64,000 nucleotides of DNA, taken from Alicyclobacillus sp. SO9 (GTDB lineage: Bacteria; Bacillota; Bacilli; Alicyclobacillales; Alicyclobacillaceae). Each line of letters opens with the position of its first letter. Within the stretch, counting starts at the first letter, position 1. The position numbers and the translations under genes were made by a program. Of this stretch, positions 1 through 64,000 are shown piece after piece. The stretch is from positions 5,022,001 to 5,086,000 of the forward strand of contig NZ_CP066339.1 in NCBI RefSeq assembly GCF_016406125.1. The letters are read 5' to 3'. The notes beneath the pieces were generated by a model that was given only the letters and a program-made list of their open reading frames with translations, was not told the DNA's origin and searched no databases.

Positions 1-461
1 GCCAGTGACTTGAGTGAAGGTAGGTGATTGGTAACAATTTTCTGAGCCTGCGCTTCAGTGGTCGCACCTTTTATCAACTTGGCAACTTGAACAACCACGG
101 CGTTTCGCACCTCACGTTTCAACTGCTGGTCTGCCGCGCTGTCGCTGTTGGCAATGATGCGCAGCCGCAAGGCGTTTTTGGGGATGGGGGCGTCGTGTGG
201 AACGGCGGGATCGACCTGGGAACTCACCGTTAAATCCGCCGGCTTGGATGCTTGAGCCTGCGACGATATTTGCTGTTTAGATGTTGGGGGTGTGGCAGAC
301 CGGACCTGGCCTGTTTGTACCCGACCAGCAACGCCGGCGGCAGATGACCGCAGCCCAGCGACCGCAGTCTTACTGATATGGTTCATTGTTTCAAGTATAT
401 GTCCACCACCCGCCAAAACCGCAACGACAGTTACAAACGCGATGAGCCTCTTCCATCCCAT
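1..461 (-). CDS. spoIIR: Stage II sporulation protein R, 3' end missing
   Basis: SpoIIR is the secreted forespore signal that triggers SpoIIGA-dependent processing of pro-sigma-E in the mother cell. The ATG at 461 follows GGAGGGG at a normal distance. The first ~25 residues form an N-terminal hydrophobic segment (MGWKRLIAFVTVVAVLAGGG) fitting export. After a low-complexity Ser/Ala/Gln linker comes the family block IPKNALRLRIIANSDS followed by DQQLKREVRNAVV, which is the conserved start of the SpoIIR domain. Only about 153 codons are visible, so the C-terminal part lies outside the window. In Bacillus subtilis spoIIR also lies downstream of prfA-prmC on the same strand, which supports the call. 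Confidence 0.88.
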   Translation of the reverse strand, partial: MGWKRLIAFVTVVAVLAGGGHILETMNHISKTAVAGLRSSAAGVAGRVQTGQVRSATPPTSKQQISSQAQASKPADLTVSSQVDPAVPHDAPIPKNALRLRIIANSDSAADQQLKREVRNAVVVQVAKLIKGATTEAQAQKIVTNHLPSLKSL

Positions 462-721
462 GTGGTTTCCCCTCCTACCATGTCTAGCAAACAGTCTGCC
501 CACGAAATGATAGGTTTAAACGCGTTGATAGAGTTTGTTTTTGGATTATTTTTGGGGTGGTTTTGGCGGTGGTTCTGGTGGCGGTTCTGAGCACGATCTT
601 GGCGGCGGTTGATAGAGTTCATCCGGCTGTTTATAATTTAGTGAATAATTCTGACGACTAGTTTTGCGGGGACATCAAGTTTGCGCAGACACCAAGTGTT
701 TTGAGATTGAGGAGGCTGCAT

Positions 722-1921
722 ATGAATGTTCCGGTATCGCGCCGTGTTCACCAATTGACAACAGGAATCTTTTCTGAGCTGGCTGAGAAGAAGAGAGCAG
801 CTAAAGCCTTAGGGCAAGATGTTATCGATCTGAGCATAGGCAGCCCGGATCTCCCCCCTCCTGCCGAAGTTCAGAAGGCACTCGTTGAGAACGTCAAGGA
901 CGGGTCCCAGTTCGGTTACACGCTGCGAGGGTTACCCGAATTTCATGAGGCGGCAGCAGACTTCTATTATCGCCGGTACGGTGTTCAAGTCATGGCGGAA
1001 ACAGAAGTACTCCAACTGATGGGGTCTCAGGACGGCCTCGCTCACTTAGCCACCGCACTATTGAATCCAGAAGATGCGGTTCTTGTGCCCAACCCGGGCT
1101 ATCCTATTTATGAAGCCAGCGTTCATATTTCCGGTGCGCAACTGATTCCTATGCCACTCCAAAAGGAAAATGGTTTTCTGCCTGACTTGAAGTCACTTGC
1201 AGAACAGGACCTGAGCCGAGTCAAGCTGATGATTCTGAACTACCCTGGAAACCCCGTGACTGCGCTGGCTAACCGGGAGTTCTTCGTAGAGTTAGTCGCG
1301 TTTGCGCGGCGCCACAACATCGTGGTTGCCCACGATTTTGCCTATTCTGAACTTGTTTTCGACGGCAAACGTCCTCTGAGCCTCTTGTCTATCCCAGGCG
1401 CCAAGGAAGTAGCTGTTGAGTTCAATTCACTTTCGAAGACATTTAACATGGCAGGATGTCGAATTGGCTATGTGATGGGAAACCAGCATATCATCGGGCT
1501 GTTGGGGAGACTCAAGTCCCATATTGATTATGGGATTTTCGAGCCCATTCAAAGAGCGGGAATTGCAGCATTGCGCAGCTCGCATACCGTATTGGATCGA
1601 CTTGTACAACAGTACGAACAACGGCGCAACACGTTGATAGGCGGGCTGCACGAAGCCGGATGGCCAGTACCGCGATCAGAAGCCACCATGTTTGTCTGGG
1701 CACCCATTCCCAACTTGGTCGGGCGACAGGCTCCTTGGACCTCCCGTGAATTTTCCTTCGATCTCCTTGAAACCACGGGAGTCGCTGTAACCCCCGGCAA
1801 TGCCTTTGGCAGTCTGGGAGAAGGTTATGTCAGAATAGCACTTGTCCAACCGGAGCAACGGTTGGCAGAAGCCGCCGCGCGCATCAATTTGTTTTTGGAC
1901 AGAGCCCGAGCAGCAAAGTGA
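722..1921 (+). CDS. Class I/II PLP aminotransferase (DapL/AlaT-like)
   Basis: A fold-type I pyridoxal-phosphate aminotransferase of 399 residues. AGGAGG at 710-715 fixes the ATG at 722, not the TTG 21 bases upstream. Visible motifs are IDLSIGSPDLPPP near the N-terminus, the NYPGNPVTA loop, HDFAYSELVFDG around the cofactor Asp/Tyr, and NSLSKTFNMAGCRIGY with the Schiff-base lysine at about Lys239. Similarity is to LL-diaminopimelate/alanine-type aminotransferases, but substrate cannot be read from sequence. It is transcribed toward prmC, and the 1.27-kb convergent gap holds repeat array A1. A second, different aminotransferase lies at 9695. Confidence 0.85.
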   Translation: MNVPVSRRVHQLTTGIFSELAEKKRAAKALGQDVIDLSIGSPDLPPPAEVQKALVENVKDGSQFGYTLRGLPEFHEAAADFYYRRYGVQVMAETEVLQLMGSQDGLAHLATALLNPEDAVLVPNPGYPIYEASVHISGAQLIPMPLQKENGFLPDLKSLAEQDLSRVKLMILNYPGNPVTALANREFFVELVAFARRHNIVVAHDFAYSELVFDGKRPLSLLSIPGAKEVAVEFNSLSKTFNMAGCRIGYVMGNQHIIGLLGRLKSHIDYGIFEPIQRAGIAALRSSHTVLDRLVQQYEQRRNTLIGGLHEAGWPVPRSEATMFVWAPIPNLVGRQAPWTSREFSFDLLETTGVAVTPGNAFGSLGEGYVRIALVQPEQRLAEAAARINLFLDRARAAK

Positions 1922-2047
1922 CGTTGACAAAGGCATCCCCCAACGAGCTGATTGGCGGTGAGCGGAAAGGTCCAGATCCGCTGCGCGAGCGACGTGGGGA
2001 GCCGCGGGCCGGCGGATGACGGCAGGACGGGGATAGCTGGTCAGCGA

Positions 2048-2996
2048 AGAGTCATTGGAGTGCCGAAAACAACTGAACAAGAAGGAGAAGAAGGAAGATA
2101 AACGGGATAACCCGTTTATCCACCCTCCAAGGTAAAAAAGCAGCGGAAATGGACCAGATTCCTTTTAGCGCAGAAGCTCACCGCCCAGGCTAGCCAATCT
2201 GGAGCCCCGGCCTTCACAAAACAGCCACAAAGCAACCTGCTATCCGACGCGAATGTGGCGGAACTGTGTCGGGAGGCTCAATGAGGGGTGTAGAGCAGAA
2301 AATAGCGATCCCACAAGTGCTTATGTGAAATAAACCTGTCGCTCGACGGAAATAAGCATTCGAGAAGAGCTTATCACCCCAAAATCCTCCGAAAACGGGG
2401 GCAAAACAACAGATAAGCTTGTCTCAAGCGCTTATTTCGACCGAACAGCTTCAATGTCAGCAAATAAGCTCCTCTCGGATCTCTATTTGACGGCGACTCT
2501 TGCCTGCGACTCCTCTGAGATGCCCCTTAGCAGAGAGTCATTGGAGTGCCGAAAACAACAGAACAGGAAGGAAAAGAAGGAAGATAAACGGGAACCGTTT
2601 ATCCACCCTCCAAGGTAAAAAAGCAGCGGAAATGGACCAGATTCCTTTTGGCGCAGAAGCTCACCGCCCAGGCTAGCCAATCTGGAGCCCCGGCGTTCAC
2701 AAAACAGCCACAAAGCAACCTGCTATCCGACGCGAATGTGGCGGAACTGTGTCGGGAGGCTCAATGAGGGGTGTAGAGCAGAAAATAGCGATCCCACAAG
2801 TGCTTATTTGAAATAAACCTGTCGCTCGACGGAAATAAGCATTCGAGAAGAGCTTATCACCCCAAAATCCTCCAAAAACGGGGGCAAAACAACAGATAAG
2901 CTTGTCTCAAGCGCTTATTTCGACCGAACAGCTTCAATTTCAGCAAATAAGCTCCTCTCGGATCTCTATTTGACGGCGACTCTTGCCTGCGACTCT
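2048..2996. repeat. Array A1: two ~466-bp direct copies carrying 8 copies of a 23-bp dyad
   Basis: The segment 2048-2513 is repeated almost exactly at 2534-2996. Each copy carries four 23-bp dyads of the form ATAAGC-N11-GCTTAT or ATAGCGATC-N8-GCTTAT, starting at 2302, 2352, 2413, 2464 and again at 2785, 2835, 2896, 2947. Start-to-start spacings are 50, 61 and 51 in both copies. The copies differ by a few bases (for example CGGGATAACCCG against CGGGAACCG). I see no convincing gene here. The array lies between convergent genes, and the same dyad recurs at 10.9-11.9 and 57.5-58.5 kb. Confidence 0.9.
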
Positions 2997-3125
2997 TGCC
3001 TGCGACTCCTGCCTGCGACTCCTGCCTGCGACTCCTGCCTGCGACTCCTGCCTGCTCCTCTGCTCCTCTGCTCCTCTGCTCCTCTGCTCCTCTGCTCCTC
3101 TGCTCCTCTGCTCCTCTGTTCCTCC
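2976..3125. repeat. Short tandem repeats: 13-bp x6 then 8-bp x8-9
   Basis: Six 13-bp units (gcgactcctgcct and close variants) run from 2976 to 3053. Eight exact 8-bp units gctcctct follow to 3117, then one variant unit. The block adjoins array A1 and ends 64 bases from the prmC stop codon. It opens several apparent reading frames that are repeat artefacts. Confidence 0.92.
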
Positions 3126-3188
3126 CCGCACCACCCGACACCGGGCGCTTCCACACCGCCCACGCCCGGAAACCGAACTCACGGCAGG

Positions 3189-4100
3189 TCAGATGACACC
3201 GCGGCTTCCAGCGACAATTCGCTCAATACCCCGCAAATCTGCCACAGTCCAGAAATGCCAGCCATTCCACTTTCCTGACTCCTTGAAAGAGCGAGATACG
3301 ACTTCCGCCTGGCCTGCTCCGACTTCCGCAAACAGCGCAGCCGATCCCGGAGCAAACACCCCTTGCCCCATCTCAATAAGCCGGCGGTAAAAGTCCAAAC
3401 CCTCAACCCCGCCGTCAAGAGCTGTTTTCGGTTCAAAGTCTCTTACTTCGATATCGAGAGAATCTAGTTCACCTGTTGGAATGTAGGGAGGATTGGTGAC
3501 AAGAACATTGAATTGAATGTTCCCGGAGCGCACCAACTCAATTCCGTCGCCGTAATGAAACGACACCTCTGCACCAAAGGATTTCGCATTCCGTTGTGCG
3601 ATGTTCAGCGCAGCTTCAGACACATCCACAGCACGCATTTGAATCCCCGGACACTCCAGTTTCAAGGTTACTGCGATAGCACCACTTCCGGTCCCTACGT
3701 CGACAACTGCTGCGTTTCTATGGTGATTTGTTATCCACTCTTTAGCGGTCTCCACCAGCCACTCCGTTTCCGGACGAGGAATCAAGCAGCCTTCGTCCAC
3801 GGCAAACTCTCTGCCGTAAAATCCGGCACTACCTGTGATGTACTGAAGTGGAATACTATTTGCCCGATCTCGTACGGCCTCCGCAAACCTCTCAGCCACA
3901 CCCGCTGGGATAGGTTCCGAGAGCCGAGACAAGAGTTGTACTCGATTCCAGCTTCCTGCCCATTGCAGTAACATTTCAGCCTCTGAACGCAAAATAGACT
4001 GCCGGTGTTCTGTTTCCTGCATGGCAATCTGACTCTCGTTTAACAACAATGAGGAAGCCCAACTGAGGGCTTCCCCGATACTCCAAGTTTCTGCGCTCAC
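3189..4100 (-). CDS. prmC: Release factor glutamine methyltransferase
   Basis: PrmC (HemK) N5-methylates the glutamine of the GGQ motif of peptide release factors, using S-adenosylmethionine. The 303-residue length is normal. An N-terminal helical domain contains LQYITGSAGFYGREF, and the Rossmann domain shows VVDVGTGSGAIAV for SAM binding and the catalytic NPPYIP motif, followed by EPKTALDGGVEGLDFYRRL. The start is GTG, behind AAGGAG. It lies 138 bases downstream of prfA, its substrate gene, the usual Firmicute pairing. Confidence 0.95.
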   Translation of the reverse strand: MSAETWSIGEALSWASSLLLNESQIAMQETEHRQSILRSEAEMLLQWAGSWNRVQLLSRLSEPIPAGVAERFAEAVRDRANSIPLQYITGSAGFYGREFAVDEGCLIPRPETEWLVETAKEWITNHHRNAAVVDVGTGSGAIAVTLKLECPGIQMRAVDVSEAALNIAQRNAKSFGAEVSFHYGDGIELVRSGNIQFNVLVTNPPYIPTGELDSLDIEVRDFEPKTALDGGVEGLDFYRRLIEMGQGVFAPGSAALFAEVGAGQAEVVSRSFKESGKWNGWHFWTVADLRGIERIVAGSRGVI

Positions 4101-4238
4101 AGGAATTCTCCTTACTCAAACGCGATGAAACCGCCGGTTGCTTGAAAGCGCTCCAATCACGGTCCAATCCCGTATACTTCATGCCCTCTCATGCCCTGCA
4201 GTACCTCAGCAAAACACAAGTCATGATGGCTTTCTGGC

Positions 4239-5309
4239 TTATCCTTCAGCTACTTCCAACATTTCTGCCCGATCTGCCACAATCAGACCTTGCACGACTT
4301 CCTCCATGTCTCCGTCAAGGAAGCTTTCTAATTTGTGTATCGTCAAACCAATTCGATGATCCGTTACACGGCTCTGAGGAAAGTTATAGGTCCGGATGCG
4401 CTCGCTTCTATCTCCCGTTCCTACCTGGCTCTTTCTGTCCGCGGCCAGCTCCTGCTGCTGTTCTTCCTGGAACTTTTCAAAGAGCCTGGCACGAAGTACC
4501 TTCATGGCCTTGTCTTTGTTTTTCAACTGTGACTTCTCATCCTGGCACGACACCACAATCCCTGTTGGAATGTGAGTAATGCGAACCGCGGACTGTGTCG
4601 TGTTGACACTCTGGCCGCCTGGACCTGTGGCACAAAAAGTGTCGACGCGCAGGTCTTTCTCATACACTTCAACCTGAACATCTTCGACCTCTGGCAGAAC
4701 AGCCACTGTAGCTGTAGACGTATGAATACGCCCGCCTGACTCCGTAACAGGTACTCTCTGCACCCGATGCGTTCCACTTTCAAACTTCAGACGACTGTAG
4801 GCCCCTTTTCCCTGAATCGAGACAGTTACCTCTTTAAAGCCTCCAATGTCTGTATAGTGAGCATCAATCACTTCGAGTTTCCAACCTTGGCGCTCAGCAT
4901 AGCGGGTGTACATACGTAACAGATCCCCGGCAAACAGTGCCGCCTCGCCTCCGCCTGCTGCTGCACGGATTTCTACAAACACGTTCTTATCGTCATTGGG
5001 ATCCTTTGGCAGCAAGAGTAACTGCAATTCCTCCTGCAAACGTTCCAATTCTGCTTCAGATTCCTCTATCTCGCTCTTTACAAATTCCTTCATTTCACTG
5101 TCCAGTTTTTCCTGAAGCATCTCTTTTGCTTCACTTAACTGATTCTCAACCTGCAAATAGCGTCGATACGTTTCAACCGTAGGCGCTATATCAGATTGTT
5201 CCTTCGAGTATTTCCGAAGTTTATCCGTGTCTGAAATGATATTGGGATCGCAGAGCATTTCACTGAGTTCATCATAGCGCTGCGCTATGTTTTCCAATTT
5301 GTCGAACAA
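4239..5309 (-). CDS. prfA: Peptide chain release factor 1
   Basis: RF1 recognises UAA and UAG and triggers peptide release. The protein is 356 residues, normal for RF1. The anticodon-mimic tripeptide is PVT in [15 protein letters not shown], the RF1-type P-x-T rather than the RF2 SPF. The catalytic loop reads [19 protein letters not shown], as in Bacillus RF1. The start is TTG, supported by GGGAGGTG just upstream. UGA is not an RF1 codon, which matters for the in-frame UGA in the peroxiredoxin at the right edge: RF2 would be the competitor there. Confidence 0.96.
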
Positions 5310-5501
5310 CCCTTACACCTCCCTACCCTCACCGTCCGGACGAGCACAAGGACGCCTTTCCAACAATCCAGAATCATAATTACCCAGCACAACGACCCGG
5401 ATTGCTGCAGAGCTATCCGGGTTCAGCAAACAGGGATATTACCGAACCGTCACAAATAACATGACGATACCCAGCAATGCCCCTGTAACGTTTTAAGTTG
5501 G

Positions 5502-5720
5502 CTACTCTTGCTCTTCCTCTTGCTTCAAACCGTACTTCTTGTTAAAGCGTTCCACACGACCGCCTGCATCAATAAATTTCTGCTTTCCGGTAAAGAACGG
5601 ATGGCATTTGGAACAGATTTCGACGCGCAGATTCTCTTTCGTTGAACCCGTTTCGAAAGTCTCTCCGCAAGCGCATGTGACCGTCGTAATATGATAATCC
5701 GGGTGGATTGCGGTTTTCAT
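5502..5720 (-). CDS. rpmE: 50S ribosomal protein L31
   Basis: L31 is a small protein of the large subunit near the central protuberance. The 72-residue protein begins [10 protein letters not shown]. It has the zinc-binding cysteines of the C+ form: CAC near residue 16 and CSKC near residue 36. ATG at 5720 is chosen because GAGGTG lies six bases upstream; an upstream in-frame GTG is part of that ribosome binding site. In B. subtilis tdk lies between rpmE and prfA; here there is only a ~190-base gap. Confidence 0.96.
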
Positions 5721-5761
5721 TCGTTTCACCTCGTTCTGGCAAACTTAAGACACTGCGAAAC

Positions 5762-5770
5762 ATTATAACA
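5762..5770 (-). promoter_or_regulatory. Extended -10 promoter of rpmE
   Basis: On the minus strand the sequence TGTTATAATG lies ~40 bases upstream of the rpmE start. It is a TGnTATAAT extended -10 box without a convincing -35 box. Similar boxes precede rho, rpoE and patA in this window. Confidence 0.55.
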
Positions 5771-6075
5771 CGTAACCGCGACTTTTGCCATCCAAAAAAC
5801 AAAAATAAAATTAGAATGACACCAGCCGCTCAATTGCCCTAGAAACTGTCCTGCCAAGAAAGCGGCCCCTACCGGGAGCGAACCTCACCGAGGCACCAAA
5901 CCTCACCGAGTGACCGCCTTATGGCAGCCTCATCCACCTGGCAGTACAGACCGCGTGTCATTAAACAGACACATACAATTCCCCATGCTATATGGATATA
6001 TTCCGTCCAATGTTGGGATAAAGTCCTCAATCTCTTACTCTAATGGTGAACCATCAGAGAGGGGAGGTGCTGCAT

Positions 6076-6204
6076 TTGAAAGTCAGGTGGATGCCTTTAG
6101 CGGGAACTCTGGCAGTCGTTCTCACATTTGCACTAATTCTGGTTGTATCGCCACATCGCTTGGAACAACCTGATTGGCTGGCTGCGTTTGCATTGTTTCA
6201 GTAA
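6076..6204 (+). CDS. Small single-span membrane protein, unknown
   Basis: A 42-residue reading frame opens with TTG seven bases after GGGGAGGTG, one of the strongest ribosome binding sites in the region, and ends with TAA. The product has a basic start (MKVRWMPLAG), a hydrophobic stretch TLAVVLTFALILVV and a short tail ending LAAFALFQ, which fits one membrane helix. It is on the plus strand between rho and rpmE, opposite to both. I recognise no family. The evidence is the ribosome binding site, the hydrophobic pattern and the intergenic position; homologues would be needed to raise confidence. Confidence 0.5.
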   Translation: MKVRWMPLAGTLAVVLTFALILVVSPHRLEQPDWLAAFALFQ

Positions 6205-6449
6205 TTCGGCTGTGAAAATGTATCCTTAATACGTTGGGCTTGTACAGCACGACAAGCAGTTCGCCGTTGCGCTTGCGACGGTGCCGCGCTGCAGTGTGTA
6301 ATCAAGAGAGCAGCCGTGGGCAAAATATCAATCAGCGGCCAGTGATACCGTTTTACAGAGCTGTACGTGGATTCTTGTTGAACATCATACCTGATATGAT
6401 ATTTTGACCTCTGTGAAAAGCGAAGGAGTTGCACAATAATCCAAGCGCT

Positions 6450-7781
6450 CTATGCCTTTTTTTCTCTGGCGACGGGCGCTTCTTTCTTCTCTCGCTCCTT
6501 GTGATTCGCTTCCTTGTGACTTGTGTCCTTGTGATTTGTATCCTTGCGCAATTCCAGACTTTCCAGGAACTCCTGGTTCGTCTTATAATGCCTGAACTTG
6601 CGAATGAACATCTCGGTGAAATCCGGGTTTTCTCCCATCGATTTCCGAATGGCCCATACGCGTTCCATTTCTGACTTCTCCTGCAGCAGTTCTTCCCTGC
6701 GCGTTCCTGAACGGCGGATGTCCAGTGCCGGGAAAATACGCTTTTCTGCCAAGCGTCGCTCCAGGTGAAGCTCCATGTTGCCTGTTCCCTTGAATTCTTC
6801 GTAAATGACATCGTCCATACGCGATCCCGTTTCAATCAAAGCAGTAGCCAAAATCGTAAGACTGCCGCCCTCTTCGACATTTCGCGCGGCGCCAAAAAAG
6901 CGTTTGGGCCGGTGGAATGCAGCGGGATCGATACCACCTGACAGGGTTCGTCCACTCGGAGGAACCACCAGATTGTATGCACGTGCCAATCGCGTAATGC
7001 TGTCTAGCAAAATCACCACATCTCGCTTGTGTTCTACGAGCCTGAGTGCGCGTTCCAGTACCAACTCGGCAACTTTGATGTGATTCTCCGGAACTTCATC
7101 GAATGTCGACGCCACCACTTCGGCCTGTACAGACCGCTGCATATCCGTCACTTCTTCTGGGCGTTCGTCGACCAACAACACAAACATATGGGTGTCAGGA
7201 TGATTTGCGGCTATGCTGTTCGCAATCTCCTTTAACAGCAGCGTCTTACCCGCTTTTGGCGGAGCCACTATTAACCCGCGTTGACCAAATCCAATGGGAG
7301 AAAAAAGGTCAATGATGCGTGATGCGATGTGATCCGGTGCTGTTTCGAGAATCATCCGTTGTTGAGGAAACAACGGTGTAAGAGCGGGGAAGTGAAGTCG
7401 TTCCGCAGCTTCCTGTGGACTAACTCCGTTGACGGCTTCGACATGCAACAGTCCGAAGTACCGCTCATTTTCCTTCGGCGGTCTTACCTTTCCGGAGACC
7501 AAGTCACCGGTTCGTAAGTCGAACCTTCGAATCTGCGAGGCAGCCACGTAGATATCTTCACCGCTGGGAAGGTAACCAATGGGTCTTAAGAACCCATATC
7601 CATCCTGCATAATATCCAGTACGCCTTCTGCAAACATCAGTCCGTCTTTTTCCGCTTGTGCCTTAAGAATTGCGAAGATGAGTTCTCGCTTTTTCATCGT
7701 GCCGTAGTATGGTATCTGGAACTCTTTTGCTAGTTTATAGAGTTCCGTCAACTTGAGTGGTTCTAATTCCCTTAAGTCCAA
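6450..7781 (-). CDS. rho: Transcription termination factor Rho
   Basis: Rho is the hexameric RNA helicase that ends factor-dependent transcription. The 443-residue protein has an N-terminal Rho domain ([20 protein letters not shown]), an RNA-binding cold-shock-like domain ([18 protein letters not shown]) and the RecA-like ATPase with Walker [26 protein letters not shown] and the Q/R-loop region. The tail is an unusual charged repeat of [14 protein letters not shown] type. The start is TTG behind GGGGGA. It lies downstream of glpX, as in Bacillus. Confidence 0.96.
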
Positions 7782-7873
7782 TAGGCGTCCCCCACAATCT
7801 GCTATGACGCTCGCGGTTCTTCCGCCTAGTTATGTTCGCCCGGTGGGCGTAATAAAAACTGCGAGCCGTCTGC

Positions 7874-7882
7874 ATTATATCA
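7874..7882 (-). promoter_or_regulatory. Extended -10 promoter of rho
   Basis: On the minus strand ATGATATAATG provides TGATATAAT about 95 bases upstream of the rho TTG start, in the 208-bp gap after glpX. No clear -35 box is seen. The resulting leader of ~85 bases could hold regulation, but I see no known element. Confidence 0.5.
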
Positions 7883-7989
7883 TGTTTACCCAGCCAATTC
7901 GATTCTATGCCCAAAAAATCTAGCTTGTGCACGATTTTTTTGTACAATTCGAAACAAATTGGCTGAGCCCCATAGAAATTCTACTTGTT

Positions 7990-8955
7990 TTATCCCTTAA
8001 TAATGGATTTTCTGTTCAAATCATGAAGTGCTTCGACAAAACGGACGGTTCCTGTCTTCGCACGCATGACAAGCGAGTGCGTTCGCGCCTTGGATTTGCC
8101 CATAAAGCGCACACCGCGCAGGAGTTCGCCTTCTGTGACACCCGTAGCGGCAAAGATTGCGTCGTCGCCTTTAACGAGATCGTCCAAACTCAGAACCTTG
8201 GTTACATCCGTAATGCCCATGTCCCTGCAGCGCGCAAGCTGGGCTTCGTCTTCGGGGAGCAAACGGCCCTGCAAATCTCCCCCTAGGCACTTGAGGGCTG
8301 CTGCAGCAAGTACACCTTCTGGTGCGCCGCCAGACCCAAACATAATATCTACGCCTGTATCCTCAAAGGCTGTATTGACGGCGGCTGCCACGTCCCCGTC
8401 AGTAATCAGTTTAATTCTCGCACCCGCTGCTCGAATCTCATCAATTATTTTCTGATGCCGGGGCCTGTCCAAAAGCACAGCAACCACATCCGAGACGTCC
8501 TTTTGCCCTGCTGCCGCAACAGCTTCCAGGTTTTCTTTCACAGATGCATCCAGACTGACCTTGCCGCGGGCTTTAGGTCCGACCGCAATCTTGTCCATAT
8601 ACATATCAGGAGCATGGAGCAAGGTCCCCTCCGGTGCGATTGCAACCACCGAAAGTGCGTTCCAGAGACCGTTTGCCAGAATGTTCGTGCCTTCAAGGGG
8701 ATCGACCGCAATGTCTACTTTCGGCAGCGAACCCGTTCCTAGTTTCTCCCCAATATACAGCATCGGGGCCTCATCCATCTCACCTTCACCAATCACAACC
8801 GTCCCGTCAACTTGAATGGTGTCGAACATGAGACGCATCGCTGAAGTCGCAGCATCGTCAGCTTCCATCTTCTGTCCCCGTCCCATCCAGCGTGCGCAAC
8901 TCAGAGCTGCTAACTCTGTGACACGAACGACTTCGAGTGCGAGTTCGCGTTCCAT
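7990..8955 (-). CDS. glpX: Class II fructose-1,6-bisphosphatase
   Basis: GlpX hydrolyses fructose-1,6-bisphosphate to fructose-6-phosphate in gluconeogenesis. The 321-residue protein shows the family landmarks: [15 protein letters not shown], the metal-binding [23 protein letters not shown] and [19 protein letters not shown] at 8955 is preceded by GAGAGGATG. It belongs to the conserved block before rho. The transaldolase-like gene at 14155 lies upstream, as in B. subtilis, but fbaA and murAB of that block are absent. Confidence 0.96.
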
Positions 8956-9085
8956 TCCATCGCATCCTCTCTACGTTGGTCTTAAGAATACTGATAAATA
9001 CGCCGACAATAGTATATCACGTTTACTTAATTATGCTACACTATTAAGACCGCTTGGTAGCCTCAAATTTCTCTCTTCACGATAT

Positions 9086-9193
9086 CCTTGAAACGCCCCT
9101 TGGGAATGCCCTTGCGAATGTCCTTGGGAATGCCCTCGAAGAGGTCTTTGCGAATGTCCTTGGCAACCTCCTTGACAAGGTCCTTGACAGTGT
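9086..9193. repeat. 12-bp imperfect tandem repeat, 9 units
   Basis: Nine units of 12 bp with consensus ccttgggaatgc run without gaps. The units are diverged (for example ccttgcgaatgt and ccttgacaaggt), so the array is older than the near-perfect ones elsewhere. It lies between glpX and the zinc-ribbon gene. Confidence 0.8.
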
Positions 9194-9254
9194 CAAATTT
9201 CTCTTTGCGTTTTTGTGAAATGTATCCTAGTATGTTGAATGGAGGTGACCCAAA

Positions 9255-9434
9255 TTGGCACACAGTCATTGGGAGTTTGACAGCGTTTGTCCACATTGTG
9301 GCAAAGTGAATCACGGAAAATGCCCTGTTGGTGAAAAGGTAGTTCTCGTTCACTGTGAGCACTGCACGCACTCGTACGACTACGTCCATGTAATTGAAGA
9401 GCCGCATGTAGTGGAAGATCAGGACAACAACTGA
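9255..9434 (+). CDS. Small zinc-ribbon protein, unknown
   Basis: A 59-residue frame starts with TTG four bases after GGAGGTGACCC and stops with TGA. The product has two CxxC pairs, CPHC at residues 12-15 and CEHC at about 34-37, with GKCPVGEKVV between them, and an acidic tail. That is the spacing of a zinc ribbon. It is divergent from glpX and ends 76 bases before a clear terminator. Similar tiny ribbon proteins are common in Bacillales but have no assigned role; I do not know its function. Confidence 0.65.
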   Translation: MAHSHWEFDSVCPHCGKVNHGKCPVGEKVVLVHCEHCTHSYDYVHVIEEPHVVEDQDNN

Positions 9435-9510
9435 CTCACATTACAAAATGCTCTCAAGATAGAGAGTAGATTGGGTACCTTCGATATGCCTAATACCAAA
9501 ACTAAGATGA

Positions 9511-9537
9511 GACCTGGATTTTCATCCAGGTCCTTTT
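9511..9537 (+). terminator. Intrinsic terminator after the zinc-ribbon gene
   Basis: Perfect 9-bp arms GACCTGGAT and ATCCAGGTC around a TTTC loop, followed by CTTTTG. It separates the zinc-ribbon gene from the patA promoter. Confidence 0.8.
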
Positions 9538-9564
9538 GAGTTTGAGTCGTCGTGGTAACAGCTG

Positions 9565-9573
9565 TGCTATAAT
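9565..9573 (+). promoter_or_regulatory. Extended -10 promoter of the patA-like gene
   Basis: TGTGCTATAAT at 9563-9573 is a TGnTATAAT box directly after the terminator. It implies a 5' leader of about 115 bases before the TTG start at 9695. Confidence 0.55.
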
Positions 9574-9694
9574 GCCATGAAACAAACACAAGCTATCCAG
9601 ACGAAGACGAGTTACGGAATGGACGTCCCAACAACTGGCACAAGCACCTGCGGACGCATCTATCTGGACGAGCTGCATTAGGAGGAAATTATCT

Positions 9695-10846
9695 TTGAGT
9701 CCTGCATTCAGCCAAAGGGTAGAACACATAAAAATTTCGGGCATTCGCAGATTCTTTAACCTGGTGCAACAGTATCCAAACGCCTTATCTCTTACAATCG
9801 GACAGCCTGATTTACCAACTCCCCTTCACATCAAGAGCGCTGCTAAAGATGCCATCGATGCGGGATTCACAGGCTACACCACCAACGCGGGAATTCTGCC
9901 GTTGCGGACTGCTGCTGCACAGTACGTTAGCCGGTACGGATTACGCTACGATGGTAAATCTGAGGTGATTGTGACTAACGGAAGCACAGAAGGTATCGCC
10001 ATGGCTTTCCACGCTATCCTCGATGCAGGGGATGAAGTCATTCTCCCCGGGCCCGTATACCCGGGCTATGAGCCTCTAATTCGGCTGTGCGGTGCCATAC
10101 CAATTCACATTGAGACCCGCGATACAGGCTTTCGCCTGCATCCTCGTCGCATCCTCGAAGCAGTAACGCACCGAACCCGCTGCGTAGTCCTCCCCTATCC
10201 TTCAAACCCTACCGGCGTACAGCTCGAATATGAAGAGATGGCAGAGTTAGCGGAGGTGCTGAAGAAGCTAGATGTTTTTATCGTGTCTGATGAGGTGTAC
10301 AGCGAACTTGTCTATGACAAGCCTCATACATCCATCGCAGCCTTTGAAGGAATGCGGGATAAAACCATTGTTGTCAACGGCTTGTCGAAAAGCCACGCTA
10401 TGACCGGGTGGCGCATCGGACTCACATTTGCGCCCGCAGACATTACCGCGCAGATGCTGAAAGTCCATCAATACCTCACCTCATGCGCCAGCAGCATTAG
10501 TCAAAAGGCAGCCCTCGAAGCTTTAACGGAAGGCATCACTGATGCCGTTGCCATGCGCGCCGAATACAGCCAACGCAGAGATTTTGTCTATCATCGTCTC
10601 ACACAAATGGGCCTCGAACCTGTCCACCCCGGCGGTGCCTTTTACATCTTTCCTTCCGTCGAGAAGTTCGGCCTATCCTCCGAAGCATTTGCTCACAAAT
10701 TGCTGTCCGAAGCTGGGGTCGCCGTAGTGCCTGGGAATGCCTTTTCTGAAATGGGAGAAGGTTACGTCCGAATATCCTATGCCGTCAGTATGGAAATACT
10801 TAAAGAAGCCCTCCACCGGATGGAAAACTTTCTCCGAAAGCTATAA
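9695..10846 (+). CDS. patA: Aminotransferase, probable N-acetyl-LL-diaminopimelate aminotransferase
   Basis: A 383-residue class I aminotransferase with GQPDLPTP, TGYTTNAG, PGPVYPGYEP, PYPSNPTG, SDEVYSELVYD and GLSKSHAMTGWRIG. The Schiff-base lysine is about Lys232. AGGAGG at 9680-9685 fixes the TTG start. It resembles Bacillus PatA, which has been linked to the transamination step of acetyl-branch diaminopimelate synthesis. The neighbouring dapH and dapL supply the steps before and after, so this function is plausible, though the gene is convergent with them and not in one operon. A general aromatic or branched-chain role is the alternative. Confidence 0.72.
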   Translation: MSPAFSQRVEHIKISGIRRFFNLVQQYPNALSLTIGQPDLPTPLHIKSAAKDAIDAGFTGYTTNAGILPLRTAAAQYVSRYGLRYDGKSEVIVTNGSTEGIAMAFHAILDAGDEVILPGPVYPGYEPLIRLCGAIPIHIETRDTGFRLHPRRILEAVTHRTRCVVLPYPSNPTGVQLEYEEMAELAEVLKKLDVFIVSDEVYSELVYDKPHTSIAAFEGMRDKTIVVNGLSKSHAMTGWRIGLTFAPADITAQMLKVHQYLTSCASSISQKAALEALTEGITDAVAMRAEYSQRRDFVYHRLTQMGLEPVHPGGAFYIFPSVEKFGLSSEAFAHKLLSEAGVAVVPGNAFSEMGEGYVRISYAVSMEILKEALHRMENFLRKL

Positions 10847-10852
10847 ACGCGT

Positions 10853-10930
10853 AGCGGGAGAGCGGGAGAGCGGGAGAGCGGGAGAGCGGGAGAGCGGAGG
10901 CTGAGCGGAGGCTGAGCGGAGGCTGAGCGG
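10853..10930. repeat. Short tandem repeats: 8-bp x5 then 11-bp x3
   Basis: Five exact units of agcgggag begin seven bases after the patA-like stop codon, followed by three units of agcggaggctg and a partial one. They run into array A2. Confidence 0.9.
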
Positions 10931-10940
10931 AGTCGGCCAA

Positions 10941-11570
10941 ATAAGACTTTCGGAGGAGCTTATTTCGGCGGTTTCCGGTGTAAGTAGCAGAATAGCGATC
11001 CGGGAGGAGCTTATCTGTAGCCAAGGCATCCCGAACCGGGGTGCATAGGCGAGATAAGACTTCCGGAGGAGCTTATTTCGCCGGTTTTCGGTGCAAATAG
11101 CGGAATAGCGATCCGAGGGGAGCTTATTTGCGGCCAAGGCACCCGAACCAGGGTACGCAGCTGTGCAAATGCTCGCGGCGGCGGGGCCCCGGTCTCGCCA
11201 TCACTGATGGAGTCGAGGATAAGCGTTTGAAAAACGCTTATCTTCAACATTTGCGGGTACGAATAGTAAATAGCGATCCGGGAGGAGCTTATCTGTAGCC
11301 AAGGCATTCCGAACCGGGGTGCATAGGCGAGATAAGACTTCCGGAGGAGCTTATTTCGCCGGTTTTTGGTGCAAATAGCGGAATAGCGATCCCAGACGAG
11401 CTTATTTGCGGCCAAGGCACCCGAACCAGGGTACGCAGCTGTGCAAATGCTCGCGGCGGCGGGGCCCCGGTCTCGCCATCACTGATGGAGTCGAGGATAA
11501 GCGTTTGAAAAACGCTTATCTTCAACATTTGCGGGTACGAATAGTAAATAGCGATCCGGGAGGAGCTTAT
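10941..11570. repeat. Array A2: 10 copies of the 23-bp dyad in a 278-bp tandem unit
   Basis: Dyads of type ATAAGAC...GAGCTTAT and ATAGCGATCC...GAGCTTAT start at 10941, 10992, 11054, 11105, 11219, 11270, 11332, 11383, 11497 and 11548. Spacings are 51-62-51, then 114, then 51-62-51, then 114, then 51. The underlying 278-bp unit is duplicated (compare 11041-11318 with 11319-11596). The dyads at 11219 and 11497 are near-perfect hairpins: ATAAGCGTTT, GAA, AAACGCTTAT. No gene is credible in this stretch. Confidence 0.9.
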
Positions 11571-11684
11571 CTGTAGCCAAGGCATTCCGAACCGGGGTAC
11601 GCAGCTGTGCAAACGCTCGCGCGGGCCGATCCTGAATCAGCAGCGATTCGGTTCGGGGGCGACACTCGTTCGTTGTCACGCTGG

Positions 11685-11926
11685 TTAGTGATCCTTTTGA
11701 TCCTTATCATGATGGCCTCCACATGATAGTGATCCATTCGATAACTATCATGTGGAGGCCGCCTGACATAGTGATCCCGTTGCTCCCTATCATCCACACT
11801 CCATTTTGCCGTTGCCGAGATTAGTGTCCATTTATGACACTAATGCCTCAGCTAAGGGGCCATTAGGGATCATTGCGATCACAATTGCATTGCCTCTCCG
11901 ACAATAGGGATCTTTCGAGGCACTAA
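11685..11926. repeat. Array B1: 6 copies of the 23-bp dyad, B type
   Basis: Dyads start at 11685, 11726, 11768, 11821, 11863 and 11904. The type form is ATAGTGATC-N5-GATCACTAT with TTA or TAA variants at the ends. Spacings are 41, 42, 53, 42, 41, identical to those of array B2 at 57.5 kb although the sequences have diverged. From 11927 to 12155 I see no feature beyond low-grade repeats. Confidence 0.88.
11714..11760. repeat. 47-bp palindrome centred on a B-type dyad
   Basis: Perfect 17-bp arms, GGCCTCCACATGATAGT at 11714-11730 and its reverse complement at 11744-11760, enclose 13 bases. The second dyad of array B1 (11726-11748) forms the core, so here the dyad symmetry has been extended outward by 12 bp on each side. 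Confidence 0.92.
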
Positions 11927-12155
11927 CCGCCTTACGGTAACCATAACCGTACCATAATCGTACCGTAGCCTTACATCGCCGCCGGGCAGCCACCTCTACC
12001 CGGCATCTTGCAACTGCAACGTCATAAGCGTCCAGTGGAGTCAGTGCAATGGCATCAACAGAGAGAAGAATAAAGGGAACGCATCGAAGTACAAGATGTC
12101 GGTTACATCTGCTCCACCGATGAACAAATTCATACACTCTCTCGAACTTGACCTC

Positions 12156-12185
12156 CTCAATCTCAATCTCAATCTCAATCTCAAT
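12156..12185. repeat. 6-bp tandem repeat x5
   Basis: Five exact ctcaat units beside the dapL stop codon. They create an artificial Ile-Glu run on the minus strand. Confidence 0.85.
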
Positions 12186-12219
12186 CTCAGCGCGACAGCT
12201 TAGCAACGGCGGGTCAAGG

Positions 12220-13353
12220 TCAAGGGTTGCGGCTTAGATGTCGAATGTAGCCGGTGACAACTCGAGCGGCCACTTCCACGGCGTCTTCTGACGGATTCAT
12301 CTTGGAATGATGCAAACCGTAGGGCGTATCGACGCCAAGCCAAAACATCATACCTGGAATCTCAGCCAAGAAGTAACCGAAATCCTCACCGGTCATAGCT
12401 TCCTGGCAAACCACCAACTCGGCTTCGCCTGTATCTTGAAGCCATCTCATGAAGTCATCCGTTACGTTCTCGTGATTGTAGACCTGAACGTAGTTTGAAC
12501 CATAATCCACCGTGGCTTCGCACTGAAATCCAGCTTCTATGCCCCGAAGAATGCTGTCGATGCGTCCCTTTATTTTTACCATCGAATCTGCTGACAGGGT
12601 TCGAATGGTTCCTTCAAGTCTTGCGCGCTCAGCGATGATATTCTGCCTTGTGCCGCCGATAATCTTCCCCACTGTTACCACCGCTGCGTCTAACGGATCG
12701 ACGTTGCGTGCTACTACGGACTGTAACTGGGTTACAAGATGGGCTGCAGCTACCACCATATCGTTAGACCGGTGCGGATAAGCCGCGTGGCCGCCTTGCC
12801 CAACAAGGCTTATCCACAACTCGGACGTGTTGGCAAACAGGATGCCGGGTCTCGTCGCGATGGTACCCACGGGATATTCCGGCGCTACATGAAGTGCCAG
12901 CATAACGTCTGGGCGCAAATCAACAAACTCATCACTTTCGAGCATGGGTTTTGCGCCCCCCGGTCCTTCCTCTGCCGGCTGAAACACAAACAGGACATTG
13001 TCCTCTACCGGGTTTGTCACTATCTCTGTAAGGATGCGAGCCGCAATGGTCATATGCATGTCGTGACCACAAGCATGCATCATCCCCTCGTGTTTCGAGG
13101 CGAATGGGAGACCCGTATGTTCGTCCACAGCCAGTCCGTCCATATCAGTTCTGTATCCGATTGTTTGCTTGGGATTCGTTCCCCGTACGCGAACAAAAAT
13201 ACCAGTGCGCCATGTCCTGATTGTAAGGCGTTCCTGAGGTAACGATTCAATGTAGTTCAGGAGAAAACGCTGAGTCTTAAATTCTTCAAAACCCGGCTCA
13301 GGAATTTGGTGCAGCGACCGGCGAAATTGAATCCAATCCACCTGCGCTGTCAC
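12220..13353 (-). CDS. dapL: N-acetyldiaminopimelate deacetylase (M20 family)
   Basis: Releases acetate from N-acetyl-LL-diaminopimelate to give LL-diaminopimelate for lysine and cell-wall synthesis. The 377-residue protein has the M20 metallopeptidase landmarks: [20 protein letters not shown] with metal-binding Cys/His, [11 protein letters not shown] with the catalytic glutamates, and the dimerisation-domain [10 protein letters not shown]. The GTG start lies one base after the dapH stop, so the two are translationally coupled; no separate strong ribosome binding site is seen. M20D amidohydrolases act on varied N-acyl substrates, and it is the dapH neighbour that decides the call. Confidence 0.88.
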
Positions 13354-13354
13354 C

Positions 13355-14065
13355 TTATAACTGCCGCAGTTCTTGTTTAATTTCTACTTTTGCCTGCACC
13401 CGCGCGTCAATTTTCTTCAGTACACGCGCAGGAACACCGGCTACAACGGTTTGCTCAGGCACATCTTCAGTTACAATGGCCCCAGCAGCAACGACCGACC
13501 CTTTGCCGACAGTGACTCCCTCAAGAATCACAGCGTTGGCACCTACCAACACTCCGTCTTCAATAATCACGGGTTTTGCCGAGGGTGGCTCAATCACTCC
13601 CGCTATGACAGCTCCTGCACCAATGTGGCAATTTTTTCCGATGGTGCCGCGGCCGCCTACCACAACGTTCATGTCAATCATTGTACCCTCGCCAATTTCC
13701 GCGCCGATGTTGATGGAGGCTCCCATCATAATGACGGCGTTATTTCCAATTATTGCACCCTCCCGAATAATTGCTCCGGGTTCGATGCGTGCCTGAATGC
13801 CTTTGGTGTCCAACAGGGGAATGGCAGAATTTCGCCTATCACTCTCAACTACATAATCCTCAATCAGGTTGGTGTTTTGGTCCAGGACAGGTTGAACATC
13901 CTTCCATTCGCCAAACAGAACACCTGTGTTTCCATTGAAAAATGTCTTGACTTCACTCGGAAATTCCAATCCAGCCAATTCGCCTTTCAAGTAAACTTTG
14001 ACCGGAGTCTTCTTTTCACTGGTCCGAATGAACTCAATAATTTCGTTCGCGTCCAAAGTCGTCAT
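13355..14065 (-). CDS. dapH: Tetrahydrodipicolinate N-acetyltransferase
   Basis: Acetylates tetrahydrodipicolinate using acetyl-CoA, the first step of the acetyl branch to diaminopimelate. The 236-residue protein has an N-terminal alpha/beta part, then a left-handed beta helix seen as hexapeptide repeats ([28 protein letters not shown]), the loop [20 protein letters not shown] and a closing [15 protein letters not shown]. Length and N-terminal domain match DapH rather than generic hexapeptide transferases. ATG at 14065 follows AAAGGGGA. It is first in the dapH-dapL operon. Confidence 0.93.
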
Positions 14066-14154
14066 TCCCCTTTCACCGCTTGCTATCCCGTTTTCTCCTC
14101 TTTGCCTTCGCTGCTTCCCAATCCTTCGTACTTCTCAATCCTTCGCAACACTGC

Positions 14155-14802
14155 CTACTTTTTCTGAACTTTGCTCCAGTCTGCCAGGAAGCGCTCAATG
14201 CCTTGATCGGTCAACGGGTGCTTCGTCATTTTGTCCAGGATTGTGTATGGACAGGTGGCAATGTGAGCACCTGCTTTTGCGGCTTCCGTTACGTGCATTG
14301 GGTGACGGATACTGGCGGCAATAATTTCAGTATCGATGTCATGAATGTCGAAAATCATGTTGACATCGCTAATCAGCTCTATCCCGTCAAAGCTGATGTC
14401 GTCCAGTCGACCAATAAACGGACTCACGAAACTGGCTCCTGCGCGCGCTGCCAGTAAGGCTTGGTTCGCGCTAAACACCAGTGTAACGTTGGTTTTAATG
14501 CCCTTCTTGGCAAAGGCGTACACTGCCTTTAAACCTTCCGACGTCATCGGAACTTTGATGGTGATGTTAGGGTGCAATTCTGCCAAGGGAAGTCCTTCTT
14601 CGACCATGCCTTTGGCATCCAGACTTACGACTTCTGCACTGATTGGGCCGTCGACGATTTCAACGATTTCTTTGAGAACCTGTACAAAGTCTCTGCCCTC
14701 TTTGGCAATCAGGCTTGGATTCGTTGTGACACCGCTTAAAATTCCCATCTCAGCTGCATTACGAATCTCATCTACATTGGCTGTGTCAATAAACAGTTTC
14801 AT
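14155..14802 (-). CDS. Transaldolase / fructose-6-phosphate aldolase-like protein
   Basis: A 215-residue small transaldolase of the TalC/Fsa type. [16 protein letters not shown] opens the barrel, [14 protein letters not shown] is the phosphate and substrate loop, NITIKVPMT carries the Schiff-base lysine at Lys83, and [29 protein letters not shown] is typical. The family splits into true transaldolases and F6P aldolases, which short inspection cannot separate. B. subtilis has its small transaldolase gene in this same block between spo0F and glpX. The Shine-Dalgarno is GGAGAG. Confidence 0.9.
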
Positions 14803-14837
14803 ACATGTTCACTCTCCTACTCCTGTTTTTCTGAAAG

Positions 14838-14864
14838 AATCCGTTTCAAAATTCGAAACGGATT
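14838..14864 (-). terminator. Perfect inverted repeat between kce and the transaldolase-like gene
   Basis: 10-bp arms AATCCGTTTC and GAAACGGATT with a 7-base loop. Read on the minus strand it is followed by CTTTCAG, a weak U tract, so it may end kal-kce transcription. Its perfect dyad also fits an operator. Confidence 0.5.
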
Positions 14865-14904
14865 GTAACGGGTACGGGCCAAAATGTATTCTATTGCTGC
14901 TTTC

Positions 14905-15768
14905 TTAGGTGGTACCCTTTCCCCCTATCATACCATCTGCCGTGGTATCTGTAATCCGGGGAATCCCAAGAATTGCTCTTGCTTCGTCCGGTGACGCCAC
15001 TGGCCGATCCAGTTCTCTCGCGATACGGACAACCCGCTCAACAAGTTGGGCATTACTTTGGGCCAACTCGCCTTTTCGATAGAAAATATTGTCTTCGAAC
15101 CCGACACGTACGTGTCCACCAAGAGTGACAGCCAAGGCGGCCATGGGCAACTGATGACGACCAATTCCCGCAACAGACCAGGTGGCATCTGACGGAATGG
15201 ATTCAGTTAAGAAGAGCAGGTTTTTCGCGGATGCCGGCAATGCTCCAGGCACCCCCAACACAAAGTCAAAGTGGAAGGGCGGCTCGACGAGGTCTTCCTT
15301 CGCCAACTGCATGGCATTTTTAATCATACCCGCGTCGAAAATTTCAAATTCTGGTCGAACACCAAACGCCTTCATCTCAACAGCGAAATTCTTCAACGTC
15401 TGCCAGTCGTTCCGAAAAACCTCATTTCCAAAGTTGACGCTTCCGCACGTTAATGTTGCCATTTCCGGGCGTAATGATACTGGCTGAAGACGTTCCGGAG
15501 TGTCCATCCAGACTGCACCGCCCGTTGAGACTTGAACGATGACATCGCAGCGCTTGTGAATGGCTTCAATGGTCTCTTTAAACCGTTCTTTATTTTGCGT
15601 AGGTTCGCCGCTGTCAGTCCGTACATGTAAGTGAATAATACTCGCCCCAGCCTGACGACAGGCTGCAGCCGCTTCTCCAATTTCATCTGGTGTTACTGGC
15701 AAATGAGGCTGGTCGCTTTTTGTTACTTCCGCTCCGACCATTGCTGCTGTTACAATCAGTTTTTCCAA
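14905..15768 (-). CDS. kce: 3-keto-5-aminohexanoate cleavage enzyme family (BKACE)
   Basis: Kce condenses a beta-keto acid with acetyl-CoA. In lysine fermentation it turns 3-keto-5-aminohexanoate into acetoacetate and 3-aminobutyryl-CoA. The 287-residue barrel shows IIHLHVRTDSGEPTQ with metal-binding histidines, VQVSTGGAV, PEMATLTCGSVNFGN, PEFEIFDAGM, and GGHVRVGFEDNIF. The TTG start is preceded by GCGGGG. The family (formerly DUF849) contains enzymes for other beta-keto acids, but the adjacent kal makes the lysine-type substrate likely. No kamA, kamDE or kdd is in this window. Confidence 0.85.
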   Translation of the reverse strand: MEKLIVTAAMVGAEVTKSDQPHLPVTPDEIGEAAAACRQAGASIIHLHVRTDSGEPTQNKERFKETIEAIHKRCDVIVQVSTGGAVWMDTPERLQPVSLRPEMATLTCGSVNFGNEVFRNDWQTLKNFAVEMKAFGVRPEFEIFDAGMIKNAMQLAKEDLVEPPFHFDFVLGVPGALPASAKNLLFLTESIPSDATWSVAGIGRHQLPMAALAVTLGGHVRVGFEDNIFYRKGELAQSNAQLVERVVRIARELDRPVASPDEARAILGIPRITDTTADGMIGGKGTT

Positions 15769-15812
15769 CAGACATCCCCGCTTCCGCTGGTATTTCCCTT
15801 TTGACCTGCAAT

Positions 15813-16244
15813 TTACTTTTCTTTAAACCGCTGTTTTTCGGCTGGTACCACGCAAGTTCCCGTGGCTTTTGTAACAATAATCGGCTGAGAGAGTACTTGC
15901 GCAGCCGATGGAAAAGCCTCGTCTATGTTGGCCTCAATCACCTTGTAAGCCGTGAATGTCATCTGTCGTGAAGTGTTCCCATAACGTGTAATTTGTCCTC
16001 GTGCTTCTATGTAGTCTCCAGCGTAAACAGGAGCTTTGAACTCAACGTTGTCGTAGGCAACAAACAGTCCCTCGTCGCCGTCAGAGTGAATCAGTAATTC
16101 TGTTGCCACATCGCCAAACAGAGACAACATTCTGGCGCCATCCACCAGACGTCCTCCGTAATGCGCGTCAGCATCGCTCATACGCAGACGAATCACACTC
16201 TCATAACCATCGTGTTCGCTCACACCTATTACGCCCTTTCTCAT
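15813..16244 (-). CDS. kal: 3-aminobutyryl-CoA ammonia-lyase
   Basis: Kal removes ammonia from 3-aminobutyryl-CoA to give crotonyl-CoA. It is a 143-residue hotdog protein with the characteristic [28 protein letters not shown] and [18 protein letters not shown] blocks. It is first in a two-gene operon with kce, which makes its substrate. The start could be ATG at 16244 or a GTG 21 bases further in. Its product could enter the crotonase/hydroxyacyl-CoA dehydrogenase/thiolase genes encoded at 22.9-25.8 kb. Confidence 0.88.
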
Positions 16245-16348
16245 TTTAAATTTCCCTATTAAAACAATGTTCTCCCAGGCCGCAAGTGCTCATCAGCCCA
16301 GTAGAGGGCAACATAAAGAAAAGCGGGTGAAGCTAAGCCGCACCCATT

Positions 16349-16711
16349 CTACGCATTCAGTTGAGCCTTTACTACCTGTCTCAATTCATCGATGTCAAAA
16401 GGCTTTGTAAAATGCGCCACAGCCCCCATCTCCATGGCTTCTTGAATCAGATCCAATTCGCCGTAGGCGGTCATCATCAGCACTTTCGCTGTGATTTCCT
16501 TTTTTCTTAGATTACGGAGAATTTCCAGCCCGTCCATACCTGGTATCTTCATATCCAAAAGAATCAAATCAGGGCGTTCTGAAACTGCCAGGTCCAGTGC
16601 GAGAGAGCCGTTGTGGGCCTGATATGTCTGATAGCCCTCCTTACTGAGTACTTCTTGAAGAAGCACACGGATACCAAGCTGGTCATCCACAATCAATACT
16701 TTTTTTGCCAA
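16349..16711 (-). CDS. spo0F: Sporulation phosphorelay response regulator Spo0F
   Basis: Single-domain receiver that passes phosphate from sporulation kinases to Spo0B. The 120-residue protein from the TTG at 16711 (GAAGGTG upstream) reads [18 protein letters not shown]. The phospho-acceptor is Asp53 in [11 protein letters not shown], with the acidic pair Asp9/Asp10, the switch Thr81 in MMTAYGE and Lys103 in [10 protein letters not shown]. There is no output domain, as expected. The order pyrG then spo0F is that of B. subtilis. A longer upstream-open frame exists but its extra N-terminus lies in noncoding sequence. Confidence 0.95.
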
Positions 16712-16845
16712 GACGTTCACCTTCTCGAAGGAAAAATCTGAGTATGTTATGTAAACAACCTCTACTATGACTAGTAAAGTCTGGCCTTGACCAAGTATTC
16801 GCTGTGTGAAATCTGAATTCCTGCAACTAACTTCACGAGAAAGAA

Positions 16846-16892
16846 AAAGACGCATGGAACGAGAATGTGCTCGAACCATACGCCTGTCCAAA
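16846..16892 (-). terminator. Intrinsic terminator of pyrG
   Basis: On the minus strand GCGTATGGTTCGAG and CTCGTTCCATGCGT form a long hairpin with a few mismatches, followed by CTTTTTCTTTC. It lies between pyrG and spo0F. Confidence 0.75.
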
Positions 16893-16961
16893 AAAATTTC
16901 TATTTATCCCGGAATTGATTGGCCGCCAATTGAGCGACAATGAATTCTGATGAAATACATC

Positions 16962-18602
<1,641 letters not shown>

Positions 18603-18649
18603 TCAAACTTGTCCCAAAAGGGCCATTCCAACGCGTCTGTCTGGCATAC

Positions 18650-18680
18650 AAAAACAGCGTTCTGGCAAATACCAGAACGC
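18650..18680 (-). terminator. Terminator in the rpoE-pyrG gap, possible pyrG attenuator
   Basis: On the minus strand GCGTTCTGG and CCAGAACGC pair around TATTTG and are followed by TGTTTTTG. It lies 57 bases after the rpoE stop and ~60 bases before pyrG. B. subtilis pyrG is controlled by a leader attenuator with a 5' G-run, but I do not find the matching GGGC transcript start, so simple rpoE termination is equally likely. Confidence 0.7.
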
Positions 18681-18737
18681 AACTGACACACTTAGAAAGC
18701 ATATCCTAACGGGATGTATCAGATAATCTATGAAGTT

Positions 18738-19298
18738 TTACAGCGATTCGTCCTCGTCTTCACTTTCATCTTCTTCTTCGTCGTCATCATCGTTGTCTTC
18801 ATCATCAGAAAACTCACCATCGTCATCATCCGAGAAGTCTTCGTCTGATTCAGAATCGTCGTCCGCGTAATCGTCGTCGTCCGATTCGGAATCATCGTCC
18901 AATAATGGCGACAGTTCGTCATCATCGCTGTCGATCTCTAATTCATCCGTGTCATCCAAACCGTCTTCATCGTCATCACTAAAGGCATCCCCGGATTTAC
19001 GCACAAAGCGCTTGCTGGTGAGCGATTTCTCTTGAGTTCGATCTGCAGGATACCAACGCTTCAAACCCCAGACATTTTGACCCAGGCACAGAAATCGTCC
19101 ATCAATGTTGAGTTCTGTATAGACGCGTGCGATGACGGCCATAGCCTCGTCTTCAGTCATTCCACGCAGGTCTTGAATTTCCTTCATGAGATCGCGAAAA
19201 TACATCGGGTCCTTCGATTGCTTAAGAACCTCATAAGCCAACTCGACGAGTGCCATGTTCTGAATCTCATTCTGTGACTTTGACAGCGCAACTGCCAT
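18738..19298 (-). CDS. rpoE: RNA polymerase delta subunit
   Basis: Delta is the Firmicute-specific subunit that speeds RNA polymerase recycling and promoter selectivity. The 186-residue protein has the folded N-terminal HARE-HTH domain (MALVELAYEVLKQSKDPMYFRDLMKEI; GRFLCLGQNVWGLKRWYP) to about residue 95 and then a disordered tail made almost entirely of Asp, Glu and Ser, the family signature. A TGCTATAAT promoter lies about 140 bases upstream. Confidence 0.95.
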   Translation of the reverse strand: MAVALSKSQNEIQNMALVELAYEVLKQSKDPMYFRDLMKEIQDLRGMTEDEAMAVIARVYTELNIDGRFLCLGQNVWGLKRWYPADRTQEKSLTSKRFVRKSGDAFSDDDEDGLDDTDELEIDSDDDELSPLLDDDSESDDDDYADDDSESDEDFSDDDDGEFSDDEDNDDDDEEEDESEDEDESL

Positions 19299-19435
19299 CG
19301 AAAACTCCTCCTCAAAAACTGGTCAGAGGGCCTTTCCCTGCCCCTGACTATATCTATCCAACTGGTTCTAAAATAATGGTTGAAGCATGAACACCGAGGT
19401 AATTCGTGTGTGTGCAGAATTTTAATACGTGCGAC

Positions 19436-19444
19436 ATTATAGCA
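19436..19444 (-). promoter_or_regulatory. Extended -10 promoter of rpoE
   Basis: Minus-strand TGTGCTATAATG in the meaB-rpoE gap. It starts just after the meaB stop and gives rpoE its own transcript with a ~130-base leader. Confidence 0.55.
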
Positions 19445-19460
19445 CAATCCTTTTGTTTCG

Positions 19461-20408
19461 TCACAACTGTTTCCAAGGAAAGTTTGTCAGAATGTTTTCT
19501 GCACTTTGATAGGGGTCCTGACTCAAGTCTTCCTCCAGAATCCTCTTCCATTCTGTATCTTCTTTTGCCCGCTTCCTGACATACTCTGAGAGCGCTGCGT
19601 CAACCAGTTTCAGCGTCTCATCCCGGTGCCGGTTGCGTCGGCGCTGTTCCCAGAAACCCGACTCATGCAAGTGCTCATAGTGACGTGTCAAAGCCTGCCA
19701 CAGTTCTTCCATCCCTTCTCCTGCTACGGCCTTCGCTGAGACAATAGGCGGAAGCCAGTTTTCACGCAGGAGTGTTTTCTCGTGAAGCATCAACCGGAGC
19801 TCCTGAATCAGTGTATCTGAGCCAGGCAAATCTCGTTTGTTGACAAGAAACAAGTGGGCAATCTCCATAATACCAGCCTTTGCAGTCTGTACATCGTCAC
19901 CGGCACCCGGGGTCAGTACCAATACAACAGAATCTGCCACCTGCATCACGTCAAGTTCAGCCTGCCCCACGCCGACCGTTTCCAGAAAAATCACGTCACA
20001 GCCTGACGCTTCGAGTACATACAGCATTTCGCGCGTGGATTTCCCGATGCCTCCGAGGCCGCCCCGACTCCCGACGCTTCGAATGTACACGCCAGGGTCT
20101 GTGCTGTGCTTCGTCATGCGCACCCTGTCTCCGAGCAAGGCACCACCTGAAAATGGACTTGACGGATCGACAGCAAGTACACCCACTCGCAAACCTTGTT
20201 TGCGGACAAAATCTATCATTTTGTCTACCAGTGTGCTTTTCCCTGCCCCGGGCGATCCCGTAAAACCAACGACTTGCACCTTCCCGCTGTATGTATACAG
20301 GGATTCCAACAGCGCACGTTTGTCTGGGGCATTGTTATCAATCAGAGTCAGAGCCCGTGCCACAGCGCGGGGCTCCCCTCTTAAAATCCGGTTAAGCAGC
20401 GGGTGCAT
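19461..20408 (-). CDS. meaB: MeaB/ArgK-type G-protein chaperone of a B12 acyl-CoA mutase
   Basis: MeaB GTPases guard and reload adenosylcobalamin mutases such as methylmalonyl-CoA or isobutyryl-CoA mutase. The 315-residue protein shows the P-loop FTGSPGAGKSTL, VLAVDPSSPFSGGALLGDRVRM, FLETVGVGQAE, and the G4 motif NKRD. ATG at 20408 is preferred because AAGGGTGA precedes it; an in-frame GTG lies inside that site. It is the last gene of the acyl-CoA block. No mutase gene is within the window, so the partner lies elsewhere. Confidence 0.9.
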   Translation of the reverse strand: MHPLLNRILRGEPRAVARALTLIDNNAPDKRALLESLYTYSGKVQVVGFTGSPGAGKSTLVDKMIDFVRKQGLRVGVLAVDPSSPFSGGALLGDRVRMTKHSTDPGVYIRSVGSRGGLGGIGKSTREMLYVLEASGCDVIFLETVGVGQAELDVMQVADSVVLVLTPGAGDDVQTAKAGIMEIAHLFLVNKRDLPGSDTLIQELRLMLHEKTLLRENWLPPIVSAKAVAGEGMEELWQALTRHYEHLHESGFWEQRRRNRHRDETLKLVDAALSEYVRKRAKEDTEWKRILEEDLSQDPYQSAENILTNFPWKQL

Positions 20409-20445
20409 ATCGCCCGTCACCCTTTCAAATGAACCTGTTGATGAA

Positions 20446-20481
20446 ACTGTTGCTAAAACTGTTGCTAAAACTGTTGCTAAA
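20446..20481. repeat. 12-bp tandem repeat x3
   Basis: Three exact actgttgctaaa units between the acyl-CoA dehydrogenase stop and the meaB start. Confidence 0.9.
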
Positions 20482-20489
20482 AAAGTTTA

Positions 20490-21635
20490 TCACGATTCCT
20501 TAAGCACGAGACGGGCAATAACCATCCGTTGAATCTCATTGGTTCCTTCGTAAATCTGTGTAATTTTGGCGTCTCTCATCATGCGCTCCACAGGGTACTC
20601 GCGAATAAAACCATACCCGCCGAAGACCTGGACCGCTTCAGTCGTCACCTCCATGGCTGTATCAGAAGCAAATACCTTGCTCATGGCAGAGGCTTTTCCG
20701 TACTCATGACCGTTTGATTCTCTCCAGGCTGCTTGATACGTCAGCAAACGGGCTGCCTCAATTTTGGTGGCCATGTCTGCCAGTTTGAACTGTATTGCTT
20801 GCTGATCTGCAATGGGCTTGCCGAACTGTTTGCGCTCTTTTGCATAGTCCCGCGCCAATTCATAAGCTCCCTGAGCAATTCCCAACGCCTGGGCAGCAAT
20901 CCCGTTTCGTCCGCCGTCGAGCGTCATCATGGCGATTTTAAAGCCAAAGCCTTCGTCGCCCAGACGATTCTCAACAGGGACCCGGCAGTCTTCGAAGATT
21001 AATTCCACAGTGGTGGACGCTCGAATACCCATTTTCTTTTCTTTTTTCCCAATCGAAAATCCTTGCATACCTTTTTCAACAATAAATGCAGTGATTCCGC
21101 GCGATCCCATTTCGGGATTGGTCATAGCAAACACCACGTACACATGAGCCGGACCGCCGTTTGTGATGAACACTTTGCTGCCGTTCAGGACATATTCATC
21201 GCCGTCCCTGACAGCAGTCGTACGCATCCCTGAAGCATCCGATCCCGATCCGGGCTCCGTCAACCCATAAGCCCCAATCCAACTGCCTTCAGCCATGGGG
21301 GTCAGATACTTTTGCTTCTGCGCTTCCGTTCCAAACTTGTAAATGGGCCAGCCAGCCAAGCTAGTATGTGCGGACAATGCGACTCCAGTGGAGGCGCAAA
21401 CCCTGGACAGCTCTTCGACAGCGATGACATATGCAAGGTAATCCATACCTGCGCCGCCGTATTCCTCCGGCCAGGGAATACCAGTCAGTCCGATATCCGC
21501 CATTTTCTGAAACAGAGCTTCATCAAACTTCTCTGCTTCATCGCGTTCCGCCGCCGTAGGTGCTACCTCCTTGTTCGCAAAGTCCCTGACCAATTGACGA
21601 ATTTGTTCATGTTCTCTGTCCAGCATAAAATCCAT
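20490..21635 (-). CDS. Acyl-CoA dehydrogenase
   Basis: FAD-dependent alpha,beta-dehydrogenation of acyl-CoA. The 381-residue protein begins [19 protein letters not shown], with GAGAGGAG nine bases upstream. It has the usual three-part fold with [14 protein letters not shown] and FITNGG at the flavin/substrate site, the [22 protein letters not shown] helix, and [15 protein letters not shown] carrying the catalytic glutamate of the short/medium-chain type. It is about as similar to the next gene as paralogues of one family. Chain-length preference cannot be told. Confidence 0.92.
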
Positions 21636-21738
21636 GCGATGAACTCCTCTCTCTTTCGCTCTGCAAGCGCTCAGTTTAAGTGGCCGATGTAAGTTCTCGA
21701 AATGGTCCACTTACATGGTTGATACAATTGCTTTCAAT

Positions 21739-22878
21739 CTAGTTGTTCAATTGTCTTGCGATGACAATTCGCTGAATCTGATTGGTTCCTTCATAAATCT
21801 GTGTGACTTTTGCATCCCTCATCAGCCGTTCAACGTGGAAATCCTTAATATAACCGTACCCGCCGTGCAGTTGAACAGCATCGGTGGTTACCTGCATGGC
21901 CGTGTCTGAAGCGAACACCTTTGCCATCGAGGCTTCCTTCGTGCAGTTCTTGTTTTCTCCTCGCAGTATGGCCGCATGATAGACCAGCCACTGTGCTGCC
22001 TCCACTTTTGTCGCCATATCTGCCAGCATAAATTGTACACCTTGAAACTGAATGAGTTCGTTGCCAAATTGCTTTCGATTACGCACATATTCGTTGGCTG
22101 CGTCAAGACCGGCTCTCGCAATCCCCAGAGCCTGAGCAGCAATGCCAATTCGACCGCCGTCAAGCAGCCTCATTGCAATGGAAAATCCCTGTCCCTCTTC
22201 ACCTAAACGGTTTGCGACAGGTACTTTTGCGTCTTCAAACAGCAGTTCACAAGTGGCCGATCCGTTTAACCCCATCTTAGACTCTTTCTTACCAACTCTG
22301 AATCCCGGTGTATCGCGTTCGACCAGAAACGCAGTAATCCCTCGGTTTCCCCGAGCGGGCTGTGTCACCGCAAAAACGCAGTAGACATCTGCTTCGCCAG
22401 CATTGGTGATAAAAACTTTACTTCCGTTCAGCACATAGTGGTCTCCGTCTAGCACAGCCTTTGTGCTGATGGAACTGGCATCAGAGCCTGCGTTCGGCTC
22501 TGTCAGTGCAAATGCTCCCAAGAACTCACCGCTGGCAAGTTTAGGAACATACTTTTGTTTCTGTTCCTCCGACCCAAAGTAGAGTATTGGAAACGTACCC
22601 ACAGAGGTGTGAACAGCTAAAATGACACCCAGTGCGGCCGACGCATAGGAAATCTCTTCAATTGTATTGATGTAAGTCAAAAAATCGGCACCTACGCCCC
22701 CGTACTCTTCTGGTATCGGAAGCCCCATAACACCCAACTCACCCATTTGACGAACGAGATCGCGAGGAAACTCGTCTGTGGCATCAATTTCTGCAGCTCG
22801 CGGCAGGATTTGCTCACGGGCAAAGTCACGAACCATTTCCCGCATCTGCCGCTGTTCCAAAGTGCGTTCAAAATCCAT
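21739..22878 (-). CDS. Acyl-CoA dehydrogenase, short-chain/butyryl-CoA type
   Basis: A second acyl-CoA dehydrogenase, 379 residues, starting MDFERTLEQRQMREMVRDF at ATG 22878. It shows ALTEPNAGSDASS, FITNAG, NRKQFGNELIQFQGVQFMLADMATKVEAAQ and QIYEGTNQIQRIVIAR with the catalytic glutamate. The order thiolase, hydroxyacyl-CoA dehydrogenase, hydratase, dehydrogenase on one strand with gaps under ~110 bases indicates one operon for C4-type acyl-CoA interconversion or beta-oxidation. In B. subtilis the acdA gene occupies this position before rpoE. Confidence 0.92.
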   Translation of the reverse strand: MDFERTLEQRQMREMVRDFAREQILPRAAEIDATDEFPRDLVRQMGELGVMGLPIPEEYGGVGADFLTYINTIEEISYASAALGVILAVHTSVGTFPILYFGSEEQKQKYVPKLASGEFLGAFALTEPNAGSDASSISTKAVLDGDHYVLNGSKVFITNAGEADVYCVFAVTQPARGNRGITAFLVERDTPGFRVGKKESKMGLNGSATCELLFEDAKVPVANRLGEEGQGFSIAMRLLDGGRIGIAAQALGIARAGLDAANEYVRNRKQFGNELIQFQGVQFMLADMATKVEAAQWLVYHAAILRGENKNCTKEASMAKVFASDTAMQVTTDAVQLHGGYGYIKDFHVERLMRDAKVTQIYEGTNQIQRIVIARQLNN

Positions 22879-22928
22879 GTGTTTCCCCACACTTTCTCAT
22901 GTCTAAACTCTGTTATCTGCTCCGAAAG

Positions 22929-23711
22929 TTATTTGCCCCTAAACTCAGGTTTCCGCTTCTCCACAAACGCCGTCATACCCTCAGTCTGGTCTTCTGTACC
23001 AAAGGCTAGGCCAAACCAAGCAGCCTCCATTGACAGTCCTTGAGTCAGGTCTGCTTCAGCCCCTTCGTAGACGGCTTTCTTCATCCAATTCACTGCCTTA
23101 GGAGCAAGCTTTGCCAGTTTTTGAGCGAGTTTTTCTCCCCTCTCATGCAAGTCATCTGGTTCAGCTACCTGTGTCACAAGACCTATGGCAAAGGCTTCAT
23201 CGGTATCCACCAGATCTCCTGTCAGCAACATGGAAAGGGCTCTGCCCTGTCCGACGATACGGGGCAGACGCTGACTTCCGCCAAACCCGGTAATCACGCC
23301 AAGCCCAATTTCCGGTTGTCCGAACTTAGCCCCCTTCGCCGCAATTCGGATGTCACAAGCCATGGCTAGTTCCAGTCCGCCGCCAAGGGCATAACCTTGA
23401 ATGAGCGCGATGGTCGGACAGTGAAGTTGTTCCAATCCCCGAAAAGCCGTCTGCCCTAACTCTGAGAAACTCTGCGCCTCGACTGCGGTCAGGTCCTGCA
23501 TTTCCTTAATATCTGCACCTGCAGCGAAAGCTTTTCCTTCTCCACGAAGAATGACAGCCCGTACTTCAGGTGTTTGTTTTAACATTTCCACATGTCTTAA
23601 AAGTTCCTCTAAAACCTGCCGGTTGAGTGCGTTCATCTGCTTGGGACGCTGCAACGTCAGGGTTGCTACGGGACCCGCAACCGACAAAGTAACCGCTTGT
23701 TCGAGAGCCAT
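22929..23711 (-). CDS. Enoyl-CoA hydratase/crotonase
   Basis: Hydrates crotonyl-CoA or longer enoyl-CoA to 3-hydroxyacyl-CoA. The 260-residue protein has the oxyanion-hole motif AFAAGADIKEM and both catalytic glutamate regions, GGGLELAMACDIRIA and GQPEIGLGVITGFGGSQRLPR. ATG at 23711 follows GGAGGCTGTTTG. It lies between the hydroxyacyl-CoA dehydrogenase and the acyl-CoA dehydrogenase genes and would also accept crotonyl-CoA made by Kal. Confidence 0.92.
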   Translation of the reverse strand: MALEQAVTLSVAGPVATLTLQRPKQMNALNRQVLEELLRHVEMLKQTPEVRAVILRGEGKAFAAGADIKEMQDLTAVEAQSFSELGQTAFRGLEQLHCPTIALIQGYALGGGLELAMACDIRIAAKGAKFGQPEIGLGVITGFGGSQRLPRIVGQGRALSMLLTGDLVDTDEAFAIGLVTQVAEPDDLHERGEKLAQKLAKLAPKAVNWMKKAVYEGAEADLTQGLSMEAAWFGLAFGTEDQTEGMTAFVEKRKPEFRGK

Positions 23712-23783
23712 CAAACAGCCTCCTTTTCGTATTCAATCTGATGTACCTGTGTGACTGTGACGATTTATGCAGTGCAAACCGGT

Positions 23784-24638
23784 TTATTCGTAAACGTAGA
23801 ACCCTCGGCCAGATTTTTTGCCGAGCCATCCCGCTTTAACATACTTGCGAAGCAAGGGACAAGGCCGGTATTTGGAGTCGCCAAATCCCTCATACAGCAC
23901 TTCCATGATGGCGAGACACGTGTCGAGTCCGATGAAATCTGCCAAAGTCAGCGGCCCCATGGGATGGTTCATCCCAAGTTTCATAACTTCATCAATGGCT
24001 TCAGGCTCTGCTACACCTTCATAGACACAGTAAATCGCCTCATTAATCATTGGAAGCAAAATGCGGTTTGAAATAAAGCCGGGAAAATCATTCACTTCCA
24101 CAGCGGTTTTTCCCATTTTTACAGCCAAGTCATGAACTGCTTGATACGTGTCATCCGCCGTCGCCAAGCCGCGAATCACCTCCACCAGCTTCATGACTGG
24201 AACAGGATTCATGAAGTGCATGCCGATGACTTGAGTCGGGCGCTTTGTTACTGCTGCAATTTCTGTTATGGGAAGAGACGATGTGTTAGACGCCAAAATA
24301 GCGTGGGCTGGCGCAATCGCATCCAACTGTTCAAAGATCTTCACTTTGATTTCCATGTTCTCAGTTGCAGCTTCAACCGCCAAATCGACGTCTCGACTGT
24401 CGTCGAGGGAAGTAGACAGTGTAATGCGCGACAAAACGTCTGCTTTTTCCTGCTCTGTCTTGCGTCCCTTTTCAACATCCCGCGTGAGATTCTTCGTGAT
24501 TGTTTTCAACCCGCGTTCAGTCAATTCTTCGTTTATGTCATTCAGCACCACAGTCAATCCGGCTTGCGCCGCCACTTGAGCAATTCCGCTGCCCATTTGG
24601 CCTGATCCAACTACCAACATTTTCTTAATATCGCTCAT
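23784..24638 (-). CDS. 3-hydroxybutyryl-CoA dehydrogenase
   Basis: NAD(P)-dependent oxidation of 3-hydroxyacyl-CoA (MmgB/Hbd family), 284 residues. The Rossmann fingerprint is [19 protein letters not shown], the substrate site contains [13 protein letters not shown], the catalytic [13 protein letters not shown] is intact, and [14 protein letters not shown] and [17 protein letters not shown] follow. ATG at 24638 is set by AGAGGTGGAG. It is 26 bases from the thiolase stop. Confidence 0.93.
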
Positions 24639-24664
24639 TTTCTCCACCTCTTGACGGTATAGTG

Positions 24665-25849
24665 TTAGGCTTTCGGAACCTCAACCAAAACAGCGTCACC
24701 TTGTGCTGCTCCACTGCAGATTGCGGCGATTCCCAATCCGCCGCCGCGGCGCCGAAGTTCATAAATCAGAGTGCTGAGAATACGTGCCCCGCTTGCACCG
24801 ATAGGATGTCCCAAGGCTACTGCACCACCATTCACATTCACCTTTTCCTCATCCCAGTTCAACATCTTTCCAGCAGTAAGTGCTACGGCTGCGAACGCTT
24901 CGTTGACTTCAAACAAGTCGATGTCACTCAGCTTTTTGCCGGTTTTATCCAAGAGTTTTTGGATAGCTAATCCGGGTGTTGTTGCAATATACGCGGCCTC
25001 TGCAGCTACCTCTGAATAGCCGAGAATGTAGGCCATAACATCACGATGAGTTGCCCTGGCATACTCCTCCGACATCACCACCAATGCGCCTGCCCCGTCA
25101 TTGACTCCCGGAGCGTTCCCGGCTGTAACACTTCCGTCTTTTGTGAACACAGGTGAAAGCGCTGCCAGCTTCTCTAAAGAAGTGTCTCTTCTCGGCGCTT
25201 CGTCCGTATCCACGACAACAGTCTCTTTCTTCTTTTGCACCTCTACCGGTACAATCTCCTCGCGCATCCTGCCCGAGTCAATTGCAGCAAGCGCGCGCTG
25301 ATGACTGCGAAGAGAAAACCTGTCTTGTTCCTCCCGGCTAATGCCGTATTCACCTGCAACTCTGCTTCCTAGTACAGCCATGTGAACATTGTGAAAAGCA
25401 CACTGGAGGCCGTCATGAATCATTAAATCAATGACTGACCCGTCACCCATCCGCTGCCCCCATCGCGCTCCTTGTAGGATATAGGGAGCATTGGACATAC
25501 TCTCCATTCCACCTGCAACTGCTGTTTGTACATCGCCTGCTCGAATCAAGGCATCCGCCAATGTAACCGCCCGCAAACCTGAGGCGCAGACCTTATTAAT
25601 CGTGAGACTTGGTGTCTCCCAAGGCAATCCTGCCAGTCTGGCGGCTTGGCGTGAAGGAATCTGCCCTTGCCCGCCTTGCAGAACCATGCCCATAATCACC
25701 TGGTTTACCTCTTCTGCGTTCACTTTAGCCCGGGACATGGCTTCCTGAATCACCAATCCGCCGAGTTCGACTGCTTTTTTCGGAGCAAGAGCGCCGCCAA
25801 AGCGTCCAAACGGTGTACGAGCTGCACTGACAATTACAGAACGTGTCAC
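24665..25849 (-). CDS. Acetyl-CoA acetyltransferase (thiolase)
   Basis: Interconverts two acetyl-CoA and acetoacetyl-CoA, or cleaves longer 3-ketoacyl-CoA. The 394-residue protein starts with GTG at 25849 behind AAGGAG, giving [19 protein letters not shown]; a longer open frame upstream is not coding. The nucleophile lies in [10 protein letters not shown], the histidine in [16 protein letters not shown], and the second cysteine in [12 protein letters not shown], where the family more often has C-x-GGG-x-G. It belongs to the beta-oxidation operon. Confidence 0.92.
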
Positions 25850-25925
25850 TTGTTTATCTCCTTCCTGACATGCCAAGGACACCGCTCCATCGGTGTCCTT
25901 GCAGGTTTGTAAACTATTATCGTTG

Positions 25926-27917
25926 CTACTTATCAATAGACATTGCCAATAGTTCAATGACATCATAGGTACTGATGTTCTCTTCTTCTCCCTTAGCCTT
26001 TGTACCGTCAATCATCATTGTCATGCAGTAGGGACATGCTGTGCCAATTACGCTGGCGCCAGTTTCCATGGCCTGCTCTGTCCGCATGACATTAATGCGG
26101 GTTCCTGTCTCTTCCTTGAACATTCCTCCGCCGCCTGCACCACAGCACATGCTCTTGTTGCGGCTTCGTTCCATTTCTACAAGCTTGATACCTGGAATGG
26201 ACTCAAGAATGTAGCGGGGTGCGTCGTATATATCATTATACCTGCCCAAATAGCAGGAATCATGATAAGTAATGGTTTCACTAATCGTTTTCTCTGGCTT
26301 CAGCTTTCCTTCCTGAATCAGTTTCGCTGCAAATTGTGTGCTGTGCAAAACTTCTTCAGCTTCGAATCCGAAGTCTGGATATTCATTCTTAATGGTGTTG
26401 AAGGCATGAGGGTCTGTAGTAATAATCTTTTTAACTCCGTATTCGTTAAACAAATCGGCATTCGCCTGTGCGAATTCCTGATACAAAAATTCGTTCCCCA
26501 GTCTTCGAGCAGAGTCTCCGTCACTCTCTTCTTCTTCTCCCAAGATAGCGAAGTCAACGCCCGCCGCCAACAGAATCTTAGCGAAGGCCTGAGCAATTTT
26601 TTGATTACGTTGGTCAAAGGAAGCCGCTGTGCCTACGAAGAACAGGTACTCTGCTTTACCGTCGACTTCTGCCATTGTCTGGACGGGTAGGTCTTTTGCC
26701 CAAACCGCACGCTCCTTGCGGCTGACGCCCCATTCGTTGGACTGCCGTTCCAAGTTTGAAAAGACCTTGTTTACGTCAGGGGATGCTTTGCCTTCGGTTA
26801 GAACCAGGTAGCGGCGCAGGTCAATGATGTCAGAAACATGTTCATTGGCAACCGGACAAGCCTCTTCACAAGCTCGGCAAGTTGTACAGGCCCAGACCTC
26901 CTCTTCACTAAAAACATTGTTAAACAGCGGTTCTGTAGCAGGTTCTGCCATCTCCTCAGCACCAGCTGCCATTTGTGCTAACATCCCGGGTCCTTGGTCT
27001 ACTGCCGCGTGTTTCATTTTAAGAATCAGGTATTTTGGTGAAAGCGGCTTGCCGCTGAGTGTCGCCGGACAGTTAATGTGACAGCGTCCGCACTCTGTAC
27101 AAGCAAAACCGTCTAAAAGCTGCTTCCATGTAAACTGTTCAATCCGGCCCACTCCAAACTCCTCAATACTCTCATCTTCCAAATCCAGTTTGGATAAGCG
27201 CCCTGGTGAATCGAGACGGCGAAAGTACCAGTTCAACATGGAACCCATCATATGTGAATGCTTGGAACGCGGAATTACATAGAGAAAGGTAAAGATGCTT
27301 AATACGTGCAACCAAAATGCAACTTCCTTAATCGCTGTTAAGGCTCCTGTGGACAGTCCGCCAAACCAGGTGGCAATGGCACTGACAACCGGTGAAGCCC
27401 AGCCTGGATTATGGTGTGTCAAAACCATATCTGCACCTGTTGCAAACAGATAAGTCAGTACAATAATCATAATCAAAACCAAAATAAAGCCTGCCTCAAA
27501 GGATTTCGACAGGCGCATGGGCTTAAACACGTATCTGCGAACCAGCCCTACAACAATGGCCGCAAAGACGAATAGGGACAGAACTTCCTCTATAAACAGA
27601 TAGACTGGGGACAATGCCCAGGGGAAGTGCCAGTTGGTCAAGTTGTAGACCATAAAATCGAGATCGCCGAAAACCAGAACAAGAAAGCCCCAAAAAATAA
27701 AGAAGTGTCCCAGCCCTGACGGTTCTGCCAACACCTTGCGTTGAAATAAGACGTTCGTCACAAAACTCCAGGCCCGCTGTCCCTTGCGGTCAGTTCGACT
27801 TGGATCAGGGGCGCCGGCCAGTACGTATTTTCCTCTGTCAAGAACGGCCGATGCAAACAGCCACACAGCCACACCCAGCAACACAACGAAAAGAATATCC
27901 TGGATGACATACCACAT
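25926..27917 (-). CDS. fadF: FadF-like membrane Fe-S electron-transfer protein
   Basis: Likely passes electrons from acyl-CoA dehydrogenases (via electron-transfer flavoprotein) to the quinone pool. The 663-residue protein starts [15 protein letters not shown] (AGGAGGG upstream). It has a membrane domain like nitrate reductase gamma over the first ~230 residues, a pair of 4Fe-4S motifs [13 protein letters not shown] and [13 protein letters not shown], and two CCG cysteine-rich domains ending with [16 protein letters not shown]. subtilis ywjF (fadF) has the same architecture and position next to acdA-rpoE. It is the first gene of the operon. Confidence 0.88.
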
Positions 27918-27990
27918 TGATTGTTCCCTCCTAGCAAAATTATAAAGAGGTGTATGAATCCGCTTCCTTACTGTAAAAACCGCAGTATCT

Positions 27991-28004
27991 ACCAACCGGT
28001 CGGT
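27991..28004. promoter_or_regulatory. Probable TetR-type operator upstream of fadF
   Basis: ACCAACCGGTCGGT differs by one base from the palindrome ACCGACCGGTCGGT, a form bound by several TetR-family repressors, including fatty-acid-degradation regulators. It lies ~75 bases upstream of the fadF start and would control the whole acyl-CoA operon. No regulator gene is adjacent. The stretch 28005-28240 holds nothing else recognisable. Confidence 0.45.
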
Positions 28005-28242
28005 TCATAAAATAACATAGCGATAACCTAGAACAGGATACAACACTAATACAATTCTAACATACCATGAACATCTGCCTCTGTGAACCATGGAACTTGT
28101 GGCAAATTCGAGTCACGTCCGTCTTCCGTAACTGAATTCTGGCTAGACTCACAACACGGGTATCTTGTATCCTAAAAAGAACAGCCATGTGCAGACAGTT
28201 TATAAATTGTGTAGGCATTTCTTAAACGTTTCAATCACAAGG

Positions 28243-30633
28243 ATGGTAGCATTGGAACTTATTCCCTTTATCCATCAAAAAGTCACAGCTCCGCCCGCAG
28301 GATCGGCCATTGTTCCTCGTTCCCGACTCTATAACATGTTGAGCCAAGGGCAACAGAAACTGGTTGCTGTGGTGGCGCCGGCAGGCTATGGCAAATCCGT
28401 TCTTCTCGGAAACTGGGTGCTCAGGTCAAATGCTCAAGCATGTTGGTATTCCCTAGATGCAGCGGACAATCATAGGGTGAGTTTCTTACACTACCTCATT
28501 GAGAGTGTTCGAGTTCAATTCCCTTCCTTTGGTAAATCACTGATAAAACAACTTCACACATCTCAACCACAGATTGAACAAATTCTCGTACAGTTTATTC
28601 GAGAATTGTCTGAGTTAAAGAATAAAATCCATCTGATTTTGGATGATTTCCATTTCATCACGAATCCTGATATACATCGTATCCTTCACTATTTAACTAT
28701 ATATTTGCCGCAAAACACTAGGCTTATCGTAAGCAGCAGAACACCGTTGCCAATCCCGCTTACAAAAATGAAGCTTCACAGCGAATTGCTGGAAATCACT
28801 GCAGAGGAACTTGCATTCAATTGGGCGGAGGCTGCTCACTTACTGCAGAATTACCACCTGCCTACAGATGACAAGCAGACTAGAGACATCGTGAGAAAAA
28901 CAGAAGGGTGGGCTGCCGGCATTCAGCTCATCTCTCTTGCTCACCAGCAGGCACGATTTCTAACTCATAACTCAACCAAGATATTGAAGCAGGATGTCCA
29001 TAATTACCTGTTTGAAGAAGTGTTCCAGGGCCTGCCTGCTGACACACAGGAGTTCTTGCTCGACACTTCAATTCTCAGCCAACTGGAAGAGAGCCTTTGT
29101 AACCACGTAACCAAGCGTTCAGACAGCCGTCTCCTGTTTGAACAACTAGTCGAGGATAACTTGTTTCTGATATCTCTGGATGACCAACGTCGTCTGTACA
29201 GATATCATCATCTGTTTTCTGACTTCTTGCAAAACAGACTGATGCACACCCACCCGGAGAATATCGACGGGTTACACCACCGGGCTGCAGAATGGTACCA
29301 ATCAAAACAGTTCTACACAGAAGCACTCAACCATGAGTTGTTGGCAAACAACTCATCAGAAGCCTGTACACTCCTAACCAAACTAGCCCCTGCAATGTTA
29401 AAACAGGGCAATGCAGAAGAGTTCCTAAATATCATTGGCAAAATCCCTCCTGATGCAGTACAATCTTCGCCGTTTCTTGTGATTTATTACTGCTGGGCCT
29501 TGTTTCTCGGCAGTCGAACAGATGAGGCTGTAAGACACATCTCATCTCTGGAAAACCAGATTGACACGGGGGCATTTTCCCAGGAGGACAGTCATGCACT
29601 GCTGTTGGAAATATGGCACTTTCACGGCCATATCAGCTTTCTGAGAAAGAATTTCGACGATATACTGAAATATCGCTTGAAAATTTCAGATTACCTTCCT
29701 TACGAGAGCGAAATCTTAAAGACCATCGACTTCAATCCAAATCACATGTATTTGTCGAGAGGATTCTTGGGGAGTTATGGTGATTTCGCGTGCTCGTCTG
29801 CCTTTTTTACAAAGATTGATGAATATATGAAACGAGGATTCCCACTTGAAAACCCCATATTAGGGTTACTTACTGGATATCTGGGTGAATTGGCGTTTGA
29901 GAAAAATCAACTGGACCGCGCCGAAACCCACCTTTCCCAGGCCATGCAGATTGGGCAAAAGGAGAAACTGGCTGGAATCTACATTCCCAGCTTTACAGCA
30001 TTCCTTCGCCTAAAAAAACTCCAGCATCCAGCATATCCAACTGAAAGCGCCATCAAAGACCTCAAGCAATTTGTCACTGATTGCGATATGCCGCAATGGC
30101 ACTTATCTCTGGATGCGTTCCAAGTTAGGATGGATATGAGGGACGAGAAGGAAAGTGATCTTAAAGACTGGATTGCGCGAACAAAGCTGTTGACCGAATA
30201 AACCATTACACTGGAACGCGAATATGAATACTTGACCCTGTTACGAGTTTGGATTGCACTGGACACGAACACGGATGCCGCAGCCCTTATTGATCGCCTG
30301 TATATCGTGGCGGAGAGTGAACACAGGTTTGGTACGATGATTGAATTGTTATTGTTGAAATCGATGGCGTTCAGCCAGCAAAACCAGCCGGGAGAAGCCA
30401 AATCGCTTTTAGCGAAAGCACTGCATCTCGGTAAGAAAATGGGTTGGTTTTTAACCTTTGTTTTTGAAGGGTATGACTTGTTTCCGATTTTTGTACAACT
30501 GTTGGCTGAAGAAATCAATGAGTCGATAAAAGACTATACTTGCTGCATTGTTGAGTCTAAGTATTTACCTGATAAATACATCGATTATTGGCAAAGGTTT
30601 TGGATTTCAGAATGTAATACAGAGACGCTGTAG
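28243..30633 (+). pseudogene. MalT-like STAND ATPase regulator, broken by an in-frame stop and lacking its HTH
   Basis: The N-terminus (ELIPFIHQK; the first codon may be TTG at 28252) leads to the Walker A motif VVAPAGYGKSVLLGNW, LILDDFHFI and VSSRTPLP of MalT/LuxR-type regulators, then winged-helix and TPR-like helices. A TAA at 30199-30201 interrupts it, and the same frame continues for 144 codons with family-like sequence (TITLEREYEYLTLLRVWIALD...). One CAA-to-TAA change would explain the break. The second part ends at 30633 without the C-terminal LuxR helix-turn-helix, so the gene is also truncated. Whether the 5' part still makes a protein is open. Confidence 0.75.
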
Positions 30634-30659
30634 CAATGCAAAGAGGAGGCACGTGGGAT

Positions 30660-31376
30660 TTGAAGTTTGTAAAATCATCAATGATTCCATTGGGAACGGT
30701 CATTGGTCTGCTCGCAGGGTACTGTGGTATTCCCGTCCCAATCCCCGGATACTCAAATAATTGGCATAATTGGGTGTGGAACCAGCCCTATGGGTTCTAC
30801 GTCGCCTCCATCATACTCTTGGGAGCTTTAGGCTGGTTAGCGGGAGTGTTTTTTCACTCTTGGATATGGAAGCATTCAAACAGTAAGTCAATGATGTGGG
30901 TGACAGGAATTTTGGGCATAGCGTTATTGCTCGGAACAATAGGTGTTTACCGTCACCATGCTTACAACGAGAGCATCAAGTGGACACAGATTAACCTTGG
31001 ATTCGTTCGAACGCTGGATGCCTCAGAGGCAAATCTGAGTCCATCTACTCCCAACAAGGATCGATCAATTGGAACACAAATAATTCAGGCCGGATCTGAT
31101 ATGGGGTCTGGTGATAATTTCAAATCACCTCAATACCCACTGCTGGGTCATGTAGCGAGCGCTTTGTCTGAAGCTGGATACTATATGGTTACTCAGCAAG
31201 ACAAAAGAAAGTTTCGTGAATCCATTGCGTTCGTCAATGACGCAGGATCTATGATTAAAAATGTAGTTGGAAATCAGCAAAGCTATCCAAACAAAACAAA
31301 ACATTTTCAGGAATTATTGAAGAAAATCAACAGCGAAATACCGAAGGATTTCGATAAAAGCTGGGAAGCCAATTGA
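30660..31376 (+). CDS. Membrane protein of unknown function
   Basis: A 238-residue protein from TTG at 30660, ten bases after AGAGGAGG; an ATG at 30636 lies before that site and is less likely. Three hydrophobic segments are visible near residues 8-22, 45-66 and 80-97, with WNQPYGFYV between them, followed by a ~130-residue soluble part rich in Ser, Asn and Gln. I recognise no domain. It directly follows the broken regulator and may have been its neighbour or target. Confidence 0.7.
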   Translation: MKFVKSSMIPLGTVIGLLAGYCGIPVPIPGYSNNWHNWVWNQPYGFYVASIILLGALGWLAGVFFHSWIWKHSNSKSMMWVTGILGIALLLGTIGVYRHHAYNESIKWTQINLGFVRTLDASEANLSPSTPNKDRSIGTQIIQAGSDMGSGDNFKSPQYPLLGHVASALSEAGYYMVTQQDKRKFRESIAFVNDAGSMIKNVVGNQQSYPNKTKHFQELLKKINSEIPKDFDKSWEAN

Positions 31377-31687
31377 CCGTTCCCTTGCAACTTGTCCTTT
31401 TTCCCAGGGGCGCTTCGTACGCTAGCCTTGGTGTCCTATTGGCGTGAGTAGTTTCAATATCACCGCTAAAATACTGTTTACAAATAGTAAAGTTGGTAAC
31501 CGATTTTCTGGCTTCAAGCAGCTCAACATCTGTCGACGAATAGTAGGATCGACAGCAAAAGTATATAAACATACAGTAAAATGCACCATTATCCACTGTG
31601 TTGTGCTTGTACTTATGTCGTTAAAGCCCCCTTGTGTTCAAGAAGACCAACTACTTACGATGGTCTTCAAAGTACAACACAGTCCAA
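31377..31687. other. 311-bp gap without recognisable feature
   Basis: Between the converging membrane-protein and lipoprotein genes. Open frames here are short and lack ribosome binding sites. I see no strong hairpin with a T tract. Confidence 0.6.
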
Positions 31688-32000
31688 TTATTGCGAGCTA
31701 TTTGCTTCAATGTTCGCCTGATAGTACTGTCCAGTCGATGTTTCCAAAACAACTGTCTTGGATGGGCTTTTTCCTTGGACTTCAAACACGGCAATTACAC
31801 CTGATACAACTTTCCCATGATACGAAAACTGACCAACCTTTTTGCCATGATCAGTCGGGTCGGTCGTTTTCACTATCTTATATGGATGATGGTTCCAATC
31901 CAAAACGGTACCTATGGAAAAGTTCATCTGTGGCTGAGAGTGGGCTCCGCATCCCGACAGTCCTAATATCACAATGGTTAGAGCAATCAGTTTTTTTCAT
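31688..32000 (-). pseudogene. Small lipoprotein gene, frameshifted in an A7 tract after the start codon
   Basis: ATG at 32000 has a good GGGGG site seven bases upstream and is followed by seven A. With seven A the frame fails. With six A it would read MKKLIALTIVILGLSGC, a textbook lipoprotein signal peptide with lipobox LSGC, and continue for ~86 more residues (GAHSQPQMNFSIGTVL...) to the stop at 31688. The coding part after the tract is intact and looks selected. Possible explanations are a fresh mutation, slippage-based phase variation, transcriptional slippage on A7, or a sequencing error. The mature protein has no family I know. Confidence 0.7.
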
Positions 32001-32145
32001 AGTGTAGCCCCCTTTTTCAACATTGACGTTCGCAAAGTGGTTTGAGTGTAAGCGTCAAACCACGGACACATTGCAGCATCATGCCACATCTGCCAGTATT
32101 GAAAAGCCCCACCGGCTAGCCAGCGGGGCTGTTGTATAGGGTTGT

Positions 32146-33633
32146 CTATCGACGATGTCGGACTTGTTCCGGCAAGCCGTCGGACCAAGGTAACAGGGTC
32201 GCCAGTGAATCTTCAACGGTCTCGTCGAGGTTAGGCAATTGTTCAAAAAGGTATTCGAGATAGGCAAACGGGTTCAGACCATTTTCTTTCGCTGTTTCCA
32301 CGATGCTGTAAGCGACAGAACTGGCTCTGGCTCCGCTGGGGGCGTTACTAAACAGCCAAGACCGTCTTCCGAGAACGAAGGGTTTTATGGAGCGTTCCGC
32401 ACGATTGTTATCTATCTCCAGGTTCCCGTCTTCCAGAAATGTAACAAGCTTCTCCCATTGGTTCAAGCAATAGTTTACTGCCTCGCCCAAGGTACTCTTG
32501 GGGAGTACATTGTCTTTCTGGGTATGAAGCCATGCTGAAAAAGCGTCGAGAACAGGTCGACTCTGTTTCTGGCGCTCCTTGTACCGTTTCTCTGTACTGG
32601 CGTCCTTCAGTCCACGTTCGATCTTAAACAGTTTATTGCAGAAGTCCAATCCTTCTTTGGCAGCCGTTGGACCTTTGCGTTTGCCTGCAGGCAAAGCTTT
32701 CAAAGCCTCATCAAATTTGCGCCGTGCATGACTCAGGCAACCCGACAGTCTCACATTGGGAATGTCATTGTACCCGACATAACCATCCACGTGCAGATAT
32801 CCATGAAATCCTGCCAGAAAGTTCATTGGATGTTCTCGTCTGCGTGTTTCCTGGTAGTCATAGAGAACAATGGGAGGTCCGTCCCGTCCACTGCGGTATA
32901 GCCACATGTAGGACTTGCTCTCTGCAGCTCTCCCAGCTTCGTGTAACACTTGGACCGTGGTCTCGTCTGCGTGGAGATACGTTCTTTTCAACAACTCTTC
33001 ATGCATGCGCTCATAGATTTTGGCCAACCACTGATTCGCTCCATATAGAACCCAGTTGGCCAGCGTCTGCCGAGACAGCGGGATTTTCTGACGCTCGAAC
33101 TGTTGTTCCAAGCGATATAATGGCATGCCTTGTACGTATTTCTTATCCAGAATGTAGGCCAGCGTCGATGGGGAGGCCAAACTTTTCGGAATCACCGGCT
33201 CTGGCATCTGCGCAGGAATGATCTTCAGTTCTCGTCGAGTTTCTGTGCTCATTTCATGTGTCGGATTGCCACAACAAGAACAGATCTGCTCCTCCTCAGG
33301 CAGCCGATATTCAATACGCTCCACAGGCAGGTCTTTGAGTAGCTCTTCCCGTTGGCCAGTTTGCTTCTTCTTTCGTTCGTACGTGATGGTTTCCTTTGGC
33401 TCTTCCGGGGTAGGGTCTGCTTCCGACTCTGCCTCATTAAACAGCCGTGTTTGCAATGCGTCCGGATTCGTGCGTTCGCTGGATGCACCAAAACGCTTAT
33501 GCTGAGCAAGACGGAGTTTCTCTTCCAGCCACTCTACCTTAGAATGTAACTCATCGTTTTTGTGCTTTAATGTTGTATTTTCATGCTGCAAAGCAGCGAC
33601 CTCTTCTGTGGTCAAATCAGGTGATTTACTCAT
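32146..33633 (-). CDS. tnpC: IS66 transposase
   Basis: The DDE transposase of the element, 495 residues. An N-terminal coiled coil ([20 protein letters not shown]) with the IS66 motif KRFGASSER, a zinc-finger-like CSCCG, then the catalytic core with [35 protein letters not shown] and the C-terminal [21 protein letters not shown]. Complete, without frameshift. The last ~35 residues belong to the short C-terminal IS66 extension. Confidence 0.96.
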
Positions 33634-33701
33634 GCTATATCACTTCGACAAAACCTCAGAAAACCCTTGTTGTGACAAGGATTTTCGTGCTTTTTATCTA
33701 A

Positions 33702-34061
33702 CTAAATGATGGTCCTTGCTTTCACTTTCGGATGTGCCTTTTTCTGGTGGACCGATAGCCCATCCAGAAGCCATCGCAACTCCCGCTGACCCATGACAAT
33801 GGGACCCGTATGAGAGGCATCCGGCCACTGAAACCGGCCTTTCTCCAACCGGCGATAATGAATCCAAAAGCCGTTATGCTCCCAGTGCAAGACCTTGAGT
33901 TTGTCACGGTTTCGGTTACAAAAGACAAAAAGACAGGGCGAAAAGGGGTCCAGCTGCAGAACTTCCTTCACCAGAACAGAAAGCCCGTCTATAGATTTCC
34001 TCAGGTCCGTAGGTCCTGGTGCTAAATACACACGCTTCTCCAGGTCAAACTCACCAAACAT
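33702..34061 (-). CDS. tnpB: IS66 accessory protein TnpB
   Basis: The 119-residue IS66 Orf2 protein required for transposition, with VYLAPGPTDLRKSIDGLSVLV, FVFCNRNRDKLKVLHWEHNGFWI and YRRLEKGRFQWP. Its ATG overlaps the tnpA stop as TAATG, giving translational coupling. It is not the unrelated RNA-guided TnpB of IS200/IS605 elements. Confidence 0.95.
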   Translation of the reverse strand: MFGEFDLEKRVYLAPGPTDLRKSIDGLSVLVKEVLQLDPFSPCLFVFCNRNRDKLKVLHWEHNGFWIHYRRLEKGRFQWPDASHTGPIVMGQRELRWLLDGLSVHQKKAHPKVKARTII

Positions 34062-34381
34062 TATTCCGCCAACACCTGAACAACCTGTTTGAGTAGTGAG
34101 CGGTTGAACCCGTTATGTACTTCGACGGACGCCGCCCCCACGTGAACAACGAGTGCTGGTTCGGCGTCCTCTACCGAGTCCTCAACCTGAACGGATAGTA
34201 GCTTTACTCTGGGTGATGCAGTGGCATTGGTGGACGTCTCCTTGTCGAACTTCCGAGCCCAACGACGGAACTGTTTCACGTCGAGGTTGTGCTCCCTACA
34301 CCAGGCCGCCGCGGTTTCACCACTTTCTCGAAACTCTTCAACAAGCTTTCTCCAATGATTTCGCACTTCTTCTCTGGACAT
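34061..34381 (-). CDS. tnpA: IS66 accessory protein TnpA
   Basis: The 106-residue first gene of the element, with a helix-turn-helix-like segment WRKLVEEFRESGETAAAWCREHNLDVKQFRRWARKF followed by a variable tail. GGAGGGG precedes the ATG at 34381. It is coupled to tnpB by the overlapping TAATG. Confidence 0.9.
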   Translation of the reverse strand: MSREEVRNHWRKLVEEFRESGETAAAWCREHNLDVKQFRRWARKFDKETSTNATASPRVKLLSVQVEDSVEDAEPALVVHVGAASVEVHNGFNRSLLKQVVQVLAE

Positions 34382-34546
34382 AAAAAAACACCCCTCCGAT
34401 TGGTTTGAGGTTATTATCTCTCCCCATGAATCCTACGACGAGGTGTGCTAGGTTTTACGCTTACGTTTGAGTGACGACGCTCTGTAGAATAAGCCCGAGC
34501 CGACCCACCCCCAGAGGGGGGTAGTTTGACGCTCGGACTCTTCCCC

Positions 34547-34581
34547 GAACCGGACTTGCAACTTTCACCGCATCACGGCTC
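34547..34581 (-). ncRNA. Group II intron domain V
   Basis: The minus-strand hairpin begins GAGCCGTGATGCGG, has a GAAA tetraloop and ends CAAGTCCGGTTC. This is the usual ~34-nt catalytic hairpin with the AGC triad near its 5' end. It lies 46 bases after the maturase stop codon and is followed by the domain VI stem. Confidence 0.85.
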
Positions 34582-34627
34582 TCCATTCAAAGTAGTTGTG
34601 TTTGCACGCATTAGGACGACCCGTTGG

Positions 34628-36014
34628 TCAGTTACGTATGCGCTGCTGTCGCATTTGCCTGTAGCATGAAATGCACGAAGCAACAAGATTGTCTGGTATC
34701 AATTCCCTTTGAGATGAGCGTTTTCCTACTGGCCTCGGTAGGTAATCGACATGTACATTTCGACGAATCAGCTTGCATCCACAGATGCTACATCGGCTGT
34801 TTTGCCGTTGTACAACGTGCCGTCTGTAGTGCCCCCAGTTCTTGGACAGTCCATATAACCTCTGAATAAATTTGGCTTGTTGTACCTTCATCGTCTCACG
34901 GAGCTTCCGGTTTCCATCTAGCCATTCTCGGTCTTCGACTACATAAGGATTCTTTTGTGAGCACTTGTCTGGATACTCTATCTTGTAGAGCCCAAACTTA
35001 TCGAGCATATGCACATTGCCGTCATCATCTCTAAACCCAAAGTTCTTCGCCGTTGACTTCCGGTGGTGCGGGAGAGCAGCCTCATTGTATCGGTACTGAA
35101 ATCGCCGAGCCACAACACCTGGTGGTTCCCGTGTTCTCTGTTTAAGCCTGTGAAACACAAGCCACCAGAGATAGTAGTCGAGGGTAAGAAAGGTGTCCTT
35201 TGCGTTCCCTCGTCGGAAGTATTCAGCGAATCCTCGAATCTTCTTGTTTAGAAGCGCAATGGCAGCTGTGCCAGGTGCTATCTGTAGTGCCTTTGAGTCC
35301 TTAGCTAGCGTGTTTCTAAACCGCTGAATCGCCCTTCGACTTGGCTTGGCAAGGACTCGTGTCTTTCCTTGCCGTGTCCATCTTCGAATGTTAAATCCGA
35401 GGAAATCGAACCCCTCGTCCGCATGTGTGACGAGTGTTTTCTCTGCGGACAGCTGGAGCTTGAGCTTCTCCTGAAGGAATTGTGCAACTTGAGCCTTCAG
35501 TAGCTCAGCATGCTCCTTACTTCTACAGAGAATCACCGCGTCATCTGCATACCGGACAATGTAGCAGGGGATTGGCGACTTGCTCCGCTGGTAAGGTGAG
35601 AGAAACTCGTACTTGCTTCCGATGAATCTGTCCAGTTCATTCAGATAGATATTCCCAAGGATTGGACTGACGACTCCACCTTGTGGAGTGCCTAGTTCTG
35701 TTTCCTCAAATTCTCCTCTGTAAACCAGTCCTGCCTTAAGCATACTGCGGATGACTCGGATGAGTCGGCGGTCAAAAATCGTCCGTCGCAGAATGCTAAG
35801 CAGGATTTCATGGTCTACGTTGTCGAAGAATCCCTTAATATCGAGCTCTACAACCCATTCGTAACGGTGCCTGCCAATGAGAAAGCGGACTCTTTCAATG
35901 GCGTGGTGCGTACCGCGGAATGGTCGGAAACCGTAACTGTGTGGGTGTTGCTTTCCTTCGTAGATTGGTTCCAAGATGCTGCGGACAACGTCCTGGGCAA
36001 CGCGGTCGACGATA
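34628..36014 (-). pseudogene. Group II intron reverse transcriptase/maturase, C-terminal part
   Basis: Begins inside the RT domain at the end of the GIPT motif and continues IVDRVAQDVVRSILEP, SYGFRP, ELDIKGFFDNVDH, GTPQGGVVSPILGN, the catalytic YADDAVI, then the maturase X domain and a C-terminal zinc/HNH-like region with CSIC and CISC pairs. The HNH histidines look replaced (HVDY and SCYRQ), so endonuclease activity is doubtful. The N-terminal RT part is at 38988-39382. An internal ATG at 36040 in the inserted element could start a truncated product, but it would lack the RT N-terminus. Confidence 0.88.
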
Positions 36015-36027
36015 GTGGGGACGGTCA

Positions 36028-36336
36028 GTGCAAAATGCACTTCAGCCCAATTCTCTTTCGGAATCTGTAACTATCACTCATCCATTTCATCCACTCCATG
36101 GGCAGACCTTTACTCTGCTCAAAATCAAACACGTCAATGGGATCCCACTGTATTCACTTCAAACAGACTCCAGTGTAATTTGTGTTCCAGAATCCTGGAC
36201 GGACCGGCATCGTCCTCAGGATACTAAGCCAGTCACACCATTCAACGGGTTGGACTTAAAGGAATTAGTTGAACTCCTTCGGAGCTTAGATGATTCCTCT
36301 GTCTCAACAGCGAATTTAATTGACAATTCCAAATGA
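36028..36336 (+). CDS. DUF5372 (Y4bD/Y4pK-like) protein
   Basis: A 102-residue protein starting with GTG 12 bases inside the left element boundary. Its core THPFHPLHGQTFTLLKIKHVNGIPLYSLQ and a following VPESWTD match the small proteins that accompany recombinase and DUF6788 genes, such as those first noted on the Rhizobium NGR234 plasmid. Biochemical role unknown. It is first in a three-gene set, 18 bases before the next gene. Confidence 0.72.
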   Translation: MQNALQPNSLSESVTITHPFHPLHGQTFTLLKIKHVNGIPLYSLQTDSSVICVPESWTDRHRPQDTKPVTPFNGLDLKELVELLRSLDDSSVSTANLIDNSK

Positions 36337-36354
36337 AGGAGGTAATTTCTTCTT

Positions 36355-36717
36355 ATGAACACTACTGATAAGAATAAGTCACCTAGAAGATTTAAATCTG
36401 TTCCTTCTCAGGAACTCAAAGAACGAAAACTGCAACTATTGAAGGCGTTGCCACCTATGGGCCATGTTCTCCGCGGTTCCCTTATCACTCGGCAGGTGAA
36501 GTGTGGCAAGCCAACCTGTCACTGTGCTACTGGCGCTGGTCATAAAAGTTTGTACTTGTCATCTTTTTACCATGGTAAAACCCATATGGATTACGTTCCT
36601 GCAGCCTGGGAGCAGCAGGTACGAGCCGGACTTGAAAATTTTGAGGTCGCACAGGACATTCTCTCGGAACTGACTGAGCTCAACCTGGAACTACTTCGAC
36701 GCCGAGATAACGAATAG
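36355..36717 (+). CDS. DUF6788-like protein
   Basis: A 120-residue protein whose ATG is preceded by AAGGAGG. It contains MGHVLRGSLITRQVKCGKPTCHCATGAGHKS (two CxC/CxxxxC cysteine clusters that may bind zinc) and HGKTHMDYVPAAWEQQVRAGLEN, the pattern of the DUF6788 proteins found beside recombinase genes. Role unknown; a DNA-binding accessory factor is plausible. Confidence 0.75.
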   Translation: MNTTDKNKSPRRFKSVPSQELKERKLQLLKALPPMGHVLRGSLITRQVKCGKPTCHCATGAGHKSLYLSSFYHGKTHMDYVPAAWEQQVRAGLENFEVAQDILSELTELNLELLRRRDNE

Positions 36718-36745
36718 TTCATCGGCCTCGTCGGAGGGGATATTA

Positions 36746-37237
36746 GTGACTAGTTCAGCATTAGCCGCATTGGTCGGAAATGATGCACAGAGCGTGGACG
36801 AGCTCATCACGGTCGTCGCTGGGATGGTGCGTTCGTGCCTTGCGGCAATGCATGAGGAGGAACAAATTCATGACGACAATACCGTCGAAAGTTCACCCAG
36901 AACACCTGAAGAGAACAGCGATTGTGTACATTCGTCAGTCGACCATAGCCCAAGTTCGGTTTCACCGGGAGAGCACGGAACGCCAGTATGCCCTTCGGGA
37001 GAGAGCTCTCACCCTAGGATGGGCTTCGGAACAAATTCAGGTGATCGACGAAGACCTCGGAATTTCAGGGTCTGGCCGTTCTCAGCGCTTGGGCTTCCAA
37101 AACCTTGTGGCTCAAGTCTCACTTGGCGAAGTTGGCGCCATCTTTGGTCTGGAGATTTCCCGCTTAGCACGTTCTTCAGCAGATCTACTGCGTCTGCTCG
37201 AACTCTGCGGATTATTCAACACAATCGTAGTGGATGA
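36746..37237 (+). CDS. Doubtful overlapping ORF, only its first ~45 codons credible
   Basis: A GTG codon six bases after GGAGGGG opens a frame MTSSALAALVGNDAQSVDEL followed by ITVVAGMVRSCLAAMHEEE. The first part looks like a small helical protein and contains the recombinase ribosome binding site near its end. Beyond codon ~45 it overlaps the recombinase in another frame and looks non-coding. It may be a short coupled leader protein that once ended earlier. Confidence 0.3.
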   Translation: MTSSALAALVGNDAQSVDELITVVAGMVRSCLAAMHEEEQIHDDNTVESSPRTPEENSDCVHSSVDHSPSSVSPGEHGTPVCPSGESSHPRMGFGTNSGDRRRPRNFRVWPFSALGLPKPCGSSLTWRSWRHLWSGDFPLSTFFSRSTASARTLRIIQHNRSG

Positions 37238-38912
37238 AGACGGCATCTACGACATGCGAGATTTTAATGACCGGTTAATTCTCGGCTTCAAAGGAACCAT
37301 GAGCGAAGCAGAACTGCATTTCCTGCGTGCTCGGCTAATCGGTGGCAAGAAGAACAAAGCGAAAAAAGGTGAACTCCGCTTTCCGCTGCCCGTTGGATAT
37401 GTGTACGACACCACCGGACAGACAGTTTTGGATCCGGACGAAGAGGTCCAAACTGCTGTTCACAATGTATTTCATGCATTTCGTACGACAGGCAGCGCCT
37501 ACGGCGTAGTTCAGTTCTTTGCCCAAAACGGCCTCCGGTTTCCAAAACGAGCCTACGGTGGTGCTTGGGCTGGAAAACTCGTTTGGGCAACACTGAACCA
37601 CAGCCGAGTTTTAGGGATCCTATACAATCCTGCATATGCAGGGGCCTATGTATATGGTCGGTATCGAGACCAAAAGCGCGTGAATCCACAAGGACTGTTT
37701 ATTCATCACACCGTGCTCCTTCCCCGTGAGGAGTGGGAAGTTTTCATTCCAGATCATCACCCAGGCTATATCACGTGGGAGGAATATGAGAGAAATCTAA
37801 AGCAGCTACATTCGAACCGTACCAACCTTGAGAAAAGCGGAGCAGCACGAGAAGGCACAGCTCTACTTCAAGGACTCGTTATATGTGGAAAATGTGGTCG
37901 CCGCATGAGTGTACGCTACACCAGCAACGGAGGAATCCATCCACATTATGAATGTAAAGGGCGGTGGGAACACGGACACCGCGCCACTTGCACTACCGTG
38001 CCGGCGTTGAAAATCGACCAAGCTATCTCAGAGCGTCTGTTGCAGGCCATGCAACCCGCTGAATTAGAGCTTGCTCTACAGGTAATGGACAAACTGCTGC
38101 ATGAAGAAGATGATGTAGATAAGGGCTGGAAGTTATCTCTAGAACGAGCACGCTACGAAGCAGACCGAGCGGAGAGGCAATACCAACAGGTAGAACCAGA
38201 AAATCGCCTAGTAGCGCGTAGTCTTGAGGTAAGATGGAACGAAAAGCTCGCCGAATTGGCAGAACTTCAGGAACAGTACACCCAGTATGTAGATCGACGT
38301 AGTTGGCGGCCTACAGAACACGACAAAGCGGAGATTTTAAGCCTTGCGAAGGAATTACCTCGAATTTGGTCCAAATCATCCACTACACCCAAGGACCGCA
38401 AACGCATTCTTCGCCTACTCGTTGAAGATGTGACCATAGTTGCTGAGGCAAGAAACCCGAATGTCCGACTTGGCTTGCGCTGGCGCAACCAACATTGCGA
38501 AGAACTATGGGTGCGTAAGCCGCTGCCACCACATATAGCAACGAAACATTCATCTGAGACCGTTGAGCTCGTTCGCAGGTTAGCCGAAACGATGATAGAC
38601 CGCCAGATTGTAAAGTATTTAAACGAATCAGGTATACGCACATCAGGTGGCAGGATGTTCACGCTTGACTCCATCAAGTGGATTCGCTACGTACACCGCA
38701 TTCCTGGATATACTTCACAACGCCGTGGTTTATCCGTCAAACAAGTTGCGGAACGACTCAAAGTGACTTCAGGGGTTGTCTACTACTGGCTCAACCGTGG
38801 CATTCTTACGGGCACGAAAGTGGCTCCAGGCTGTCCATGGGACATTCAACTAGATGACCGAAAGGAGGTCGAACTGCGCAAGCGAGTCCAGGAATCTAGC
38901 CATTTAAATTAA
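36870..38912 (+). CDS. Large serine recombinase
   Basis: A 680-residue recombinase. GAGGAGG nine bases upstream sets ATG 36870. The catalytic domain starts KRTAIVYIRQST with nucleophile Ser24, followed by GISGSGRSQRLGFQNLVAQV and FGLEISRLARSSADLLRLLELC. Then come the recombinase domain, a zinc ribbon (CGKCGRRMSVRY ... CKGRWEHGHRATC), a coiled coil (ERARYEADRAERQYQQVE) and a C-terminal HTH of excisionase/MerR type (LSVKQVAERLKVTSGVVYYWLNRGI, given here as its span). It is complete, so the element is likely mobile. Confidence 0.93.
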   Translation: MTTIPSKVHPEHLKRTAIVYIRQSTIAQVRFHRESTERQYALRERALTLGWASEQIQVIDEDLGISGSGRSQRLGFQNLVAQVSLGEVGAIFGLEISRLARSSADLLRLLELCGLFNTIVVDEDGIYDMRDFNDRLILGFKGTMSEAELHFLRARLIGGKKNKAKKGELRFPLPVGYVYDTTGQTVLDPDEEVQTAVHNVFHAFRTTGSAYGVVQFFAQNGLRFPKRAYGGAWAGKLVWATLNHSRVLGILYNPAYAGAYVYGRYRDQKRVNPQGLFIHHTVLLPREEWEVFIPDHHPGYITWEEYERNLKQLHSNRTNLEKSGAAREGTALLQGLVICGKCGRRMSVRYTSNGGIHPHYECKGRWEHGHRATCTTVPALKIDQAISERLLQAMQPAELELALQVMDKLLHEEDDVDKGWKLSLERARYEADRAERQYQQVEPENRLVARSLEVRWNEKLAELAELQEQYTQYVDRRSWRPTEHDKAEILSLAKELPRIWSKSSTTPKDRKRILRLLVEDVTIVAEARNPNVRLGLRWRNQHCEELWVRKPLPPHIATKHSSETVELVRRLAETMIDRQIVKYLNESGIRTSGGRMFTLDSIKWIRYVHRIPGYTSQRRGLSVKQVAERLKVTSGVVYYWLNRGILTGTKVAPGCPWDIQLDDRKEVELRKRVQESSHLN

Positions 38913-38987
38913 GCAGCATACTATGAATTTTGTTAATAGCGCTCTAAGTCCAAAACCTTATTGGGAGGCATGTAGTATGAATTCACC

Positions 38988-39382
38988 GTCGGTATACCGA
39001 GCGGGCGCTTTTCTTTGGGCTTGTTGTGCTTCGGGATAAATACTCTTCGTACCGAACTGGATATGTACGAGTGGAGTGCATGTTTGACTTCTTCCCGAAG
39101 TTGCTGCCTTGCTTCCTGCGTGGTGTAATCCTTCTTCGTCATGTTATCTACTCCGGGTGTAAGCGCACCTGAGTTACTGAGGACGTTCTCAATTGAATTG
39201 TCAATCCAGACATTCCATCTCAGCAGATAATGCAGTCTTGAAAAAGGTCGTTGTTCCAAAGATTTTCGTGCAAGGCGCGTTTGTGTTTCGAACCTCTTTC
39301 TCTCCTGTACGGAGGATTGAGTGATGGTAGAAGAAATCGCAATCACTCCCGTTTTGGGGAGTCCTACTTTACTTGCGCGCAC
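38988..39382 (-). pseudogene. Group II intron reverse transcriptase, N-terminal part
   Basis: From a GTG at 39382 the frame gives the RT-0/RT-1 region: FSRLHYLLRWNVW, GALTPGVDNMTKKDY, VRRVFIPKHNKPKEKRPLGIPT, then enters inserted DNA and runs out after ~18 foreign codons (VNSYYMPPNK...). Joined to 36014 it becomes one 593-residue protein. Upstream, 39383-39912 is the intron RNA domain I-IV region with no other gene. Confidence 0.87.
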
Positions 39383-39971
39383 CCTACTTCAAACTGGAAC
39401 CCTTCGCCATGTAATGGGCTTTCCCCATCTCCGACTACTACGGTTCCTCCGTCCCGACGCATTCACTTCAACGTAGCTGTCCATCCCAACCGGGACGAAT
39501 GAGTCGGTTCCCATGTTCACTGTGTACAGTCTCGTCTGCCTTAGGTCGCCACTATACGCGGGGAAGATTCAGGGAGGTTATACCTCTGTACCAGCCTGAC
39601 CACCGGACAGTCCGGGTCATGACACCAAGCGACAGGATGCCATGCTCATTCCACCCACTCGTATCATCCGACGATTTCGAGTGTTGCAGTTGACCACGCT
39701 TCAGACATGGCTTTGCTTTCGCTGACCATAGCAGGTCTCCGAGGCTAGCCCTGCATCTTGGGAGGTCGGTTCTCCCTCACAGGTACATTGTTAGATGGGC
39801 TTCAAACCCTGGGTGTGCTCGGACCCAACGCATGCCATCCTAGCCGTGGCAGGATGAGGTACCTGCCAGCCGCAGAGATCGCGGCATCTATATACAGCGC
39901 CTCATGGCGCACGTCGCTCTACTGCCCAAAATACGCCACAACCAACAAAATGCTCAATTCCATAAACATAC

Positions 39972-40000
39972 AAAAACCGCCAGATAAGCTCCTTTGGCGG
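39972..40000 (-). terminator. Intrinsic terminator of the aspartyl-protease operon
   Basis: On the minus strand CCGCCA and TGGCGG pair around a 12-base loop and are followed by TTTTTG. It begins 25 bases after the protease stop codon and precedes the intron insertion site. Confidence 0.8.
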
Positions 40001-40024
40001 CTACAGAAATTTATATGAATAACA

Positions 40025-40405
40025 TTATTTTTGGTAAAGCTCCATCGCGTCGAGATCTATAACAAAGCGCCCCGCTGTCAGTAGGTCTGCACCCAACAAA
40101 CCGTTGATCCCAAAGTGGGCGTCAAAGTTAGCAAAATCCAAGTTTACTTCCGAAACTTTAAACGTTCCAAATTCAACCGAATCAATCTTCTTACGGATTG
40201 AGCGCTCCACGCCACCGATACCATGCATGACAACAATTTCATCGTCTATTTCGCCATAAATACCTATATCATCTACGGCATCCATCGAGATTACTGAGTG
40301 ACTTGCACCAGTATCAAGAACCAATTGGTCAATGGTTCGGCTCTTTCCTCGAAATGTCAACGTCATTGTGACGAATAAAAGACCATCAATTGGGTCGATC
40401 TTCAA
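40025..40405 (-). CDS. Retropepsin-like aspartyl protease family protein
   Basis: A 126-residue single-domain protein from TTG 40405, seven bases after AGGAGG. The active-site motif is VLDTGASHSVIS, and GINGLLGADLL near residue 105 corresponds to the second conserved hydrophobic-Gly motif of retropepsins. Such a protein must dimerise to form a protease. The substrate is unknown. Its start overlaps the end of the upstream gene by 20 bases, so the two form a coupled pair. Confidence 0.85.
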   Translation of the reverse strand: MKIDPIDGLLFVTMTLTFRGKSRTIDQLVLDTGASHSVISMDAVDDIGIYGEIDDEIVVMHGIGGVERSIRKKIDSVEFGTFKVSEVNLDFANFDAHFGINGLLGADLLTAGRFVIDLDAMELYQK

Positions 40406-40649
40406 CTGGTGACCTCCTAAAACCCACACGAGACACGACTTCCATAACCAATTCAGGCTTGCTCGTATGGTAGACATAGTTTGCGTCTCTAGATTTCAAA
40501 AGTTCCCTGGTAGCCTCTTTCGGATCTGGTATGGGGCGAATAACCGCCATTTCATCTACATACAACTTGTTGCCATGCTGATGGGACTTTATCGCCTGTA
40601 CAAGCACAAATTGATTCGGGAATAACTCACGAACCTCGGACCACAACAT
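40386..40649 (-). CDS. Partner of the aspartyl protease, unknown
   Basis: An 87-residue protein, MLWSEVRELFPNQFVLVQAI..., with a DEMAVIRPIPDPKEATREL segment and YVYHTSKPELV, a recurrent small Bacillales protein type found next to single-domain aspartyl proteases. No catalytic motif is visible. It is the first gene of the two-gene operon and could be substrate, inhibitor or regulator of the protease; this is inference. Confidence 0.75.
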   Translation of the reverse strand: MLWSEVRELFPNQFVLVQAIKSHQHGNKLYVDEMAVIRPIPDPKEATRELLKSRDANYVYHTSKPELVMEVVSRVGFRRSPVEDRPN

Positions 40650-40803
40650 GAGTAATCACCACCCATTTCACTCGCTATGGCAATTATACCATTTACCTTA
40701 AAATACAGGTTCGGCTTGTGTAGCATAATTACTTACAGAATCCAGAAAATTACTTGTGAAATATTTATTCATGGAACAGCAGAAAATCCGTCCTATTTAA
40801 GGC

Positions 40804-41010
40804 TCAATGAAACATCCATTCGGTAGTCAAAAAAATAGCTACAAATGCCAAGAAGATCAAGATAGATCCGCTGTAAAATTTCGATGTAAACCCGGACTTT
40901 TTGTCAGAAGTCTTTAACCCCCATAGACTGGTTGCTAACAATCCCACTCCACTCATAAAGACAACGAAAAATAGTCCCATGACAAGCGACCCTGTAATCC
41001 CTATGGACAT
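40804..41010 (-). CDS. Small two-span membrane protein, unknown
   Basis: A 68-residue protein starting at ATG 41010 (AAGGCGG eight bases upstream; a GTG six bases earlier is an alternative). Two hydrophobic segments, GSLVMGLFFVVFMSGVGLLA and SGSILIFLAFVAIFL, flank a basic loop KTSDKKSGFTSK. No family recognised. Confidence 0.6.
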   Translation of the reverse strand: MSIGITGSLVMGLFFVVFMSGVGLLATSLWGLKTSDKKSGFTSKFYSGSILIFLAFVAIFLTTEWMFH

Positions 41011-41131
41011 GCCCACAACCGCCTTCCCCGATTAACTCAGCTCTTCTGCCCGCTTGTTCAAGAAGCCCCAACGAAACGAATTGAGTATTTATGCAGTTAC
41101 TGGTACACCGCTCAGAGGCCGTCCCGTGAAC

Positions 41132-41694
41132 TTATGAACGCTTAGCAGCATGCCCAGACCGATACTCGTCCTCCAATATGCTCATGATAATGGTATCGTA
41201 GTAGGTGTTATTGTAGTAATGTGCGTCTCTGAGAACTCCCTCCCGCTTGAAGCCAACCTTCTCATAAACATGGATAGCTCTCTCATTAATCGAATAAACG
41301 TCAAGATCAATGCGATGCAAATTCAAAATGCCAAATCCATATTCCAACATTATAGCCGTAGCTTCAGTCCCGTACCCACGTCCAGCCAATTGTGTATTAA
41401 TAGCAATCCTAAAGTTCCCACTGCGATTCTTAGGGTTGTCCATATCCGTTATGGCTACATCGCCGATTCATCGTTATCCTGTAGGAATATCCCGAACTGA
41501 ACCCTTGTATCATCTTGGACTGTTGCATCGATATAGTTTTCGATTTGACGCCTTGTGAACGGTCGCTGTGTACCAGTTAAACGCCGACCTTCTAGGTCAT
41601 TATTTACATATTGGTAAAGATCGGTTGCATCTTGAGGCTCAAGACAACGTAGATAGACTTTTTCGCCCTGAAGGTACTTGATTGCTTCAGACAT
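41132..41694 (-). pseudogene. RimJ/RimL-type GNAT acetyltransferase, single-base frameshift
   Basis: The 5' part reads MSEAIKYLQGEKVYLRCLEP ... FGIFLQDNDES and stops. The 3' part continues in another frame with IGDVAITDMDNPKNRSGNF and the acetyl-CoA motif GRGYGTEATAIMLEYGF, ending GFKREGVLRDAHYYNNTYYD. GATGAATCGG at ~41464-41473 needs one extra A to give DEIGDV and fuse the parts. It is therefore a recent frameshift or a sequencing error. Confidence 0.85.
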
Positions 41695-41797
41695 TTAATG
41701 ACACTCCTTTAATACGGTCTTCTTGAGTTTAACTGCTCCAATGCGCAATAAGTCTGAAACTTGCTTTCTGCTATGTAAATGTAGAATCGTCACACTG

Positions 41798-42310
41798 TCA
41801 TTGCGGAATTGCTGCCTCCAATAGTTGGACAGGATACCCTATTTCACCGAATATTTTTACCATCGTGTAATAGGTACTACCAGGGGGATAGTCTTGGATT
41901 TCACCTACAACCTTATATTGGTGTAGCTCATAAAATGTTCGTGCCTGAAATTCAAATGTAGTTAGCAGTACCTTTGTTGCACCCTTCTCCCTAGCGATCG
42001 TCTCTACTTTATTGAGTAAGAGTGTACCTAGACCTTTGCCACGACATCCTTCACTCAGCCAAAAATCGTGAATCTCCAGCCAATTCCAATACACTTCGGC
42101 TGAAATTCCGCCAATCCAACGGTTATCGTCATCGGATACGATAATGGTAATTGGTTGAACCGAACCCTCTCTCCGTGCTTCACGATGATGAATTGAATGA
42201 TCGTTATTGTATTCTCTTATCTTTTGCTTCAGGAAGGCTGAAAACTCTTCTCTTTGTTCTAAAGAAACATCTATGGAATAGTTCGTGGTTATCTCCTCAC
42301 TCTTCAACAA
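41798..42310 (-). CDS. GNAT family N-acetyltransferase
   Basis: A 170-residue protein with a complete GNAT core: IIVSDDDNRWIGGISAEVYWNWLEIHDFWLSEGCRGKGLGTLLLNKVE (acetyl-CoA pyrophosphate loop RGKGLG) and ARTFYELHQYKVVGEIQDYP near the C-terminus. The start is TTG. Substrate unknown; proteins of this shape resemble streptothricin- or aminoglycoside-type acetyltransferases only in general fold. Confidence 0.85.
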   Translation of the reverse strand: MLKSEEITTNYSIDVSLEQREEFSAFLKQKIREYNNDHSIHHREARREGSVQPITIIVSDDDNRWIGGISAEVYWNWLEIHDFWLSEGCRGKGLGTLLLNKVETIAREKGATKVLLTTFEFQARTFYELHQYKVVGEIQDYPPGSTYYTMVKIFGEIGYPVQLLEAAIPQ

Positions 42311-42405
42311 ACCCTATAGTCTCAGAGTTGCAAATCTGAAACGCATCTTTATGCATATATCTACAGGGCTTTCACTTTTCGAGACCCTGTGTCTTAAATA
42401 ACTGA

Positions 42406-43178
42406 TTACTCCTTGTAGGCCGAAATGAACAAAAAGAGGGGAATTCTCAGCCTTCGAACGTACTCCTCATGGTCCAGTTGAGACGGTGAGGGGTGAGATT
42501 CGCGAAGCGATTTGACCACCAATCCCGCTTTTTGAACTGCCGAAAAATAGTCTTCAACTGTGCGGTGATACTTGACCACCGTACCACCAAGCCATGGATA
42601 ATTACGCTCACCCGTCTCAAAGTAATTGTCAACGATCCAGTCCGCTCTTCGTTTGGAGCCTTCTTTACTTCGGTTACAAGAAGTGAGCACGGGGTGCTCG
42701 ACTGAAAAACGAATCGTCCGCCTGGAACAAGTGTTTTATAGACGTTTCGAAAGCATTCCTCAACGTTTTCGACATAGTGGAGTGCGAGGCGAGACACCAC
42801 AAGGTCGAATGAAGCTTCTGGATAGTTCCAGTCCTCAATCGAAGAGAGAATGATTTTCCCAGATGTGCCTTCTAGCGTATTTCGTCCAGATTGCGCCATG
42901 TTTTTGGAGCCTTCTAGCCCAACATACCGACGGCAGCCGAGCTGGAGGGATGACAGACCAAAATCGGCGTTTCCACAACCAAGGTCGAGTATTGCACAAT
43001 TTCTCACATTGCCAATTAATTCCGCAAGGATTGGTTTTTCAATAGTGTCGTTAGGGTTTTGTGACCATGTTCTATGTTGCATATAGGTGCTGAACACTGA
43101 CGGCTGATCGTAAAAATCTGACCCCCTATGAACCATACCATTACCTCCATTCACAACATATACAACTTTAAGGTTCAT
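42406..43178 (-). pseudogene. Class I SAM-dependent methyltransferase, single-base frameshift
   Basis: The 5' part has NCAILDLGCGNADFGLSSLQLG (SAM motif I), SFDLVVSRLALHYVENVEE and LVPGGRFVFQ. At ~42705 a T5 run (GTTTTTCAG) shifts the frame; with six T it would continue FSVEHPVLTSCNRSKEGSKR ... YPWLGGTVVKYHRTVEDYF to the stop at 42406. The restored protein of ~250 residues is a normal methyltransferase. The true start is probably the ATG of MVHRGSDFYDQP. Confidence 0.82.
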
Positions 43179-43327
43179 TCATCTTCTTGAGCTTTTCTAC
43201 CCCACAACGTAATATCCATAAAATATCAATACTGAATAATTATACTTTGACGACACCGACTCAGACCCTCGCCCCCCTTTAATGATAAAGGGCTCATGCA
43301 GGTTTCGCACGAGCCAATGTACTAAAT

Positions 43328-43762
43328 TTACTTTAAGTTGAAAATGCCCTTCCCAGTTTCCATACTTAGTGGCAATGATGAGTGTTCATGTGTTATTGTC
43401 CAAGATTCATTTTCTTTTCTTAAACCGAAGGTAAACCTATTTGTCATCTGACGAAGTTTCTCTCCAGATGCATTGTAGGCTGCGTACAGAACATTACAAT
43501 GAACGAAAGCGAGACTTGGATTTTCCTCCACTACCACATCATTAAAGTCTACCTTAAGTAATACACCCTCATCATTTAAGCCATTAAACCACCCGTTCAC
43601 ACTTTCTTTCCATCGGGAAACGCCGATGCACTCCCAGTCTTCCCAACAATCATAAATATGGACATCAGCCGCGTATGCAGATATAAATCTCTCCACATCT
43701 GTCTCATAAACGGCGGAACTATAATTGGCCAAAACATCCTGAATGTTTGCAAACCTTCTCAT
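43328..43762 (-). CDS. SnoaL-like / NTF2-fold protein
   Basis: A 144-residue protein starting MRRFANIQDVLANYSSAVYE, behind GAGGAG. The pattern of an N-terminal helix with YETDVERFISAYAADVHIYDCWEDW, then strands ending WTITHEHSSLPL, matches the nuclear-transport-factor-2 fold used by SnoaL-like and ketosteroid-isomerase-like enzymes. Function cannot be deduced. Confidence 0.78.
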   Translation of the reverse strand: MRRFANIQDVLANYSSAVYETDVERFISAYAADVHIYDCWEDWECIGVSRWKESVNGWFNGLNDEGVLLKVDFNDVVVEENPSLAFVHCNVLYAAYNASGEKLRQMTNRFTFGLRKENESWTITHEHSSLPLSMETGKGIFNLK

Positions 43763-44047
43763 GAATTCATCTCCTCTTGTCAGACAAACCCCACGGTAGT
43801 TATATCAGTACATTCGGTATAGTCGATATTGCAGATAACTGCCCTGGTCCAGCAATCGACCTTTGCCGTAAGTGAATAATCATCCAATTCAATCGGACCG
43901 GGGGTCCTGGACTTAAGCTCTCTAGATTCCCAGAAACCCAGTACGTCCTCGGGTTATGACAAGTGTTTTCAAAACGTGTGACGTACCATTTCATATGTGT
44001 GCAAGAGACAGTCCCAGCATAGAAGAAGAGCCCTGAAGGGCTCCTCC

Positions 44048-44590
44048 TCAGTTTGAACTGACTACCACTCGTCTCTTTATGTCGTCTAACGGTTGAACCT
44101 CAATCACGAACTCATGATTATCCAGTCCATGAAGATTCGCGTTGTGGTATTGAATAATCTTCGTTGCAGATAGTTCATCTCGATCCGATGTGGAATGTGC
44201 GTCTGCGACCAGTGTCACATGGTAGCCAAGTGAAAATGCATGTCGACAGGTAGTGTCCACACAAACTTCCGTCTTGAAGCCAGCTATAAGCACATGTTCC
44301 ACCCCGCGAGACTTCAAATACTCATCCAACCCTGTCCGAAAGAATGCGCTCGTCGATGTCTTATGAAACACTACATCGGCTTCGGCTGGTGTAATTTTCG
44401 GATGAATGACACTCTGAGTCGCGTCTCCTTGACCAATATCATCATCCATAATGTAAATCACTTCCCACCCAGCTTGGTGGGCTAAGGTTAGAACATTTGC
44501 AATCTGATGCAACACTTGATCCTTGGCATGTACATTCATGCCGTCTACTAAGCCTACTTGACCATCCACAATTAACACTGCCGTTTTCAA
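44048..44590 (-). CDS. Isochorismatase-family cysteine hydrolase
   Basis: A 180-residue hydrolase from TTG 44590, preceded by GGGGAGG. It shows the catalytic Asp in AVLIVDGQVGLVDG, the Lys in VVFHKTSTSAFFRTGLDEYL, and the nucleophile in GFKTEVCVDTTCRHAFSLGYHVTLVADAHSTSD. Family members hydrolyse isochorismate, nicotinamide or other amides; the substrate here is open. Confidence 0.88.
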   Translation of the reverse strand: MKTAVLIVDGQVGLVDGMNVHAKDQVLHQIANVLTLAHQAGWEVIYIMDDDIGQGDATQSVIHPKITPAEADVVFHKTSTSAFFRTGLDEYLKSRGVEHVLIAGFKTEVCVDTTCRHAFSLGYHVTLVADAHSTSDRDELSATKIIQYHNANLHGLDNHEFVIEVQPLDDIKRRVVVSSN

Positions 44591-44646
44591 TACGTAAGTC
44601 CTCCCCGTTGGTGATTTGTAACCAGCACCAACGGCAGGAAGTCGAA

Positions 44647-44724
44647 TCAGCTTGTTACCCGACCATCCCATCGTTGGACACTGGTAATCCCTAAGACTGC
44701 TCCATCAGCTTGAAATCGCGCCAT
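44647..44724 (-). CDS. Possible 25-codon ORF upstream of the isochorismatase gene
   Basis: ATG at 44724 lies behind GGAGGTGGGACAC and opens MARFQADGAVLGITSVQRWDG before a TGA at 44647. The ribosome binding site is strong, but the peptide is short and of unknown type. It may be a leader peptide or the remnant of a gene. The stretch 44725-44934 holds nothing else I recognise. Confidence 0.3.
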   Translation of the reverse strand: MARFQADGAVLGITSVQRWDGRVTS

Positions 44725-44934
44725 GTGTCCCACCTCCTTAACTCCATGCTTTTACCATCGTCTTATTATAACTCTTAAAACACTCAGATAACGACATTAA
44801 ATCCGATTTATTGAGAGAAGTCATATTGACCTGGCCTGCCCTTAAGTCCCACAGTAGCAGCGTAACACCGCCGCATTTTTATGCAATCGTCGCGCCATTA
44901 CGCTTGCTTCCTGGGGATAATGCTCTTCGTTTGT

Positions 44935-45507
44935 TCAGCACGGTTTGCCGTTTAATTGTTGCCACTTTTCACGGCGCAACACATATTCTCTTTCCATCAG
45001 TTCTGAATCGTACTTGGGATTGAAACGTGGGTACAAACGAGCAAGTTCAAAACCTGCACTCTCCATGGATAAACAGGAGTTTGTGTTTAGTTCCCATGCT
45101 GACGCACGTATTTCTTCTACGCCGAGGTCTGTAAATGCATGGTCGTAAACGAGTGACCTTGCCTCCTTAGTGTATCCTTTTCTCCAATAAGGTTTTGCAA
45201 TGCGTTGTGCGTCAAATGTCACTAGGCGGTGTTCGTCAGATATAAACGGGACGCCAATCCAGTATATCCCGACCATCTTATCTGTTTTGGACTCCCTGAT
45301 AGACCAAGCAAAAATATCAGGATGATTTGCATAGGTTGCTAAAACAACATCCCTAACTTCATCTACATCAATCGGAATGTGGTTAGCTGTCCACAAATGC
45401 ATATCGGGCTCTTGCATTGCCTCAAACCATTCTGGAGCATCTCCGTCAACATCGATTGGGCGAAGTGTCACACGTTGTCCTTCGAAACTCTTCATTGGCG
45501 TACCCAT
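44935..45507 (-). CDS. GNAT family N-acetyltransferase (RimJ/RimL type)
   Basis: A 190-residue protein with GQRVTLRPIDVDGDAPEWFEAM at the start, the acetyl-CoA loop RIAKPYWRKGYTKEARSLVYDHAF, and LGVEEIRASAWELNTNSCLSMESAGFELA near the end. ATG at 45507 follows GGAGGG; an in-frame ATG 12 bases later is possible. It is the intact relative of the broken gene at 41132. Confidence 0.85.
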   Translation of the reverse strand: MGTPMKSFEGQRVTLRPIDVDGDAPEWFEAMQEPDMHLWTANHIPIDVDEVRDVVLATYANHPDIFAWSIRESKTDKMVGIYWIGVPFISDEHRLVTFDAQRIAKPYWRKGYTKEARSLVYDHAFTDLGVEEIRASAWELNTNSCLSMESAGFELARLYPRFNPKYDSELMEREYVLRREKWQQLNGKPC

Positions 45508-45626
45508 AGGTTCCCTCCACGTGGAATTCTTACGCCGCTCTCCTGCCTCAAGGGTCTAGGAACGACACCATTTTGCCTTTGAATATTCATGCAGAAAAAT
45601 GAATGCGTCTCAGGCATTTACCGTGA

Positions 45627-46500
45627 TCAACGAGTTGCTGCGAAAAACTCTTTCGCGATGGAGTTGATTTCGTTGGGTTTCTCTACAACACTCCAATGGC
45701 CACAGTCCTCAATCTCATGCAGTCTTGCGTGAGGTATATACCTTATAATCAATCTTTCTATCTCTCTCGGTGATAAAATGTCCGCGCTTCCTTGCACAAT
45801 GGTGATTGGAATGTCACTGAGTCTGGCCACGCATTGAGATAAATCGTAATGAGATATGATATCTTCGCTGATGAGTTGATTTGCGGTAGCATTCATTGGG
45901 TAAGTCGTTTTTTTAGTCAGCGTCTCTTCCGAATACATAATAAGGGTCGAGAATATGTAGTACGCTTTCGAAGTTTTTATTCCCCTTACGTAGTGCCCTG
46001 TCCACCCTAAACAGTCTGAATTTGTCCCTAAGAGAAAGTCTACGGAACAAATTACCTTTGAACTTTTTGAAGCCTTCAGATGTAATACCAATAGCAGCAG
46101 TTAAGAAAATCTTGTTAATGAGTTCTGGATGTCGCGTAGCATATAGCAGTGCAAGCATTGATCCCCATGATTCTCCAAAAAGGCTGATTTTATCGAGACC
46201 TAATTCTGTCCGTAACAACTCAAGTGTCTCCACTTCCTCTTCCATTGAGTATTGGTCACTTCGCTCAGACTTGCCGCAGCCTCGCTGGTCATATAATACC
46301 AACTTAAACCCCTGCGCCATTGGCAAAACGTGTGGAAGAAAAAATCCATGCTCACTTCCTGGACCGCCATGAAGAAAGACGATTGGTTCACCATCCCCAA
46401 TAATTTTCGTATACACTCTTTGACCATTTAAGTCGATGAAGTTCTCAAGAGTCACGCTTCGCCCGACCTTCCCCACATAGTTTTCTAGGATGTTGCTCAA
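45627..46500 (-). pseudogene. Proline iminopeptidase-like alpha/beta hydrolase, single-base frameshift
   Basis: The 5' part has IVFLHGGPGSEHGFFLPHVL (HGGPG oxyanion motif), LVLYDQRGCGKSERS and the nucleophile elbow FGESWGSMLALLYA, then stops after DPYYVFGRDAD. The next frame continues YSEETLTKKTTYPMNATANQ with the C-terminal IVQGSADILSPREIERL and the catalytic His in EDCGHWSVVEKP. One missing base near 45930 separates them. The restored protein is ~290 residues, normal for the family. Confidence 0.85.
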
Positions 46501-46878
46501 TTAGACTGACCCATAGTGATAGAATCCGGAAACCTCTTTACTGTCTTTAACCCCTGCGAACATAAATCGCTTCACCGGATGCAAACCGCAAACCTTAAGC
46601 GTCGCAGGACCTATCGCTTCCCATTCAGCGCTACTTCGCCAAAACTTTACATACCACCATGGAGAATCAATGGTATACATCACCCATGCCGATTTGCCGC
46701 GTAACAAACCTTTTGGTGGCAATCCTTTGTATTCGTAAGCAAAACCGGCAGCCAAAACTCTGTCAAAAAAGCCTTTCAAAACCGCTGGTGCTCCGTACCA
46801 CCATACTGGGTAAATAAAAATCAGATGGTCAGCCCACACGATCAGATCAAGGTAATTAGCGGTCTCCAGATCATACAT
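46501..46878 (-). pseudogene. Fragment of a flavodoxin-like NAD(P)H:quinone oxidoreductase
   Basis: The 125-codon frame contains the core block ADHLIFIYPVWWYGAPAVLKGFFDRVLAAGFAYEY of the Kef-accessory/NQO1 family. The ~55 N-terminal residues with the FMN phosphate loop are missing, and no start with a ribosome binding site is seen. The end (SKEVSGFYHYGSV) also looks shortened. From 46879 to 47111 I see nothing. Confidence 0.75.
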
Positions 46879-47111
46879 ATATGACCAGTACGTTCATTCG
46901 TTTAAGTCTCTCCCTGCTTATTAAGCGCTATTAGTCTATACGGGAGATTGCCAATTAGACCTAGTATTAATTGAGTGAACCTTGCCGTTACCCCGAGTAA
47001 CCCGAGGATCTCCAAATTGTGTAATCATACAGTCCCATTGCGTCAATTGGCTGAATTCTTGCCCTCGTTAGAAGAGAGCGAGGATGCTTAACCGATGCCC
47101 CTTGAACACGC

Positions 47112-47294
47112 TTACAAATGGAGCTTTAGACCTTCGTGTGAAGCTGTAAAACCAAGTCGTTCGTAAAACCTCAAGGCGTCTGGACGCTGTTTGTCTGTGG
47201 TCAATTGTACGATATGACACCCTCGTTCCTTCGCTCTTTGTATTGCGTATTGTATTAGCTGACTCCCCAAACCTTTACCACGCTCGCTTGATGT
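47112..47294 (-). pseudogene. C-terminal fragment of a GNAT acetyltransferase
   Basis: A start-less frame of 60 codons reads SSERGKGLGSQLIQYAIQRA ... GCHIVQLTTDKQRPDALRFYERLGF, the acetyl-CoA binding half of a GNAT domain, ending LKLHL-TAA. The N-terminal half is gone; the junction at ~47300 is followed by the end of the next hydrolase gene. Confidence 0.75.
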
Positions 47295-47327
47295 CGTTTT
47301 TGTCCGCTTTCCCCCTCCTTAGATTCC

Positions 47328-48047
47328 TTAGGAGTGTAAGGTTGCTAAGAAGTTTGTCACATGCGGAAGCACAAGGTCACTGCGCGTGAAACTGGAGGTG
47401 TGATTCAAGCTTGGCAGCGCAACCAAGGTGGCATGGGCTATGTGATGGGTGCACTCCTGAACTGCCGGGTATCGGGAATCTGCCTCTCCAACGAGCAGTA
47501 GACAGGGCATGGCCATCGTCTTCTGAACCTCATTCAAGGCCGGCCGTTCCTGTGCTGCTGCTGCAAGTGCTTGGAGGTCATTCGCCAACACTTGTGGCCT
47601 TAGCTCTGGCGGTACGTGTTGTTCCACCACATCCTCAAGGGACGCAATAAATGCATCGGAGTCTGTGCCATCCACCTGCCGGAAGGCTCCCCAACTGCGA
47701 TCAGCATACGGATGCGCTCCATTGATTAGCAAAGCATGGATCCGCTCCGGGGCATATTTCGCCATTCCGAACCCAATCCATCCCCCCATCGAGTAACCAA
47801 AGAAGTGCGCCCGTTGAATCTGCAGCGCATCCAGGACGGCAACCACATCTCCGACGAATCTTCGCAACGTATAGTCTGCTGCGTCATGCGGTTTGTCACT
47901 GGCACCATGACCGCGGGCATCAATCAAAATGCACTGGTAGTCTCGGCTCAGTGCTTGGACGTAACCAAACTGTAGCCATGCCTCCAGATTACTTGTAAAG
48001 CCGTGGTGCAGCACAATTGGCTGTTCTATGCTGTTTCTAATTGTCAA
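47328..48047 (-). CDS. Alpha/beta hydrolase, probably shortened at the N-terminus
   Basis: The protein has PIVLHHGFTSNLEAW (oxyanion HHGF), LIDARGHGASDKP, the nucleophile elbow FGYSMGGWIGFGMA, LLVGEADSRYP and the catalytic His in LNHTSSF. A TTG at 48047, two bases after the ric stop codon, is the last possible in-frame start that does not overlap ric, but it lacks a ribosome binding site. The usual ~20-25 residues before the HHGF motif are missing or replaced. The gene may be a truncated copy fused next to ric, or be translated by coupling. Confidence 0.65.
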   Translation of the reverse strand: MTIRNSIEQPIVLHHGFTSNLEAWLQFGYVQALSRDYQCILIDARGHGASDKPHDAADYTLRRFVGDVVAVLDALQIQRAHFFGYSMGGWIGFGMAKYAPERIHALLINGAHPYADRSWGAFRQVDGTDSDAFIASLEDVVEQHVPPELRPQVLANDLQALAAAAQERPALNEVQKTMAMPCLLLVGEADSRYPAVQECTHHIAHATLVALPSLNHTSSFTRSDLVLPHVTNFLATLHS

Positions 48048-48048
48048 A

Positions 48049-48768
48049 TTATGCCGAAGCCTGGAGTGCTTCGAGCCGTACAAAAAGAATGTTGTTCTCC
48101 AAGTGAATGTGTTTGAATAAATCCGTTTCAAGTTCTTCCAGTTTACGAAACGTCCGCTCGTAAGTCCGACACCCGTCAGCAGGCACTGTGAAACCCTCTG
48201 TTACTTTTCTGATTTCCTTAATCAGATTTCCTGCATTATCGTGCTCTGCATTTAGTTCCTCATTTAATTTAATGGTCTTATCCAGCAGTTCTGCACTGGG
48301 GTTAGCCTCATACTTCTTAATCAACGGGAAGACTCCTGTCTCTTCCTTGATGAGGTGTTCCTCCAGTTCCATCTTGAGAGAATGAAACAGGCGGTGAACC
48401 TGGAGCAGGGTATCGCCATGGTTCTCACCGTGGACCCGCAGAATCTTGGTAGTCAACTGACTTAGTACGGGTAGCTCCTGGTGGAGGTAGGCGTGGTGTG
48501 TGTTGACGACGTGATCGACTAATTGATGAAAGGGAGCCTCTGTCCAGTCCACCGTATCAGCATCGGCTGCTTCGTTTTGTTCGAACGCTTGATTCAGTTG
48601 ATTTAGAACTTCCTGTGCAAGCAAGCCCTGTTCCTCTGCTGCTGCTGACAAAGGTCTGTCCCCTCCGCAGCAGAAGTCGATGGATTGCTCCTGCAAAATA
48701 TCCCCCGCCTTTGGAAACTTTGCAACAATGTCGCCGATTTTATCCGTCACTGCAAATGTCATTATCAT
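48049..48768 (-). CDS. ric: Iron-sulfur cluster repair di-iron protein (RIC/ScdA/YtfE)
   Basis: A 239-residue di-iron hemerythrin-like protein that helps repair Fe-S clusters after nitrosative or oxidative damage. It has the N-terminal ScdA domain with DFCCGGDRPL (the CCGG motif at ~33-36) and the metal-binding histidines HHAYLHQELP, HGENHGD, EEHLIKEE and EHDNAG, plus HIHLENNILFVRL. ATG at 48768 follows AGAAGGGA. It lies 70 bases downstream of the DUF2249 gene in a likely operon. Confidence 0.92.
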   Translation of the reverse strand: MIMTFAVTDKIGDIVAKFPKAGDILQEQSIDFCCGGDRPLSAAAEEQGLLAQEVLNQLNQAFEQNEAADADTVDWTEAPFHQLVDHVVNTHHAYLHQELPVLSQLTTKILRVHGENHGDTLLQVHRLFHSLKMELEEHLIKEETGVFPLIKKYEANPSAELLDKTIKLNEELNAEHDNAGNLIKEIRKVTEGFTVPADGCRTYERTFRKLEELETDLFKHIHLENNILFVRLEALQASA

Positions 48769-48838
48769 CTGTCCCTTCTCTGATTTTTATTTTGCTTGGC
48801 TCTCTTCTCTCCACTGCCCATTTTCTAATGCAATCTCG

Positions 48839-49126
48839 TTACATTTTCACTGCCATGAGTCTAACGTGGGCTGCGCCCATTTGGTTCACCACCACGTTCA
48901 GTCCCATACCTTCCAATGCGTTGATTAAGGGCTGCGTTCTGTGGGGTACGTGAATCTCTACTACCGTATTGGGCGGAGCCGTGTCAACGACTTGGAGAAT
49001 CTCACCGCGAGGATGATGACCTTGCATTATCAGCTGACGAACGTCCATCGTAATGTGATTGTCTTGGCGTACGACTTCTACCACTTTGAGTCCCTCCTTG
49101 ATTGCTGTGGCATCTTGTAGGTTCAT
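48839..49126 (-). CDS. DUF2249 domain protein
   Basis: A 95-residue protein whose ITMDVRQLIMQGHHPRGEIL and PPNTVVEIHVPHRTQPLINALEGMG match the DUF2249 fold, small TusA-like proteins often linked to hemerythrin or nitric-oxide response genes. It precedes ric on the same strand. The start is uncertain: ATG 49126 has only a distant AAGGAG. An FNR-type site lies just upstream. Confidence 0.75.
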   Translation of the reverse strand: MNLQDATAIKEGLKVVEVVRQDNHITMDVRQLIMQGHHPRGEILQVVDTAPPNTVVEIHVPHRTQPLINALEGMGLNVVVNQMGAAHVRLMAVKM

Positions 49127-49152
49127 CTTATGGCAATTCGCAGGTTGACTCC

Positions 49153-49166
49153 TTGACGCAAATCAA
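49153..49166. promoter_or_regulatory. FNR-type dyad before the DUF2249-ric operon
   Basis: TTGACGCAAATCAA fits TTGAT-N4-ATCAA with one mismatch and is 13/14 identical to the site at 55298. It is only 27 bases upstream of the proposed start codon, too close for classical activation at -41.5. It may repress, or the start may lie further in. About two such one-mismatch sites are expected by chance in 64 kb, so this site alone is weak. Confidence 0.4.
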
Positions 49167-49240
49167 GTATTGAAAAAAAGTGAGTGGAATTGTGACAATC
49201 AGGGTTGAAGAAAGGAGCTTGGAAATGCAGCAGTTCCTTG

Positions 49241-49271
49241 AAACAAAACGAGGGCGAGAGAAATCCCGCCC
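49241..49271 (-). terminator. Intrinsic terminator of the pentapeptide gene
   Basis: On the minus strand GGGCG and CGCCC pair around ~10 bases and are followed by TCGTTTTGTTTC, ~40 bases after the stop codon at 49309. Confidence 0.65.
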
Positions 49272-49308
49272 GTTGAGGGTCTACATATCCCTAGCTCTCT
49301 TGATTCTT

Positions 49309-50025
49309 TTACTCCACCGTGACATTCTCAAGCTTTGCACCGTAACCTTGGAGAATGGCATAAGTCAGTTTGTCCATGACTGCGCCGTCAAAATCTGCCT
49401 TCTTCACGTTTGTTTTAAACGACACGTTCATAAGCGTCGCATTCTTAAATGTCGTCCCCTTCAGTCCTGCCTTATTAAAGACGGTCTGGTTTAAGGTCAG
49501 TCCATCAAACGATACAGATGAAAGATTTGAGGAACTGAAATCTGTTCCATCGAGCCTTGCGTCTTTAAAACTGGCTCCTTTAAGGTTTGCAGCCGTTATT
49601 TTCGTTCGCGTGAGGTTTGCACCGTCAAATTTGACATTTTCCAAATTGCTGGCCTTAAAACTGCTCTCTGACAAATCGGCGCCGCTAAAGTCCGAATTTC
49701 TTAAGTTGCTGGCATTAAACTTTCCGTCATGTACAGTAACTTGTCGAAGGTCAGAGTTCTCCAGATTGCTCATAGACAAATTCATACCAACTGCCTGTTG
49801 CATCTGTCTGGAATTCTCACCAATGGCTCCAATGAGCTCTGACACTTCTCCAATTGAATTAACGGTCATCTCCAGTGCGGTCTCATCGTCGTACCCTTCT
49901 TCCTTCAAATCTTGCATTCTTTCTTGCAAATTTTGAAGGAGCTCTTCTTTCAACTCCACCATCGTTTTCAGTTCTTCGTGAGACGAAAAGACTTTGTCGA
50001 GGTGCTCCCTTAATGTATCCGTCAT
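49309..50025 (-). CDS. Pentapeptide-repeat protein with a permease-prefix-like N-terminus
   Basis: 238 residues. The first ~75 resemble the prefix domain found in PadR-linked regulators (LQNLQERMQDLKEEGYDDETALEMTVNSIG). From about residue 85 to 230 the protein is a quadrilateral beta helix of pentapeptide repeats: LENSDLRQV, FNASNLRNSDFSGADLSESSF, FDGANLTRTKITAANLKGASF and so on. It follows the padR gene directly, as expected for its target. The role is unknown; similar prefix proteins carry beta-sandwich domains instead. Confidence 0.85.
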   Translation of the reverse strand: MTDTLREHLDKVFSSHEELKTMVELKEELLQNLQERMQDLKEEGYDDETALEMTVNSIGEVSELIGAIGENSRQMQQAVGMNLSMSNLENSDLRQVTVHDGKFNASNLRNSDFSGADLSESSFKASNLENVKFDGANLTRTKITAANLKGASFKDARLDGTDFSSSNLSSVSFDGLTLNQTVFNKAGLKGTTFKNATLMNVSFKTNVKKADFDGAVMDKLTYAILQGYGAKLENVTVE

Positions 50026-50040
50026 ATTTCATTCCCCTTC

Positions 50041-50364
50041 TTAAATCAGGTTGTTTAAGATCCGTTGCACATTTTCCCAATTGCGCTTGTTCTGTTCGTA
50101 GGTATCTTTGCCTTTACTCGTAATGCTGTAGTACTTGCGGCGTCCGCCCTGAGTCTCGTCGCCCCAGTAGGATGTGATGGCCTCCTCTCGTTCCATTCTC
50201 TTTAACGAGGAATACATAGTGGCTTCCTTCAACTCGTACTCGCCATCAGAACCAGCTGACACAAGTTTTGAGATTTCATAGCCGTATTTGTCCGTATCCA
50301 TCAGTAATTTGAGAATGATGGTATCAATATGTCCTCTAATCATGTCTGAGGTCGTTGCTGCCAT
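50041..50364 (-). CDS. PadR family transcriptional regulator
   Basis: A 107-residue winged-helix repressor: MIRGHIDTIILKLLMDTDKYGYEISKLV, EATMYSSLKRMEREEAI and GGRRKYYSITSKGKDTYEQNK are the PadR recognition and wing regions. ATG at 50364 is set by AGAGGTG. It probably regulates its own operon with the pentapeptide protein, possibly in response to cell-envelope stress as other PadR/prefix-domain pairs do; that is inference. Confidence 0.9.
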   Translation of the reverse strand: MAATTSDMIRGHIDTIILKLLMDTDKYGYEISKLVSAGSDGEYELKEATMYSSLKRMEREEAITSYWGDETQGGRRKYYSITSKGKDTYEQNKRNWENVQRILNNLI

Positions 50365-50539
50365 GTGTATCACCTCTTTGCGTATAACATATATCATATT
50401 ACTATGTATGTCAAAGTACTTTGATGCAGATGTATGTGCTGCAAACAAAAAGAGCTGTCGATAAAATCGACAGCTCTTGACGACCACGCAAATGCGCAAG
50501 ACTTGGGCCTCACCACATAGCCCGCGCAGCCTTCCGCGA

Positions 50540-51988
50540 CTATCCCTGCAGCAACAGCCGCTCTGGGTCCTCTATCATCTTCTTGATGGCCACCAGGAAA
50601 CTGACGGCTTCCGAACCGTCCACAATGCGGTGGTCGTAGGACAGTGCCAGGTACATCATTGGTCTGATTTCCACATTCCCGTTCACAGCAACCGGACGCT
50701 GTTGAATCGTGTGCATCCCCAAAATACCTACCTGCGGTGCGTTCAGGATTGGTGTTGAGAAAAGCGATCCGAATACGCCTCCGTTTGTAATCGTAAACGT
50801 CCCGCCCTGAAGGTCGGAAAGAGCCAGATTATTGGCACGTGCCTTTTTGGCCAAGCCAGCAACTTCCTGTTCAATCTCGGCAAAGGTGAGTCTATCCACG
50901 TCCCGTACAACAGGTACAACCAGTCCGCCCTCCGTGGACACGGCGATACCAATGTCGTAGTGGTCCTTCAAAATCATATCCTGACCGTCAATCTCCGCAT
51001 TCAAGCGCGGGAACTGCTTTAGTGCACCTACAGCAGCCTTTGAGAAGAACGACATGAAGCCCAGGCCGATGTCATGCTCTTCCTTGAAGCGTTCTTTATG
51101 GCGCTTGCGGACCTCCAGCATGTTGGTCATATCTACTTCGTTGAAGGTTGTGAGCATCGCCGACTGCTGTTGTACTTCCACCAGTCGTTTGGCAATGGTT
51201 TGGCGGCGGCGCGACATTCGTTCTCTTTTTTCATCCGATCTCGTTGCACCCTTCACACCAGCACCACCCGCTGCCGGTGTCGCTGCCTTGCCCGCAGTTC
51301 CGCCTTGTTGGGACGGCGCTTGCGGCTGCGGCTGACCTGCTGCAGATTGACCCTGACCTTGGGCGGGCTGTGCCCCCTTGCTTGCCTGCCGCAACACATC
51401 CGCTTCTGTAATCCGACCCAGACCACCGCTGCCTTGTACATTGGACAAGTCAACGCCTTGTTCCTTGGCTAAGCGCCGGACCGCGGGCGTAGTATGAGGC
51501 GGCACGGACCCGTCAGGTGCTGCAGCACCGGCGCCGGAACCTGCAGTCGTTTTGCCAGCGTCTGCTTTATCCCCCGCGTCTGATGAAGTCTGTTGTGCCG
51601 GTTTCGCCTCTGCTTCAGCTGACTCGGTGTTGCCGTCCGCTGCACCGCCATTGTCTGAAGCAGTCGAACCGTCCCCAGGGGTTGCCCCGCGATTGTCCGA
51701 ACCGCTGCTGCCGTCAGCCCCTGCACCGGCATTACTGCCGCCAGCAGCGTTTTGTCCGGCGGCAATCGTTCCAATAGATGCACCAACTTCCACCGTATCT
51801 CCAGGCTCTACCGATGTACTTTCCAGAACACCCGCCTCTTCTGCCATAACTTCAATGTTCACCTTGTCTGTTTCCAGTTCAGCAACTGCTTCACCCAGTT
51901 CCACAGCATCACCAACACTCTTCAGCCACTGAAGCAGGGTACCTTCGAGAATGGATTCGCCCAGTTCAGGAACCTTAATTTCTCCCAT
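50540..51988 (-). CDS. odhB: 2-oxoglutarate dehydrogenase E2 (dihydrolipoyl succinyltransferase)
   Basis: Core E2 of the 2-oxoglutarate dehydrogenase complex, 482 residues. ATG 51988 follows AGGAGGG. It has a lipoyl domain ([11 protein letters not shown], lipoyl-lysine near residue 42), a long Gly/Ala/Ser/Gln-rich linker, the E1/E3-binding domain ([19 protein letters not shown]), a second linker, and the catalytic domain ending in [17 protein letters not shown] with the active-site histidine. The first linker is longer than usual (~80 residues). It starts immediately after the odhA stop codon. Confidence 0.95.
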
Positions 51989-51990
51989 CT

Positions 51991-54888
51991 TCAATCCCTC
52001 CTGTCATATCCGCCTGCAGGATGTTCTGCTGCTAGTGTTTGGTCCATCAGTCGTCCCTGTCTGCTTTTGTGTACATTTGCGCTGCCTTCAGCCGGACTTG
52101 ATTGCTCCGACCTCCCTGAATAGTACACAGGGATGTTTTCTCCGAACAATTCCTTAAGTCGAGGCTCAACAAAGAACCACGATCCCATATTTGCAGGTTC
52201 TTCCTGCATCCAGAAGACTTCTTCCAAGTTGGGATAACGGTCCTGCAACTGCTTCAAATGCTCCCACGGGAACGGATAGATCTGTTCTAACCTGGCAGCT
52301 GCAATCCACGCGGGAACCCCGCCCTCGTATTCGCGAAGAGCAGCGGAAAAATCTACACCGACTTTTCCTGAAGATAAAACAAGACGGGTTACAGAATCTG
52401 TGTTTTCAACAGTCGCATTATCCATCAACACAGGTTGGAAGGAACCTTCCGTTAACGCCTCGCGGCTCGATACCACCTGTTGATTGCGAAGCAGGCTTTT
52501 GGGGGTCATGACAATCAGCGGCCGCGGCAAAGTTCTCTGCATGACTGCTTGGCTGCGCAACAGATGGAAATACTGAGCCGCAGATGTCGGATTGACAACG
52601 CGCCAGTTGTGCTCGGCTGAGAGTTGCAGGTACCGCTCCAAACGTGCGCTCGAGTGCTCCGGACCTTGCCCCTCATAACCGTGAGGAAGCAGCATGACCA
52701 ACCCGGAGGGCTGTTTCCACTTTGCCATGCCAGAGGCAATAAACTGGTCTATAATGACCTGACCAGCATTACTAAAGTCACCGAATTGGGCCTCCCACAG
52801 CACAAGTGCATCCCGGGCCTGCACACCGTAGCCGTATTCAAAGCCAATGACAGCCGCTTCGGACAACGGACTGTTGTGGAGTGCAAACGACACCTTTGCC
52901 TTATCCAAGTGTTCCAGAGGACTGTAGCGCAACCCAGTCTTTGCGTCGTGGAGCACTAGGTGTCGCTGACTGAATGTGCCCCGCTCTGAATCCTGACCTG
53001 TCATCCGAATCGGTGTGCCTTCAGTCAAAATAGAACCAAATGCCAAGGCTTCAGCATGTGCCCAGTCGATTTTGTCATCATCAAAGGCTTTTCTGCGCCG
53101 CTCCAACACACGTTGCAGTTTGTTGTACACTGTAAAATCTGAAGGTCTGGTTAAGAGTGCTTCATTAATCTCCTTTAAAACCTCCAGAGATACACCAGTT
53201 TTCGGCGCTTGCTCTTCAATGATCTCGCCAAACTCTTCTTCCTCTTGAGATTCTTCTTCACGTTTCACTTTTTGATGCGCTTCTTGAAGCTTCTTTTGTA
53301 CCTGCTCTGCCATATGCTTCGTTTCCTCTTCGGAAACAATGTCTGCAGACTGCAGGATTTGGGAATAGATCTGCCTGACGCTGGGATGGCCGTTGATTTT
53401 CGTATACATGCTGGGCTGCGTCGGCATCGGGTCATCCATTTCGTTGTGGCCCCAGCGTCGGTAGCCAACGAGATCGATGAGAAAATCCTTGTGAAATTGC
53501 TGCCGATAAGCATGTGCAAACAACACCGCGGCAATACAGGCCTCCGGGTCATCAGCCGACACGTGCACAATCGGTATTTCAAAGCCCCGTGCCAAGTCGC
53601 TGGCGTAGCGGGTGGAGCGACCCTCATCTGCATCTGCCGTAAAACCAAGCTGGTTGTTGGCAATGATATGAATGGTACCGCCCGTCTGGTATGCGTCGAG
53701 ACCGGACAGGTTGAGTGTTTCAGCAACAATGCCCTCACCCGGAAATGCTGCGTCGCCGTGGACCACGATGGCCAGGGACTGATTAGCATCCTGCGTCGGC
53801 TGTCCCCCGTGGCTTCTGTCATCCTGCTCCGCCCTGGCGAAACCCTCCACTACCGGGTTGACGAATTCCAAATGGCTCGGATTGTTGGCTAAGACCAAAT
53901 GTGCCTCTCGTACCCCGGCTTCCTTTACATCGCGCCGCGCACCCAAGTGGTATTTCACGTCGCCTGACCACCCGTAGTTGATGCCCATTGAACCTTCCGA
54001 CGGCACCAACTCCTTATTCACGGAGGTGTGAAACTCTGAAAAGATGGTCTCATAGGGCTTGCCCAGAATGTGCGCCAGCGTGTTTAAGCGTCCGCGGTGA
54101 GCCATGCCCATCATGACGCTCTTGGCTCCGCTTGCCACAGCCTCTGTAATCAGCCTGTCGAGCATGGGAACCAGCATATCTACACCTTCGATGGAAAAAC
54201 GCTTTTGGCCAACGAATGCACGCTGCAAGAACTTTTCCAACTCATCGACATGAATCAGTTGATTTAGTAAGTCTCTCTGGTCAGCTTCAGACAGTTTCTC
54301 GCTGCCCTCGCTCATTTCCACTCGCTGACGAAGCCACTCCGCTTCTTCTGAGTTATCCACATGGGCGAAGTCAAAGGCGAGAGACTGCGTATACAACTGT
54401 TTTAAACGCCGGACCGCGTCCAGAGCCGTAGACACCGCAGACGGAGCATCGTGCCAGACGTAACTGGCCGGCATGTTGCTTAATTCAGCTTCAGACAGTC
54501 CATAATGAGCCATCTCCAGCACTGCCACAGGATTCGTCTCTTCTTTCAACGGATTCGTCCTTGCAGCCAGATGGCCATACTCTCGCAGATTCCGAGCCAG
54601 TTCCTGCGCCAAGCTCACCTTTGTTATATCCACCGCCGCAGTCTGAGCCGCACCCGCAATCTGAGCCGCACCCGCAGACGGCGCTTCTGAAGAAACCCCT
54701 GCCTGACCTGGTACCTGGAGCGGCTGCCATGCCGTGTCCGGCGGAGGTCCCCACTTTTCAAAATAGGATCGATACGCATCAGTGACGGAATTGGCATCTT
54801 TAAGGTACTCATCATAAACTTCCAGAACATAGGCCAAGTTTGGACCCGAGAGTTCAGCCCACGGTGCCAAATCTTCATTCTGCTGCAT
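51991..54888 (-). CDS. odhA: 2-oxoglutarate dehydrogenase E1
   Basis: Thiamine-diphosphate-dependent decarboxylase of the TCA cycle, 965 residues. It shows [38 protein letters not shown], the ThDP/metal region [20 protein letters not shown] and [20 protein letters not shown], and the C-terminal [20 protein letters not shown]. An N-terminal Ala/Gly-rich segment follows the first ~65 residues. The E3 gene is not in the window. The start codon ATG 54888 has AAGGAAGG upstream. Confidence 0.96.
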
Positions 54889-54957
54889 CAGTACCGCCTT
54901 CCTTTACACCTCAAATTCCAATTTTCGTTGTTCAAGCCTGATTGTTCAAGCACAGTG

Positions 54958-55063
54958 ACTACTTCGGGCGCACCAACTACTTTGAGTGCACCAACTACTT
55001 CGGGCGCACCAACTACTTCGAGTACACCAACTACTTCGAGTACAGCAACTACTTCGGGCGCAG
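54958..55063. repeat. 18-bp tandem repeat x6
   Basis: Six units of actacttcgggcgcacca with G/A variants (ttgagtgcacca, tcgagtacacca). The array ends at the stop codon of the small membrane gene and precedes odhA. Confidence 0.88.
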
Positions 55064-55213
55064 TTAGCTGTAGGAGACTGCAACTATTCCCAGTACTAGT
55101 TGAAGAACAATGACGGCAACACCTAGGACCACAATAGTGTTTGCCAGAACTCCCGGAAGTAACACAGACTTATTCCTATGGTACAAAGGTTGATCCTGTT
55201 CTCTCATTTTCAT
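55064..55213 (-). CDS. Small membrane protein under an FNR-type promoter
   Basis: A 49-residue frame from ATG 55213 (GAGGGAGTGG upstream; a second ATG is two codons in). Residues 16-46 are a hydrophobic segment: SVLLPGVLANTIVVLGVAVI followed by VLQLVLGIVAV. The N-terminus is polar (MKMREQDQPLYHRNK). It is divergent from the crp/fnr-family gene at 55641. Upstream is an FNR-like site at 55298-55311 with a TAAACT -10 box at the right distance. I know no family; anaerobic or nitric-oxide-linked expression is inferred from the site. Confidence 0.6.
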   Translation of the reverse strand: MKMREQDQPLYHRNKSVLLPGVLANTIVVLGVAVIVLQLVLGIVAVSYS

Positions 55214-55297
55214 CCACTCCCTCTTCACATGTTCAGCTTTATCTTTGCCCGAATCAACTGTCTGCTTAAGTTTAAAGTTGCAGATTACAATATCACC

Positions 55298-55311
55298 TTG
55301 ACGAAAATCAA
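55298..55311. promoter_or_regulatory. FNR-type site for the small membrane gene
   Basis: TTGACGAAAATCAA, one mismatch from TTGAT-N4-ATCAA. On the minus strand a TAAACT box at 55274-55269 would start transcription near 55262, placing the site centre at about -42, the class II activation position. Confidence 0.6.
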
Positions 55312-55559
55312 GATAAAGATCAAATAAAGCAATTTTTTGATATTTAACACCAAAACAGGAGTTTTACAGGTGTCTTAGCTAGTCCAAGCTGTGCTGGGGC
55401 TGTAACTCCAACGCTCAGCCTGGGTCTCGCTGCAGGTGTAATCCTATCCCTGACCATATCCCTGACCCTAAACGCGGTCTCAGTCGCGATCGCCGTCTGC
55501 GCGCTCCCTTACTTCACTCAGGGTCGTTCCAACTTGTCTTTCACATGTACCACTCAGGT

Positions 55560-55573
55560 GTGATGTATATCAC
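55560..55573. promoter_or_regulatory. FNR/CRP-type dyad for the crp/fnr gene itself
   Basis: GTGATGTATATCAC is a perfect 5-bp-arm dyad with N4 spacing. A TATACT box at 55596-55601 predicts a start near 55608, so the dyad centre is at -41.5. This suggests positive autoregulation or cross-control by a paralogue. Confidence 0.6.
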
Positions 55574-55640
55574 CTGGTTTTCCATCCAACCGTTTTATAC
55601 TGAATGACAACAAGTTACTTGTAGAAACGAGGGATGAAAG

Positions 55641-56357
55641 GTGTGTTGTGAAGGAAGTTACTGTGAGGGAAGTTGCTGCTCAACTGACAGCCCGTGTGTG
55701 CGCCGCGTTCCGATATTTGCTCATCTCAACAATCACGAGGTGGATTTGCTGCAAGCATCCATCAAGTCCATTTCATATCGCAAAGGAGATTATATTTTTC
55801 GAAGTGATGAGCCATCCGATACACTGCATATCGTGAATTACGGGGCCGTTAAAATCTTCACTCTCTCTGAAGCCGGCAAAGAGCATATCCTGCGCTTTTT
55901 ATTTCCTGGGGATTTTGCCGGGCAGTTTGCGATGTTTCAACAACAGCGTCACTATGCCAATGCTGTAGCTCTCGAAAACACGTCAATCTGCCACATCCAC
56001 AGAGATGATTTAAAAAGAATTTTGGAATCCAATCCAGAGATGACCTATAGATTTATGGCCGCCCTTACGGAACGACTGCGTGAAGCAGACGAATGGGCAG
56101 GGGCCATTAGCATGCTTGATGTAGAAAGCCGCTTAGCAAAGACCCTGCTTTTGTTTCGGCAAAAGCATGCACTCGGGGATATGCTGGAACTTCCCGTTAC
56201 AAAACGCGATTTTGCATCCCTGATTGGTATAACACCAGAAACACTAAGTCGGAAGCTGGCAGTCTTTGAAACGGAAAACATCATTGAATTAAAAGGAAAA
56301 AAAGGCATTAAACTCATAGACCCAAGTGCCCTTGAAGAGTTGTCGGGCGCCGTGTAA
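55641..56357 (+). CDS. Crp/Fnr family regulator with Cys-rich N-terminus
   Basis: A 238-residue regulator. GTG at 55641 is preceded by GAGGG seven bases upstream. The first 20 residues carry cysteines at 2, 3, 8, 12, 13 and 20 (MCCEGSYCEGSCCSTDSPC), which suggests a 4Fe-4S or metal redox sensor as in FNR. Then comes a cNMP-like beta barrel (FRSDEPSDTLHIVNYGAVKIF, FLFPGDFAGQFAMFQ), the dimer helix, and an HTH with recognition region RDFASLIGITPETLSRKLAVFE. It probably controls the neighbouring small gene and itself. Confidence 0.9.
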   Translation: MCCEGSYCEGSCCSTDSPCVRRVPIFAHLNNHEVDLLQASIKSISYRKGDYIFRSDEPSDTLHIVNYGAVKIFTLSEAGKEHILRFLFPGDFAGQFAMFQQQRHYANAVALENTSICHIHRDDLKRILESNPEMTYRFMAALTERLREADEWAGAISMLDVESRLAKTLLLFRQKHALGDMLELPVTKRDFASLIGITPETLSRKLAVFETENIIELKGKKGIKLIDPSALEELSGAV

Positions 56358-56560
56358 ACAGGCCGCTGACGGGCCACTGAGTGAAACCGCAATTAAACCG
56401 CCGGACGCCGGGGGCGGAATCGAACGAATTAAACGAAATCGAATTGGGTTGAGCCAATCGGACTGAGCTGAACTGAACCGCGGAGAGAGGGCGGCCAGCC
56501 GCCCTCTCGCACTACCGCTGACGCCAGGCTGACAGGTCCCCATGCTGCGCGCCAGGTGCA

Positions 56561-56688
56561 ACATCACGACCAGTGTTGGGCAAACGGATCCTCATACGGA
56601 CTCCACATGCCGCCGTCAGTCGCGACATCACGACCAGTGTTCGGCGGGCCGATCCTCATGCGGATTCCATAGCAAATTCTCCTTCACC
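56561..56688. repeat. 64-bp imperfect direct repeat
   Basis: acatcacgaccagtgtt followed by GGATCCTCATACGGACTCCA-type sequence recurs 64 bases later (56561 and 56625). The rest of 56358-56751 holds no gene I can support. Confidence 0.6.
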
Positions 56689-56751
56689 TCATGGACAAAG
56701 ATGCACGGGACAACTAGAGTCATGGCATGACGATAGGTTAGGGGCGATCTC

Positions 56752-57420
56752 GTGGACTTCCACAATTCGTATGATAATCTCCTCAGTCGGCAAAAACAGA
56801 GTATTGACGCGGAAGTTGTAATCAGCCGCAAGTCCAGTTCGCAGCACGCAGAACGAGCATTTTTAAGAAACGTCTGGTGGCCTGCATTTCAAAACTTTGA
56901 CGGACTGCATCCAGAATACGAAATTCTTGACTTTAACGAGGGGCGCAGGCATATCGATTTTGCCTATATTCAGCCTCATTTTCGAGTCGCCATCGAGATC
57001 GATGGGATCGGACCGCACTGGAGGGATATATCCCAAGAGAGGTTCAGCGATCATTGCAATCGCCAAAATCATCTTATCATCGACGGATGGTACGTCCTGC
57101 GATTCACCTACATGGATGTGCAGCACAGACCAAGGCTCTGTCAACGCACCATCCAGCAACTTTTGGGGAGGCTGTCAGGCGATGCAGCCAGTGCAGTCAA
57201 TCAACTCCCTCTCATAGACAGAGAGATTGTCCGCTTTGTCTTGGGTCGGCCGTTCCCCGTCACGGTCGCAGAAACAGCCGCCCACATCCAACTGAAAAGA
57301 CACGCTACCATTCGCCATTTGAAGCTATTGACTGACTCCGGCTGGCTTGTACCAGCCAGCGGTACCCGACGAGTCCGCACCTACCGGATCCACCCTTCCT
57401 ATGCAGATGTGCGATTGTAG
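56752..57420 (+). CDS. Endonuclease-like (DUF559/Vsr-fold) protein with C-terminal winged helix
   Basis: 222 residues, GTG start behind AGGGG. Residues ~45-125 show a PD-(D/E)XK-like pattern: HPEYEILDFNEGRRHIDFAY, then VAIEIDGIGPHW, and RQNHLIIDGWYVLRFTYMDVQHRP, as in DUF559/Vsr-fold nucleases (candidate residues D in HIDFAY, E in AIEID). The C-terminal ~70 residues (VAETAAHIQLKRHATIRHLKLLTDSGWL) form a winged-helix DNA-binding domain. It lies directly upstream of array B2. A role linked to those repeats is speculation. Confidence 0.68.
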   Translation: MDFHNSYDNLLSRQKQSIDAEVVISRKSSSQHAERAFLRNVWWPAFQNFDGLHPEYEILDFNEGRRHIDFAYIQPHFRVAIEIDGIGPHWRDISQERFSDHCNRQNHLIIDGWYVLRFTYMDVQHRPRLCQRTIQQLLGRLSGDAASAVNQLPLIDREIVRFVLGRPFPVTVAETAAHIQLKRHATIRHLKLLTDSGWLVPASGTRRVRTYRIHPSYADVRL

Positions 57421-57444
57421 GGATTGCGGATGCTGGGATGCGAG

Positions 57445-57500
57445 GCTGGGATGCTGGGATGCTGGGATGCTGGGATGCTGGGATGCTGGGATGCTGGGAT
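57445..57500. repeat. 8-bp tandem repeat x7
   Basis: Seven exact gctgggat units begin 25 bases after the nuclease-like gene and run into array B2. Confidence 0.92.
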
Positions 57501-57501
57501 G

Positions 57502-58459
57502 CAATAGGGATCCTTTCTCTCACTAAGACACCACCGCCAATCGTTTAAGGATCCCATTGATCACTATCGCGGATTCCGGCCCAGGGATAGTGATCCCATC
57601 GATCCCTATCATGAAGCTGTTGCTGGCTCGCGACTCACATTAGTGATCGTTTGTGACCTTATTATTTCGAGCCCCCACTTGTTAATGATCTCTGCGATCA
57701 CTATCGCCGGCGAGCCCTGTCAATAGGGAGCTTTCCGATCACTATGTGGGAGTCAAAAGCGCTAGCAGGCCCCCTGCCGGTAGACCGACCACCACCGGGA
57801 CGCCGGGACGCATGGGACGCCGCGACGCGAGGCTGGGCCGCAATAGGGATCCTTTCTCTCACTAAGACACCACCACCAATCGTTTAAGGATCCCATTGAT
57901 CACTATCGCGGATTCCGGCCCAGGGATAGTGATCCCATCGATCCCTATCATGAAGCTGTTGCTGGCTCGCGACTCACATTAGTGATCGTTTGTGACCTTA
58001 TTATTTCGAGCCCCCACTTGTTAATGATCTCTGCGATCACTATCGCCGGCGAGCCCTGTCAATAGGGAGCTTTCCGATCACTATGTGGGAGTCAAAAGCG
58101 CTAGCAGGCCCCCTGCCGGTAGACCGACCACCACCGGGACGCCGGGACGCATGGGACGCCGCGACGCGAGGCTGGGCCGCAATAGGGATCCTTTCTCTCA
58201 CTAAGACACCACCACCAATCGTTTAAGGATCCCATTGATCACTATCGCGGATTCCGGCCCAGGGATAGTGATCCCATCGATCCCTATCATGAAGCTGTTG
58301 CTGGCTCGCGACTCACATTAGTGATCGTTTGTGACCTTATTATTTCGAGCCCCCACTTGTTAATGATCTCTGCGATCACTATCGCCGGCGAGCCCTGTCA
58401 ATAGGGAGCTTTCCGATCACTATGTGGGAGTCAAAAGCGCTAGCAGGCCCCCTGCCGCA
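57502..58459. repeat. Array B2: 339-bp unit x2.8 with 18 copies of the 23-bp dyad
   Basis: Units start at 57502, 57841 and 58180 with almost no differences. Each carries six dyads (57504, 57545, 57587, 57640, 57682, 57723, then +339 and +678) spaced 41, 42, 53, 42, 41. Forms include ATAGTGATC-N5-GATCCCTAT, TTAATGATC-N5-GATCACTAT and ATAGGGAGC-N5-GATCACTAT. A GGGACGC-rich linker closes the first two units; the third stops at the linker. No open frame here looks coding. Confidence 0.93.
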
Positions 58460-58573
58460 GCGCGATCGAAGGCCCACGCTGATTTTCAGGTTTGTACTTT
58501 TGATAAGTTTGTCTCCCTCAGTCCGCATCATGTAAAGTAGTATGTACAATTTAGTATTGAGGAGATGGCACCT

Positions 58574-58999
58574 TTGGGAACTTCGAACTGCTTCGTGTGC
58601 GGACCTGAAAATCCATTTGGGCTTCATATGCACTTTCATCAGAAGGATGAAAAGGCTGTTGCGGAATTTATCTGTGAGCCCCGTCATTGCGGCTGGCCTG
58701 GTATTCAACACGGCGGCATTACCAGTTCTATTTTTGACGAAGCCTGTGCCTATGTTCCATTTTTTCGAGGACTCGTTGCCATGACGGCCGAATTAAAAGT
58801 CAACTATTCCAATCCTATTCACGAAGGAGAAAAAGTAACGGTTACGGCATGGCCCATTCGTACTACAAAGCGGCTCTTGAGTGTACAGGCAGAGATTACT
58901 GATACAAATGGCGTCGTCCGAGCCCGGGCGGAGGCCAAGATGATGGTCCTTACGGACAGGCAGATGGAGCAAGCAGGAATGGCTGAGTCCCCAATCTAA
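58574..58999 (+). CDS. PaaI-type hotdog thioesterase
   Basis: A ~141-residue hotdog protein. The TTG at 58574 is preferred, nine bases after GAGGAG; the ATG at 58565 abuts that site. NCFVCGPENPFGLHMHF at the start, GIQHGGITSSIFDEACAY (the HGG active-site loop and helix) and AELKVNYSNPIHEGEKVTV are typical of the PaaI/YigI group acting on acyl-CoA. It is followed by an acyl-CoA synthetase gene in the same direction. Confidence 0.85.
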   Translation: MGTSNCFVCGPENPFGLHMHFHQKDEKAVAEFICEPRHCGWPGIQHGGITSSIFDEACAYVPFFRGLVAMTAELKVNYSNPIHEGEKVTVTAWPIRTTKRLLSVQAEITDTNGVVRARAEAKMMVLTDRQMEQAGMAESPI

Positions 59000-59045
59000 T
59001 CCCACTTAGAATTATCCTCAGCTTTGCCAAAACCCGCGCACCCTG

Positions 59046-59150
59046 ACCTGTTCGTCTGACCTGTTCGTCTGACCTGTTCGTCTGACCTGTTCGTCTGACC
59101 TGTTCGTCTGACCTGACCTGTCCTGTCCTGTCCTGTCCTGTCTTGTCACT
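59046..59150. repeat. Tandem repeats: 13-bp x5 then 5-bp x8
   Basis: Five exact acctgttcgtctg units (59046-59110), then acctg/tcctg pentamers. The block sits just before the ribosome binding site region of the acyl-CoA synthetase gene. Confidence 0.9.
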
Positions 59151-59206
59151 TGTCACTCACCAAATTCCCCTAATATTCTGTTTTTATTCCAAGGAGAGAT
59201 GACCAC

Positions 59207-60970
59207 ATGTTAAAGGCCGCTGAAAAACGTCGACATGACATAGAACAACGGTTCCAAAACTGGCCCAGACGCACTGTAGCAAGGCACTTTCAGGAGCAGT
59301 CGAAAGCGTACGGTGAACGCCCGCTGATTCTCACGCCAACCGAGGAATTCAGCTATGAAGAAGTCTGGAATCAGGCATGGAGTCTGGCAAAATCATTGAT
59401 GGCGCTTGGGGTCAAACGACGGCAACATGTTGCTGTACTGATGGCCAATGAACCTGAGTTTGTATTTCTGTATTTGGCTGTTTCTATCGTCGGCGCTGTG
59501 TGCATCCCCATCAATACGATGCTGAAACGAGATGAACTGAAGTATCTGCTGGAACAATCCGACAGCGAGTGGTTGTTTATCCACCAGATGGCTGGAAGCG
59601 TAAACCACGGCGAGACTGTCTCACAACTCATGGATGCTCAACCTGGAACTCAAACTAATCAACCTGGAACTCAAACTAAAAAAACGGCGATTCAACAGGT
59701 GGTTTGCATTCCAAACGGTGGGAGCGGCTTGGATTCCCGTTTTACCTTGTGGGATGAGTTTGTATCTATGGGAGAGGCGACGCCGGACAGCGAGGTGCAA
59801 TCCCGCTTCGACAGCTCAGGTTATCCGGATGAGGTGGCGAATATCATTTATACGTCGGGATCGACCGGATTGCCCAAGGGAGTCATGTTGACACACGACA
59901 TGCTGCTGCGGTGCTCGTATTCCACTGCACTGAGCAGAGCTTTTCAAGACGGCAGGCGCATCTACACGGGGCTGCCGTTGTATCATGTGTTCGCGCTGGA
60001 AGAGGGCCTCTTGGCGGTGTCTTTTGCGGGCGGATGCGTTATTACAGCCTCCAACTTTGCCCCGGGTCAGTCGCTGGAACTGATAACAAACTACAAGGCC
60101 AATGATTTCTTGTGCGTCCCATCCATGTTGGTGGCGATGCTTAACCAACCCAACGTGGAGGACTATGATTACTCCTCCCTGCATTCGCTGATGTGTGCTG
60201 CTGCCCCGGCGCCGGTGCCAGTGTGGGAGCGTGCGCTGCGTATCTTTGGTGTGAGCGAAATTTGTACAGGGTATGGGGGGACGGAGGTGACGGGATCGAC
60301 AGTGCATACTGAAGTAGACGATCCCGTCGAAACAGTGGTCACACGAGTCGGCCGCATCAAGCCGGCAGGGAGTACCGGATTGTCCGAATTTGGCGGTGCC
60401 AACGTGGAGTACAAAGTTATTCATCCCGAGACAGGAGAAGACCTGAACAAAGACTCCATCGGCGAACTGACAGTGCGCGGCAACATTGTGACGAGAGGCT
60501 ACTACAACAAGCCGGAGGAAACAGCGGCTAACATCGATAAAGACGGCTGGTTAAAAACGGGCGATCTCGGTCGCATCGACGAACAAGGCTACATCGAGTT
60601 CCTTGGCCGCAGCAAGGATGTTGTGAAGGTATCCGGAGAAAATGTGTCACCCAAGGAGATTGAAGAGGTCATAACCCGCCATCCTGCTGTAGCGCAGGCG
60701 TATGTGGTTGGTGTCCCTGATAGGATGACAACAGAAGCAGGTGCTGCATTTATTGAATTGAAACCCGGAGAAACCTGTTCGAGACGGGAAATGATGAAGT
60801 GGTGCCAGAATCATTTGGCAAGATTTAAGGTGCCTCGGCACTACTGGTTTGTGGAGAGCAGTCAGTGGCCCATGACGGGATCGGGGAAGATTCAAAAATT
60901 TAGGTTGAAAGAGCTGGCACAAGAAAGACTCGGCGCAGATAGTCAGGTCACCGAAAAGACGCCGCAGTAA
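59207..60970 (+). CDS. Acyl-CoA synthetase (AMP-forming)
   Basis: 587 residues. AAGGAGAGATGACCAC precedes the ATG. It activates a carboxylic acid, probably a long-chain fatty acid, with ATP and CoA. The P-loop motif is IIYTSGSTGLPKGVMLTH, followed by GLPLYHVFALEEG, GYGGTEVTGS, DGWLKTGDLGRID, GRSKDVVKVSGENVSPKEIEE and the C-terminal lysine motif MTGSGKIQKFRLKE. A 21-bp unit is duplicated in frame at 59639-59680 (QPGTQTN then QPGTQTK), a recent coding tandem repeat in a surface loop. Confidence 0.93.
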   Translation: MLKAAEKRRHDIEQRFQNWPRRTVARHFQEQSKAYGERPLILTPTEEFSYEEVWNQAWSLAKSLMALGVKRRQHVAVLMANEPEFVFLYLAVSIVGAVCIPINTMLKRDELKYLLEQSDSEWLFIHQMAGSVNHGETVSQLMDAQPGTQTNQPGTQTKKTAIQQVVCIPNGGSGLDSRFTLWDEFVSMGEATPDSEVQSRFDSSGYPDEVANIIYTSGSTGLPKGVMLTHDMLLRCSYSTALSRAFQDGRRIYTGLPLYHVFALEEGLLAVSFAGGCVITASNFAPGQSLELITNYKANDFLCVPSMLVAMLNQPNVEDYDYSSLHSLMCAAAPAPVPVWERALRIFGVSEICTGYGGTEVTGSTVHTEVDDPVETVVTRVGRIKPAGSTGLSEFGGANVEYKVIHPETGEDLNKDSIGELTVRGNIVTRGYYNKPEETAANIDKDGWLKTGDLGRIDEQGYIEFLGRSKDVVKVSGENVSPKEIEEVITRHPAVAQAYVVGVPDRMTTEAGAAFIELKPGETCSRREMMKWCQNHLARFKVPRHYWFVESSQWPMTGSGKIQKFRLKELAQERLGADSQVTEKTPQ

Positions 60971-61016
60971 AACTTAAGACCGACGAGTGTGGAATGTCGC
61001 GAGTTAAATTATAAGA

Positions 61017-61055
61017 GGGAAGCCGTCAAATGCGGCTTCCCCTGATGTTTTGTTC
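61017..61055 (+). terminator. Intrinsic terminator of the acyl-CoA synthetase gene
   Basis: GGGAAGCCG and CGGCTTCCC pair around TCAAATG; CTGATGTTTTGTT follows. It lies 47 bases after the stop codon. Confidence 0.75.
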
Positions 61056-61122
61056 CCCGACCTGTTTTGTTTCCGGCTTGTTTTGTCTCCCGGCTTGTTT
61101 TTTTCCAGGCTTGTGTTATTTC
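61046..61122. repeat. Imperfect ~17-bp tandem repeat
   Basis: Four to five units of the kind cctgttttgtttccgg and gcttgttttgtctcccg between two converging genes. Confidence 0.65.
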
Positions 61123-61155
61123 CCGACGCACGTATGCCCTGCGTCCAAATCGTCA

Positions 61156-62103
61156 TCAAGTATATGCTACGTCGCGGCGAACAAAGAACAGCCACGCCAG
61201 CAGGTTCATCACAACAAAGTAGGCAATGACCATTGTGAGCGAAAAGCCTAAGGTCAATCCTTTGACCATGGGGCCGTTCACAACAAACTGAGACAAGTCG
61301 CTGTTGGTAAACAGAATATACTTGACCCAATGGTAGCTCAGCAGTGCCTGCACCAACACTCTGCCTACAACGAACGCCAGCAAGGAGATGGTGATAGCCA
61401 GAGCGCTGCTTCGGAATATACTGGATATCATGAAGGCAATCGTCGCCATCAAAATGAGTTGCACTAGCATAAATCCATATTGCATCAGCAAATACGCCAC
61501 TGTCGGCATGTGTTGGATGTGCTGGTGCGCATCAGTATAAAAAGTAGGCGCGTCGGCACCGGTGAAACCGAAGAACAGTCCGCCAATAATGTATGACGCC
61601 ACAAACATAAAGGCGGTTGCAAAGAGCCCAAACAACAGCATAGAAGTAAACTTTGCTGCCAGCACCTTGGTTCTGGTAGCGGTCTGCGTGAGGAGCATTT
61701 TGATGGTACCTGTACTGAACTCACTGGCCACAATATCCCCAGCAACGACGAGAATGAACGCGATGAGCAGGGTAGACAGGTTCTTGGCCTGTGCCGCAAA
61801 CTTCCATCCCGTCGTTTGGTTGGGGTTGATGTTGTGAGCAATATCGTAGTTATTCATCTGGATTTGCGCTTGTAAAGATGACACTGCCGAAGATGACATG
61901 TGCTTCTTATTGTGACTCAGCGTTTGTTCCAATTGAGTATTCTGTACTGTCAAATTATGTTTCCAATTACTTGATGTCTGGTGCTGGTGCGTAAAAATGA
62001 GAATCGCGGCCAAAATTAGCGCGGCGACAAGAAACCCCATCATTATCCAAGTGCGCTTTCTCCGATAGATCTTCATGTTTTCGTTTCCAATGAGTTTCAT
62101 CAT
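61156..62103 (-). CDS. ABC-2 type transporter permease
   Basis: A 315-residue membrane protein with one N-terminal helix (WIMMGFLVAALILAAILIF), a ~75-residue extracytoplasmic loop, then five more helices. ASEFSTGTIKMLLTQTATR is the coupling-helix motif of ABC-2/BcrB-like permeases. Its start overlaps the ATPase stop, so the two are coupled. Such pairs export lipids or antimicrobials such as bacitracin; the substrate is unknown. Confidence 0.88.
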   Translation of the reverse strand: MMKLIGNENMKIYRRKRTWIMMGFLVAALILAAILIFTHQHQTSSNWKHNLTVQNTQLEQTLSHNKKHMSSSAVSSLQAQIQMNNYDIAHNINPNQTTGWKFAAQAKNLSTLLIAFILVVAGDIVASEFSTGTIKMLLTQTATRTKVLAAKFTSMLLFGLFATAFMFVASYIIGGLFFGFTGADAPTFYTDAHQHIQHMPTVAYLLMQYGFMLVQLILMATIAFMISSIFRSSALAITISLLAFVVGRVLVQALLSYHWVKYILFTNSDLSQFVVNGPMVKGLTLGFSLTMVIAYFVVMNLLAWLFFVRRDVAYT

Positions 62104-63230
62104 TTCACTGCACCACCTGTCATCTCCAAGAAGGTTTCTTCCAGAGTTTTGCTTAGGGTTTGTACGCCGTAAATGCGTACTCCCTGCGAGTCGAGGGCGT
62201 GGACGACATCCGGAACTTGTTCCCGGGTTAAAAGCATCTGAAGAACTGCTGTTGCAGTCGATCCCGGTTCTACTTCCGGCACAGTTGCTCCCGCCGCAGT
62301 TGCTCCCGCCGCAGTTGCTTCCGGCACTGCGTTCTCTGTGGCAACGCCGTCCGGCGCAGTGGCTTCGGACACAGTTTCCTTGAGCGTTGCGCTCTCCGAC
62401 ACTGGTCTCTCGGAGGCAACACCTTCCGAAGCGTGGTTAGCAGCACTGAGTTTGGTATCTGTCTCCACTTTGAGGTCAGGAAACGCCTCTGTGAGAATTC
62501 TGCTGGCGACTGCTGCATTGTCGACTTCAATCACAACAGGCTGCTCCATGGCACTGTCTAACTGCTTGTCACGGATAGAACGAACGTCGATGAGTTTGCC
62601 CGATTGGATAATGGCAACGCGATCGCACATGAGTTCCATCTCTGACAACAAGTGGCTGGAAACAATGACGGCGATGCCTTCGTTGGCCGCCAGGTTTCGG
62701 AGGTAGTCGCGAAGTTCTCGGATTCCGGCGGGATCGAGGCCATTGGTAGGCTCGTCCAAAATGATGACGTCGGGACTACGAAGCAAAGCCTGTGCAAGTC
62801 CGAGCCGCTGCCGCATTCCTAAAGAATAGGTTTTCACCTTATCGTGAATGCGGTCTTCCAGTCCCACTTGCTTGACGACTTCCATGATGCGATCCTGGGT
62901 CACGCCGTTGGACATGTTTGCGTAGTGCTTCAGGTTCTGAAACCCTGTGAGAAATTTGTACATCTCTGGGTTTTCAACGATTGCCCCGACATGGCTCATA
63001 GCAGCCTTAAAGTTGTTGCGAACATCGTACCCGGCGATGTGTACATCACCCCGTGTAATGGAGATAAGGCCTACCATCATGCGGATGGTCGTCGTCTTCC
63101 CTGCTCCATTGGGTCCGAGCAAGCCAAAAACCTCACCCTTAGGGATATCAAAGGAAAGGCTGTCAACAATGGTTTTTCTACCAATCTTTTTTGTCAAATC
63201 TCGAATTTCGACAGCTGTGTTCGAAGTCAT
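62100..63230 (-). CDS. ABC transporter ATP-binding protein with low-complexity insert
   Basis: A 376-residue BcrA-like ATPase: Walker A LLGPNGAGKTTTIRMM, signature YSLGMRQRLGLAQALL, Walker B VIILDEPTNGLDP and the H-loop VSSHLLSE. Family members are ~300 residues. The excess is an Ala/Thr/Glu-rich stretch around residues 265-325 (AVPEATAAGATAAGATVPE), partly coded by a 15-bp tandem repeat. The insert interrupts the C-terminal regulatory domain, which resumes with LLTREQVPDVVHALDSQGVRIYGV. Confidence 0.9.
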   Translation of the reverse strand: MTSNTAVEIRDLTKKIGRKTIVDSLSFDIPKGEVFGLLGPNGAGKTTTIRMMVGLISITRGDVHIAGYDVRNNFKAAMSHVGAIVENPEMYKFLTGFQNLKHYANMSNGVTQDRIMEVVKQVGLEDRIHDKVKTYSLGMRQRLGLAQALLRSPDVIILDEPTNGLDPAGIRELRDYLRNLAANEGIAVIVSSHLLSEMELMCDRVAIIQSGKLIDVRSIRDKQLDSAMEQPVVIEVDNAAVASRILTEAFPDLKVETDTKLSAANHASEGVASERPVSESATLKETVSEATAPDGVATENAVPEATAAGATAAGATVPEVEPGSTATAVLQMLLTREQVPDVVHALDSQGVRIYGVQTLSKTLEETFLEMTGGAVK

Positions 63231-63581
63231 CTGCGTTCTCCTTATCTGCTGGTTAATCGACGGACTTTACACCCGTTATACGGTCTACATGAATGGATGG
63301 TTCACTTTGACTTTGGTCAGACAATCACATTGTAATGGTCGAATAGAGACAGAGCGCTGCGCCTCCTTTTGTTCCTCCTCTTTATTTGACGCCGGAAATT
63401 CGGTATTCACTGCAAACAATTTGAAAATTAATTTCGATATAAAGTGTTATCGAACATGTTGACTCCATCGTTACCAGCATCGTTGACGGCATCCAAACGA
63501 ATCTGCAACTTTACTTTACACGTAGACTGTTCGCCTCTAGCACATGAGTTTAGTATTATTCTTCCCAAAATGGAAGAAGAA

Positions 63582-63671
63582 TTACCGTCTGCTTATTTCT
63601 TCAATTTTGATACATCTGGCTAAACCTTCATCAATTTTATTTACTTCTACGCCACCGTGGTCTACAACCAT
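63582..63671 (-). CDS. Possible 29-codon ORF
   Basis: ATG at 63671 follows GGGGGAGGGG closely and opens MVVDHGGVEVNKIDEGLARC to a TAA at 63582. The site is strong but the spacing tight, and no family is known. The rest of the 535-bp gap 63231-63765 shows no other feature I can support. Confidence 0.25.
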   Translation of the reverse strand: MVVDHGGVEVNKIDEGLARCIKIEEISRR

Positions 63672-63765
63672 ACCCCTCCCCCGCCGCGCTGGGCCTTAGT
63701 CACGACGTCACCCATCTGCATACACTGATCAGAACGAATAATTGATGTAATGGGGGAACGATGCC

Positions 63766-64000
63766 GTGACGGACCAAGGAAGTTTCGGACAGAAGTCGAT
63801 TGTCTTATCCTCAACCTATCCATCACAAGGTTGTGTGTCTCAGGGTGATGCAGCACCTGCATTTACTGCGGATGCTTTTGCAAAGGGAAAACAGCGGGAG
63901 GTTAAATTAGAGGATTACAGAGGTAAGTGGGTCGTTCTTGTCTTTTATTCAAGTGACTTTACCTTTGTCTGACCGACAGAACTGGCTGCGGTCGCAGTCA
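63766..64000 (+). CDS. Peroxiredoxin (AhpC/Prx1 type), probable selenoprotein, 3' end missing
   Basis: Starts with GTG, eight bases after GGGGGA. After ~20 variable residues comes QGDAAPAFTADAFAKGKQ, then VKLEDYRGKWVVLVFYSSDFTFV, then TGA at 63970-63972, then PTELAAVAV in the same frame. The family motif is FYPADFTFVCPTEL, so TGA replaces exactly the peroxidatic cysteine codon (residue 69). Reading continues in frame after it and a SECIS-like hairpin follows. Peroxiredoxins with selenocysteine at this position are known in some bacteria. Alternatives are a nonsense mutation or a sequencing error. The selenocysteine machinery is not in this window. Confidence 0.85.
63970..64000 (+). promoter_or_regulatory. 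UGA codon with SECIS-like hairpin
   Basis: After TGA and a 10-base spacer, TGGCTGC and GCAGTCA form a 7-bp stem (one G-U pair) closing the tetraloop GGTC at 63990-63993. The loop begins 17 bases after the UGA. The E. coli fdhF SECIS also has a GGUC apical loop, 18 bases after its UGA. The bulged U seen in fdhF is not evident. The hairpin ends exactly at the window edge, so more pairing beyond it cannot be judged. Confidence 0.7.

Follow-up and report, generated by a model that had tools for sequence, protein, structure and literature searches.

Arrays of palindromic dyads at whole-turn distances in Alicyclobacillus sp. SO9 and its relatives: putative binding sites of a dimeric protein

What holds short palindromes at nearly the same distances throughout a bacterial genome? 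The question is raised by positions 57504-58423 of the window (the whole stretch of 64,000 nucleotides analysed here), where three modules of six palindromic dyads each follow one another at a period of 339. The sequence-only reading of this DNA had proposed that the distances are near-integral helical turns, that the dyads of a module face one side of the helix around a centre of symmetry, and that a cooperative nucleoprotein structure results. We consider it rather probable (about 0.6) that these modules are binding-site arrays of a putative dimeric DNA-binding protein, with a role in chromosome organisation as the most likely one.

The dyads of this locus, called B, span 23 bp in a 9-5-9 layout (WTAGKGATC-N5-GATCMCTAW); in the one at 57587-57609, for example, the arms ATAGTGATC and GATCCCTAT flank a 5-base centre. 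The first module (57504-57745) has dyad starts at 57504, 57545, 57587, 57640, 57682 and 57723. A linker of 97 bp (57746-57842) separates it from the second (57843-58084; starts 57843, 57884, 57926, 57979, 58021 and 58062), and the third lies at 58182-58423 (starts 58182, 58223, 58265, 58318, 58360 and 58401). Over 300 bases, copies 2 and 3 are 99% and 96% identical to copy 1. A diverged six-dyad B module on the plus strand at 11685-11926 (starts 11685, 11726, 11768, 11821, 11863 and 11904) repeats the distances of the 57504 module, 41-42-53-42-41, and directly adjoins an array of the second dyad type, A. This A array (10941-11570) has dyads at 10941, 10992, 11054, 11105, 11219, 11270, 11332, 11383, 11497 and 11548, hence distances of 51-62-51-114-51-62-51-114-51. 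A four-dyad A module at 2302-2486 and its second copy at 2785-2969 both read 50-61-51. The spacings first reported for the window are thus confirmed: the B series at two diverged loci, and the A series 51-62-51 with its 50-61-51 variant and the 114 between modules.

The same arrangement recurs across the genome (5.29 Mb, two contigs). With up to two mismatches the B pattern has 507 matches against 1 for a reversed-pattern control, and the A pattern ATAAGC-N11-GCTTAT, with up to one mismatch, 166 against 6. Most of the 502 B dyads inspected are grouped as modules, at about 60 loci. In a first set of 56 loci plus the window, read at up to three mismatches, neighbouring dyads are 40 (once), 41 (172 times), 42 (76), 43 (1), 51 (1), 52 (2) or 53 (34) bp apart; the remaining distances up to 150 bp are mainly 93-97, where one weaker dyad is skipped, with 75, 87, 120 (twice) and 135. 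A second set of 24 further loci came from R1, a sequence-only model of B dyads 1-3 built from 36 loci, which has at least 150 matches in the genome (the best 150 of 1347 candidates, several of them overlapping or present on both strands). Dyads 4-6 lie outside this model, so that their positions are an independent check. Here the distances are 40 (1), 41 (67), 42 (40) and 53 (7), followed by 93-95 and a single 104. Over the two sets, all 402 neighbour distances of up to 65 bp (287 + 115) fall at 40-43 or 51-53, so the spacing of other modules is not spread evenly over the helical phases. Single off-class distances of 9, 19, 38 and 47 appear at up to five mismatches, a level at which the control pattern gives 51 matches.

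In total, 104 six-dyad modules were assembled over 60 loci, with one to five per locus; since the assembly rule extended modules only over distances of 40-43 or 51-54 bp, it is the distance counts that give the unconditioned evidence. The first locus set also held 12 lone dyads and groups of two to five. Spacer lengths within the 104 modules vary little (17-19, 17-20, 28-30, 18-19 and 18-19). The gaps between modules (below 1200 bp) are variable, 81 bp at the shortest and 866 bp at the longest; when a single gap is taken from each locus (29 gaps below 500 bp), these lean towards a phase of 10.4 bp (R 0.52, P 4e-4), a result which depends strongly on the period chosen. The A dyads behave similarly: at up to two mismatches, all 58 distances up to 65 bp are 50-51 or 61-63, and at three mismatches six distances of 10-40 bp appear, with 108 control matches against 332.

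Constant distances could simply be a consequence of common descent. Among 36 B loci, mean pairwise identity is 0.80 in the dyads and 0.48 in the spacers, and homology dies away about 10 bp beyond dyads 1 and 6, which also bears on the defined ends expected of MITE-type elements. The claim that the spacers are unconserved fails over these 36 loci, which share a weak spacer consensus, and perhaps stands for the two diverged loci of the window. Given this consensus and the fading homology outside the dyads, the B modules of the SO9 genome are one dispersed homologous family whose equal spacing is partly inherited. One explanation takes descent as sufficient: a selfish or neutral satellite, with a 240-bp unit spread by duplication and conversion, would carry its spacing as a functionless relic. 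The homology of the modules at 60 loci, their frequent tandem arrangement and the near-identity within 57504-58423 agree with it, as do some near-identical A arrays which adjoin probable rRNA operons and may have been co-copied with them (23S and 5S are confirmed at one locus, L052). However, spacers that are only 48% identical have kept a near-constant length, whereas the gaps between modules range from 81 to 866 bp. The comparison with other genera, described below, weighs further against a satellite, which we regard as unlikely.

Are the dyads recognised as duplex DNA or do they act as hairpins? In the latter case the two arms should covary. They do not: complementary cells number 1439 in the 36-locus set of B dyads (1456 expected, sd 8.4), 2371 over 60 loci (2406 expected, sd 11) and 467 for the A dyads of 20 loci (479 expected, sd 10). 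If the slight B deficit means anything, it is that a strong arm makes up for a weak one. Since the arms covary in neither family, hairpin pairing is not the trait under selection, and the pattern suits the half-sites of a dimeric protein; the result favours putative protein sites over hairpins. A hairpin or cruciform reading was rejected on this ground.

A related possibility is an element of the REP/BIME/REPIN type, read as a hairpin of single-stranded DNA or RNA. The dyads resemble such elements as short palindromes clustered between genes, and a stem of 9 with a loop of 5 matches the stems of 8-9 and loops of 4-5 given for CGTC REPs in one study (PMC3733652); regularly spaced REPs within BIMEs are likewise described in another (PMC2817692). 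Against this stand the independent arms of both SO9 families and the Rfam 15 search of seven loci, in which no array matched above the gathering score and the only two matches were rRNA, both in L052. Furthermore, the RAYT/Y1 transposase family PF01797 has no match in the SO9 genome and has matches in 5 of 14 control genomes, and the REP/REPIN assignment was rejected for want of this enzyme. In PMC3733652, CGTC REPs are marked as lacking a transposase association, so that the absence of Y1 is not decisive for that class. No constant tag of the GTAG or CGTC type is apparent beside the six dyads in the aligned spacers. Taken together, we hold a REP-type origin to be very improbable.

Relatives of SO9 carry arrays with other dyads. 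The SO9 B pattern itself hardly exceeds background in 60 relatives, with 0-6 matches against 0-2 for the control, and R1 finds a single match among 298 further genomes of the class, in G187; this is a coding-looking repeat and was rejected as an array. A stretch of G007, however, contains an array of a different dyad at period 53 without indels. Its pattern, TWAGGCA-N7-TGCCTWA, has 332 matches in G007 against 2 for the control, compared with 0 against 6 in SO9 and 3 against 6 in G020, which belongs to the same genus as G007. Among 85 distances in G007 (94 matches, control 12), 79 are 53, five are 52 and one is 106. The G002 dyad, CTTACGCAC-N5-GTGCGTAAG, is spaced at 52 (12) or 53 (5).

Further arrays were found with R2, a covariance model built on three dyads of this kind. 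Within the family it matches seven of 41 genomes (G007, G002, G015, G017, G036, G024 and G035) and none of the other 34; at a stricter limit it matches 3 of 378 class genomes, all three in the same family. Because R2 fails to detect the SO9 genome, its silence elsewhere means little. A tandem-repeat search found no such array in G020 and G010 (160 kb each), G032 (100 kb) and G026 (60 kb); the same search missed the G024 arrays (60 kb; stretch L221) that R2 later found. The trait appears patchy across the family and the class. R2 itself requires 52-53, so the uniform 52-53 arrays are partly selected by it, while the 41-42-52, 51-62 and 40-53 arrays are not.

The non-uniform arrays fall into the distance classes already seen in SO9. 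In G017 (TWAGTCG arms) the counts are 41 (12), 42 (12), 52 (12), 51 (1) and 62 (1), in a 41-42-52 pattern, and one array has about thirty dyads. The WTAAGGCA arms of G036, with one locus from G035, lie at 51 (12) or 62 (7), and their 51-62-51 order is that of the SO9 family A module. A second family in G002 and G024, ATAACGCG, has 40 (13), 41 (3), 50 (1), 52 (2) and 53 (13), often as 53-40-40-53. The G015 dyad ATAAGSCGG is spaced uniformly, at 52 (18) and 51 (1), with off-class distances of 19, 21 and 31 appearing at five mismatches. G002 and G017 are of one genus and use different dyads, while A and B occupy one genome with different distances. The relatives yield 253 distances between 38 and 64 bp, with none at 43-49 and none at 54-60. 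The recurrence of these classes with other dyads in other genera tells against a functionless satellite. To judge from these comparisons, the geometry is kept while the dyad sequence turns over; this bears out the earlier proposal that the distance itself is maintained as the sequence diverges, both in the spacers of SO9, 48% identical and of near-constant length, and in the same classes built from other dyads elsewhere.

A de novo search for dyad chains, at its loosest four-dyad setting, matches 4 of 5 SO9 loci and 3 of 16 stretches from relatives, namely L206 (the G007 array), L197 and L204. The last of these, from G032, carries a CRISPR-like array at 18230-19659 with a 37-base repeat and differing spacers. 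The SO9 arrays look different, with degenerate dyads and spacers that share a consensus; a CRISPR assignment was rejected, and no cas genes occur among the 25 commonest families listed per set for 128 flanking genes. A plasmid or phage origin was rejected as well: one B module has no match in plasmids or phages, the B pair pattern has none in viral contigs, and one G007 and one G002 array have none in plasmids. The B pair pattern also has no match in a set of genome contigs, from which near relatives were possibly left out.

How closely do the distances follow the helix? Six distance classes together have a best period of 10.40 (scan of 8-14 bp) with an offset of -0.01, and P values of 3e-4 at 10.4 and 7e-4 at 10.5 (2e-4 and 7e-4 with exact means). 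The four SO9 classes alone give a modest result (P 0.004 at 10.4 bp, 0.012 at 10.5). For 13 class means, the best period in the same scan range is 10.35 bp; at 10.5 the P value is 2.5e-6, and at 10.4 not one of 400,000 random draws reaches the observed value. These P values are too small, since the classes are not independent by descent and different genera could share ancestral distances. The distances of 40-43, 50-53 and 60-63 bp correspond to 4, 5 and 6 turns, as the sequence-only reading had suggested for the window. Its two further geometric claims also agree with the data: whole-turn distances put the dyads of a module on the same side of the helix, and the mirror order 41-42-53-42-41, with 51-62-51 and, in relatives, 53-40-40-53, gives the module a centre of symmetry.

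The position of the arrays relative to genes informs on their role. The arrays are intergenic. Among 89 SO9 arrays of both types, 36 lie in convergent spacers and 5 in divergent ones (P 8e-7), 34 are between co-directional genes and 14 are unplaced for lack of a called gene on one side. The calls come from a simple codon model, and three arrays overlap a called gene. An earlier version of this count gave 25 convergent and 5 divergent. Could the dyads be operator arrays of a transcription factor that controls the neighbouring genes? Dyads of this size and symmetry are typical of operators, and the 34 arrays in co-directional spacers would suit such a function. However, divergent spacers hold only 5 of the 89 arrays against the 36 in convergent ones, and no promoter-like or terminator-like match was found at 57400-58560. 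In addition, no gene family stands out as a partner. Of 158 flanking genes, 128 were scanned against Pfam (30 were left out, 12 of them mostly cut by locus ends) and judged among the 25 commonest families per set, of which AAA_16 (4/66) and Aminotran_1_2 (4/62) are the most frequent; a MerR DNA-binding domain occurs in 2/66. Operator arrays are in our view an improbable explanation, although a role in the expression of a single gene is possible, given the 34 co-directional and 14 unplaced cases.

The distribution along the chromosome is also uneven. The 59 B loci analysed here have modules of five or more dyads, and their median distance from dnaA (C1:367) is 501 kb (KS P 1.7e-6); 18 fall in the first 500 kb, against a single one in 2.5-3.0 Mb. 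This clustering concerns SO9 B loci and is measured against a uniform distribution. The arrays of G007 and G002, among the matches listed, look spread out. An origin-leaning and terminus-poor distribution would be expected if the dyads were sites of a nucleoid-occlusion or segregation factor (Noc- or SlmA-like) facing the membrane or the division machinery, and SlmA sites are described as more abundant near the origin in one paper (PMC4117426). Yet Noc (TIGR04285) scores above cut-off in 39 of the 41 family genomes, SO9 included, with or without detected arrays, so that its presence does not track them; Noc was rejected as the cause of the patchy occurrence of arrays. The sites of Noc and SlmA are moreover single and short, which long phased arrays do not resemble, though the two kinds of site are alike in being dispersed, sequence-specific and, for the SO9 B loci, richer near the origin. 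We think a factor of this kind unlikely.

The orientation of the arrays relative to the replichore looks polar in G007 and G002 among the matches listed (P 2e-4 and 0.01, with the origin inferred from Noc), a polarity that GC skew or strand composition could explain; in SO9 it is weak (23:16 and 8:13).

Transposase genes next to arrays are few (DDE_Tnp_1 2/66, Transposase_mut 1/66, IS110 type 2/62). As arrays adjoining them are a minority, a mobile-element reading was rejected. Transposase-like genes by arrays lie at L027:1980-3647 and L033:3316-4563, with copies in L069, L060 and L064; copies elsewhere are 99.5-100% identical.

For binding-site arrays of a dimeric protein, the preferred reading, the following picture can be drawn. 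One dimer would occupy each 23-bp dyad and read its two 9-bp half-sites independently, as the absence of arm covariation suggests. Distances of 4, 5 or 6 turns (40-43, 50-53 and 60-63 bp) would then place the dimers of an array on one helix face. Since 4, 5 or 6 turns are tolerated and half turns are not, the requirement is likely to be one of facing and not of fixed side-by-side contact: neighbouring dimers may pair across bent or looped DNA, or may all dock on one partner surface. The mirror-symmetric modules (41-42-53-42-41, 51-62-51 and 53-40-40-53) point to a complete complex with two-fold symmetry. The intergenic location, the convergent preference and the origin-leaning B loci make an organising role in the chromosome, for instance as a loop or supercoil anchor at the ends of transcription units, more likely than promoter control. 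Finally, dyads are alike within a genome and differ between genera and even between congeneric species, which suggests that site and binding protein change together.

Several known systems share part of this behaviour. Lambda repressor dimers reportedly cooperate at separations of integral turns by bending the intervening DNA (Hochschild and Ptashne, 1986), and the site separations found here are likewise whole helical turns. In contrast to the lambda case, the arrays of SO9 and its relatives are natural, contain from four to about thirty dyads at dozens of loci, lie mostly off promoters and belong to a protein that is itself putative. Lrp-type regulators such as BarR and Sa-Lrp also bind several sites in helical phase; they differ in regulating promoters at few loci, and we know of no interspersed site family for them. 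BIME/REP clusters are similar in being intergenic, present many times per chromosome and composed of regularly spaced palindromic units, and BIMEs are reported as protein-binding sites (PMC2817692). The SO9 arrays differ from them by the lack of hairpin covariation and of a Y1 transposase, by distances of 4, 5 and 6 turns and by their mirror-symmetric modules. They are best described as a variant of interspersed intergenic palindromic repeats, set apart from REP/BIME by independent arms and by the absence of a Y1 transposase; the inferred scaffold, if shown, would be a class of its own.

In a more tentative extension, the arrays may represent a hitherto undescribed type of nucleoprotein scaffold on the chromosomes of a single family of spore-forming Bacillota, with a conserved geometry and dyads that co-evolve with a fast-changing dimeric protein; no description of such arrays was found in the open-access literature. 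This would recall eukaryotic centromeres, where satellite DNA and its binding proteins turn over together. A distance conserved while the sequence changes is evidence for selection on helical phase itself, which is seldom visible in genomes. The reading predicts a new site-specific protein for which each chromosome has dozens of binding platforms built in, and half-turn insertions into natural arrays are ready-made tests of it. If site and protein do change together, one family offers several natural pairs in which the evolution of DNA specificity and of chromosome organisation could be followed.

Some individual loci deserve mention. The SO9 array at C1:2404200 and one from G007 are flanked by orthologues, the genes for dUTPase and dipicolinate synthase A; in the stretches concerned (L184:1401-1642 in SO9, L206:16824-17641 in G007) different dyads are placed between the same orthologues, M16 peptidase and dUTPase / dipicolinate synthase A. 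This shared setting is one case and may be a coincidence. The dipicolinate synthase gene beside the array, together with the Bacillota proteins that head the listed matches of one window protein among named records, makes SO9 probably a spore-former. An A module at L052:1661-1846 (C1:17160-17345) lies some 510 bp downstream of the rRNA genes at L052:1-1147 (23S and 5S), and L058, L062, L063 and L070 have long homology with L052 beside their A modules, which probably also follow rRNA operons. A and B arrays share one spacer at five places (window 10941-11926, L024, L041, L061 and L073), seemingly an often repeated arrangement.

In the window, a CRP-family regulator gene (55641-56354; cNMP and HTH_Crp_2 domains) lies about 1.1 kb upstream of the 57504 array, with no evident link to it. 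The second contig, of 90 kb, encodes a protein with a DnaA-like domain at G000:C2:4038-4460 (L208) in an open frame of 324 aa. Short tandem repeats with units of 5-13 bases occur near arrays or in other spacers, in the window at 57428-57502, 59043-59147 and 2976-3124; the units seen there are GGATGCTG, CTGACCTGTTCGT, CTGTC, GCGACTCCTGCCT and CTGCTCCT.
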